Below are positions 1 through 43,740 of a stretch of 43,740 nucleotides of DNA, piece by piece. Both the position numbers and the translations under genes were made by a program. The notes beneath the pieces were generated by a model. The model was not told where the DNA came from and made no database searches. It was given only the letters and a program-made list of their open reading frames with translations. Position 1 is the stretch's first letter. The number at the start of each line of letters is the position of its first letter. This DNA is from an uncultured Chlorobiaceae bacterium (GTDB lineage Bacteria; Bacteroidota; Chlorobiia; Chlorobiales; Chlorobiaceae), in assembly GCA_903939765.1 (NCBI GenBank), contig CAJAIK010000039.1:1-43740 (forward strand). Reading direction: 5' to 3'.

Positions 1-167
1 GTAACGCCCAATGCTGTCCACGGTGATACTTTTTCACGAATATCCTCAAAATCCATAATGGTGACATGAGTATAATCGACATTGATGTGTTTAAAAAGAA
101 CAGGGACGGTACACTGAGATACAGAGCCAAATCCAATAATGAGTATGTTTTTGTTAAAATCAATCAC
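1..167 (-). CDS. Homospermidine synthase / saccharopine dehydrogenase-like protein, N-terminal part (runs off window)
   Basis: The first 55 codons of a gene read leftward and leave the window at base 1. The N-terminus is a Rossmann beta-alpha-beta start with the nucleotide-binding motif GFGSVSQCT, followed by a second strand ending in TIMDFED, where an acidic residue would bind the NAD(P) ribose. This arrangement matches my recollection of bacterial homospermidine synthases, which make the polyamine homospermidine from putrescine, and of the related saccharopine dehydrogenases. The GTG start is chosen because an in-frame TGA lies three codons upstream. No clear Shine-Dalgarno sequence precedes it. 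Only the coenzyme domain is visible, so substrate specificity is inferred. Confidence 0.6.
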   Translation of the reverse strand, partial: MIDFNKNILIIGFGSVSQCTVPVLFKHINVDYTHVTIMDFEDIREKVSPWTALGV

Positions 168-630
168 GGCTTTTCACTTTATTTTTAAATAAACTTTAGA
201 TATATATAATTTGATTTTTATGGGGCAATCGTCTGTATTTAAACGTTCCTGATACAATGACGCAAATCGTGGCACGACGATGTGTAAGTTTACTAAATTC
301 TTCATCGTTCAAGGATTATCAATAAAAGGATCTTGCCTTGTTGTTAATTTTAATGATCTTCAATAGCCCGGCAAGATACTATATCAAAAAGTCAAAAACA
401 AAATTAGCCGTCAACAAAAGGGTTACATCACTTCAAAACGCACTTTCCGAAAGGCTTATCTCTTTCAATTAAAAGAGTTACAAGCTCTTTACCAGAGGTT
501 TTCATCTCTGCGATGTACACGTTTTCATTATGACAAATCCAATGATTTTATTCAAATTGATGTGAGCATTATCCGTTAAAAAAAGGGATCGTTTTCTGGT
601 CAAAAAAAAAATCGGTAATTACTTTTATAT
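168..630. other. AT-rich intergenic stretch with one startless open frame
   Basis: This stretch is clearly AT-richer than the neighbouring genes and holds no recognisable gene. The plus strand has a 70-codon frame without ATG, GTG or TTG near its beginning (367-579, bounded by TAG at 364 and TAA at 577). Its translation is basic, with segments such as KGYITSKRTFRKAYLFQLKE, and could be the tail of a decayed gene. I do not recognise it. The left part should contain the promoter of the leftward gene that starts at 167. Confidence 0.3.
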
Positions 631-1074
631 TTGGCTAATATGCCGATGTTCCACCAACCTGATTTGTTGCCAGTGCCAAAAAAAATAGTTGACCGCTACG
701 AGCATACCGTTGAAGGGCTTGTTATCGTTGATGTGGCCGCAAGGCGTGTAGAAGATCTTTATGAGAATTTCGACAAAACAGCTCCATTTCACAAAAAGGA
801 TCTTGATGAAGATCTCGCCTATTATCTCAGAGAGTGGGTCAATCATCTCTTTGCTGTTAAAGGTACTCCCTCATTTCTCAACACTTTTATTGCCGAAGGA
901 CTTACCATTGTTGCATAGGTTTCGGTGTGGGAAGCGGTTGCAACATTTTTGCTGAACTGGCCTCAGCATCTCTTCCGCATCAGGCTTTTCCGTAAAATCG
1001 CTGAAGCTCCGGTGCAGTTTCAGCCCTCTTCGGAGCCTCGTTCCGGAGTGGCTGATGCTCCAGCAGGACGTTAG
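631..1074 (+). pseudogene. Conserved membrane-protein gene interrupted by an in-frame TAG
   Basis: A frame opens at TTG 631 (ATG 640 is an alternative) and reads 95 codons to TAG at 916-918. The same frame continues without shift for 50 more codons to TAG at 1072-1074. Upstream of the amber the protein contains NFDKTAPFHKKDLDEDLAYYL and ends in EGLTIVA. Downstream it resumes VSVWEAVATFLLNW, then a basic stretch LFRIRLFRKIAEAP. From memory, a family of small bacterial membrane proteins has an acidic soluble N-terminus and a helix of the form GLxIVGWVxxWxPxExxLxxW, so the TAG may replace a tryptophan codon (TGG to TAG). The function of this family is unknown to me. The gene looks recently inactivated, since no other disruption is visible. 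Confidence 0.55.
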
Positions 1075-1204
1075 CCTGTTTGACCCTGATAAAAAAACGC
1101 GAACAGTACCTTCTGACGTATGCTGTTAACCTGCGCCGGTGAAGGTTGAAGATACCGTATTTGACCCTAACAGAACGAGTACTTTTGGTAATTATCTGTA
1201 CAGG

Positions 1205-1660
1205 TTACTCAAAAGAGATGCCAATGCTGATTTCATAAAGCCATGAGGTTATTTTTTCCTGTATTTCGTCACGAACCTCACGGAAAACAGCAAGTTGCTC
1301 TTCCGTTTTACCAGATATTGCCGCCGGATCGTTGACTGGCCAGTAATATCGTTTTTCATCAGGTAGTCCCGGCCAAATCCGTGGGCAGGTTGATTGTGCC
1401 TTGTTGCACACAATCATCAGGTAATGAATCATGGTCTTTCCAAGGTAGAGTTCTACTGCTTTCGGCTGTTGAGAAGTGATATCGATACCGATTTCCTTCA
1501 TAACTTGTATCGCCAAAGGGTGGACTTCATCATTCGGTTCAAGCCCTGCACTTAAAGCTTCGAACCGCTCCCCTGCCAAGTGCCGAAGTAATCCTTCGGC
1601 CATCTGGCTCCGACAAGAGTTGCCGGTACAGAGAAAAAGCACGTTTTGTTTTTTTTGCAT
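1205..1660 (-). CDS. arsC: Arsenate reductase, low-molecular-weight phosphatase type (second copy)
   Basis: This 151-residue cytoplasmic protein reduces arsenate to arsenite for export. It begins with the LMW-phosphatase P-loop [15 protein letters not shown], which supplies the nucleophilic cysteine. The redox pair VCNKAQSTC lies around residues 80-90, and the usual NDPA loop follows. The Cys-7-Cys spacing is that of thioredoxin-coupled ArsC (S. aureus type). It is the last gene of a three-gene leftward operon, 27 bp after the arsenite exporter gene. It is clearly diverged from the other ArsC at 2746-3174 and carries an extra insertion after the redox pair. A protein-tyrosine phosphatase is the alternative, but the three cysteines and the neighbours favour arsenate reductase. 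Confidence 0.85.
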   Translation of the reverse strand: MQKKQNVLFLCTGNSCRSQMAEGLLRHLAGERFEALSAGLEPNDEVHPLAIQVMKEIGIDITSQQPKAVELYLGKTMIHYLMIVCNKAQSTCPRIWPGLPDEKRYYWPVNDPAAISGKTEEQLAVFREVRDEIQEKITSWLYEISIGISFE

Positions 1661-1687
1661 GATCGAATGTTGACTTATGGGTTGCCA

Positions 1688-2743
1688 TCAGGTTTCTGTC
1701 ATTTCTCCGAAATATTTCCCTTTAAACCATAGCGAAACATTAACCAGCGCAATCAGAGCCGGAACTTCAACGAGCGGCCCGATCACTGCGGCAAAGGCCT
1801 CGCCGGAATTGATGCCAAATACCGCGACGGCTACGGCTATGGCGAGTTCAAAGTTGTTACTTGCTGCGGTAAATGCGAGTGTTGCGGTTTTCGGGTAGCC
1901 TGCCCCAACCTTGCGGCCCATGTAAAAAGAGAGCAGAAACATGATTACGAAGTAGATCAGAAGGGGAATCGCTATGCGCACCACATCCATGGGGATTTTT
2001 ACGATATACCCGCCCTTGAGCGAAAACATCACAACAATGGTGAAGAGCAGCGCCACAAGCGTGAGCGGGCTGATGCGGGGGATGAATTCCGACTCATACC
2101 ACTCTTTTCCTTTCAGCCTCAAGAGAGTAAAGCGGGTGAAAAAACCGGCGATAAAGGGAATGCCGAGATAGATAAATACCGATAGGGCGATGTCGGCGAT
2201 AGAGATATCAACGGCCACGGAGGTAATCCCAAGCCACTTCGGCAGCAGGGTCAGGAATATCCATGCGTAGAGCGGGAAAAAGAGCACCTGGAAGATCGAG
2301 TTGAAAGCGACCAGCCCAGCGGCATACTCGGTGTCACCTTTTGCGAGCTCATTCCAGACAATGACCATGGCGATGCAGCGGGCAAGGCCGATCATGATAA
2401 GACCTGCCATGTAGTGCGGCATATCCGAAAGCAGAAGCACGGCAAGCACAAACATCAAAATCGGGCCAATTATCCAGTTCTGCACCAGCGAAAGCAGAAG
2501 CACTTTTGTGTTGCGAAAGACATCTCCAAGCTCCTCATATTTTACCTTTGCCAGAGGAGGGTACATCATGACAATGAGCCCTGCGGCTATCAGCATGTTG
2601 GTTGTGCCCGACTGAAAGAGGTTCCAGAAGCCGGGAATTCCGGGATAAAGATATCCGGACAGCACCCCTACACCCATGGCAAGAAAAATCCATAGCGTCA
2701 GATAGCGGTCAAGAAAGGAGAGCTGTTTTGCTGCAATAGCCAT
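1688..2743 (-). CDS. acr3: Arsenite efflux transporter, ACR3 family
   Basis: A 351-residue integral membrane protein with about ten hydrophobic segments. It begins with a short cytoplasmic leader and the transmembrane stretch [20 protein letters not shown]. Typical ACR3 features are the cysteine-containing segment [18 protein letters not shown] and the later segment [23 protein letters not shown]3 proteins expel arsenite using the proton motive force and can be energised further by ArsA. The ATG lies 2 bp after the stop of the preceding arsC, so the genes are surely co-transcribed. An ArsDA pair is encoded 16 kb away in this window. Confidence 0.92.
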
Positions 2744-2745
2744 GA

Positions 2746-3174
2746 TTATCCGGCTGTTAAATTCTCGTTATAGAACTGTCTGAAACGCAGATTGATCTCG
2801 TCACGGACACGACGGAAAACGGCGATTATCTCATCTTTTGTCCCTGTCGCCTCAGCCGGGTCGTCAAAGCCGATGTGCAGACGGTGCTCCACTTTGCCGG
2901 TAAACATCGGGCACGACTCATTGGCGCCGTCACAGACCGTTATGACATAATCAAAAGCTTTGCCGAGAAATTCATCCACACTTTTCGGCTTGTTCAAGCT
3001 GATATCAACCAACTCTTGACGCATGACTTCCACGGCAAGCGGATGAACAGCCGCGGCCGGTTTTGTTCCAGCGGAAAAAACCTCAATAGAGGTGTCGAAA
3101 GAGCGAAGAAACCCTTCAGCCATCTGACTGCGACAGGAGTTTCCGGTACAAAGAATGAGAACTGATTGCTTCAC
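2746..3174 (-). CDS. arsC: Arsenate reductase, low-molecular-weight phosphatase type (first copy)
   Basis: A 142-residue cytoplasmic arsenate reductase. The P-loop [14 protein letters not shown] starts near residue 9 and the redox pair VCDGANESC near residue 80. The later FDDPAEATG loop fits the thioredoxin-coupled family. It is the first recognisable gene of the leftward arsenic operon. Its stop is 2 bp before the acr3 start, so translation is probably coupled. No ArsR repressor gene is visible upstream or elsewhere in the window. Two dissimilar ArsC genes flanking one exporter gene suggest gene capture, not a recent duplication. Confidence 0.9.
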
Positions 3175-3268
3175 AAAGTCTCTTGTTAGAGGTTTTCAAT
3201 GTTAACCGCGTATATGCCCGGACACGTCTTGATGGGAGGCCACACATGGTACCATGTGATTGTCCGAT

Positions 3269-3529
3269 TCAGATTCTTTGTGCAGATACCGGCTTTGTTC
3301 GAGGTACCTGCAAGGGTGACCCTGTCACCATCAGATAGACTTCTTCTGCAATATTTCTCCATCCCTCTCCAGGAGTATCGTTTTCTCTCACATAATTCGG
3401 AAACACATCGGCTTGCAACATGAAATGCTCCGTCAAATTATGGCGCATCATGCCAATGACCGTAATGCCCTTGATTTTGGCTTCCGCAAGGATTTCGAGA
3501 GCCTGTTCATTTGAAATAAATACAACTTT
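3269..3529 (-). pseudogene. Unrecognised C-terminal gene remnant without a start
   Basis: On the minus strand the frame is open from just after TGA (3530-3532) to the stop at 3269. The translation looks like real protein well before the first ATG at 3451: it starts KVVFISNEQALEILAEAK, continues GITVIGMMRHN, and later has NYVRENDTPGEGW. The alternation of beta strand and helix suggests the end of an alpha/beta protein. No ATG, GTG or TTG occurs in frame before 3451. I therefore read it as the 3' part of a truncated gene, although translation from 3451 (60 codons) is possible. I do not recognise the family. It lies upstream of, and codirectional with, the arsenic operon. Confidence 0.4.
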
Positions 3530-3700
3530 TCACACTCAAATATATTGAGCTATTGTGACAATATTGTTGCAATCATGTAAAATGAACCCTCTCGTATGCC
3601 AGGCTGCGAGTTCCATGATGAAAAACTCACCTCACCCACCTTTCACCCGTTATTTACTGGAATAATGCAACCTCTACAAAACACTCCGAATGCGGATTCT

Positions 3701-3964
3701 CTACTCTTTGTTTAAATCGGTTACAACAACAGCCCCGTGGAACCGTCTGTCGGGAAAGAGCACCCTCCCCTTGGAATTGATGACGATATGGGGATACCCG
3801 GAATTTTCCAGCAACCGCAGAAGTTTTACCAGATCTTTTTTCCCGGCAGGCTTAATAATGATATCTGCCACAGCCTCAACTTTTTTGACATCATGATTTT
3901 TCAGTTCCTCCTGCAAAAAAAACTCACCTTTTATTTCAGCCCTTAATTCATCAAGTCGCAACAT
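3701..3964 (-). CDS. Small protein resembling a lone FAD-binding (MurB/PCMH-like) subdomain
   Basis: An 87-residue protein. After a charged helical start it reads IIIKPAGKKDLVKLLRLLENSG, then YPHIVINSKGRVLFPDRRFHG and VVVTDL. This spacing recalls the first subdomain of PCMH-type FAD proteins such as MurB and FAD-linked oxidases: a conserved proline, a helix that samples position choices, a loop and an RGxVI-like strand. The glycine-rich FAD loop is not intact and the length is far below an enzyme, so a catalytic role is unlikely. It may be a conserved small protein or a decayed fragment. It is followed at 4035 by a codirectional GNAT gene upstream of it in transcription. Confidence 0.45.
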   Translation of the reverse strand: MLRLDELRAEIKGEFFLQEELKNHDVKKVEAVADIIIKPAGKKDLVKLLRLLENSGYPHIVINSKGRVLFPDRRFHGAVVVTDLNKE

Positions 3965-4034
3965 GAAGCACTCCGTTTATTTTAATGACGCAAAGATGCG
4001 CTCAATTTTGGTGCCGGAAATCTGGCAACATTTC

Positions 4035-4697
4035 TTATCCCCTTGTAATCTGTCCCAGTGCGGCCTTGCGTTCAAAAATCCCTCTGAGACCATCGGTCAG
4101 TTCGTTGTAGATTCTGCTTCTGCTGTCTTTGATACGGCTGTATAGCTTGAGGATATCGAGCATCAGGATAATGCGCGTCGAACTGCAATGCAACTCACCA
4201 AACAAATGCTGTCCAACGATTTCAAAGCCGAGCACCCTGGTATGAAAGTTCAGGGGTGAATGCGGCTCACCTTCAAACACATCAGTAATAAAATGGGTGT
4301 AATCACGCTCTATAACCTCTTCAGTTGCAGCACGCATGAGACGGAGGGCTACCCTCGGTTTTCTGCGGAACTCTTCAAGAATCATAAACCTTCCGATTTC
4401 TACATATCTGCCGGCGCTTTTCAGTTTTTCAACCGTAATGCCCGGCATGAACTTCACATCGTACTCTTCGGGAAGGTCAAAAGAGGGATCATAAAGCAGA
4501 CGGAGCACACCTGCAGGTCGGCCGTTTACTTTTGCCAGAAACCATGAAAACCCGGCGTTTCCTGCAAGCTCATCAGGAATCTGGTTCTGAACCGTATTGA
4601 TCCAGTTTTTTTCTTCATAAAACACCTGTCTGATAACTTCGAGTGCGCCAGCACGATCGCCAGCACTTTCAATCCTGAGAACGGTTACACTGGACAT
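4035..4697 (-). CDS. GNAT-family acyltransferase, FeeM / acyl-homoserine-synthase-like
   Basis: A 220-residue protein with the GNAT fold. Residues 1-30 form the first strand and helix, the middle carries VNGRPAGVLRLLYD, and the acyl-CoA/ACP-binding region reads YVEIGRFMILEEFRRKPRVALRLM near residues 95-120. The strand ending FHTRVLGFEIVGQHLFGE is the usual GNAT C-terminus. The pattern resembles N-acyl amino acid synthases (FeeM type) more than acetyltransferases for small substrates. It starts 23 bp after the stop of a PlsC-type acyltransferase gene, so the two are very likely one operon. I infer a role in making an acylated amino-acid lipid. The substrate is not shown by the sequence. Confidence 0.7.
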   Translation of the reverse strand: MSSVTVLRIESAGDRAGALEVIRQVFYEEKNWINTVQNQIPDELAGNAGFSWFLAKVNGRPAGVLRLLYDPSFDLPEEYDVKFMPGITVEKLKSAGRYVEIGRFMILEEFRRKPRVALRLMRAATEEVIERDYTHFITDVFEGEPHSPLNFHTRVLGFEIVGQHLFGELHCSSTRIILMLDILKLYSRIKDSRSRIYNELTDGLRGIFERKAALGQITRG

Positions 4698-4720
4698 AAA
4701 GGCTCCTTGGTTTGGTTATC

Positions 4721-5512
4721 TTATGAAAAGCTGTATCTGTTCCTCGGAGAGGGCTCACGGTATCGTTTGCCGGAAAGTTCGGCAAGACAAAGCATGATCT
4801 CATGGGTGACCTCGGCGGCCATCCGGTTTCGTTCAGAGTGTTGCCTGCTGGTCCCCGAAACTGAAGGCATCATTGCACGGTATCTCTCAGACTGCTGCAG
4901 GAACATCATCGGCTGACCGATCCTGACAATTGTTCTACCGAGCATCGGAATTTTCCCCCTGTTTATTCTGCTGATGAAATCAATTCCAACCGCAATAACA
5001 GGCGCTCCGCTCTGCAAGGCAATATGACCTACGCCCGATCTCCCCCTGACCAGGCTTTCCGGATCCCTGTTGCGCTTTCCCTCGGGAAAAATCCCGATAC
5101 TGCAGCCTGCCAGGAGCTTCTCTGCGCAACGTTCTATGGTACCAGTGGAAGGTGCCAGCGGCCTGATTGCCTCTATCCAGGAAAGAGTGGAACGTTTGTG
5201 ATAGACATAGACGGGATCAATCATATTCATCAAAGAGCCAAGAATAGGCACTTTGCCGTACATCCAGTCAATGACAAAGCTGATACTGCTGCCGCCGAGA
5301 TGATACATAAGCAGCGCCGGTACCATCAAGGCTTCAAGAGAATTATTGTGGTTGAAAACATAAATGCTCGCGCTCCCGGCTCCAGAAAGATTTTCCAGAC
5401 CATACGTCCTGGTTAACAGAAAATTTGGAAGCATGAAAATCCTCAGCAGGAGAGCCCTGCTTCGAGATAAAAATGGAAGCTGCTTGAAAAAACGTTTATA
5501 AATATTTTTCAC
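4721..5512 (-). CDS. PlsC-like lysophospholipid / acyl-chain acyltransferase
   Basis: A 263-residue member of the PlsC (LPLAT) superfamily. These enzymes move acyl chains from ACP or CoA to a lipid hydroxyl at the membrane. Residues 15-35 are hydrophobic. Motif I reads NHNNSLEAL, so the usual H-x4-D catalytic dyad is H-x4-E here. Motif III is intact as GIFPEGKRNRD, and the later APVIAVGIDF strand fits motif IV. The next gene (gap 23 bp) encodes a GNAT acyltransferase. The pair resembles the OlsA/OlsB pairing of ornithine-lipid synthesis, which is an inference from gene order only. A simple 1-acylglycerol-3-phosphate acyltransferase is the alternative. Confidence 0.78.
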   Translation of the reverse strand: MKNIYKRFFKQLPFLSRSRALLLRIFMLPNFLLTRTYGLENLSGAGSASIYVFNHNNSLEALMVPALLMYHLGGSSISFVIDWMYGKVPILGSLMNMIDPVYVYHKRSTLSWIEAIRPLAPSTGTIERCAEKLLAGCSIGIFPEGKRNRDPESLVRGRSGVGHIALQSGAPVIAVGIDFISRINRGKIPMLGRTIVRIGQPMMFLQQSERYRAMMPSVSGTSRQHSERNRMAAEVTHEIMLCLAELSGKRYREPSPRNRYSFS

Positions 5513-5674
5513 AAGACTCTTTCAGTACCCGATACATGACCCAGAAGAACCTTAAACTACACAACTGTAAAAAAACAAAATAGTGTTGGGGAAAAGTTAC
5601 GGCCATGCAACAGTTCTGTGAACTTTGCTTTCACTCTTTGTGCCGGGAGAAGCAAGCTGTAGTATGATGATGCT

Positions 5675-6748
5675 TCAGGTCAGAAGATGAAGACGGGAAA
5701 AAACATAATCGAGGGAGTCTTCGTTCAGAACAATCCTTGAAAAGCCCGTCGAATCGAGTTCCATTGGCCGGTTGCTTCTTTCACTGATGAACTTGCGGTT
5801 CTGCTTGCCATTGTACCAATAAACAAGCCTGATGGTGCTCCCCTCGATTTCAAGGGCGGTGATACCACGTTTTCCAATAGTACAGCCAGAGTTGAAAACG
5901 CTGGGAATGGTGAGATTATTGTAAATGCCGCTCCGAAGCCCGGAAACCTTCCCCTTTTTGTAACATCCGTCAAGCTCACTTTTCAGCTCAACGATGCTCA
6001 GCTTGATGGCTGCCCGTTTTTCGCCATCAGCGGTCGAATACGCCCGGCAGAGTTCCTCAATCCTGTAATTCAGAAAATCAGCTTTTGAAAGTGATTCAAA
6101 CAAGGGGCGATGGGTATGACCAATTATGGAAACAATCTTCGACTGGTTTGAGAACTCATAAATTGATTGCTCAATAGCAAATCGTTGGCGACTGTTATAG
6201 GCAACTGAAAAGTTTCTTATTCCGAGAGGCTTGGCAAAATAGCGGAGAAAAAATATAACCGAACGGTTGAACATGGAACAGGTTTGCCACAAAAACAGCG
6301 CTGCCTGATGACCATGAAAGAGCAGGAGTGTTTCATCTCCATAATGAAATTTGACTGATTCGACAAGCGATGAAGCAAGCCGATACTCTCTCTCGTCAAG
6401 AAGCGCCGCATCATGATTCCCGTATGTTTTCCAGAAAAAACCATTTTGTCCAAATTTGAAAAAGAGATCATAAAAGTCACTCCACTGGCGAGCAATACTT
6501 TCAAGAGAGAACTTGAAGAGTTCTTCAATATCGCCATTAAGCACAAGACTATATTGTCCAGGCAAATAATATCTCTCGAGCATGGTTTTAACCAGTTCGG
6601 AATTTTGCCGAAACTCATCGAGCCTGCCGCCATTGCCCATGTGCAGGTCACTGAGGACAAGAACCTTCGACGAATGATCAAGAGTAACAGGCTTCGCCCT
6701 CTTGAGCAGGCGATCAAGATGAGGATGCTTTTTAGTATGAGGGCTCAT
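5675..6748 (-). CDS. Calcineurin-like metallophosphoesterase (paralogue 1)
   Basis: A 357-residue metal-dependent phosphoesterase. All signature blocks of the superfamily are present: VLSDLHMGNGG (residues about 30-40), LNGDIEELF, YGNHDAALL, FHGHQA and GHTHRPLF. These bind a dinuclear metal centre. No signal peptide is seen, so it is probably cytoplasmic. A second gene at 37976-39049 encodes a protein similar over its whole length, with the same KKHPHLxRLL start and the same NRPMELxSTGFSRVVLNEDSLDY-like end. The substrate is unknown; UDP-diacylglucosamine hydrolases (LpxH) and protein phosphatases belong to this superfamily. A 162-bp gap separates it from the downstream PlsC-like gene. Confidence 0.85.
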   Translation of the reverse strand: MSPHTKKHPHLDRLLKRAKPVTLDHSSKVLVLSDLHMGNGGRLDEFRQNSELVKTMLERYYLPGQYSLVLNGDIEELFKFSLESIARQWSDFYDLFFKFGQNGFFWKTYGNHDAALLDEREYRLASSLVESVKFHYGDETLLLFHGHQAALFLWQTCSMFNRSVIFFLRYFAKPLGIRNFSVAYNSRQRFAIEQSIYEFSNQSKIVSIIGHTHRPLFESLSKADFLNYRIEELCRAYSTADGEKRAAIKLSIVELKSELDGCYKKGKVSGLRSGIYNNLTIPSVFNSGCTIGKRGITALEIEGSTIRLVYWYNGKQNRKFISERSNRPMELDSTGFSRIVLNEDSLDYVFSRLHLLT

Positions 6749-7153
6749 GGCATCGCATTATCACCAAAACAAAGCACCGGGGCACGCAATCCAGACTTTG
6801 GCTCATACTTCATGATTGTTGTCGACACAGAATCTGATTTATTATTTTATTGTCAGTTCATTACTTCCCTTACCTGTTCAATCATTATCAACGACAGTTC
6901 TGTTTCAGCTCATAAATTAATCTCTTTTTTATTAAGAAAATGTAAACTTCTCTTGTTGGCAAGTTTTTATTATCCTTGTTTCATGCATCTTTATTGTTAC
7001 AAAACCGCAAAATCTTTATCAAAAAAAACAGGATAATAATGTTTTGCATTTCTGTAACATATAAATCCTGGATTAAAATTCGGATAAAGTTTATATAGGT
7101 TGGAACAGAAGGTAATTTTTCTTTTAAAAAGAATAAAAAACCCAAAGCCAACA
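6749..7153. other. Divergent intergenic region
   Basis: This AT-rich spacer lies between the leftward metallophosphoesterase and a rightward small gene. It must carry both promoters, but I see no convincing -35/-10 pair, hairpin or repeat in it. A longer plus-strand open frame that enters from inside the phosphoesterase gene is an antisense shadow with no protein-like composition. Confidence 0.4.
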
Positions 7154-7516
7154 ATGAACCAGGTTAAGCCCTATAAAATCATAATAGAATGGAGAGGTGA
7201 GGAAGATTTTTATTTCATTTGCGATTACGATCGTTCTGATGTAAAAAAAATCGGGCAGAATCCCCCTATCAGTAAAGCCAAAACTTTTCCCTTAATGGCA
7301 CAGGCAATGGGCAATGTTCTCAGAAAGCTTCGACAAGAGCATATTTCTTTTCCCTTATTTCTTGTTGCTCTCGCCTTCAACCATCGCAATCTGCTCCATG
7401 AAATAGATCAACTGCTGCATCTTCTTCACCTTCATCTCGAAAAGGAGCAGGTTCCAGGAAGTTTTGCCTGCCATATTTCTTCATCAAAACAAGAACCATC
7501 CTCTAACCCCGAATAA
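7154..7516 (+). CDS. Hypothetical protein, 120 residues
   Basis: I do not recognise this protein. The ATG at 7154 is preferred to TTG 7100 because the sequence between them reads like untranslated AT-rich DNA. The N-terminal half looks globular, with strands around YKIIIEWRGEEDFYFICDYD. The middle has a helix AQAMGNVLRKLRQEH. The C-terminal half has a His/Leu-rich helix, IDQLLHLLHLHLEKEQ, and a disordered serine-rich tail. It is the first of three small codirectional genes. The later gaps of about 200 and 100 bp leave it open whether they are one transcript. Confidence 0.55.
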   Translation: MNQVKPYKIIIEWRGEEDFYFICDYDRSDVKKIGQNPPISKAKTFPLMAQAMGNVLRKLRQEHISFPLFLVALAFNHRNLLHEIDQLLHLLHLHLEKEQVPGSFACHISSSKQEPSSNPE

Positions 7517-7714
7517 AAAGAAGACATTCAGCTTTATTTTGCAAAACAGGTGAAAATACGAGCTATCCAGAGTTCTGTTAATTATTTGAAAACAACCATG
7601 AGCACAAAACAGATTTGCTCTTCGTCTTCATATATTATTGACAAAATTTACTGGCATGTCATGGATTATACATGATATGCTGTCGATAATAAATGACTTA
7701 ACCCTTTTCATATT

Positions 7715-8032
7715 ATGCATAACAGATCACCTTGGCCTCAGACGGTCAATGCTGCCGCAGAACGGATTATTTCGCTAATGAGCGACAAAGAGAAAATAAA
7801 AGTCAGCTCTGTTCCAGAAGGTAAGTTGCAGAAACTCCGTTTTTTTCTTGGGAGATACATTCATAATGAACTCGGATTACTCGAAGGCAATCATGCCTTG
7901 ATAAAAGCATGCGCCATTTCAAAGCATGGTAATTTTGAAAGTCTTTTTTTTCTGAATGATGCCGATTCAGCATCACATGTAATCCAGGAAGCAATCTGGA
8001 GCAGGCTGAATACGATAATGACTGTCAGCTAA
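7715..8032 (+). CDS. DUF6794-like small protein
   Basis: A 105-residue protein. It has the order typical of the DUF6794 family as I recall it: WPQTVNAAAERIISLMSDKEK at the start, then a helix FFLGRYIHNELGLLEGN (family pattern GxxIRNEFGLW.GN), and a final DADSASHVIQEAIWSRL helix. The function is unknown. A TTGACA hexamer at 7638 lies about 75 bp upstream and could be a -35 element, but no good -10 follows at 17 bp. The last tryptophan-containing helix is intact, so the gene appears complete. Confidence 0.65.
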   Translation: MHNRSPWPQTVNAAAERIISLMSDKEKIKVSSVPEGKLQKLRFFLGRYIHNELGLLEGNHALIKACAISKHGNFESLFFLNDADSASHVIQEAIWSRLNTIMTVS

Positions 8033-8132
8033 CTACTGATATATTTGAACTTACAATACCAGATTCAAAAGCAAACGACTCATTAACAGAACAAGGCACA
8101 AAAACGTCGAATACCGTGGTTCCGCTCTTTTT

Positions 8133-8771
8133 ATGACAAACACCTTATCAAATAACGACTCACTTGAGTTTTTGGCAAAAGAGCTTAAAAGGGGTCGACT
8201 GGAAAAAAAACTTTCTGTAGATGATGTGAGTCAGTTGACCAATATTAAAAAGCAATATTTGGAACAACTTGAGGATGGGAATTTCGGTTTTCTGCCAAAC
8301 ACCTATGTATATGCCTTTGCAAAGGAATACATAAGGGCTATGGAACTCGACTGCAATGAAATTCTTGAACAATGCAAAAAAGATCTCCAATTGCACGGAG
8401 CATTTAACAAGGATGAGATTGTCGAAACAGGTTTCGAACAGAACAACAAAAAACCGTTGGGCGGGATAAACATACACAAATCGGAGCTTATGAAGTCCAT
8501 ACTACCGTTAACCGTCGGCATGTTTGTCGGCGTACTTATAGGCGTCTGCTCCAGTTATAGCGACCATAGTAACGAAGTTTCAGCTCCTCGCCTGCCAGTT
8601 TTAACTGCAAAACCATCCGTCACTTCCGGAGAGACATCTTTCAGAAAAAAACAGCGTTCAAATTCCCTTGAAACCTTATCACTGCAGGCGAAACCATCCA
8701 CTGCGCAGCCAAACTCATCTGCGTCTTCCGTTGCTCCGGCGCCTCTTCCTGTTTCAGGTACTCAGAAATAA
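8133..8771 (+). CDS. RodZ-like membrane protein with N-terminal HTH
   Basis: A 212-residue protein. Residues 10-85 form an HTH_25-type helix-turn-helix (LAKELKRGRLEKKLSVDDVS, then LTNIKKQYLEQLEDGNF and LPNTYVYAFAKEYIRAMEL), as in the cytoplasmic domain of RodZ. A single membrane helix, ILPLTVGMFVGVLIGVCSSY, lies near residues 128-148. A short Ser/Pro/Ala-rich periplasmic tail follows. In RodZ this N-terminus binds MreB and helps to set cell shape. The usual C-terminal RodZ beta-domain is absent, so it may be a shortened RodZ or a related membrane regulator. It converges on the leucine-repeat gene at 8829, with a bidirectional hairpin between them. Confidence 0.72.
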   Translation: MTNTLSNNDSLEFLAKELKRGRLEKKLSVDDVSQLTNIKKQYLEQLEDGNFGFLPNTYVYAFAKEYIRAMELDCNEILEQCKKDLQLHGAFNKDEIVETGFEQNNKKPLGGINIHKSELMKSILPLTVGMFVGVLIGVCSSYSDHSNEVSAPRLPVLTAKPSVTSGETSFRKKQRSNSLETLSLQAKPSTAQPNSSASSVAPAPLPVSGTQK

Positions 8772-8795
8772 GGCAACAACCATGAGGCTGTTGCC
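8772..8795. terminator. Hairpin between convergent genes
   Basis: An inverted repeat has 10-bp arms (8772-8781 and 8786-8795) around a 4-base loop, with one G-U pair. On the minus strand it is followed by TTATTT, so it fits best as a terminator for the leucine-repeat gene. It could also stop rightward transcription from the RodZ-like gene. Confidence 0.6.
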
Positions 8796-8828
8796 TGGTA
8801 CGATAATCAGGTAAAGCAAAAGAGGCTG

Positions 8829-9881
8829 TTATAAAAAACAGTTGCCTTTGATATTGCAAACCATCCGGACTTGTTCTTCATGAAAGGGTTGGGCGTTCTC
8901 TGTGCAAATACAGTCTCCTCCAACTTTCTTCAAAGAACCCTCAAATGCTGTCAACTGGTTTCCTGAACAATCGAAATTACCCTTGACCTTTTTGGGAGCA
9001 TCCTCAAGTGTTGCGATCTGGTTCTCTGAGCAATTAAAATCCCCCTTCACCTTTTCAGGAGCCCACTTGAGTGAAATCAATTGATTATTTGAACAATTAA
9101 GCCCGTCAACTTTTTGAGGAGCACCTTTAAGGGATGAGAGTTGATTACCGGAACAATCAAATACCCCGACTTCTTCAGGAGCTCCTTTGAGAGAAGTCAA
9201 CTGATTTGCTGAACAATCGAAAGAGCCGCGCACTTCACGAGAGACTCCTTTAAGCGAGGTTAACTGGTTTCCACTGCAAGAGAAATCTCCCCTGACAACA
9301 TAAGGGCTGCCTGCCAGTGAAGCAAGTTTGTTGCGGGAACAATCAAAATCACCCTGCACCTTTAGTGGCGCACCCTGGAGTGTTGCAAGCTGATTATCAG
9401 AACAGTTGTAATCACCACCAACTATCAATGGGGCACCATCAAGTGAGGAGAGCTTGTTGCCGGAACAGTTGAAATCTCCTTCTACTATCTCCAGGCAGTC
9501 CGCGAGCAGGGTTTCCGTATTTATAAGAACCTCCCCTTTGAACACGGTCAACTGATTTCCTGCACAGGAAAAATCTCCCATAATGAATGTTGGACAACCC
9601 AAAAGAGAGGTCAGTTGATTGCAGGAACAATCAAAGTCCCCTTTAACCTCATCAGGACCACCTTCGAGTGAGGTCAACTTGTTCCCTGAACAGTTAAAAT
9701 CTCCCTTAATTTTTTTTGGGCTGCCCTCAAGTGTGGTGAGCTTGTTGCCGGAGCAGTTAAAATCTCCCTTTACCCTCTCAGGGCACCCTTCCAGCAAAGT
9801 TATTCCCTTATTGGAACAATCGATGTCACTTTTTCCATCAAGCTCCCCCATGACATCGGCAAACGTTACTTTTTTACTCAT
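8829..9881 (-). CDS. Cys-containing leucine-repeat protein (paralogue 1)
   Basis: A 350-residue protein built almost entirely of about 15 tandem repeats of roughly 20 residues with the pattern GDFxCSGNQLTSLxGxPxxV. Each repeat has a hydrophobic ladder and one cysteine before the Asn. The repeats should stack into a solenoid similar to a leucine-rich repeat, with a column of cysteines along one side. Only short caps are unique: an N-terminal FADVMGELDGKSDIDCS and a C-terminal end with three cysteines. No signal peptide is visible. The start is supported by GGAGG five bases before ATG. A paralogue at 13064 lies in inverted orientation. Such repeats occur in phage and bacterial proteins, and I know of no function. 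Confidence 0.8.
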   Translation of the reverse strand: MSKKVTFADVMGELDGKSDIDCSNKGITLLEGCPERVKGDFNCSGNKLTTLEGSPKKIKGDFNCSGNKLTSLEGGPDEVKGDFDCSCNQLTSLLGCPTFIMGDFSCAGNQLTVFKGEVLINTETLLADCLEIVEGDFNCSGNKLSSLDGAPLIVGGDYNCSDNQLATLQGAPLKVQGDFDCSRNKLASLAGSPYVVRGDFSCSGNQLTSLKGVSREVRGSFDCSANQLTSLKGAPEEVGVFDCSGNQLSSLKGAPQKVDGLNCSNNQLISLKWAPEKVKGDFNCSENQIATLEDAPKKVKGNFDCSGNQLTAFEGSLKKVGGDCICTENAQPFHEEQVRMVCNIKGNCFL

Positions 9882-9953
9882 AGTACCTCCGTTGAAAAAC
9901 AGGTTATCGACATTTATTAATACCCAATTATTTTCCTGTGACTTTTTACGCGT

Positions 9954-10646
9954 TTAATGTGACGCATCCTTGTGAATGATTTCACCTGTCACGAGATAAC
10001 CGACCTCCTGTGCAATCTTTACAGCGTGGTCGGCAATATGCTCGATATAGCGGGAGATACTCATAACCGCCATAAGCTGACTCACATCAGCATCCGGGAT
10101 TTTTATCAAAGCTGTTGCCTTGTTAACGACCGCGCGGTGCATTACCTCAATCTCTTTGTCAAGAACACCAACCTCATCGGCCAGAGCTTGCTCTTTTAAG
10201 GCAAAGGAGGTAATCGACTTTTTAACCATTTCGGCCGCAAGCTCACCCATATCCTCGAACTCAAAAGATTCGATAATCTCAGGAGTGATTTCAAGCATAA
10301 GATCAAGACTATGAAAAGAGAGATCAGCAATACGCTCCAGCTCATCATTGATCATGATAATGGTCATTATGGTGCGCAGGTCACTTGCAACCGGATGCTG
10401 AAGGGCGAGAAAAGAGAGGCATCGCTCTTCGAGATCAATCTCTGCCATATCAATTTCATAATCAGCAAGCATTCTCTGCTTTGTGCCAGGTTCATCATGC
10501 TGCACCGCCGCATGCAGTGAAATCAAAAAATTCTCCAATACTCTATTGGATAGTTGAACAAGAACTTCAGAAAGTTCTGTTATTTGCACATGAACTGGCC
10601 GTTCTGACATAATATTAATGGCGGTTAAATTCATTTGATCAATCAC
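9954..10646 (-). CDS. phoU: Phosphate signalling regulator PhoU
   Basis: A 230-residue all-helical protein made of two three-helix PhoU repeats. The metal-binding style motifs are visible as [20 protein letters not shown] in the first repeat and [18 protein letters not shown] in the second. PhoU links the phosphate transporter to the PhoR kinase and controls polyphosphate levels. The GTG start (10644-10646) overlaps the ppk stop in GTGA, so the gene is translationally coupled to ppk. This pairs it with polyphosphate synthesis instead of the pst transporter operon, which is not in the window. A PhoBR pair lies 10 kb to the right. Confidence 0.93.
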
Positions 10647-12880
10647 GTTATTGCACTTGTGACATTTTTTTTCGGGGTCGACCGGGTTAAAAAAAGTGCC
10701 TGACTGTTCACTTTCGGTCCATCAATGCTGATCTTCGAATATGTTGCGTCAGCATGCATCTCCCAGGCCTTGACATTATCGCTCATAATCAGATCAAGAT
10801 CCGATTTGACAACACGAATGATCGCCTTATCAAACACCGGAAAAAGTGTTTCAACCCGATCATCAAGGTTTCGTGGCATGATATCCGCACTTCCAAGATA
10901 GAGTTCCTCCTTTCCTCCATTATAGAAGTAGTAGGCCCGGCTGTGCTCAAGAAAACGTCCGATAATACTGATGACCCTTATATTCTCGCTGACTCCCTCT
11001 ATCCCTGGCTTGAGGCAGCAGACCCCGCGGATGATAAGGTCAATCTTTACCCCTTCGCAAGACGCCTTGTAGAGTGCCCGGATAGTTTTACCATCCACCA
11101 GGGCATTCATTTTCATGATGATCCTTCCCTTGTTCTCCTTCCGGCTCCACTCAACCTCCCGGTCAATCATCTCGATAATCCTTTTTCTGGTATTTATCGG
11201 CGAGACGAGCAGCTTTCTGTATTCGGTATGTTTTGAGTAGCCTGTCAGGGCGTTAAAGAGTTCTGCCACATCGTTGGCAAGTTGCTCGTTGACGGTAAAA
11301 AGGCTGTAATCGGTATAGATTTTGCCTGTTGCCGGATTGTAGTTACCTGTCCCAAGATGGAGATAGCGCTTCAGCTTATGTTGCTCACGTCGCACAATCA
11401 GGGTAAGCTTGGCGTGGGTTTTCAGCCCCGGAAGACCGTAGGCGACATGTGCCCCGACATCTTCAAGTGCGCGGGCCCAGATAATATTGTTTCCTTCGTC
11501 AAACCTTGCCTTGAGTTCCACCAGAACCGCTACCTGTTTACCCGCTTCAGCAGCCTTCATCAGGGCCTTGACAATCGGCGAATTACTGCCAACCCTGTAG
11601 AGCGTCTGCTTTATTGAAAGCACATCCGCATCAAGAGCTGCCTGATTGATAAAATCAACAACTGGCTGAAAAGAGTCGTAAGGATGGTAGAGTAACCGAT
11701 CTTTGGCTTTTATGGCACTGAAAATATCGGCGGGGAACTGCTCCTCGATAACGTTTTTTGGTACAAATGGATCATCTTTCAGAGCAGGAATCTCAATTTT
11801 CAGAAGCTCCATCAGAGAGCTGAGTCCAAGAGCCCCATCTATTTCATAGACGTTTCTTGCGGAAACGTCAAGATTTTTCATCAAAAGCTTTCTCACCGGC
11901 ACAGGCATTGCCGGAGTGATGTCAAGCCGAACAACCTTTCCGTAACGGCGTGAGCGGATTCCCTTTTCGATGGTCTTCAACAAATCTCCCGCTTCATCCT
12001 CCTCAATTTCAACATCTGCGTCGCGAATCAATCTGAAAAGATAGGCTTTGGTGATCCTCATTTTTGGAAACAACTGCTCCAGATTGTTTTCTATAAGCTC
12101 CTCAAGCCAGATAAAGCGAAGAATCCCGTCATCATCAAAACCTTTGATATCATTAAGCCGAAGAAGCCGTGGAAGCATACTCGGGACTTTGACACGGGCA
12201 AACTTCAACGTAGTGCTTTCGTCATCAGCAATTTCTATAGCGAGATTCAGTGAAAGGTTCGACATAAAAGGAAAGGGATGGCCGGTATCGAAAGCCAAGG
12301 GGGTCAAGACGGGATAAATCTCTTTGCGAAAATAGTGGCTTAATGCATGCTGCTTCATAGCAGATAATTCTGAAAATCGGAGAAACTCAATACCCTCCTG
12401 CTGAAGTGCAGGCACCAGGTCTTGATAAAAGCACTTGTTTCTCTGGCTGAGCTGCCGCAAAATCATCGTCCTGATTTTTTCGAGCTGTTCAAAAGGAGTG
12501 TGGCCATCAATCGTTCGTTCCACAATACCCGCTTCATACTGATCCTCAATACCGGCAACCCGGGTCATGAAATATTCATCAAGGTTTGAACTGAAAATCG
12601 AAATGAATTTCACTCGTTCCAAAAGCGGATGCGCTTCAGCATCCAGCGCCTCTTCAAGCACACGCTGGTTGAACGCGATCCAGCTCAGCTCCCTGTTGAG
12701 ATAAAAAGAGGTATCGAAAAAATCAGGAAGCGCCACTCCCTTGCCATCTTCCTCATCACATGTCTGCATAAGAGGCATAAAAAAATTGATCCCGGTCTCC
12801 CCATGCCGTATAAAAAAACGCCACAACTCTTGGGGACAATGAACATCGAATGGACAATAATGTAGAGGCTTTGTTGTCAC
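10643..12880 (-). CDS. ppk: Polyphosphate kinase 1
   Basis: A protein of up to 745 residues with all four PPK1 domains. The N-domain starts [20 protein letters not shown] and the head domain follows. The first C-terminal phospholipase-D-like domain has the autophosphorylated histidine in [15 protein letters not shown], followed by [20 protein letters not shown]. The second has [14 protein letters not shown] and PRNLDDRVE. The enzyme polymerises ATP gamma-phosphate into polyphosphate. The GTG start at 12880 gives an unusually long leader before NRELSW, so ATG at 12778 or 12769 is also possible. No clear ribosome-binding site decides between them. It is cotranscribed with phoU and diverges from the leucine-repeat gene at 13064. 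Confidence 0.95.
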
Positions 12881-13063
12881 GAACCAATGGACTTCTGTTA
12901 CAAGTATGAAAACAAATGCCGGGAAGGTAACGAAAGAGTCAGAGCTACTTTTTTGAAAAGTATATTGGGCAATCTTTATCCTTTACCAGCAGAAGAACTG
13001 CCAAAACAGATATCTGCTGATCCGGGTTTTTCATGTCGATCATTTATTTTTGGAGATAGAACG

Positions 13064-14275
13064 ATGAGTACAAGAGCAACAAAACGACTTTTCGCCGATG
13101 TTTTAGGCCCCCTTCTTGATGGAAAAGGCGACATCGATTGTTCAAACAGAGGGCTTACCTCTCTTGAGGGATGCCCTGGAATCGTGGCAGGTAATTTCAA
13201 CTGTTCGGGAAATCAGTTGACTTCACTGGAGGGTGGCCCTCACACCGTTACCGGTGATTTTTCCTGTTCAAATAACCAGTTGACATCGCTTGAAGCCTGT
13301 CCTGATGAGGTTCACGGCGATTTCGATTGTTCTCACAATCAATTGCTCTCACTTGAAGGTGCTCCAAAAAAGGTGACGGGTAATTTTGATTGTTCTGCCA
13401 ACCAGTTGACAACACTTTATGGTCATCTGAAAAAAGTTGGTGGAGATTTTTCCTGTTCAGATAACCTGCTTACCTCACTCAATGGTGCACCTCATAAAGT
13501 TGGCGGAGATTTTGCCTGTTCGGATAACCTCCTTACCTCACTTGAGGACGCTCCGCGTGAAGTTGGTGATTTTGACTGTTCCCACAATCAGTTGACCTCA
13601 CTCGAAGGGAGCCCGGATGAAATTCACGGCGATTTCGATTGTTCCGGCAATCAACTAAGCTCACTGGCAGGGTGCCCAAATTTTATTATTGGTGACTTTT
13701 TTTGCGCCGGAAACCAACTGACCTCACTGAAAGGCGGGCCGGTTGTTGTTTACGGAAACTTCGACTGTTCAAAACATAAGCTGGAATCACTCAAAGGAGC
13801 CCCCAAAGAGGTTGGGGGGGATTTTAATTGCTCAGGGAACCTGCTCACATCACTTGCAGGAACGCCTCACGAGGTTTGTCATTTTGATTGTTCCAACAAT
13901 CAGTTGACAACGCTCCAGGGTGCACCCCATAAAGTGAGCGGAAATTTCTCCTGTTCAGCAAACCGGTTGACATCGCTCAAAGGTGCACCAAAAAAGGTCA
14001 AGGGCTCTTTTAATTGTTCCGGCAACCAGTTGACGACTCTTGATGGGGTACCTAAAAAAGTCAAAGGAAATTTCGATTGTTCCGCGAACCAACTGACAAC
14101 TCTTGATGGAACTCTCAAAAAAGTTGGCGGAGATTTTATTTGCGGGGGAAATGCAGGGATATTTGATGAAGAAGAGGCTCGGGCAACATGTTCGATAAAA
14201 GGAAACTATATTCGATCGAACAACACCCGTTACAGCGACATAACCATCGCCAATGCCATGAAGCTGTATGAATGA
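13064..14275 (+). CDS. Cys-containing leucine-repeat protein (paralogue 2)
   Basis: A 403-residue solenoid protein with about 17 copies of the GDFDCSxNQLTSLxGAPxxV repeat. The start at ATG 13064 is chosen over an upstream ATG at 12887. GGAG lies 9 bases before it, and the protein then begins like the paralogue at 8829-9881 (RLFADVLGPLLDGKGDIDCS). The C-terminal cap (FDEEEARATCSIKGN) also matches the paralogue. A few repeats are shortened by two residues (for example EVGDFDCS), and one has lost its Asn (CSKHKLESL). No signal peptide or membrane segment is seen. A strong terminator follows at 14282. Function unknown. Confidence 0.8.
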   Translation: MSTRATKRLFADVLGPLLDGKGDIDCSNRGLTSLEGCPGIVAGNFNCSGNQLTSLEGGPHTVTGDFSCSNNQLTSLEACPDEVHGDFDCSHNQLLSLEGAPKKVTGNFDCSANQLTTLYGHLKKVGGDFSCSDNLLTSLNGAPHKVGGDFACSDNLLTSLEDAPREVGDFDCSHNQLTSLEGSPDEIHGDFDCSGNQLSSLAGCPNFIIGDFFCAGNQLTSLKGGPVVVYGNFDCSKHKLESLKGAPKEVGGDFNCSGNLLTSLAGTPHEVCHFDCSNNQLTTLQGAPHKVSGNFSCSANRLTSLKGAPKKVKGSFNCSGNQLTTLDGVPKKVKGNFDCSANQLTTLDGTLKKVGGDFICGGNAGIFDEEEARATCSIKGNYIRSNNTRYSDITIANAMKLYE

Positions 14276-14281
14276 CAGAGT

Positions 14282-14313
14282 AAAAAGGCCATTCCCGAAG
14301 GAGTGGCCTTTTT
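14282..14313 (+). terminator. Rho-independent terminator
   Basis: A hairpin has 14-base arms (14282-14295 and 14300-14313) with one G-U pair and a CGAA tetraloop. The right arm ends in five T residues. It lies 7 bp after the stop of the leucine-repeat gene and isolates it from the CHAD gene. Confidence 0.85.
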
Positions 14314-14320
14314 GTCTAAT

Positions 14321-14341
14321 AATGGATAACGTCTATCCATT
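14321..14341. promoter_or_regulatory. Short perfect inverted repeat upstream of the CHAD gene
   Basis: An 8-bp perfect inverted repeat (arms 14321-14328 and 14334-14341, 5-base spacer) lies about 117 bp upstream of the CHAD start and just after the terminator. It has no T-tract, so an operator is possible. There is no independent support. Confidence 0.25.
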
Positions 14342-14457
14342 TGAATAGAGCAAAGATGGAATTGAATTGTTATTTTACTTTGATATGAACTCTTTTATCT
14401 TGATAGCGTGAGGGTTTATTGTCCGGTCAGTTCATTCCATTTTAACGTAAGCTGCGG

Positions 14458-16029
14458 ATGCACACCACCTCGAAAACGGTATACTTCAGGTTGAATCAGG
14501 CCGACGCCAACGATTTGCTGCCCGAAAACGCACTTCCCTCCGGATGGCAGCTCAAGGCTCACGCATCACGGAAAGAGCGGCGGGATTACTACGATACCTT
14601 TGAGTGGCAAGCTTTCGAAAAAGAGGTTGCAATTGTAAAAAAGAGAAGAACCCTTTTTTTGACCGATCTCCATACTGGCCAGGAAAAGGCATCTCTCCCT
14701 TTCCCGGCACATCCCTCCTCGTTCTTCGCCAACGCTCTTCCATCCGGAATCCTGAAGGCGGAACTCTCTTCACTGACGGATATCAGGGCATTCATAAGGC
14801 TCTGCCAGGTTGATGCTGCCATCACCTCATACCGCATTCTTGATGACAATGAGAAGAGTGTCGCACTGCTGACCTCCGAATCACTCTCGCTGGCTGGCAA
14901 TGAAATGCCGGAACCCTTTGTGCACCTTCTGGCACTCTCGCCGCTCAGGGGATATGACGATGAGATGGAGCGGATGGTAACGTCATTGACAAGCGACAAC
15001 AAAATCGCAACCGTTCTTGATTTCAGGGAGCTCTTTCTGCTGATCATGAATGCTGCCAGCCTCAGTGTGCATGAGTACTCTTCAAAAATCAGTCTTGACC
15101 TTGACGGCGACGCGCCGGTTTATCACAGTGCCCGTCAGTTGCTTCAGTTTACCTTTTCCGTCATGCGGGCCAATGAAGAGGGGCTCAAAAAGAACCTTGA
15201 TTCCGAATTTCTGCACGACTATCGTGTTGCCATACGCCGTACCCGCTCCATTCTGAAGCAGCTCAAGGGCGTTTTTGAGCCCGAAGAGAGCGCATATTAT
15301 CTCCGTCTTTTCAGGGAGCTTGGGAAACGAACCAACGAATTGCGCGACCGGGATGTCTCTCTTTTGCGGGAGGCAAGCTATTTTCGCTCTCTACCCCCTT
15401 GTCTCCAGCCATCATTGAAGCTCTTTTTCATCGACATTGCTGCATCCCGCAAGAAGCTGCACAGGCAGTTCTGCCGCTATCTTGCCTCTGACCCATGCCA
15501 ATCCGCTCTTGCAGAATGGAATGCCTTTGTACACCAGCAATCCGTTCCTGATCCTGAACACTGCCCGAACGCCTCCCTTTCGACTGCCAGTGTTGCTGTC
15601 GAAAGCATCAAAAAAGCATGGAAAACGGTTATCCGCCACGGTCGTCAGGCCAGTGAGGAGACAACCGACAACGAGATCCATGCACTGCGGATTGACTGCA
15701 AAAAACTTCGTTATCTGCTTGAATTTTTCTCCTCCATTTTCCCTCATAAATCGGTCGCTCCCGCGGTACGCCAATTGAAGGAACTCCAGGATAACCTCGG
15801 TGACTTTGTCGATTTTTCGGTTCAACTGCACTTTCTTCGTGAACGTCTGACAGAGCTGCCCCCAGGCAAAGAGGAGATCGTGCTTGCTGCATCAATGGGC
15901 GCCCTTATGGCCACCCTTTTTAACAAACAGGAAGAGGCGAGGGGTCGATTCCACAAAACCTTTGAGGCGTTTGACCATGAAAAAACCGCTCAACTCTTTC
16001 ACGATCTTCTGACAAGCAACATGAAATGA
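14458..16029 (+). CDS. CHAD-domain protein (polyphosphate-binding) with CYTH-like N-terminal half
   Basis: A 523-residue cytoplasmic protein. The N-terminal 200 residues look like a degenerate CYTH/triphosphate-tunnel region ([21 protein letters not shown], strand-rich). Residues 230-520 form the helical CHAD domain with its conserved basic and histidine signatures [27 protein letters not shown] and [18 protein letters not shown], plus [17 protein letters not shown] domains are known to bind polyphosphate and to localise to polyphosphate granules. The gene lies next to ppk-phoU, and its last codons overlap the start of a ParA-type ATPase in ATGA. This indicates tight coupling between the two. 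Confidence 0.88.
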
Positions 16030-16766
16030 AAACCATAGCACTCTACAGCATCAAGGGCGGGGTCGGCAAAACGGCTGCGGCGGTCAACCTTGCCTACCTC
16101 TCCTCCCTGACATCTCAGCCAACCCTGATCTGCGATCTTGATCCGCAGGGGGCAAGCTCCTACTATTTCAGGATTACCGCCTCAAAAAAATATAACAGCG
16201 ACCAATTTCTGAAGGGCAACAAAAAGATCTTCCGCAACATCAAGGCAACCGATTTTGAAAAGCTTGACCTGCTTCCTTCAGACTTTTCTTACCGCAATCT
16301 TGATATCGAACTCGCTGAAGAAAAAAAACCTCAAAAGAAGCTCAAAAAAAACCTTGAAGAGCTCAGCGATGAGTATCGCTATCTCTTTTTTGACTGCCCG
16401 CCAAACCTGACACTCCTTTCTGAAAGTGTCTTTGCTGCCTCCGACCTGATTCTGGTGCCTTTGATTCCCACGACGCTCTCAATACGCACCTACGTTCAGT
16501 TACATGATTTTTTTAAAGCCAATAAACTCGACAGCACAAAAATCCGCCCTTTTTTCAGCATGGTGGAAAAACAGAAAAAATTACACCGCGACACCATCCT
16601 TGAATTCGGGAGTGGCCCGGTATTCCTCACCCAATCAATCCCTTACAATTCCGAGGTTGAAAAAATGGGCATCTACCGCGCACCGCTCAATTACGTTCTG
16701 CCCAACGCTCCAGCCTCAAAAGCCTACCGCAACCTCTGGGAAGAGATTCGCTCACAGCTTGAATAA
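16026..16766 (+). CDS. ParA/MinD-family partition ATPase
   Basis: A 246-residue cytoplasmic ATPase of the ParA family. The deviant Walker A motif is [18 protein letters not shown] at residues 8-25. Walker A' is [10 protein letters not shown], Walker B is [15 protein letters not shown], and the later [20 protein letters not shown] is typical of the small ParA group without an N-terminal HTH. Such ATPases move DNA or cytoplasmic bodies (plasmids, carboxysomes, storage granules) over the nucleoid. There is no ParB or centromere-like repeat beside it. The only coupled partner is the CHAD protein, with a 4-bp overlap. I infer that it positions polyphosphate granules. Confidence 0.88.
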
Positions 16767-16927
16767 ATGCGGGCAGCCCTCTCGCTCTTGCTTCAGCATC
16801 TGCAATTCAGAAATTCCATTCAGTTTTCACACGGTTGTAACATTGCCCTCTCCATTAAAACAGAGATATTGGGTATAAAGAAAAGCAATATGGTCAAGCT
16901 TTCAACCACCCGTCACTGAAGAAGTTC

Positions 16928-18373
16928 ATGAAGATATATCGTCAGAAAAAGTCTCTCTTCAGCTCGCTGAACATTACACTGCTGCTGATCATCATGGCAT
17001 CGGCTTCAGCTTTTTACCCCAATAACCAGACTCTGCAGGGCGCTGCAAAAAAGCGCGTCCCTCAACCACGCTCTATTTTTCTTTTTATAGGAGATGGCAT
17101 GGGACCAGCGCAGGTAAAACTCTCAAGCGAACTGCTTGAGAGCGGCCACACCCTCGCCATGACCTCATTTCCGGTACTCGGTATGGCAACCACCCATTCG
17201 GCAGACCGACCTATTACCGACTCCGGAGCCGCAGGCACGGCACTTGCTACCGGCAAAAAAACCACTATCGGTACCATTTCAATGGCCGGGAACCATCTCG
17301 ACACACTGAAAACCATCGCTGAAATGGCAAAGGCAAAAGGGATGAGAACCGGGATTGTTACAAGTGTTGGAATTGATGATGCAACCCCCGCCTGTTTTTA
17401 TGCCCACAACGCCTCCCGCTCCAACCTGTACGACATTGCCGTGCAGATGGCCTCAAGCGGTTTCGACTACTTCGGAGGAGGATACAGCCTTGGAACTTCC
17501 GCTGAAAACCAGGCAAAAGCCAAAATTTTCAAGGGAGAGATTACCAATCTCATGCAATCGGCTCACTATTTTCTTGCACGTAACAACAAAGAACTGAAGG
17601 CCATAAAGCCGGGAACGCGATGCTGGGCATACAGCGATTATGACAGCAAGGGGGCGCTGAGCTTTGCCATGGATCGCCATGAGAGAGAAACATCGCTTGC
17701 AGAATTTACACGCGAGGGAATTCGGCTGCTCAACAACCCCAAAGGATTTTTCATGATGGTTGAAGGGGGAAAAATCGACTGGGCCTGCCACGCAAACGAT
17801 GCTGCTGCAGCAGCGCACGACGTTGAGGCATTCGACAAAGCCATAGAGGAGGCCCTTGCCTTTTACCACCGGCACCCCGGAGAGACACTGATTGTCGTTA
17901 CCGCCGATCACGAGTGCGGCGGGCTTTCACTTGGCAACGCAGCAAACGGTTATGAAACCCGTTTTGACCTTCTGCGCCATCAAAAAATTTCGCAGCAACG
18001 GTTTGCCGAAAAGGTCTCTGCATGGAAAAAACGAGGCACCGTCACTTTCCCTATGGCGCTCGACAGTGTCAAAGTCTCTTTCGGACTTGGAGATGTTGAT
18101 GCCGGGGATCGCAACGCGCTGCAGCAAGCCTACCTGGCAACCATGAAAAGCGAGGATGCCGGAACAAAGAGCACTGATACTTTCAGCCCGGCCGTAACCG
18201 CCCTGTTAAACAACCGAGCCGCAATCGGCTGGAGCAGCAATGCCCATACGGCCGTGCCCGTTCAGGTTTTTGCCATAGGGCGTGGAGCCGAGACATTCAA
18301 GGGCTTTTACGACAATACCGATATCGCAAAAAAAATCATGCAGATCGCCAAACTGAAAGCCCCTGAAAAATAG
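16928..18373 (+). CDS. phoA: Alkaline phosphatase, PhoA family
   Basis: A 481-residue exported enzyme that hydrolyses phosphomonoesters in the periplasm. A basic start and one hydrophobic segment (ITLLLIIMASASAF, residues 17-30) form the signal peptide. FLFIGDGMGPAQV carries the first metal aspartate. The nucleophilic serine lies in TDSGAAGTALATGKKT. Later metal ligands are in EGGKIDWACHAND, VTADHECGG and SSNAHTAVPV. The gene starts 161 bp after the ParA gene, and a CCTCTCCATTAAAA sequence shared with the crtB upstream region precedes it at 16847-16860. Location next to ppk, CHAD and PhoBR fits control by phosphate starvation. Confidence 0.93.
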   Translation: MKIYRQKKSLFSSLNITLLLIIMASASAFYPNNQTLQGAAKKRVPQPRSIFLFIGDGMGPAQVKLSSELLESGHTLAMTSFPVLGMATTHSADRPITDSGAAGTALATGKKTTIGTISMAGNHLDTLKTIAEMAKAKGMRTGIVTSVGIDDATPACFYAHNASRSNLYDIAVQMASSGFDYFGGGYSLGTSAENQAKAKIFKGEITNLMQSAHYFLARNNKELKAIKPGTRCWAYSDYDSKGALSFAMDRHERETSLAEFTREGIRLLNNPKGFFMMVEGGKIDWACHANDAAAAAHDVEAFDKAIEEALAFYHRHPGETLIVVTADHECGGLSLGNAANGYETRFDLLRHQKISQQRFAEKVSAWKKRGTVTFPMALDSVKVSFGLGDVDAGDRNALQQAYLATMKSEDAGTKSTDTFSPAVTALLNNRAAIGWSSNAHTAVPVQVFAIGRGAETFKGFYDNTDIAKKIMQIAKLKAPEK

Positions 18374-18540
18374 TCTGACCCTTATCAACTCTGCCAGGGT
18401 TCTCCAGACTCTGAACAATGTTGCAAAATTGTGACAAACAACGTTTCCATTTTTACCGTACATTCAGAAACATTTAAAACGGATGATAGTGACACCGCTT
18501 GCAGTAATTTTATACTCAATCAATTTTGATAATACCAAAA

Positions 18541-18915
18541 ATGTCCATAACGGCTGTAATCCAGGTTTTTGATCCCGCATTGTGCTGCAGCAGTGGCGTG
18601 TGCGGCATCGATGTCGATCAAGCTTTGGTCAGCTTTTCGGCTGACGTTGATTGGGCTCTGCAAAATGGGGCTCAGATAGAGCGCTTCAATCTGGCCCGGC
18701 AACCGCTGGCCTTTGCAGAAAACCAGACGGTAAAAATCTTTCTCGACAGTTTGGGGGCAGAGGCCCTGCCGCTGATTCTTGTCGATGGCGAAGTGCTCTT
18801 GAGTGGCCGATACCCAAGCCGGGCTGAACTTGCTGGCTGGGCATCCATAACACTGCCAACCGCAGAGTCGAAACCGGGCAAAAGTTGCTGCTCCGATAGC
18901 AATTGCTGCGGATAA
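18541..18915 (+). CDS. arsD: Arsenic metallochaperone ArsD
   Basis: A 124-residue cytoplasmic metallochaperone that delivers arsenite to ArsA. The metal site ALCCSSGVCG is present (Cys15, Cys16, Cys21 in this numbering), followed by the conserved VDQALVSFSADVDWAL. The thioredoxin-fold middle reads GAEALPLILVDGEVLLSGRYP. The C-terminus has two vicinal Cys pairs (SCCSDSNCCG), as in plasmid R773 ArsD. ATG 18541 is used instead of TTG 18526. The stop is 17 bp before arsA. ArsD can also act as a weak repressor, but no inverted-repeat operator is obvious upstream. Confidence 0.94.
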   Translation: MSITAVIQVFDPALCCSSGVCGIDVDQALVSFSADVDWALQNGAQIERFNLARQPLAFAENQTVKIFLDSLGAEALPLILVDGEVLLSGRYPSRAELAGWASITLPTAESKPGKSCCSDSNCCG

Positions 18916-18932
18916 TTCACGAAACCACTCTA

Positions 18933-20705
18933 ATGAAATTTCTCAAAGAGCCTCCACGCTTCCTTTTCTTTACCGGAAAAGGGGGCGTTGGCAAAACCTC
19001 AATTGCCTGCGCAACGGCCATGAAACTCGCTGAAGCCGGGCGACAAATTTTACTGGTGAGCACTGACCCTGCCTCTAATGTCGGCCAGGTTTTCGGTATC
19101 ACAATCGGCAGCAAAATCACTCCTGTCGATGCCGTTTCGGGCCTTTTTGCGCTCGAAATTGACCCGCAGGCAGCGGCACAGCACTATCGCGACCGCATCG
19201 TCAACCCGGTACGCACTCTCTTGCCAGAGAGCATCGTCAAGAGCATTGAGGAACAGCTATCCGGTGCCTGCACAACGGAGATTGCCGCCTTCGACGAGTT
19301 CACCGCCCTCTTGACCGACTCAGCCCTGACCGCCGACTTCGACCACATCATCTTCGATACGGCACCAACCGGACACACCATCCGGCTGCTGCAACTTCCC
19401 GGCGCATGGACCGGTTTTCTTGAAGAGGGCAAGGGTGACGTCTCATGCCTCGGCCCGCTGGCCGGTCTTGAAAAGCAGCGCTCCCAGTACAGGGAGGCCC
19501 TCGAAGCCTTGGCCGACCCCTTGCGTACGCGCCTGGTTCTGGTCTCGAGAGCCCAGCAATCCACGTTGCGCGAAGTCGCCCGAACCTGTGAAGAGCTCGC
19601 CGCAATTGGCATCTCACAACACTATCTTATCATCAACGGCATACTTCCCCAACGCGAAGCGGCAGAGGATGCACTTGCGGCTGCACTCTTTTCGCGTGAG
19701 CAAGCCGCATTATCGGCCATGCCGGAGAGCCTCAGGGCATTGCCGACCGATCATGTCGCACTCAAGGCCTTCAATCTGGTCGGCCTTGAAGCCCTGCACC
19801 AGTTACTCTCCGACAATGAGCAGCTCTCGTTTTTCACTGAAGAAGCAATCACACTCAACACTCCCGGCCTCCTGACACTGGTTGACGACATCGCACGCAA
19901 AGGCAAGGGCCTTGTCATGTTCATGGGTAAAGGAGGGGTTGGCAAAACAACCCTTGCCGCCGCAGTAGCTCTTGAACTTGCCCGTCGCGGCCTGCCGGTG
20001 CATCTTACCACCTCCGACCCAGCGGCTCACCTCGCCGAAACATTGAACGGCTCCATGGAGATGCTCACCGTCAGCCGAATCGATCCCCGCGCCGAAACCG
20101 AACGCTACCAGAAAGAGGTGATGAGTACCAAAGGAAAGGAGCTCGACCTGGAAGGGATTGCCCTGCTCGAAGAGGACTTGCGCTCGCCCTGCACCGAAGA
20201 AATTGCCGTATTCCAGGCTTTTTCACGCATCATCAGTGAGGCCGACCAAAAATTTGTTATCATGGATACGGCGCCTACCGGTCATACCCTGCTGCTGCTC
20301 GATGCAACAGGAGCCTATCACCGTGAATTCACCCGTCAAAGTGGAACAGAAAAGCAGCACCATCTCACGCCGATGACGCGGATGCAAGACCCGGAAAAGA
20401 CCAGTATCGTGCTCGTGACGCTGGCAGAAACTACTCCTGTGCTCGAAACCGCCAATCTGCAAGCGGAGTTGCGACGAGCTGGCATTGAACCGTGGGGTTG
20501 GGTTATCAATAACAGCGTAGCCGCTGCCAAACCACAATCCCCACTTCTCAAGCAGCGAGCACACAACGAACTGAACGAGATTGACGCCGTGGCCCGCCTT
20601 TATGCCACCCGCTACGCCGTCGTACCGTTGCTGCGTGAAGAGCCAACAGGAGCGAACCGGCTTCTGAAGCTCATCCAAGCCGAGGTGAGAGAGCACACAA
20701 TATAA
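18933..20705 (+). CDS. arsA: Arsenite-stimulated ATPase ArsA, two-domain form
   Basis: A 590-residue ATPase made of two homologous halves that drives arsenite export through an ArsB or ACR3 pore. Each half has a Walker A motif (FFTGKGGVGKTS near residue 15, FMGKGGVGKTT near 330) and a DTAPTGHT switch (FDTAPTGHTIRLL, MDTAPTGHTLLLL). The three metalloid cysteines of E. coli ArsA appear to be conserved in SGACTTEI, DVSCLGPL and RSPCTEEI. ATG 18933 is preferred to an upstream TTG because the protein then starts directly before the first beta strand. It is cotranscribed with arsD. Its likely partner, acr3, is at 1688-2743. Confidence 0.95.
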   Translation: MKFLKEPPRFLFFTGKGGVGKTSIACATAMKLAEAGRQILLVSTDPASNVGQVFGITIGSKITPVDAVSGLFALEIDPQAAAQHYRDRIVNPVRTLLPESIVKSIEEQLSGACTTEIAAFDEFTALLTDSALTADFDHIIFDTAPTGHTIRLLQLPGAWTGFLEEGKGDVSCLGPLAGLEKQRSQYREALEALADPLRTRLVLVSRAQQSTLREVARTCEELAAIGISQHYLIINGILPQREAAEDALAAALFSREQAALSAMPESLRALPTDHVALKAFNLVGLEALHQLLSDNEQLSFFTEEAITLNTPGLLTLVDDIARKGKGLVMFMGKGGVGKTTLAAAVALELARRGLPVHLTTSDPAAHLAETLNGSMEMLTVSRIDPRAETERYQKEVMSTKGKELDLEGIALLEEDLRSPCTEEIAVFQAFSRIISEADQKFVIMDTAPTGHTLLLLDATGAYHREFTRQSGTEKQHHLTPMTRMQDPEKTSIVLVTLAETTPVLETANLQAELRRAGIEPWGWVINNSVAAAKPQSPLLKQRAHNELNEIDAVARLYATRYAVVPLLREEPTGANRLLKLIQAEVREHTI

Positions 20706-20717
20706 AAGTTGCATACC

Positions 20718-21428
20718 ATGTCAAATCCACAGATTCTTGTTGTCGAAGATGACCAGAACCTTGCAAAACTGCTTGAATATAATCTTAACAGGGCAGGCTA
20801 TAGATGTCACCTTTCCGGCACCGCTGAAGATGGGCTTGAGCAGCTCTCAAAAAAAAGCGTTGATCTTGTGCTGCTTGATGTGATGCTGCCAGGGATGGAC
20901 GGCTTTGAACTCTGCCGAAGAATCAGACAGCATCAGCGTTACAAAGATATCCCCATCATCATGGTGACGGCCAAAGGAGAGGAGATTGACCGGATTTTGG
21001 GATTTGAGCTCGGCATTGATGACTATGTGGTCAAACCCTTCAGCCCCCGTGAGCTGACACTGCGCATACGGGCAATCCTCAAGCGCGATCACCGGCAGAG
21101 CGGAAAAACGGAGGAACTGCTCAAGGCAGGAGCCCTTGAAATTGATCTGACGCGCCACCTTGTGATGCTTGAAGGCAAGGAGCTTGTGGTGACACTGATG
21201 GAGTTCAAGCTTCTGGTCGCTCTCCTCAAAAGAAAGGGAGAGGCGCAGTCGCGAGAAAGGCTGCTCAGTGATGTCTGGGATATCGATAAAAGCATCAACA
21301 CCAGAACCATCGACACACACATTACCAGAATCCGCGAAAAACTCGGCGAAACTGGTCGCATGATCACAACCGTTCGCGGACTTGGTTACAAATTTGAAGA
21401 AAAAGAGGGTGATGACCATGCCGCCTAA
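20718..21428 (+). CDS. phoB: PhoB-type response regulator (OmpR family)
   Basis: A 236-residue response regulator. The receiver domain has the acidic pair VVEDDQ, the phosphorylation site Asp54 in LLLDVMLPGMDG, the Thr of IIMVTAK and the Lys of DDYVVKPFSPRE. The C-terminal winged helix ends in SINTRTIDTHITRIREKLGE and TVRGLGYKFE. ATG 20718 lies 12 bp after the arsA stop, so arsD-arsA-phoB-phoR could be one transcript. Its kinase gene overlaps its 3' end. Assignment to phosphate control rests on the neighbouring ppk, phoU and phoA genes and on overall PhoB-like sequence. Some other OmpR-type role cannot be excluded. Confidence 0.88.
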   Translation: MSNPQILVVEDDQNLAKLLEYNLNRAGYRCHLSGTAEDGLEQLSKKSVDLVLLDVMLPGMDGFELCRRIRQHQRYKDIPIIMVTAKGEEIDRILGFELGIDDYVVKPFSPRELTLRIRAILKRDHRQSGKTEELLKAGALEIDLTRHLVMLEGKELVVTLMEFKLLVALLKRKGEAQSRERLLSDVWDIDKSINTRTIDTHITRIREKLGETGRMITTVRGLGYKFEEKEGDDHAA

Positions 21429-23217
21429 ACTCTCCGTCAAGCTTGGCCTTGTCATCGGGATGATTATTTTTTTTTCCACAGTCATCAGCTATTTTTCGAT
21501 TGAGGGTCGATTGACGGAGATACTGGTCTCGGCAACAAAAAAGGAGCTTCACCGCGATCTTCTGTTCAACAAACAGATGTTCGAAGAGGAATCGCGGGAA
21601 TGGCAGACAAATGAGCAAAGCAGCGCATGGGTCGAGCGTATCGCACATGCGCTCGACATCCGGGTCACACTGATTGATCTTCAGGGAGAGGTCATCGCCG
21701 ACTCCGCTATCCCCCCCGGCAAGCTCTACGCAATGGAGAACCATTGGAACAGGCCGGAAGTACAGGAGGCCATTACAAAAGGGTACGGCGAAAGAACCCG
21801 GTACAGTCAAACCGTCAAAGAGCACATGCTCTATTTGGCCATCCCGGTCGGTTTGCCAAAACCCTATGCTATCCTGCGATTCGGCAAACCACTTTACGAT
21901 ATCGGAGTGTTCGACAATGGAATTCAAAAAGAGATCAACCAAGGGATCTTTCTTTCGCTCTTCTTCTCCCTGTTTACAGGTTTTCTGGCATCGTTTTTTC
22001 TGACCCGTCCGCTCAGGGTACTTGCAAAAAGCGCAACAAGAAGGATTAATGGCGACTATTCAGGCAGCATCCCGGTTGTCAGCAAGGATGAAACAGGCCT
22101 CTTTGCCCGCGCACTGAACGTGATGACGGATGAAATCAGGCAACTGCAGCGCAGCGAAGAGTGGCTCCGGACGGTGTTTTCAGGTATTCGTGAGGCGATC
22201 ATTGTCACCGACGCGGCTGGCGACATCATTCTTGTCAACCCGGCAGCATCGAGAATGTTCCGCATCGACGGAACCATGTTCAAGTCGCGCCCGCTCCACC
22301 ATCTCTCCGACAGCAAGCTTCAGGAGCTGTTTGCAAAAGTACACTGCACGCGCATCGCCCTGCGCAAAGAGGAGATGGCACTCATAACCAAAAAGGGAGA
22401 GCGCATCATGCAAATCAGCTCCATGCCACTCACCAAAGAGGCCCAGTTCGAGGGAACCGTTTTTGTTTTGAACGACATCACCAAACTTCGCAACCTTGAA
22501 GCAATACGCCGGGATTTTGTCTCCAGTGTTTCACACGAACTGCGCACGCCGCTTACCGTCATCACCGGCTACGCCGAGACACTGCTCGACGGAGCCATGC
22601 TTGAGCCCGAACATGCCACACCCTTCCTGCAAATTATCCTGCAGGCAAGCCAGCAACTCACCGCTCTTGTGAACGATGTGCTCGACCTGTCCAAAATTGA
22701 ATCGGGCTATATTGAATACCAATTCAGTGCGGTTGACATCAAAAGTATTGTGCAGAAATCAGTTAATCTTCTGCAACATGAAGTTGAAAAAAAGCAGATC
22801 AAGCTTGAAATCCATATCCCCGAAGAGCTTCCTCCAGTTTTTGCCGATCCCCGCTATCTCGATATTATTATTCGCAACCTCCTCGATAACGCCATCAAAT
22901 ACGTTGACGAGCGCAACGGGAGAGTCAGGATTTCAGTATTCAGAAGTGGAGATATGATCCGGCTGGAGGTCGAAGATAACGGTATCGGCATATCGAAATC
23001 CGATCTTGACCGTATCTTTGAGCGCTTCTACCGGGTCGACAAAGCCCGTTCACGCGAGCGCGGAGGAACCGGCCTCGGGCTTGCCATTGTCAAGCACATT
23101 ATTCTGGCCCACAAAGGCAACGTCGAAGTACGCTCACGTATCAACCACGGCTCGGTCTTCAGTGTGGTTTTGAGAATGGCGACGGCAGAGTCAGTTAAAT
23201 CAGCAAGATTTAACTGA
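21418..23217 (+). CDS. phoR: PhoR-type sensor histidine kinase
   Basis: A 599-residue membrane kinase. Transmembrane helix 1 lies near residues 8-25 (LGLVIGMIIFFSTVISYFSI), a periplasmic sensor region follows, and helix 2 is FLSLFFSLFTGFLASFFL near 180. Then come HAMP (RPLRVLAKSATRRINGDYSG), a PAS domain (VFSGIREAIIVTDAAGDIIL), HisKA with the phosphorylated His373 in SSVSHELRTPLTVI, and HATPase boxes (IRNLLDNAIKYV, EDNGIGIS, ERGGTGLGLAIVKHI). ATG 21418 has AGAGGG 8 bases upstream and overlaps phoB by 11 bp. The order TM-HAMP-PAS-HisKA-HATPase is that of PhoR. It should phosphorylate the neighbouring regulator. Confidence 0.9.
   Translation: MPPKLSVKLGLVIGMIIFFSTVISYFSIEGRLTEILVSATKKELHRDLLFNKQMFEEESREWQTNEQSSAWVERIAHALDIRVTLIDLQGEVIADSAIPPGKLYAMENHWNRPEVQEAITKGYGERTRYSQTVKEHMLYLAIPVGLPKPYAILRFGKPLYDIGVFDNGIQKEINQGIFLSLFFSLFTGFLASFFLTRPLRVLAKSATRRINGDYSGSIPVVSKDETGLFARALNVMTDEIRQLQRSEEWLRTVFSGIREAIIVTDAAGDIILVNPAASRMFRIDGTMFKSRPLHHLSDSKLQELFAKVHCTRIALRKEEMALITKKGERIMQISSMPLTKEAQFEGTVFVLNDITKLRNLEAIRRDFVSSVSHELRTPLTVITGYAETLLDGAMLEPEHATPFLQIILQASQQLTALVNDVLDLSKIESGYIEYQFSAVDIKSIVQKSVNLLQHEVEKKQIKLEIHIPEELPPVFADPRYLDIIIRNLLDNAIKYVDERNGRVRISVFRSGDMIRLEVEDNGIGISKSDLDRIFERFYRVDKARSRERGGTGLGLAIVKHIILAHKGNVEVRSRINHGSVFSVVLRMATAESVKSARFN
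23191..23217 (+). terminator. Perfect hairpin at the phoR stop codon
   Basis: An 11-bp perfect inverted repeat (23191-23201 and 23207-23217) with a 5-base loop includes the phoR stop codon in its right arm. No run of T follows directly, so termination or mRNA 3'-end stabilisation are both possible. Confidence 0.45.
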
Positions 23218-23304
23218 TCACACATTTATTACGTCAAGACCGTTCTTTATCCAAAGTGATTCATTTTTTATTACATTGGAGACGGAACATAAAACGTCAT
23301 CATT

Positions 23305-23529
23305 ATGAACGATTGGCAAAAACGGATCACCCTTAACCCCGAACAATGTGGCGGAAGACCTTGCATTCGAGGATTGCGTATAAGGGTAATTGATATCCTT
23401 GATCTGCTGGCAACTGGCCTCAGCCATGACGAGATTCTTGAGGAACTGCCCGATCTCGAAAAAGAGGATATTCAGGCTGCGCTGAAATATGCAAGCCACA
23501 AACTTGATCATCCCGTCATTACTGCATGA
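23305..23529 (+). CDS. DUF433-family antitoxin
   Basis: A 74-residue protein of the DUF433 (VapB-like) family. It shows the family signatures ITLNPEQCGGRPCIRGLRI (pattern P..GGxPxIxGTRI), then a winged-helix-like segment VIDILDLLATGLSHDEILEE and LPDLEKEDIQAALKYA. DUF433 genes usually pair with PIN-like DUF5615 toxin genes, and such a gene follows with a 4-bp overlap (ATGA). It is expected to neutralise the toxin and repress its own promoter. It starts 87 bp after phoR and looks complete. Confidence 0.88.
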   Translation: MNDWQKRITLNPEQCGGRPCIRGLRIRVIDILDLLATGLSHDEILEELPDLEKEDIQAALKYASHKLDHPVITA

Positions 23530-23870
23530 TCATCTGGATCGACGCACAGCTATCCCCCTCTCTGGCTGCATGGATCAACCGCAACTACCCGAATATTCAG
23601 GCACAATCAGTGAGAACTCTTGATCTTCAGCGAGCAGATGACCGTACCATATTTGATGCAGCAAAACACGCCGAAGCAGTGATTATGAGTAAAGATTCTG
23701 ATTTCCTGAAACTGGTCGATCAGTTTGGTACGCCGCCTCAAATCATCTGGATCACTTGTGGTAACACCTCGAACAACAGAATGAGAGAGGTCCTTGAAAA
23801 TTCACTTCAGATGGCTGTGGAACTGATCCATGCAGGCGAGCCGATCGTGGAAATCGGTGACAAAGCCTGA
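23526..23870 (+). CDS. DUF5615-family PIN-like toxin
   Basis: A 114-residue protein with a PIN-like fold. Acidic residues expected at the metal site are visible in IIWIDAQLSP (start), ADDRTIFDAAKH and VIMSKDSDFLKL, followed by the conserved PPQIIWITCGNTSN. DUF5615 proteins are presumed ribonuclease toxins of type II modules and are nearly always encoded after DUF433 antitoxins, as here, with an ATGA overlap. The module appears intact and may be active. Confidence 0.87.
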   Translation: MIIWIDAQLSPSLAAWINRNYPNIQAQSVRTLDLQRADDRTIFDAAKHAEAVIMSKDSDFLKLVDQFGTPPQIIWITCGNTSNNRMREVLENSLQMAVELIHAGEPIVEIGDKA

Positions 23871-23919
23871 ATTTTCTGCAGTTACTGTCACTCTATCGCT
23901 GCGTATATCTCCTTAAACG

Positions 23920-24155
23920 GCCACCTTCCGGTACCGGTTCACCGCCAGCGTCACCATCACGGCAGCATAGCCAACCAGCCAGAGTACCTGCACGCGAATC
24001 TCCATCAATCCTGACCCTTTGAGCATGACTCGGCGCATAATGTCGACGAAGTGGCGGACGGGGTTGATCAGGGTCATGGTCTGGGCCAAGTGGGGCATAC
24101 TTTCGATGGCGGTGAAGAGGCCGCTCATCAGCGTGAAGATGACCATGAAAAACCA
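23920..24155 (-). pseudogene. Duplicated 3' fragment of the ABC-2 permease gene
   Basis: This 236-bp stretch corresponds almost base for base to 25061-25296, the 3' end of the intact permease gene in the same orientation. It encodes the last transmembrane part (FFMVIFTLMSGLFTAIESM through NRYRKVAV) but lacks the first three quarters of the gene. Upstream of 24155 the similarity stops abruptly. The substitutions are scattered and mostly synonymous, so the copy is not very recent. The interval between the two copies holds an intact VapBC-like module. Confidence 0.85.
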
Positions 24156-24228
24156 ATCATGACCGGGCCGCAAGAAGTAAAAAAACAGCGACACAAGGAC
24201 AAACTCCGGAGCATCCTGTAGGTTTATG

Positions 24229-24618
24229 CTACAACAGCCTGTTCTCCAGTTCTACATAACCGCTGAATTTTCGATCAGAGGACATAAGACTCGAATGATG
24301 CACGAGAGCTGTTGCAATGATAATTCTATCCTGAGGGTCACTGTGGTGCTCAGGTAATTTAACTGCGACACATGCAATTTCAGGAGTAACGGGCAGTAAT
24401 TTTATTCCTGAAGCATCAAGGGCCTTTTCAAACCAATCACTCTTGCCTGCAGGTAAAACAATAGGACCGTGGTGCTCCAGCCAAGCCACTTCAAAACAGC
24501 TTATTGCCGATACAGCTACGACATCTGAGTTTGTAATCTGCTCTAATCGACTTTGATCAAGATGATCAGTATCATTGTTGACCCACCAAAGCCATATATG
24601 AGTATCAAGAACAATCAT
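24229..24618 (-). CDS. vapC: VapC-family PIN-domain ribonuclease toxin
   Basis: A 129-residue PIN-domain toxin. The four acidic metal-site positions are present: Asp5 in MIVLDTHIWLWW, Glu in AISCFEVAWLE (about 44), Asp in DPQDRIIIATAL (about 96) and Asp in MSSDRKFSGY (about 114). VapC proteins cleave specific RNAs and stop growth when not bound by their antitoxin. Its start overlaps the antitoxin stop in ATGA. The module sits between the intact permease gene and its duplicated 3' fragment, which suggests arrival on a small mobile segment. Confidence 0.88.
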   Translation of the reverse strand: MIVLDTHIWLWWVNNDTDHLDQSRLEQITNSDVVAVSAISCFEVAWLEHHGPIVLPAGKSDWFEKALDASGIKLLPVTPEIACVAVKLPEHHSDPQDRIIIATALVHHSSLMSSDRKFSGYVELENRLL

Positions 24619-24845
24619 TCAGGCAAATCCCAACTGGAACAGGGAGCGCTGCTCATGATATCGCCCTTAATGATAACTTTTCCTGCAATATCAGGATGTG
24701 GCACCCGACGAAAGGCCGCCGTAGAAACAGCATCATCTGAAATAACCAGAAAAATAGCCCCAAGCTTTTTGTTTGGGGGTAATTTTGGAACCCGCTTCAG
24801 TTTACCCGCCATATCAGTCTCCAACATCAATCGTTCTGCATACAT
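24615..24845 (-). CDS. Antitoxin of the VapC-like toxin
   Basis: A 76-residue protein immediately upstream of, and overlapping, the PIN toxin gene by 4 bp. The position and coupling identify it as the antitoxin. The sequence has a basic segment KLKRVPKLPPNKKLG, a central AIFLVISDDAVSTAAF and a C-terminal tail that probably wraps the toxin. I do not recognise a classic AbrB, MazE or Phd fold. The exact start is uncertain: ATG 24845, or internal ATGs at about 24827 and 24812. Confidence 0.65.
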   Translation of the reverse strand: MYAERLMLETDMAGKLKRVPKLPPNKKLGAIFLVISDDAVSTAAFRRVPHPDIAGKVIIKGDIMSSAPCSSWDLPE

Positions 24846-25053
24846 AATTTCAACTCAAATAAACCGTTACGTTGAATAACACAAATCAAATATCACCAAT
24901 ATTCTGCTCCTTTAAAAAGATAAAGAGTTTATCAAACTTAACCCACACAAAAAATTTTCGATAGTCGGCGTTACCAACCTGATACGCAAGCACAGGCAGA
25001 GAAGCCTTTAATCCACTCCCCTTTCAGACAAAACCGATGAACGTGATGACCAC

Positions 25054-26175
25054 TCACGCAGCCACCTTCCGGTACCGGTTCACCGCCAGCGTAACCATCA
25101 CGGCAGCATAGCCAACCAGCCAGAGTAACTGCACCCGAATCTCCATCAATCCTGACCCTTTCAGCATGACGCGGCGCATGATGTCGACAAAGTGGCGGAC
25201 GGGATTGATCAAGGTCATGGTCTGGGCCCAGTGGGGCATGCTTTCGATGGCAGTGAAGAGACCGCTCATCAGGGTGAAGATGACCATGAAGAACCAGGCG
25301 ACGAACATGGCCTGCTGCTGGGTTTCGGTGACGGTGGAGATGAGGAGCCCCATGCCGAGCACAACGAGCATGTAAATGGCTGAAACGAGGTAGATGAGCC
25401 AGTAGCTTCCGAGCATGGGAACGTGGAAGATAATGCGGGCAATCAGCAGGCCGATGCTCATTTCGGCAAGGCCGATAATCCAGAACGGAAGCAGCTTGCC
25501 GGTGATGAACTGGTAGCGCTTGATGGGGGTGACGTTGATTTGGTCGATGGTGCCGATTTCGCGCTCCCGCACCACGTTCATGCCCGAAAGAAAAAGGCCG
25601 ATGAGGGTGACAAGAATGACGAGGATGCCCGGCACCATGTAATGAGTATAATCGAGTTTGGGATTATACCAGCCTGCGGAGACAAGAGCAATCTCCGGCA
25701 TCGTTTCAAGGGTTACTGCGGCCGCTGATTTCGGCAGCTCTTCGCGGTTGAAGCTGCCGATAATCTCACTGGCATAAGCCTGGATAACGCCTGCAGAAAA
25801 GCCGTCTTCAGCATTGATCATCAGTTGCACTTTGGCGTGGCCGCTTGTGGTAAGGTCGCGCTCAAAATCGTGCGGAATAACGAGTACAAGGTCGGCGTTC
25901 CGGCTGAGCAGCTCCCCGATGCTCCCGTTGTCAGAAAAAGAGCTGCCCGTCAAGAGGAAATAACCGCCAGCGGTGAAGCGCTCCGTCAGTCGCTCCGAAA
26001 GAGCCGTGCGATCTCGGTCCTGCAAGTGCATCGGCACTCGCTTGATGTCGAAAGTTGCCGCGTTGGAGAGAATCACCAGTTGGATAAAGGGCATGACAAT
26101 GATAATCGGCAGCATACCCCGGTTGCGGAAGATCTGCAAAAACTCTTTTTGTACAAGAAACCATATTATCCGCAT
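25054..26175 (-). CDS. ABC-2 type transporter permease (YbhR-like)
   Basis: A 373-residue permease of the ABC-2 type. After the N-terminal amphipathic WFLVQKEFLQIFRNRG comes transmembrane helix 1 (MLPIIIVMPFIQLVILS), a large periplasmic loop (residues 45-180), then five helices. These include VILVTLIGLFLSGMNVVREREIGT, the typical link EREIGTIDQINVTPI, and FFMVIFTLMSGLF. It is the last gene of a split exporter operon and lies 80 bp after the other permease. YbhR-type partners export drugs or lipophilic compounds with a HlyD-like subunit. The 3' terminal 236 bp are duplicated at 23920-24155. Confidence 0.87.
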   Translation of the reverse strand: MRIIWFLVQKEFLQIFRNRGMLPIIIVMPFIQLVILSNAATFDIKRVPMHLQDRDRTALSERLTERFTAGGYFLLTGSSFSDNGSIGELLSRNADLVLVIPHDFERDLTTSGHAKVQLMINAEDGFSAGVIQAYASEIIGSFNREELPKSAAAVTLETMPEIALVSAGWYNPKLDYTHYMVPGILVILVTLIGLFLSGMNVVREREIGTIDQINVTPIKRYQFITGKLLPFWIIGLAEMSIGLLIARIIFHVPMLGSYWLIYLVSAIYMLVVLGMGLLISTVTETQQQAMFVAWFFMVIFTLMSGLFTAIESMPHWAQTMTLINPVRHFVDIMRRVMLKGSGLMEIRVQLLWLVGYAAVMVTLAVNRYRKVAA

Positions 26176-26255
26176 CGGCTTGTTCCCTCTTGATTATCCG
26201 TGAGCCTCAACGCCTCGTCATAAGCCGACGGAGTGCGGGTAAGCTGAGAAGCCCA

Positions 26256-27356
26256 CTATTGAAGCCTTGTCTTGAACTTTTTGACACTTGCCGCCATCAG
26301 CACCGTCGCCATCACAGCGAGGATGAGTGTCTCTTTCCAGATATAGCCGAAGCTTGTCCCCTTCAGCATAATGCCCCGCACAATGATAAGGTACCATTTT
26401 GCCGGAATGAGGTTGCTGATGAGGCGCAACGGCAGCGGCATACTCGCCACAGGAAAGATGAAGCCGGAGAGCAGGATGGTCGGCAAAAGCAGCCCGGCAA
26501 GGGAGATCATCATGGCAACCTGCTGCGAGTCGGTGATGGTGGAGATGAAGATGCCGAGCGAGAGCGCCGTCACAATAAAGAGGAGCGATTCGAGCATAAG
26601 CAGCGTCACACTTCCCCGGCAGGGCACGCCAAAAACAAAGGAGGCAAGCGCCACTACCGTCACCACATTGATGAAGGAGAGCAGAAAGTAGGGCACCACC
26701 TTGCCGACAATGATCTCCACCGGCCTGAGCGACGAAACCAGCAGCACCTCCATGGTACCGCTCTCCTTCTCCCGTGTAATGCTGATGGAGGTCATCAGCG
26801 CTGAGACCAGCATAAGAATCAGCGCCATCAGCCCCGGCACAAAGAGGTAGACACTTTTCAGCTCAGGGTTAAACATCATGAGCGGCACCGCATCAACGCC
26901 AACCTGTGCCGCCCCGAATGCTGCATTCCGGTACTCCTGCAGCACCGACGCCGTGTAGCCGATGATGATTTTTGAGACATTGGGGTTTGAGCCGTCGGTA
27001 ATCACCGAAACGGTCGCCCTCCCCTCCCGCATCATGCGCGCAGCAAAGCCCGGTTCAAAAACAATCCCCTCGGCAATGCTCCCCTCCGCAAAAGCTTGCT
27101 CAATCTCCTTTGTAGAATGCAGCTCCTTTGCCATGATAAAATAGCCCGAGGAGGCGAGCTTGTCGGTAATTTCACGGGTGACCGAATCATGCGACTGGTC
27201 AAAAATCCCGAGATTGACCTCCTGAATTTCGTTGCGGATGGCAAAACCGAAGAGGAGTAACTGGATAAGCGGCATCCCGAAAAGAATGGCCGCCGTTCTG
27301 CGGTCACGAAAAATGTGGTAAAACTCCTTGAGCACAAAGCCCCTGAAACTGTGCAT
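26256..27356 (-). CDS. ABC-2 type transporter permease (YbhS-like)
   Basis: A 366-residue ABC-2 permease homologous in layout to the next gene. It has an N-terminal helix FVLKEFYHIFRDRRT, transmembrane helix 1 (AAILFGMPLIQLLLFGFA), a periplasmic loop to about residue 175, and helices including VPGLMALILMLVSALMTSI with the EKESGTMEVLLVSSLRPVE link. ATG 27356 is preferred to the in-frame start at 27392 because GGAG/AGGG lies directly upstream and the protein then begins at the conserved helix. Its ATPases are encoded 8 kb upstream (35345-37076), so the operon has been broken and this gene must now use another promoter. Confidence 0.87.
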   Translation of the reverse strand: MHSFRGFVLKEFYHIFRDRRTAAILFGMPLIQLLLFGFAIRNEIQEVNLGIFDQSHDSVTREITDKLASSGYFIMAKELHSTKEIEQAFAEGSIAEGIVFEPGFAARMMREGRATVSVITDGSNPNVSKIIIGYTASVLQEYRNAAFGAAQVGVDAVPLMMFNPELKSVYLFVPGLMALILMLVSALMTSISITREKESGTMEVLLVSSLRPVEIIVGKVVPYFLLSFINVVTVVALASFVFGVPCRGSVTLLMLESLLFIVTALSLGIFISTITDSQQVAMMISLAGLLLPTILLSGFIFPVASMPLPLRLISNLIPAKWYLIIVRGIMLKGTSFGYIWKETLILAVMATVLMAASVKKFKTRLQ

Positions 27357-27487
27357 TCCCTTCACTCCGTTAGTCTCCCCATACACCAGCAATTTTTTCA
27401 GGGTTCAATGGCGTGACAAAGGTAATCAGTTTTCGGGATGATCGGAGAGGCATGGCATTACATCCCGGAATTACATCAAGAAGCACG

Positions 27488-27709
27488 TCAGGATAATCGA
27501 GCACTCTTCTGTTCATGCCTTTTCACTATCGGAAGAAGTGAACGCAATGCCTCATTTACAGAGTCGTGGTCAGGGAAATATTTGGCCACATCCGGATCAA
27601 TAACAACAACATTTGTTCCCTCGGAATATCTCGCTGTATACTTTCCCCTTACACCTTTGCTGAAATCATATTCCTCAAGCATATCGGGATCATCAGGCAT
27701 TACTTTCAT
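27488..27709 (-). CDS. BrnA/CopG-like antitoxin, toxin partner broken
   Basis: A protein of about 73 residues with the pattern EEYDFSKGVRGKYTARYSEG, NVVVIDPDVAKYFPD and SVNEALRSLLPIVKRH. This is a common antitoxin-type family in cyanobacteria and green sulfur bacteria, often paired with BrnT-like toxins. ATG 27709 has AGAGG upstream. The toxin gene that should precede it survives only as a 39-codon 3' fragment at 27693-27812, overlapping by a few codons, so this antitoxin is an orphan. Confidence 0.7.
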   Translation of the reverse strand: MKVMPDDPDMLEEYDFSKGVRGKYTARYSEGTNVVVIDPDVAKYFPDHDSVNEALRSLLPIVKRHEQKSARLS

Positions 27710-27812
27710 ACGGTAACCTCTCATTTTTTGTCGCCTTTCTGGCGCTGATTATTCGAATATCATCACCCCTTTCCGTATGCACAACTATCAACACACGAAC
27801 TATTGCAGCCAT
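27693..27812 (-). pseudogene. 3' remnant of a BrnT-like toxin gene
   Basis: A 39-codon frame (ATG 27812) reads AIVRVLIVVHTERGDDIRII, then SARKATKNERLPYE. This matches the end of BrnT-family ribonuclease toxins (VLxVVHTxRxxxIRIISARxAxxxERxxYE). The first half of the toxin is missing, and at its position is the 3' end of the Rpn-family gene, whose stop codon overlaps the remnant. It is too short to fold as BrnT. Confidence 0.65.
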
Positions 27813-28681
27813 GCCACCGGCACACCAGCAATCCCGGCAGCTTGTTCAGCACTCATCCCACTCTCAACCAACCTCTTGGCAACCTCAAGCTTGCCCTCTT
27901 CAATACCCTCAGCTTTTCCCTCAGCCTTGCCTTCAGCCTTGCCTTCAGCCTTACCCTCATCAAATGCCGTATCAATGACATTTTTCAAGTCACGATATAT
28001 CTTGAGGCTATCCTCATAAGCCGCAGCTTCAGCAGGAGAGTATTTTGCGATCTCTGCTATTTCAAAAACCTTGCCAAACACTTTTTCCTGCAATCGTTGT
28101 GGGCGATCAGTTAGTTCCGGCAGGTGGCGAAGCAGGTAGCACCATTTATCAAAATCAGTAACCAGTTCGTCAGCACTTTTGCGAAACTTTGGCAGTTCAA
28201 GGTAGATGAAGGTGAGTTTATTGTAGAAGACTTGGCCTGTTGAACGGTCCAGGAGCTTCACTTCATGATGAACAACATCACGCGACGCCTGATCCTCATC
28301 AAAGATGAAATCAAGAATTCCAACCATATAAACCGGTTTCAGGCAAAAATCCCATGTTCCTTTTTTAGCTTGCTGCTGAATGGGAAACGAGGCGTAAAAT
28401 ACCGAACGATCTTTGAAATAGTTCTGCTTTGCCCGCTGCATCTCTACAATGAACGTGTCACCATGCTTATTCGTGCAGTGCAGATCAAAAATAGCACGTC
28501 GATCATATTCGCTGCGACCGGTTTGTTCTGTGGGCAAAAATGACAGATCAGCAATAACGCCTGCATCATCAGGCAGCAGCGAGTTCAGAAAAGCGATCAA
28601 AAGATCTTTGTTCACCTCCGAGCCAAAAATCTTCTTGAAGCCAAAGTCGGTGAAGGGGTTGATGTAGCGCTCTGTAAGCAT
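27800..28681 (-). CDS. Rpn-family PD-(D/E)XK nuclease / putative transposase
   Basis: A 293-residue member of the Rpn (recombination-promoting nuclease, YhgA-like) family. The N-terminus NPFTDFGFKKIFGSEVNKDL is the family hallmark. The PD-(D/E)XK core reads RRAIFDLHCTNKHGDTFIVEMQ near residues 60-80, with Asp, Glu and Gln in place. Helices and a coiled segment follow, and then a repeated GKAEGKAEGKAEG stretch encoded by 12-bp tandem repeats. The C-terminal EVAKRLVESGMSAEQAAGIAG helix is typical. Such proteins nick DNA and promote RecA-independent recombination. Its 3' end has replaced the 5' half of a BrnT-like gene. Confidence 0.87.
   Translation of the reverse strand: MLTERYINPFTDFGFKKIFGSEVNKDLLIAFLNSLLPDDAGVIADLSFLPTEQTGRSEYDRRAIFDLHCTNKHGDTFIVEMQRAKQNYFKDRSVFYASFPIQQQAKKGTWDFCLKPVYMVGILDFIFDEDQASRDVVHHEVKLLDRSTGQVFYNKLTFIYLELPKFRKSADELVTDFDKWCYLLRHLPELTDRPQRLQEKVFGKVFEIAEIAKYSPAEAAAYEDSLKIYRDLKNVIDTAFDEGKAEGKAEGKAEGKAEGIEEGKLEVAKRLVESGMSAEQAAGIAGVPVAWLQ
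27911..27958 (-). repeat. 12-bp tandem repeat (four units) inside the Rpn-family gene
   Basis: Four consecutive 12-bp units (27911, 27923, 27935, 27947), the middle two identical, encode the repeated GKAE tetrapeptides. Because 12 is a multiple of 3, gain or loss of units keeps the frame and only changes the linker length. Confidence 0.85.
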
Positions 28682-28780
28682 GGTGTCGAAGTCTTGTTTT
28701 GCAGAAAAAATGCAAGGCAGTAATGACGCTTGTGCCTGCTGAATAATACGATTTTTCCGGGGATTGCTTGCGTGAGATTG

Positions 28781-28958
28781 TTAAGCCACACAGCTCCCAT
28801 CAACATCCCCTTTGACAATACCAATCAGATGCAACTCCTGATCCATAGCGAGCGTAACCGATAGCAAATTGTCCGGCCATTCGACGTGTGTTCTCGTCAT
28901 ACTCTCACTGCCCACGCTCTCGGGCACAAAGAGCCACTCATTTGCTGGTGCAATTTGA
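28781..28958 (-). pseudogene. 3' fragment of a paralogue of the giant secreted protein gene
   Basis: About 178 bp encode APANEWLFVPESVGSES through HLIGIVKGDVDGS and a stop. This is the same C-terminus as the intact giant gene (29823-35174), with several substitutions, so it is an older or paralogous copy. Everything upstream of the APANEW point is missing, and about 45 bp of unrelated sequence joins it to an ABC ATPase gene fragment. It has no start of its own. Confidence 0.8.
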
Positions 28959-29002
28959 GCCAGGAACGCGCCTTTTGAAGTTTTTAATGCTATTCCGCTC
29001 TT

Positions 29003-29246
29003 CCGGGTCGGGCAAGCTGGATAAAGACTTCGTTCATGCTCTCGGCTCCGTAGTGCTGGTTCATCGCTTCAGGCCGGTCGAGCGCGGCTGCACGGCCGTC
29101 TACCACGATGCAGAGGCGGTCGCAGTATTAGGCCTCATCCATGTAGTGGGTGGTGACAAAGATGGTGAGTCCGCGCCCGGAGGCTTCGTAAATCATGTCC
29201 CAGAAGCGGCGCCGGGTTACCGGATCGACACCGCCGGTTGGTTCGT
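29003..29246 (-). pseudogene. Duplicated 3' fragment of the ABC exporter ATPase gene
   Basis: These 244 bp align without gaps to 35364-35607, the end of the intact ATPase gene (about residues 161-241), in the same orientation. Roughly nine of ten bases are identical by eye. One change converts the GAA of DEAEYCDRL into TAA, so it could not be translated through. On its upstream side it is fused directly to a truncated PIN-toxin gene at about 29247. Confidence 0.85.
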
Positions 29247-29350
29247 TTCATGTCCACCACGAGCACATTTCCAAAGATGGCATCAAGCAAGGCGAGGCTA
29301 TCACAGGTAGCAAGAGCAATGAACGCGGAAGCATCTGCGACCAGAATCAT
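29247..29350 (-). pseudogene. Truncated DUF3368-like PIN toxin
   Basis: Only the first 33 or so codons remain. They read MILVADASAFIALATCDSLA, then LLDAIFGNVLVV, the characteristic start of DUF3368 PIN-domain toxins, including the first metal-site aspartate. At about 29247 the frame runs into the duplicated ATPase fragment and loses all similarity, although it stays open to 29135. The start overlaps the UPF0175 antitoxin stop by 4 bp, as in an intact module. Confidence 0.75.
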
Positions 29351-29598
29351 GGTTGAGAAAACCCATTGAGTTCTTCAAGTAACTCATCTCGCGAAATATC
29401 GATAACGGGCTGTCGATTAGTTTTGCAGATACTCATAAAGTCATAAATATTGCACCCGGCCAACTCCGCAGCTTTACCCAGCGTAACCCTCCTTTGCTGA
29501 TAGAGCCAAAGAGCATAAGAGATGCGAATTTCTTGCCGAATGTCGGGCACTGCCTGAAATGCGACAAAATCATTGGGTAAATCAATGGCTATTTGCAT
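29347..29598 (-). CDS. UPF0175-family antitoxin (orphaned)
   Basis: An 83-residue protein of the UPF0175 family, starting MQIAIDLPNDFVAF. It has the helix-turn-helix-like segment YQQRRVTLGKAAELAGCNIYDFM and the tail IDISRDELLEELNGF. The family serves as antitoxin for DUF3368 PIN toxins. The in-frame ATG further upstream (29694) is rejected because the added residues look non-coding. Its toxin is truncated, so it is probably an orphan repressor or in decay. Confidence 0.82.
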   Translation of the reverse strand: MQIAIDLPNDFVAFQAVPDIRQEIRISYALWLYQQRRVTLGKAAELAGCNIYDFMSICKTNRQPVIDISRDELLEELNGFSQP

Positions 29599-29822
29599 AA
29601 AAAAAAACTGTTTGTGATAAAGTTGACACAATAATGATAACAAACGCACGTTCACTTTGTACCGTTCCTTGAGCTGCTTTCGGAACATTTTCATTCCACC
29701 ATTGTAGCAACATCAGTGTCGATAATTTTTGTTTCTTACTGGCAAAAGCATACGTATTTCTCTGCTATAAAAGATTATATCAAAAACAGAGAGTTTGATA
29801 CCATGTGTTATTGCTGTTCAAT

Positions 29823-32800
29823 CTACGCCCCCCAACTGCCATCGACGTCACCCTTGACAATGCCGATCAGGTGCACCTCCTGATCCACTTCAAGCGTAAC
29901 CGGTAGCGGATTGTCCGGCCAAACGACGTGGGTTCTCGTCATGCTTTCGCTGCCTACGCTCTCGGGCACAAAGAGCCACTCATTTGCTGGCGCCGAAGGG
30001 AGACCAACCGCCATCTTCAGGATATTGAGGGCGTCAGCAGACCTGACCAGACCATCCTTGTTGACATCCGCCGCGAGGAACTGGTATGGCGATACAGCGC
30101 TTCCATCACTATTGGGGTTCATACCTACAGCCATTTTCAATGCAGCGAGAGCGTCTTGTGCACTGATGGCGTTGCTTTCAGTCGTGCCGGAAACTTTGCC
30201 ACTGATCAGGGCATAAGTGCCATCCGGCATGTTAAGATGCTCGTAAAGCCCGTCACTGCCGGTGTTCATGCTTTCCGACGCTATGCCAAAGGCAGGGACA
30301 GTATCGTTGCCCAACTCACCCGCCGTCAAAACAAGTTCAAAGTGCTGCGGATTGGTCGGTGCTGTGAGCGTCAGGGTTCCAAGCTTCACTGAGCCCGACG
30401 ACAAGGCGGTTAGGCCCATACCGCCAAGAATGAACTCTCCCGCTTTTTCGGTATTGCCCAGCAGGCTCCAACCGGAAGGCAAAGCTGCCGAATTCTCCCA
30501 GGTGGCAACTGATCCGGCGGGCAAGGCAAGTTCCAACTCGACACTGTTGATGTCACTCTGTGCCGAAGTCTCCCATATCTCTATAGTCCGGGTGCCATCT
30601 GCCGCGATCTGCATGTTCCTGAATTCGACGGGTTCTGTGCCCGTGGTGGCTGGGACTGAGATGAGCGTGCTGGTAACGTCTGCAATGGCGGCACCGGTTT
30701 TCCAGAAAGTCACTGAACCCGCAAGGTCATGAACGGAAAGGGCGGATGCCGTCGTAAAGTCGTAGGTATCTGTACCTGCGTAGCTGTTGCCTGCAAGATC
30801 AGCAATAGCTCCTGCTCCGATGCTCACCGTATACTCCGTATCGAAAGCCAAGTTGGCTGACGGATTGATTGTAAGAGTTGAACCATTGAAAATTACCTGT
30901 GCAGTATCCGTTACGTCAATCGTCATCACTGTCGTCCCTCCTTTCTGTAACAAAATACTCCCTGAACCTGCCTGCACCGGTTCAGTGAAGGTGAAAACAA
31001 TATCAGCTCCGATGGCGACATTGGTCGCGTATTCAACAGGCGACATAGCCTGCAGGCAAGGGGGAAAAATATCAAGCAGATCAGCCACTGCATGTACTCC
31101 GTCAGCAAACTGAAAGAATTCAGCGCCGGAAACAAGATCGCTGCCATCACGACCGGAGAGCGAGTCCGTTACCGTATAGGTTTGATTATCAAAATTATAG
31201 CTGATGGAATATTCAGCAAGATTGCCAATGAACACAATGGTATCGGCATCAGAGCCACCATCGAGCGTATCATTGCCTGCGCCACCCTGAAGCTTATCGT
31301 CACCATAGCCACCGGAAAGACTGTTGGCCATCGCATCGCCAATAAAGGTGTCGTTGCCGGAACCACCGATCAGATTTTCAATGTTGCGAATGGTGTCTTC
31401 AGCAACTCCGCCAACCGTAACTATGGCATCAACCGCACCGTTCAGCGTCACCATAAGCGGAACGGCCTTATCGGAATAGTCCGCAGTATCTGAGCCAGTA
31501 CCACCATCGAGCGTATCGACTCCCTCACCGCCCAGCAACCAGTCGTCACCTGCGCCACCTTCAAGGGAGTTGGCAACAGCATTCCCGATCAAAATATCAT
31601 TGAAGTTGCCGGCTATGACATTTTCGATGTCAATAAGAAGGTCGGTTCCAATGGCTGCGGCATCATTGCCATCAGTGGAATAGGCCGCTCCCTCAACAAG
31701 ATCAACCGTAATCCCGGCAAGAGCGCTGGTGTACTTTGCCGTATCGATACCCTCACCGCCAACATAGGTGTCGTCCCCTTCGCCTTCGCCGCCAATGAAA
31801 AGGTCATTGCCGAAGCCACCAAAGGCGAGATCATTGCCACCCATGGCTGCAAGGATATCATTGCCGCCATTGCCCCAAAGAATATCGTTACCGATGTTCC
31901 CATACAGGTGATCGTCATCTGGTGTACCCGACCGCACTTGATTTCCCGTGTTGTTGGTATAGAGATCGGAGATATCTTGCACATTTTGCAGGAGAGGTAT
32001 CACATTTTGACTGTTATCATATAGCCAATTCGCACCCCAGGTCACCCCCGAACCATCCGTTCTTAGCGCCGCAAATGCATCAGTCGATGATGAAACAGAT
32101 ACAACATCGACATCACCATTCAGCTCACTCGCCACAAGACTACTGTCGCCACCATGCGTGTTATCCCCCCATGTCACGACAGAGCCATCCGAACGCAACG
32201 CTGCAAAAGAATATGTTGTCGAAAACACATGAACTACATCGACATCACCATTCAGCTCACTCGCCACATAACTGCTGTCGCCACCATACGTATTGAGTCC
32301 CCATGTCACTACCGAGCCATCCGAACGCAACGCTGAAAAAGCACCGTTTGTTGAAAACAACTGCTCTATTCGAATGCTCCCGTTAAGCTTGTCAGCAACA
32401 ATGCGACTATCGCCACCATACCTATAGTCTCCCCATGTCACTACCGAGCCATCCGAACGCAACGCTGCGAAAGCATTCATCGTTGAAAACACCTGTAACA
32501 CATCCTCGTCTCCGTTCAACTTGCTCGCCACATTACTACTATCACCACCGTCACCGTTAACCCCCCAAGTCACTACTGATCCATCCTCTCGCAATGCCGC
32601 AAATGCAAACTGCGTTGAAAAAACCTGTTCCACTCGGACACTCCCGTCAAGCTTGTCTGCCACACTGCTGCTATTGCCACCACAGCTATTCCCCCCCCAT
32701 GTCACTACTGATCCATCCTCTCTCAACGCTGCAAAAGCACTCCCTGTCGAAAACACCTGTAACACATCCTCATCTCCGTTTAACTTGCTCGCCACATTAC

Positions 32801-35174
32801 TACTATCGCCGCCTTGCGTATTATCCCCCCATGTCACGACAGAGCCATCCTCTCGCAATGCCGCGAATGCAAACTGCGTTGAAAAAACCTGTTCCACTCG
32901 GACACTCCCGTCAAGCTTGTCTGCCACAAGACTACTGTCGCCACCTTGCGGATTGGCCCCCCACGACACAACTGAGCCATCCGATCGCAATGCTGCAAAT
33001 GCCCAACGGGCTGAAAAAACCTCTAATGCAGCAAAATTGCCTTCAATTCTCTCATAATCGCCATTGGTACACCATGAAAACACAGAGCCATCAAAAAGAA
33101 TCACTGCGAAATTATCGCCATTTTGCCACTCGCCCATCGTGTGCTCTGGAAATAACTTTGTACAAGAGCTCACCCTGTTGGCAGAAATCGTACTACCTCC
33201 GATCACTCCACCACCATCAATCAAATGCGCCGCATCACGAACATCATCATGAGCAAAACGATACTGTTCCACCCCGCTCACCAGATCAGTTCCGCCTCGC
33301 CCTGCAACCGTATCCCTTATGGTAAAACTTGTCTGATCGGCATTTTGAGTAATAGTGTACTCGGCATAAGTCCCGGTAAAAATCACGGTATCAAAGCCAC
33401 TACCGCCATCAATGGTGTCGTTGCCCCTTTTGCCTTGAAGCACATCATCGCCCCCTCCTCCAAGCAGGTGGTTATCCAGATCGTTGCCATACAGATACTC
33501 ATTTCGATAACTGCCATTGACGACTGTACAGGCATCACCCGCATTCAATGTTTTATCTTCAAATGTAAAGGATTCAACATGGGTCAACTGGTCAATGCCG
33601 TCCCGCCCCGTCACGGTAAACACCAGACTATTCTTGTCCAGACTGATCGAGTATTCCGCAAAATTTCCGCTGAACACAGCCGTATCATTACCGCTGCCGC
33701 CATCAATGGAATCGTTGCCGCTTCCACCATTGATGGTATCATTACCTTCACCAGCATAGATGGAGTCATTGCCAGCATATCCATAAATATAATTATCGTG
33801 ATTATTGGAAGTTAGTTCATGGATACCGGGAGAAAGTTGGTCATCCTTGTAGGTGCCATAGATATTTTGACCGTTTTCATTAGCTCTTACTCTCATCAAC
33901 TCTATAATTCCACCCATGTAATGGAGGGCAAGCTGATCAGAAGAACTTACATCTGGGTTAGTAAGCTCAATATCTAATCCAATATGATCTGGAGATGGTT
34001 CATGAGAAACCATTGAGCCTTTGACCAAGTAATTACTAAAATTCAAATTAGGGCCTGAACCGAAAGGCAAATAATGTTCATATGTGGCCATAACCGTATT
34101 GTAATAATCTGTCATGACATGATAGGTATTCGATTGTGTAATATTTTTAGCACCACCAGGATCAAAAGTTACACCATCTAAATTGAACAATTTCGATACA
34201 ACTTGAGCAAGAGAACCTCCAAGTGAGTGCCCTGTCACTAAAATAGTGGTATCTAGTTTATCCTTATATTGCTTCAGAATTTCAAGTGTAAAGTCTGAAG
34301 CATTCATAAATTGCTCATTCCAGTCCTGTGCCGGATTGCCAATTGCTATATCAGCATTTAGGTCTTTAAAGTCATTGGTCCCACGAAAGGCAATAACTAC
34401 CACATTATCTTTCGTGAATGCTGTGGCGGCAAAACCAGTTTCTTTATTTTCATTTGTAGGATTGACTGGGGAAATTCCCATTTCATCTGCGGTTATATAC
34501 TCCCCATTTTGATTCTTAAGCAGTATTTGCCATCCATCTTTGTACAATTCATCCCATGTATTCACAGCGAGTGTCTTTCTCGCAGGATCTTTATTTTCAT
34601 CAGGATTTTCAGGAATATCGTAATAGGCAACAAGTGACATTTTTGCCAGAATATAATCGTCAACCGAACCGAGAGTATGATCGTATTGCTGCAAAGCAGG
34701 ATCCACAACCGGCACCACTGATTCAATTGTACCAGTTGACACCTCAAGCACCCAGTCCCCACCAACTGCCGTTCCCCCCGTCACATCATCCGATGCTGCA
34801 ACATCGGCTCCTGTCAGTTGCGCCACTGTCGCAATAAATTGCTGCCCCGTAGCACCAGCGCCCACATTGCAACCGTAAAGCAACAGATCGCCGTTGTTGG
34901 TCAAAGCGTGACCAATATTTTCGAGCTGAGATTGACAGGAAAAAAGATTGCTTTCGGTGAGGTGCGTGCTGCCAATAATTATTGCACCCGGGGAACCATG
35001 CGAAATGATCTGTATCGAGCTGTAGTCGTATTTGCCCGCAAGCGACTCTTCAATTTGCAGCAGCCCGTCATGAGTTGTATCAAGAACCTTGTACTCCGTT
35101 CCTGCTTCAAATTGCGAGACCAACAGGTCAAGATCGTTGACCCTGCTGTCGATGAACACTACTGTTTTTGCCAT
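29823..35174 (-). CDS. Giant secreted protein: DUF4347, class 3 lipase, RTX, RCC1-like repeats, dockerin-like tail
   Basis: A 1,783-residue protein. ATG 35174 is preferred because DUF4347 proteins start with VVFIDSRVxD as here (an in-frame ATG at 35231 exists). Order: DUF4347 (about 1-165, with IISHGSPG and LLLYGCNVG); alpha/beta lipase class 3 (about 190-460, VVIAFRGTNDF and the nucleophile elbow TGHSLGGSL near 317); RTX calcium repeats of the GGxGxD type in blocks near 465-590; nine RCC1-like repeats (about 685-1050, FAALRSDGSVVTWG); more RTX blocks (about 1085-1310); a Big_5-like domain (about 1375-1478); a cohesin-like beta domain (about 1480-1630); and a dockerin-like pair (SAQDALAALKMAVG, DVNKDGLVRSADALNILKMAVG). 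RTX repeats imply type I secretion and calcium-dependent folding. No type I exporter genes are adjacent. It may act in cell-surface interaction or lipid attack. Confidence 0.88.
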   Translation of the reverse strand: MAKTVVFIDSRVNDLDLLVSQFEAGTEYKVLDTTHDGLLQIEESLAGKYDYSSIQIISHGSPGAIIIGSTHLTESNLFSCQSQLENIGHALTNNGDLLLYGCNVGAGATGQQFIATVAQLTGADVAASDDVTGGTAVGGDWVLEVSTGTIESVVPVVDPALQQYDHTLGSVDDYILAKMSLVAYYDIPENPDENKDPARKTLAVNTWDELYKDGWQILLKNQNGEYITADEMGISPVNPTNENKETGFAATAFTKDNVVVIAFRGTNDFKDLNADIAIGNPAQDWNEQFMNASDFTLEILKQYKDKLDTTILVTGHSLGGSLAQVVSKLFNLDGVTFDPGGAKNITQSNTYHVMTDYYNTVMATYEHYLPFGSGPNLNFSNYLVKGSMVSHEPSPDHIGLDIELTNPDVSSSDQLALHYMGGIIELMRVRANENGQNIYGTYKDDQLSPGIHELTSNNHDNYIYGYAGNDSIYAGEGNDTINGGSGNDSIDGGSGNDTAVFSGNFAEYSISLDKNSLVFTVTGRDGIDQLTHVESFTFEDKTLNAGDACTVVNGSYRNEYLYGNDLDNHLLGGGGDDVLQGKRGNDTIDGGSGFDTVIFTGTYAEYTITQNADQTSFTIRDTVAGRGGTDLVSGVEQYRFAHDDVRDAAHLIDGGGVIGGSTISANRVSSCTKLFPEHTMGEWQNGDNFAVILFDGSVFSWCTNGDYERIEGNFAALEVFSARWAFAALRSDGSVVSWGANPQGGDSSLVADKLDGSVRVEQVFSTQFAFAALREDGSVVTWGDNTQGGDSSNVASKLNGDEDVLQVFSTGSAFAALREDGSVVTWGGNSCGGNSSSVADKLDGSVRVEQVFSTQFAFAALREDGSVVTWGVNGDGGDSSNVASKLNGDEDVLQVFSTMNAFAALRSDGSVVTWGDYRYGGDSRIVADKLNGSIRIEQLFSTNGAFSALRSDGSVVTWGLNTYGGDSSYVASELNGDVDVVHVFSTTYSFAALRSDGSVVTWGDNTHGGDSSLVASELNGDVDVVSVSSSTDAFAALRTDGSGVTWGANWLYDNSQNVIPLLQNVQDISDLYTNNTGNQVRSGTPDDDHLYGNIGNDILWGNGGNDILAAMGGNDLAFGGFGNDLFIGGEGEGDDTYVGGEGIDTAKYTSALAGITVDLVEGAAYSTDGNDAAAIGTDLLIDIENVIAGNFNDILIGNAVANSLEGGAGDDWLLGGEGVDTLDGGTGSDTADYSDKAVPLMVTLNGAVDAIVTVGGVAEDTIRNIENLIGGSGNDTFIGDAMANSLSGGYGDDKLQGGAGNDTLDGGSDADTIVFIGNLAEYSISYNFDNQTYTVTDSLSGRDGSDLVSGAEFFQFADGVHAVADLLDIFPPCLQAMSPVEYATNVAIGADIVFTFTEPVQAGSGSILLQKGGTTVMTIDVTDTAQVIFNGSTLTINPSANLAFDTEYTVSIGAGAIADLAGNSYAGTDTYDFTTASALSVHDLAGSVTFWKTGAAIADVTSTLISVPATTGTEPVEFRNMQIAADGTRTIEIWETSAQSDINSVELELALPAGSVATWENSAALPSGWSLLGNTEKAGEFILGGMGLTALSSGSVKLGTLTLTAPTNPQHFELVLTAGELGNDTVPAFGIASESMNTGSDGLYEHLNMPDGTYALISGKVSGTTESNAISAQDALAALKMAVGMNPNSDGSAVSPYQFLAADVNKDGLVRSADALNILKMAVGLPSAPANEWLFVPESVGSESMTRTHVVWPDNPLPVTLEVDQEVHLIGIVKGDVDGSWGA
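32030..33110 (-). repeat. Tandem 132-bp repeats encoding RCC1-like units
   Basis: Nine copies of a 44-residue unit around [FA]ALR[SE]DGSVVTWG are encoded in tandem, the outermost ones being the most diverged. Two subtypes alternate in the middle (VADKLDGSVRVEQVFST and VASKLNGDEDVLQVFST). This produces a 264-bp higher-order repeat: the DNA from 32518 recurs nearly unchanged at 32782 for about 140 bp. Boundaries are approximate. Confidence 0.85.
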
Positions 35175-35344
35175 GATACAGAACGGTTGAACTGTTGATG
35201 CCGGAAAGCCCTGCGAACAGATGAAATACAATGCTGAGGCTTCAGCAAAATGACTATGTTAAACGTAGTGAAATTATTGTGAAAGACGGGGTGATAAATG
35301 CAAAAAATCAATGCATTACGGGAGGGCAGCAGCGAGGGTTGCCG

Positions 35345-36088
35345 CTACGGGTTTTCGGTTTTGCCGGGTCGGGCAAGCTGGATAAAGACTTCGTTCATGC
35401 TCCCGGCTCCGTAGTGCAGCTTCATCGCTTCAGGCCGGTCGAGCGCGGCCACGCGCCCATCCACCATGATGCAGAGGCGGTCGCAATATTCGGCCTCGTC
35501 CATGTAGTGGGTGGTGACAAAGATGGTGAGTCCGCGCCCGGAGGCTTCGTAGATCATGTCCCAGAAGCGGCGCCTCGTAACCGGATCGACCCCGCCGGTT
35601 GGTTCGTCGAGAAAGACAATTTTGGGTTCATGCAGTATGGCAACTGAAAAGGCGAGCTTCTGCTTCCAGCCGAGGGGGAGCGACGCAAGGCGTACATCGG
35701 CAACCGCTTCCAGTTTGAGCGATTCAAGGAGTTGGCGGCTCTTCTCCTTTATGGCCTGATTGCTGAGGCCGTAGATACCGGCAAAGAAGCGGATGTTCTC
35801 GCACACGGTCAGATCGTCGTAGAGGGAGAAGCGCTGGCTCATGTAGCCAATGTTCCTCTTTATTCCCTCTGCACCGGTATAGAGGTCGAACCCGGCAACA
35901 GTTGCCTTTCCGGAAGTGGGGGCGAGGAGGCCGGTCAGCATTTTGATGGCGGTGCTCTTGCCTGCCCCGTTCGCTCCGAGAAAGCCGAAAATCTCCCCGC
36001 CGGAGACACTCAGCGAAAGTGCATCAACCGCCACGAAATCGCCAAACCGTTTGGTCAGCTTTTCGGTATGAATCACCAGCTCACTCAT
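35345..36088 (-). CDS. ABC exporter ATPase (equivalent to the C-terminal half of YbhF)
   Basis: A 247-residue ABC ATPase. Walker A is GANGAGKST (about residue 40), the Q-loop is GYMSQRFSLYDDL, the signature is the variant LPLGWKQKLAF, and Walker B is [17 protein letters not shown], with the H-switch in [13 protein letters not shown]. These variants are those of the second half of E. coli YbhF, which is one fused protein there and split into two genes here. It powers the ABC-2 permeases at 25054-27356. The original ATGA junction with the preceding ATPase gene has been enlarged by a 62-bp duplication containing a palindrome. The downstream permease genes are now 8 kb away. Confidence 0.88.
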   Translation of the reverse strand: MSELVIHTEKLTKRFGDFVAVDALSLSVSGGEIFGFLGANGAGKSTAIKMLTGLLAPTSGKATVAGFDLYTGAEGIKRNIGYMSQRFSLYDDLTVCENIRFFAGIYGLSNQAIKEKSRQLLESLKLEAVADVRLASLPLGWKQKLAFSVAILHEPKIVFLDEPTGGVDPVTRRRFWDMIYEASGRGLTIFVTTHYMDEAEYCDRLCIMVDGRVAALDRPEAMKLHYGAGSMNEVFIQLARPGKTENP

Positions 36089-36161
36089 GCGGCACTCCCA
36101 AAGGGCACGCCATGGCGTGCCCCTAAGGACTGAATCACCAGTTCACTCATAGGGCGCTCCC
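36069..36161. repeat. 31-bp direct repeats around a 20-bp perfect palindrome
   Basis: Imperfect direct repeats at 36069-36099 and 36131-36161 flank a 31-bp insert whose core (36103-36122) is the perfect palindrome GGGCACGCCATGGCGTGCCC. The repeats contain the start codon region of the downstream ATPase gene. The result is a 21-codon ORF beginning MSELVIQ that overlaps the upstream stop and the downstream start, each as ATGA. Similar GC-rich palindromes occur as dispersed repeats in cyanobacteria, so this may be a small REP-like insertion. Confidence 0.8.
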
Positions 36162-37076
36162 CTTTTTCTCCTCCATGAGGGCGATGAAGGTATCTTCAAT
36201 GCCGGGCTGAATGAGCGAAACCGAAAGCTCCGTAAACCCTTCAGTCTGGATAACGGAACGCAGCTCTTCAGGGCTGACAGAGGGGCGGTTGTCGGTGTAG
36301 TGCAGGGCACTACCGAAAGCGTAGACCGAAGCGGCATGGGGAGAGGCCCGCAAAAAAGAGAGCAGCTTGCCGGTTTCGCTGGCACGGATGGCAAAGAGCG
36401 GTTTCGGAAAAAGGGTGGTGATTCCCGCCGGGGTATCGAGCGCAAGGATTCTCCCCTCCTGCATAAAGGCAACCCGGTCACAGAGCACCGCCTCGTCCAT
36501 GTAGGGGGTCGAGACGAGAATAGTCATCCCCTGCTCCCGAAGGCGGCGAAGCATTTGCCAGAACTCCTGGCGCGAGACGGCATCGACGCCGGTGGTCGGT
36601 TCATCAAGAAAAAGCACTTCAGGCCGGTGCACCAGCGCGCAGGAGAGGGCGAGCTTTTGCTTCATTCCACCAGAGAGCTTGCCTGCCCTCCGGGTTTTGA
36701 AGGGCTCAAGCTGGCTATAGATATCACGGATCAGCTCGTAGTTTTTTTCGACCGTGGTGCCAAAAACCGAGGCAAAAAAGCGGAGATTCTCCTCAACACT
36801 CAAATCAGGGTAGAGTGAAAATTTGCCTGGCATGTAGCCGATGCGCTGGCGAAGTTCACGGTAAAAATGCACCACGTCCAGCCCGAGCAGCTCTGCGCGC
36901 CCCTCATCGGCCAAAAGCAGGGTAACCAGAATCCGGATCAGGGTTGTCTTGCCCGCCCCGTCCGCGCCGATAAGGCCAAAAAGCTCACCCTCACCGACCG
37001 CAAAATTGATCTCCCTAATCGCCTGGACACGACCGAAGCGCTTGCCGACACCGGCAACCAGCAGAGCCTCCTTCAT
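36147..37076 (-). CDS. ABC exporter ATPase (equivalent to the N-terminal half of YbhF)
   Basis: A 309-residue ABC ATPase with Walker A GADGAGKTT (about residue 38), GYMPGKFSLYPDLSVEENL, the signature KLSGGMKQKLAL, Walker B VLFLDEPTTGVDAVSRQ and the switch STPYMDEA. The Asp in Walker A and the PYMDEA switch are features of the first half of YbhF. A C-terminal extension of about 80 residues follows, as in that family. Its start overlaps the stop of the HlyD-like gene by 4 bp. It works with the second ATPase gene at 35345 as a heterodimer. Confidence 0.9.
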   Translation of the reverse strand: MKEALLVAGVGKRFGRVQAIREINFAVGEGELFGLIGADGAGKTTLIRILVTLLLADEGRAELLGLDVVHFYRELRQRIGYMPGKFSLYPDLSVEENLRFFASVFGTTVEKNYELIRDIYSQLEPFKTRRAGKLSGGMKQKLALSCALVHRPEVLFLDEPTTGVDAVSRQEFWQMLRRLREQGMTILVSTPYMDEAVLCDRVAFMQEGRILALDTPAGITTLFPKPLFAIRASETGKLLSFLRASPHAASVYAFGSALHYTDNRPSVSPEELRSVIQTEGFTELSVSLIQPGIEDTFIALMEEKKGSAL

Positions 37077-37960
37077 GAGCCAGGTTTTGCGGGTAACCTC
37101 ATTTCTCCGGGCATCCCGATTTTAAGGCGACCATCGGGGTTGCTGACCTGCACCTTTACGGCATAAACCATGCTCACCCGATCCTCCCTTGTCTGTATGA
37201 TTTTCGGGGTAAACTCGGCCTTGGCGGAGATCCAGGTGATGCGCCCCTTGAGGCTCTTGCCGCCATCAATCAGCACCTCGACCTCTTCGCCGATCCGCAC
37301 CAGCGGCACCTGCGCGCCACTCAGGTAGACTCGCAAAAACATGGTCTGGAGATCAGCAATCCTGTAGAGCGGCCTGCCGTATGAGCTGAGTTCACCACTC
37401 TCGGCATACCGGGTGAGTACCACGCCCTCAACCGGATTGCGGACAACGCTCTTCTGTATCTGGTCGTTGAGCTGCGCAATGCGGGCCTCCTTGGCGCTGA
37501 TCTCTTCTGCAATACCGGGGTTCTCCGTTTCGAGTGAGCGAATCTGCCGGTCGAGCACGCCAAGGCTGTTCTGGATGGTCTCAAGCTGTTTTGAGGGAAC
37601 GGCCCCCTCGCTCAGAAGCCTCCGGTAGCGCTCATCATCGCGCTTCAGGTTCCGCCGCTCCTCCAGCAGTACACCGATACGGGCAGCAAGGGAGGGACGT
37701 TTGGCCGCCAACGCCCGGCGCTCCGCCTCAAGCTGGATGCGGGTGAAATGCAGTTGGGTGGTATCGACAACAGCGGCCACACTCCCTGCCGCCATCCGGC
37801 TTCCCTCTTCAGCCCTCAGCAGCTCCAGCTTGCCGTTTGCTTCAGATGACACGATGATCTCTGTGGCCTCAAAATTGCCGTAGCCGTCCGAGCGGTCACT
37901 CTTCTGGCAACCTGCAAAAGCAAGAAGAAAAAGCACATATAAAAATGTTGTCTGGCGCAT
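37073..37960 (-). CDS. HlyD/YbhG-like membrane fusion lipoprotein
   Basis: A 295-residue periplasmic adaptor. Residues 1-18 form a lipoprotein signal with the lipobox LAFAGC. A biotinyl-lipoyl-like first half (ATEIIVSSEANGKLELLRAEEG) and a coiled-coil hairpin (about 75-165) rich in Glu, Arg and Leu follow. The second half is VVRNPVEGVVLTRYAESGELSSYG and the beta-barrel. Such adaptors bridge an ABC pump and TolC. It is a YbhG-type subunit with ABC-2 permeases, not a type I hemolysin adaptor. It lies 15 bp after the metallophosphoesterase gene, so that gene probably leads the operon. Confidence 0.88.
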   Translation of the reverse strand: MRQTTFLYVLFLLAFAGCQKSDRSDGYGNFEATEIIVSSEANGKLELLRAEEGSRMAAGSVAAVVDTTQLHFTRIQLEAERRALAAKRPSLAARIGVLLEERRNLKRDDERYRRLLSEGAVPSKQLETIQNSLGVLDRQIRSLETENPGIAEEISAKEARIAQLNDQIQKSVVRNPVEGVVLTRYAESGELSSYGRPLYRIADLQTMFLRVYLSGAQVPLVRIGEEVEVLIDGGKSLKGRITWISAKAEFTPKIIQTREDRVSMVYAVKVQVSNPDGRLKIGMPGEMRLPAKPGS

Positions 37961-37975
37961 GGTTGTGGAGTGTTT

Positions 37976-39049
37976 TCAGGCCAGAAGATGGATACGGGTA
38001 AAGAGATAATCGAGAGAGTCTTCATTCAAGACAACCCTTGAAAAGCCTGTCGAACCGAGTTCCATTGGCCGGTTATCCCTGTCGCTGGTGAACTTGCGGC
38101 TCTGCTTGCCGTTGTACCAGTAGACCAGCCTGATTTTGTTTCCTTCAATTTCAAGGGCTGTGATGCCCCGTTTTCCAATGGCACAGCCGGAGTTGAAAAT
38201 ACTTGGAATGGTGATATTGTTGTAAAGACCGCTCCGGAGACCAATTTTTTTGCCTTGTTTGTAACAGGCATCAAGCTCGACTTTCAGTGCCGTAATTTTT
38301 TTTTCGATAAGCGTGCGTTTTGAGCCATCTGCTGCCGGATAGGCCCTGCAAAGCTCCTCTATCCGATAGTTCAGAAAATCGACCTTTGAGAGCGATTCAA
38401 AGAGGGGGCGATGGGTATGACCGATGATCGAGACAATTTTAGCATTATTCGAAAACTCATAAATCGATTTCTCGATGGCGAAGCGTCGGGTACTGTTGTA
38501 AGCTGTTGAAAAATTTCTTATTCCGAGAGGTTTTGCGATATAGCGGATAAAGAGGACAATGGCACGACTGACTATCGGATAGGTTTCCCACAACAGCACC
38601 GATGCCTGATGACCATGAAAAAGCAGGAGCGTCTCATTCCCGTAATGCAACTTCAGCGATTCAACCATTGATGAAGCAAGCCGATATTTCTTCTCCTCTA
38701 ACAGTTCAGCGTCATGGTTCCCGTATATTTTCCAGAAAAAACCGTTCTGCTGAAACTTCAAAAAAAGATCGTAGAGTTCAGCCCATACCGCCTCAATACT
38801 CTCAAGCGGAAACTTGAAAAGATCCTCAACATCACCATTAAGGACAAGGCTGTACTTTTCGGGCAGGTAATAGCTCCCGAGCATGGTTTTGACCAGTTCG
38901 GCATTTCGCCTGAACTCATCGCGCCTGCCGCCATTACCGATGTGCAGGTCACTGAGAATCAGAATTTTTGAGGAGCTGTCCAAATTGATCGGCTTTGCAT
39001 TTTGAAGCAGGCGCTCAAGATGGGGATGTTTTTTGTACTTGAAACTCAT
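37976..39049 (-). CDS. Calcineurin-like metallophosphoesterase (paralogue 2)
   Basis: A 357-residue metallophosphoesterase. ATG 39049 is chosen because the protein then starts KYKKHPHLERLL, like its paralogue at 5675-6748, while the upstream in-frame extension does not align. The metal-site blocks are LSDLHIGNGGRRDEF, LNGDVEDLF, YGNHDAELL, FHGHQAS and GHTHRPLF. Most residues agree with the paralogue over the whole length, so one arose by duplication. It is probably the first gene of the HlyD-ATPase operon (15-bp gap). Its substrate is unknown. A link to the exported molecule, such as trimming a phosphorylated lipid, is speculation. Confidence 0.85.
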   Translation of the reverse strand: MSFKYKKHPHLERLLQNAKPINLDSSSKILILSDLHIGNGGRRDEFRRNAELVKTMLGSYYLPEKYSLVLNGDVEDLFKFPLESIEAVWAELYDLFLKFQQNGFFWKIYGNHDAELLEEKKYRLASSMVESLKLHYGNETLLLFHGHQASVLLWETYPIVSRAIVLFIRYIAKPLGIRNFSTAYNSTRRFAIEKSIYEFSNNAKIVSIIGHTHRPLFESLSKVDFLNYRIEELCRAYPAADGSKRTLIEKKITALKVELDACYKQGKKIGLRSGLYNNITIPSIFNSGCAIGKRGITALEIEGNKIRLVYWYNGKQSRKFTSDRDNRPMELGSTGFSRVVLNEDSLDYLFTRIHLLA

Positions 39050-39246
39050 CGTAGTAAAACCGTTCTTCCTGTTCTCCGGAATAGTTGCCATCCCGGAGGG
39101 AAGGCCCACTCCTGATATACTCAAAAAAAGGAACCCCCGCAAGATTGAAGCCCTCCCGGGAGTTGGTTATCAGCGGGCCTCAACAAAAAAAAGAGTCGCT
39201 CCCCTTTTTCGACAACGATTGAGGAAAAAAGAAAAAAAGAGCTTTC

Positions 39247-39972
39247 TTGTCTTCCAGAACCCATAACAATGACTCATCAATATTGAAGCTGCACATCTTG
39301 ATCTCTCCTGAACGATTCCGCAAAATACGTGAAATGCTGCTTCATCGCCAGCCTGACCTGACGGTTATCATGGATAATGTCAACAAGGCCTACAACCTCT
39401 CGGCCATTATCCGCAGTTGTGACGGCGTCGGTATTGGTGAAATGCACGCAGTTTCATACCGTAAATCAATCTATACCGAACAGAATGCCGCTGCGGGTGC
39501 AAGTAAATGGCTGAAACTGAACCTCCACACCAGCATTGCCTCGGCCTACAGTGCGGTCTCGGAGTGTGGGATGCAGATTCTTGTGGCAACAGGCAAGGAG
39601 GGTGCGCAGGATTTCAGGGAGGTTGATTATACCCGGCCAACGGCTCTTGTGGTTGGCGCCGAGTGGGATGGCATTTCGGAAGAGGCCATTCAGGGGGCCG
39701 ATCACGCCATTACGGTGCCGATGCTTGGTATGGTGGAGTCGCTCAATGTCTCGGTTGCCACAGCAGTCATTCTCTTCGAAGCACAGCGACAGAGAGCGGC
39801 AAAAGGGATGTACAGCCAGGCGCGTCTCAATCCGGAAAGCTTTCAGCGGCTGCTCTTTGAGTACACCCATCCCCGCCTGAGCCGTGAACTTCGCCAGGAA
39901 GGAGCGCCCTATCCGCCCCTTGATGCCGAGGGAGCCATCTGCATGCTTCAGGGAAGCGAGAGCGTCCGATAA
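39247..39972 (+). CDS. trmH: TrmH-type tRNA (guanosine-18-2'-O)-methyltransferase
   Basis: A SPOUT-fold methyltransferase. It reads SPERFRKIREMLLHRQPDLTV, then NKAYNLSAIIRSCDGVGIGEMHAVS as in TrmH, which methylates G18 of tRNA. The trefoil-knot SAM site has LVVGAEWDGIS, ITVPMLGMVESLNVSVATAVILFE. A C-terminal extension follows, as in TrmH. No ATG fits the start. TTG 39247 has a weak AG-rich upstream stretch, while TTG 39298 matches the family length better, so the start is uncertain by 17 codons. The 3' end overlaps the convergent gene at 39948 by 25 bp. Confidence 0.88.
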   Translation: MSSRTHNNDSSILKLHILISPERFRKIREMLLHRQPDLTVIMDNVNKAYNLSAIIRSCDGVGIGEMHAVSYRKSIYTEQNAAAGASKWLKLNLHTSIASAYSAVSECGMQILVATGKEGAQDFREVDYTRPTALVVGAEWDGISEEAIQGADHAITVPMLGMVESLNVSVATAVILFEAQRQRAAKGMYSQARLNPESFQRLLFEYTHPRLSRELRQEGAPYPPLDAEGAICMLQGSESVR

Positions 39973-40490
39973 CGGTAGATGAAGGCAATGGTGCCGAGAC
40001 TTGAGTTGAGCCCCATGACCGGCACAAGGAACATGCTCTTCCCCTCCGGCAGTGCGTAGGAGACCGGCACTGGCGATCCAAGCTTCATTTGGGGGTAACG
40101 CAACAAAAAGGAGCTCCCCTGCAATTTTCGATCAGTCGATACTTTAACGATGCCTGCAGGGTCAAGCAGCATGATGACGCCAAACCCTTTGCGCTGAATC
40201 AGTTCGTTGAAATAATCATCAATCTGGTCATAATTGGAGCGCATCAACTCCTTGCGCACCGACCAGGCAAGCGGAAGAGCAAAGAGCTGGATATCCTGAC
40301 GCTGCAGAACCACGGAGTGACTCTCGGCAAGCTCCACAAGCTCATTCGCCCTCTGCTCCCCAAGGTAGCGTGTCAAAAAAATTCCCCCGACAAGCAGCAC
40401 AAAAAGCAGAGGAAGCGAGATCAGAAGAAAGCGTTTCCAGATTGATGGTTTTGGCCGCGGGGTTGCCCCGAAATCATTGCTGCTCTTCAT
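39948..40490 (-). CDS. Membrane-anchored sensor-like protein
   Basis: A 180-residue protein. A basic proline-rich start is followed by one membrane helix (FLLISLPLLFVLLVGGIFLT, about residues 21-40). The extracytoplasmic part has a helix (YLGEQRANELVELAESHSVVL) and a small alpha/beta domain (GFGVIMLLDPAGIVKVSTD), reminiscent of single PAS/Cache-like sensor domains. There is no output domain and it ends soon after FIYRYR. The in-frame ATG at 40550 is rejected because it lies well inside ybeY. ATG 40490 overlaps the ybeY stop by 17 bp, so this is the third gene of the hflX-ybeY operon. I do not know the function. Confidence 0.65.
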   Translation of the reverse strand: MKSSNDFGATPRPKPSIWKRFLLISLPLLFVLLVGGIFLTRYLGEQRANELVELAESHSVVLQRQDIQLFALPLAWSVRKELMRSNYDQIDDYFNELIQRKGFGVIMLLDPAGIVKVSTDRKLQGSSFLLRYPQMKLGSPVPVSYALPEGKSMFLVPVMGLNSSLGTIAFIYRYRTLSLP

Positions 40491-40923
40491 TGGTCGATGA
40501 TGATAAGGTTGACTCAGCAAAACGGTTGAGATAGAATGTCTCTTTTTCATCCATCACCGTGCGCTCCTCGGGCGACCGGTCATCATAGCCGATGAGATGC
40601 AGTGCTGAATGGATGGTGACGCGCAAAAGTTCCTGCTGAAAATCAACCGCAAATCTGGCAGCATTCTCTTTTACCACATCGAGCGAAATATAAAACTCGC
40701 CATCAACCTCACTTCCTGTACTGTAGGGGAACGTGATGGTATCGGTAGGATAATCGTGACCGAGAAACTCGCGATTGATGCGCTGTATCATTTTGTTGCC
40801 GCAGTAGACACCAACGATTGATTCAACCATGCACCCCTCACTCTCCATAACGAGACGCAGGGCACGCTCAAGGGGTTGCTCCGAAATCTCTTTTTTGGTT
40901 GTGTTATGGATTTGCAGCATCAT
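40474..40923 (-). CDS. ybeY: Endoribonuclease YbeY (16S rRNA maturation)
   Basis: A 149-residue metalloprotein required for 16S rRNA 3'-end maturation and ribosome quality control. The family pattern is clear: RINREFLGHDYPTDTITFPY and the metal motif TIHSALHLIGYDDRSPEE. The usual motif is H-x3-H-x5-H; here the third ligand position is Asp, which is a possible metal ligand. It overlaps hflX by 4 bp (ATGA) and the next gene by 17 bp, so three genes are translated as a coupled unit. Confidence 0.92.
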   Translation of the reverse strand: MMLQIHNTTKKEISEQPLERALRLVMESEGCMVESIVGVYCGNKMIQRINREFLGHDYPTDTITFPYSTGSEVDGEFYISLDVVKENAARFAVDFQQELLRVTIHSALHLIGYDDRSPEERTVMDEKETFYLNRFAESTLSSSTNEEQQ

Positions 40924-42209
40924 CCGCGTGTGGTTTGTGATGAGTTGATAAGGGCATCAATATGCTTGATCTGATTTTTGCGCACCCTGAAGGTGAGTTC
41001 GACCTCTTCGTCAACATAACGCTTGTCGATCACCTCCGTATGCTCGTAGAGCCAGGTGATCAGCTTGTAGTTGGAGACATGGACGCTGATTTTACGCTCT
41101 GCATACTCGCGGGCAACCTGCTCGCTGATCATCTCCTTGAGCAACGCAATATTGACCCCCTTGATGGCCGAGATAAACACCGCATCGGGATATTTCTCGC
41201 GAATTTCCTCCAGACGTGCAGGATCTTCAACCGCATCAATCTTGTTGAAAACCTCGATGATGTTGTCATGCTCAACGCCAATCTCCTTGAGGGTCTCGCG
41301 CACAACATCTCTCTGATCCTCAAAACTGTGATGGCTGATATCAATCACATGGAGAAGAAAATCGGCCTGCAGCACCTCGTCGAGGGTCGACTTGAAACTC
41401 TCGACAAGCGTGTGCGGTAATTTTCTGATAAAACCAACCGTATCCGAAAGCAGCACCAGCTTGTTAATGTTCAACTCCAGACGGCGGGTTTTTGTGTCGA
41501 GTGTGGCAAAGAGCCGGTTTTCGGCAAAAGCCTCAGCCTCGGGGCAGAGGATGTTCATCAGCGTGGACTTACCAGCATTGGTATAGCCCACAAGCGATAC
41601 TCTCGGCACGGTCTGCCGCCCACGGGTCTGGGTATCGTGCTGCAGCGAAACCTCCTGAAGCTTCTTTTTCAACAGAGAGATCCGGTTGCGCACCAGACGA
41701 CGGTCAGTCTCAATCTGGGTTTCGCCGGGCCCCTTGTTGCCGATTCCCCCCTTCTGTTTCGAAAGGTGGGTCCACTGCCCGGAGAGACGCGGCAGCATAT
41801 ATTCAAGCTGGGCAAGTTCCACCTGCATCTTTGCCTGGGCAGATTGCGCCCTGATGGCAAAAATCTGCAAAATCAGGCCGGTACGATCAATAACCTTGCA
41901 CTCAAGCGTCTTCTCAAGGTTTCTTGCCTGGGCGGGGGTAAGATCATCATCAAAAATAACAAGATCAATCTCCTTCTCTTTGACAAAAAGCACAAGCTCC
42001 TCAACCTTCCCTTTTCCGATGCAGTAAGCCGGGTCACGCAGTTTTTTATCCTGTATGAACGATTCCACCACATCCGCTCCGGCGGTATCGGCAAGAAAAG
42101 CAAGCTCATCAAGGTACTCCTCAACAAGTGATCGTGGTGTTTCAGGGAGGGAACAGAGGCCAACCAAAACGGCCTTCTCCCTTCTGTTTTCAGGGGGAAC
42201 AATATTCAA
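40920..42209 (-). CDS. hflX: Ribosome-associated GTPase HflX
   Basis: A 429-residue GTPase that splits or rescues stalled ribosomes. The N-terminal HflX domain has DPAYCIGKGKVEEL and VIFDDDLTPAQARNLE. The linker reads GIGNKGPGETQIETDRR. The G domain follows with G1 GYTNAGKST, G2/G3 FATLDTKTR and SDTVGFIRKLPH, and G4 FNKIDAVE. The start is TTG 42209, since no ATG lies near. It is divergent from crtB and leads an operon with ybeY. Confidence 0.93.
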   Translation of the reverse strand: MNIVPPENRREKAVLVGLCSLPETPRSLVEEYLDELAFLADTAGADVVESFIQDKKLRDPAYCIGKGKVEELVLFVKEKEIDLVIFDDDLTPAQARNLEKTLECKVIDRTGLILQIFAIRAQSAQAKMQVELAQLEYMLPRLSGQWTHLSKQKGGIGNKGPGETQIETDRRLVRNRISLLKKKLQEVSLQHDTQTRGRQTVPRVSLVGYTNAGKSTLMNILCPEAEAFAENRLFATLDTKTRRLELNINKLVLLSDTVGFIRKLPHTLVESFKSTLDEVLQADFLLHVIDISHHSFEDQRDVVRETLKEIGVEHDNIIEVFNKIDAVEDPARLEEIREKYPDAVFISAIKGVNIALLKEMISEQVAREYAERKISVHVSNYKLITWLYEHTEVIDKRYVDEEVELTFRVRKNQIKHIDALINSSQTTRG

Positions 42210-42419
42210 CGGCGCGGTAATAAATTACGTAAATATTTGAATGATAAAGAGCTGTAACCTGGCATGTTGCTATATTACAACCATTGTTTTATCTTGACAG
42301 CACATTGTTGCAAACGTACCTCTCCATTAAAAAGGTACACATTTTTGCTTTCACCCCATACCATAAACGGGTAAAAAAGCTGTGACGAGCAGAAGAGGCT
42401 CAATAAAGCGCATATCAGG

Positions 42420-43352
42420 ATGAATCAGAACGATAACCGAAACAGTACTGAGCTGGAAAGTGAAAAGGTGATAACGCTCGAAGATGCTTACAGCTACTGT
42501 CGGCAGATTTCAAAAGATCATGCAAAAACCTTCTACCTCGCAAGCATGTTTCTGCCAAAAAAACAGCAGAAACCCATTTTCGCCATCTACGCCCTGCTGC
42601 GCACGGTTGATGACATTGTCGATCTGGCCGAGGTGAAACTGAGCAACGGTCTTATTACGAGTAACGAGATTCAGAGGATGCTTGATGGCTGGAAATTGAA
42701 GCTTCTCGGCTGCTACGCAGGAAAAACAGACAATGATCCTATCATGATGGCCTGGCACGACACGCTGAAAAGCCATTCGATCCCGATTGAGCTTCCGCTC
42801 GACCTGATGGACGGTGTTGCCATGGATATCGAGTTCAAACCCTTCGAAACCTTTGACGAACTCTACGTCTACTGCTACAAGGTGGCCGCCGTCGTCGGGC
42901 TCATGACCTCCGAAATTTTTGGCTACAGCGACAAGCGGGCGCTCGAACACGCCATAGAGTTGGGCATTGCCATGCAGTTGACCAACATCCTGCGCGACGT
43001 CGGCGAAGATGTTGAACGTGGCCGAATCTACCTCCCGCTGGAAGATTTGCGCCGTTTCAACTACTCAAGTGAAGAGCTGATGCAGAAAACGATGAACGAC
43101 AACTTCCTCAATTTGATGAAGTTTCAAGTCGAACGGGCAAGAGGCTACTACCGCTCCTCCGAAAAAGGGATCCCCATGCTTGAAAAGCGAAGCCGCTTTG
43201 GTGTCGCCATCAGCAGCGTCAACTACGGCAATATTTTAACCGCCATCGAAAAAAACCAGTACGACGTCTTTTCAAAAAGGGCCTATCGCTCTTTTTTCCA
43301 GAAAATCAGCACCATTCCCTACGTCTGGTATAAAACCCGTACCTGCTCCTGA
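42420..43352 (+). CDS. crtB: Phytoene synthase
   Basis: A 310-residue squalene/phytoene synthase that condenses two geranylgeranyl diphosphates to phytoene, the first step of carotenoid synthesis (chlorobactene/isorenieratene pathway in green sulfur bacteria). The two Asp-rich magnesium motifs are TVDDIVDLAE (about residue 64) and NILRDVGEDVERGRIYLP (about 190). The family segments KTFYLASMFLP and AMQLTNILRD are intact. AGG lies directly before the ATG. The 5' region has a TTGACA hexamer at 42295 and the CCTCTCCATTAAAA sequence (42319-42332) that also precedes phoA. lysS follows 51 bp later. Confidence 0.93.
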   Translation: MNQNDNRNSTELESEKVITLEDAYSYCRQISKDHAKTFYLASMFLPKKQQKPIFAIYALLRTVDDIVDLAEVKLSNGLITSNEIQRMLDGWKLKLLGCYAGKTDNDPIMMAWHDTLKSHSIPIELPLDLMDGVAMDIEFKPFETFDELYVYCYKVAAVVGLMTSEIFGYSDKRALEHAIELGIAMQLTNILRDVGEDVERGRIYLPLEDLRRFNYSSEELMQKTMNDNFLNLMKFQVERARGYYRSSEKGIPMLEKRSRFGVAISSVNYGNILTAIEKNQYDVFSKRAYRSFFQKISTIPYVWYKTRTCS

Positions 43353-43403
43353 CGAGCTTGACCCTATTTTTAACTTACAGAATTTCACAGGCCGACGACC
43401 ATC

Positions 43404-43740
43404 ATGCAGAAAGAGAACGAACCGAACAAAAATACCCAGGAACAGCCAGCCCCGATTTCGCTGAACGACCAGATGCAGCGCCGTCTTGAAGAGCGCCAGC
43501 AGCTTATGGAGGCGGGAGTCAACCCCTACCCCACCCACTTTGAGGTCACCCACTCCTCCGGCGAGATCATTACAGATTTTATAGAGGAGGCCAAAACGCC
43601 GGTCTCGGTGGCTGGACGCATCATGACCATCCGAAAAATGGGCAAAGCCTCCTTTTTCCATCTTCAGGACTCAGCAGGCCGAATCCAGATCTACATGAAA
43701 AAGGATGAGGTTGGCGACGCCACCTACGACACCTTCAAAC
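43404..43740 (+). CDS. lysS: Lysyl-tRNA synthetase, class II, N-terminal part (runs off window)
   Basis: The first 112 codons of a class II lysyl-tRNA synthetase, which attaches lysine to tRNA-Lys. After a polar leader the protein shows the family start [23 protein letters not shown] and the OB-fold anticodon-binding domain ([21 protein letters not shown], then [17 protein letters not shown]). The catalytic domain lies beyond the window. It is in the same direction as crtB with a short gap and may share its transcript. Confidence 0.92.

Follow-up and report, generated by a model that had tools for sequence, protein, structure and literature searches.

The locus analysed here raises the question of whether a CHAD protein gene and a ParA-type ATPase gene that lie together in an uncultured Chlorobiaceae bacterium act as one system, and on what such a system would act. 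The window, i.e. the whole 43,740-nucleotide stretch of DNA that was analysed (GCA_903939765.1, contig CAJAIK010000039.1), carries both genes on the same strand, and their open reading frames, coordinates and shared four-base ATGA, already described in the first-pass annotation, were reconfirmed from the sequence (Table 1). The two genes are likely to be translationally coupled through this overlap. The pair sits within a phosphate island comprising phoU, ppk, alkaline phosphatase and PhoB/PhoR-like genes, with arsD-arsA downstream of the pair, between the alkaline phosphatase and PhoB/PhoR-like genes. The latter scored below the NCBIfam cut-offs (PhoB, 230 bits against a cut-off of 296; PnpS, 384 against 400). 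The pair had been placed directly beside ppk-phoU, which holds in that these genes are nearby upstream, but they do not adjoin the pair, as an LRR-like gene and a terminator-like hairpin (not listed by the terminator scan) intervene and ppk is divergent. The source genome encodes one CHAD gene and two ppk genes.

Table 1. Features of the CHAD-ParA locus and its surroundings (positions in the window).
Feature	Position	Strand	Remarks
phoU	9954..10646	-	TIGR02135 above cut-off
ppk1 polyphosphate kinase	10643..12880	-	TIGR03705 E 9e-257; divergent from pair
LRR-like gene	12887..14275	+	true start possibly further downstream
14-bp inverted repeat + T run, terminator-like	14282..14313		separates LRR gene from pair
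TTM(degenerate)-CHAD protein gene	14458..16029	+	523 aa; proposed polyphosphate-binding cargo adaptor; PF05235
N-terminal half of CHAD protein, residues 1-207	14458..15078	+	CYTH/TTM fold without catalytic ExExK
CHAD domain, residues 207-522	15076..16023	+	H253, R256, R260, R296 conserved
ATGA overlap, CHAD stop / ParA start	16026..16029	+	from sequence
ParA-type ATPase gene	16026..16766	+	246 aa; proposed positioning ATPase; PF13614
Deviant Walker A KGGVGKT, ParA residues 10-16	16053..16073	+	signature lysine K10
Alkaline phosphatase	16928..18373	+	PF00245 E 1e-67
PhoB/PhoR-like two-component pair	20709..23217	+	NCBIfam best matches below cut-offs

The LRR-like gene, with NCSxNxLTSL repeats, is found directly 5' of CHAD in many Chlorobiaceae (the window and L095-L101), whether ParA or ppk comes next. 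A second LRR-like copy of 350 aa is present at 8829-9881 (minus strand), and the window also contains a 1802-aa open reading frame at 29823-35231 (minus strand).

Adjacency of the two genes is conserved among relatives, one of the checks suggested with the initial annotation. The Chlorobiia sample comprised 98 genomes (79 with both genes, 6 with CHAD only, 1 with a ParA fragment at a contig end and 12 with neither), and the genes were adjacent, on one strand and in the same order in 71 of the 79 genomes with both, or 72 when one further pair split by contig ends (L017/L089) is included. The other seven have ParA located apart with CHAD still in the genome, ppk following CHAD in six of them. 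The flanks of the pair differ among Chlorobiia (ppk, phoU, pst-like genes with a HAD phosphatase, arsA and others) and the pair itself is constant. One 99% complete genome (G037) lacks both CHAD and ParA and has a single ppk match, compared with two in most of its genus-mates, a pattern that fits loss of the cluster as one unit or, possibly, an assembly gap. Adjacency at this frequency far exceeds chance, and the two genes are not fortuitous neighbours.

The pairing also extends well outside this class, with a CHAD gene locked to a ParA-type ATPase gene, often with a four-base overlap, in no fewer than six bacterial phyla. Pairs in other phyla were located by scanning with the ParA protein, and in Pseudomonadota a profile of the ParA family separated 68 genomes (≥226 bits) from the next match (175 bits), a wide gap from other ParA proteins. 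The family was present in 9 of 301 Chloroflexota genomes, with CHAD directly upstream in eight and elsewhere in the genome in the ninth, and in 9 of 247 Spirochaetota genomes, where CHAD was adjacent in two and present anywhere in five. Adjacency was observed in 6 of the 29 loci inspected in Pseudomonadota. Gene order was CHAD-ParA-CYTH/NUDIX in Spirochaetota and ppk-CHAD-ParA-CYTH/NUDIX in Neomarinimicrobiota, and Paracoccus plasmids and genome G557 carry RHH-like, CHAD, ParA and CYTH/NUDIX genes in a row; Gemmatimonadota have the pair in the same order, with the CHAD frame broken in that assembly. Linked pairs of Chloroflexota, Spirochaetota and Pseudomonadota also show the −4 offset seen in the window and in Chlorobi. 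That overlap and adjacency are kept across phyla while the flanks change counts in favour of a CHAD-ParA partnership, and coupling of the two is well supported. No natural CHAD-ParA fusion was found among the loci; long frames around some ParA matches were out of frame with CHAD where checked.

Several other genes were observed upstream of CHAD in these phyla. The RHH-like proteins of the Paracoccus plasmids and G557 are small, have a basic N-terminal tail and adjoin or overlap CHAD (L174:3288-3476, L175:3299-3487 and L184:6259-6432). A Chloroflexota gene directly 5' of CHAD (L077:2789-3451) encodes an HTH followed by an extremely lysine-rich tail, recalling AlgP/PhaF-type tethers. In a Spirochaetales genome (L087:605-1420), two small putative DNA-binding-like open reading frames and a lysine-rich coiled-coil-like one, all without a Pfam match, precede CHAD-ParA.

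The CHAD protein has the features expected of a polyphosphate binder, as had been supposed from the outset. The CHAD family matches residues 228–461 (E 7.4e-54) in Pfam, and the CHAD domain is 52% identical to that of the C. tepidum structures 6qv7, 6qva and 3e0s (E about 1e-104), a match that, judged by similarity, is of orthologue grade. The 6qva structure is the C. tepidum CHAD domain crystallised with polyphosphate, which it binds with high affinity, and mutation of the residues equivalent to H253, R256, R260 and R296 reduced this binding (PMC6537752). All four residues, with a role in binding shown in the orthologue, are invariant in the 70 linked CHAD proteins. The AlphaFold2 model (pLDDT 91.8) combines the CHAD domain with a CYTH/TTM-fold half, residues 3–207 of which match many TTM proteins (VIA-align Z 11–13.5), and no CYTH match was obtained for the protein in Pfam. 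The CYTH-like nature of this N-terminal half, as first annotated, therefore stands at the level of fold (Z about 13), but the suggestion that it is the ATPase-activating part found no support and was set aside: none of the 70 linked homologues has the catalytic ExExK motif within its first 60 residues, and in most Pseudomonadota with an unlinked ParA the best CHAD open reading frame is the short form without this half.

The ATPase likewise proved to be of the ParA type, with a Pfam AAA_31 match (E 3e-32), an AlphaFold2 model (pLDDT 89.9) whose nearest folds are Soj/ParA (TM 0.84–0.89), nearer than MinD, and all of the switch residues checked. K10, K15, D37, D39 and D123, representing the deviant Walker A motif with its signature lysine and the Walker A' and B aspartates, are invariant in all 70 linked ParA proteins. 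Residues for DNA binding are less uniform. The arginines R195 and R224 of CcParA are common to several ParA proteins, and DNA-binding residues differ considerably from one known member to another (PMC7229837). At the R195-equivalent position the window protein has Q while 36 of the 70 linked ParA proteins have R, and the R224-equivalent position is unconserved, so nucleoid binding by the ATPase is not secured; K184 and R218 are well kept among the linked sequences.

We favour, with reasonable but limited confidence, the reading that these two genes together specify a ParA-type system that positions polyphosphate granules as its cargo, the adaptor being the CHAD protein. This protein would bind polyphosphate with the basic surface of its CHAD domain, as has been shown for the domain of the orthologue, and the ATPase would act as a Soj/ParA-type switch that dimerises on ATP and attaches to the nucleoid irrespective of DNA sequence. 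On meeting the CHAD protein on a granule, the ATPase would be stimulated to hydrolyse ATP and would be released, and granules would follow the resulting ATPase gradient, stay spaced and be shared at division, as carboxysomes do with McdA. Up to three polyphosphate granules per cell are present in one Chlorobium (PMC11269200). While granule positioning is what we infer, the sequence comparisons make the pair a strong candidate for the missing apparatus by which cells place their polyphosphate storage granules. A broader proposal is more tentative: a widespread ParA system may position a storage polymer via a polymer-binding adaptor and constitute the polyphosphate-granule machinery of many phyla, with unlinked members using CHAD in trans. 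Four explanations compete with it; from most to least likely, the ATPase is a biogenesis regulator comparable to BcsQ, the two genes are simply co-expressed, the cargo is a different one, or the ATPase partitions DNA.

BcsQ serves cellulose synthesis. By analogy, the ParA-like protein could control polyphosphate synthesis or turnover via the CHAD protein or PPK, leaving the granules unmoved, an explanation that we consider rather unlikely. BcsQ models occur among the weaker family matches of the ATPase and BcsQ structures among its fold matches, and enzymes of phosphate chemistry (CYTH, NUDIX, SixA-like and ppk) are found in the same clusters. Against this, both sequence (Soj/ParA E 1e-19 to 1e-16, compared with about 4e-13 for BcsQ) and fold are nearer to Soj/ParA, and the other polyphosphate genes vary where CHAD-ParA stays.

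It is less probable still that the two genes are neighbours of convenience that share Pho-type expression and have no physical partnership. The window is indeed a phosphate island, but the overlap is kept across phyla, adjacency persists as the rest of the island changes and co-occurrence is near-complete in Chlorobiia. The pairwise distances of the CHAD and ParA proteins are also matched (r 0.92 over 70 linked pairs; r 0.90 for the 16 non-Chlorobi pairs only), a correlation that shows joint inheritance of the two proteins and not contact. In a quick ParA tree, the family formed one clade against Soj with CHAD adjacency on both large branches and 7–8 changes in adjacency, compared with a shuffled mean of 24 (some branches are long and details unsure), so the adjacency is either ancient or of repeated origin.

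The ParA subfamily extends beyond its link to CHAD, which counts against the positioning reading. ParA-positive genomes without a CHAD match, some of them drafts, comprised 11 of 68 in Pseudomonadota, 4 of 9 in Spirochaetota, two Flavobacteriales and three Salinisphaera, and CHAD without this ParA family is common. The family might thus position another cargo, the CHAD protein being just one client or regulator among several, and members in CHAD-less genomes do have other conserved neighbours, e.g. a 319-aa non-Pfam protein in Treponema-like genomes. Nevertheless, most members occur in genomes that also have CHAD, and it is CHAD that reappears as the partner gene from phylum to phylum; we regard this explanation as improbable. 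Among Pseudomonadota, CHAD was present in 57 of 68 ParA-positive genomes versus 145 of 330 ParA-negative genomes (Fisher p 7e-10, shared ancestry ignored). Among the matches listed, the best CHAD open reading frame was short in 34 of the 44 ParA-positive Pseudomonadota genomes not shown to be adjacent, and it was long in all six adjacent ones. Reading of the sequence at a few unlinked loci indicated that CHAD is mostly the short form and in several lies beside a PPK2-like gene. In the Treponema-like genomes without CHAD (L149, L151 and L152), the ParA relative neighbours a conserved protein, about 320 aa long, that belongs to no Pfam family and is possibly another partner.

Least probable is that the ATPase serves the partition of plasmid or chromosomal DNA and sits here by chance. 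On one side are RHH-like small genes upstream of CHAD in the Paracoccus plasmids and G557, with a sub-threshold Pfam match to ParG for those of Paracoccus, and on the other a Chlorobi locus without parB, parS-like site or RHH gene, canonical parAB elsewhere, and matches in none of 50,697 phage records and only 11 of 72,556 plasmid records. The absence of parB and centromere-like repeats claimed at the start was borne out: no parB, RHH or other notable open reading frame was found between or beside the two genes, and no parS-like 16-mer in the whole window at up to three mismatches; the intergenic gaps 14276–14470 and 16750–16930, the two that were searched, contain no direct repeats. The sole ParB match of the genome is encoded on a different contig (C96), next to a separate canonical ParA of its own, and not with this ATPase. 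With the pair also conserved in relatives, none of the refuting outcomes named at the start that sequence can address was encountered. These absences and the canonical parAB led us to reject the plasmid-partition reading of the locus. RHH matches in the other clusters were below Pfam cut-offs.

The pair, read as a positioning system, resembles McdA/McdB and other ParA/MinD cargo systems (PpfA, MipZ and PomZ), in which a Soj/ParA-type ATPase is encoded with a cargo-bound partner and there is no parS in cis. It differs from McdA/McdB in that its partner is a polyphosphate-binding CHAD protein unrelated to McdB and its cargo is presumed, and its ATPase shares about 20% identity with McdA across the matched fold. 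A likeness in presumed function, nucleoid-linked spacing of storage granules, extends to AlgP of Pseudomonas aeruginosa, which acts on polyphosphate granules (PMC9239181, PMC13052382), and to PhaF/PhaM for PHB; AlgP acts as a tether resembling histone H1 and has no ATPase, whereas the CHAD-ParA pair encodes an ATP switch. The window protein is a direct member of the family of CHAD proteins or phosins (CtCHAD, ReTTMCHAD and E. coli YgiF), with the difference that its TTM half lacks ExExK. A highly conserved folD-ppk-parA-CHAD cluster was described in Acidithiobacillus in 2024, with parA read as plasmid partition (PMC10892726). This is the same gene neighbourhood, with possible membership of its parA in the subfamily, but that study made no proposal of positioning, and the cross-phylum pairing and its tests are presented here. 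Our search found no published study of a ParA partner gene of CHAD proteins and no published proposal of polyphosphate positioning by ParA, although an earlier remark on CHAD-ParA in older papers is possible. The neighbourhood is hence partly known; judged by the literature searched, its conservation from phylum to phylum and the idea of positioning seem not to have been published before.

A 2025 review names AlgP as the sole polyphosphate-granule spacing factor and describes the positioning proteins of Caulobacter as unidentified (PMC13052382). For the spacing and sharing of polyphosphate granules in bacteria, the pair provides a defined, conserved two-gene candidate, the orthologous CHAD domain of which already has a crystal structure with polyphosphate, and gene transfer exists for C. 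tepidum (PMC3842273). If the positioning reading is true, a polymer granule would join the cargos of ParA-type ATPases, and phosphate storage would be linked to the nucleoid.
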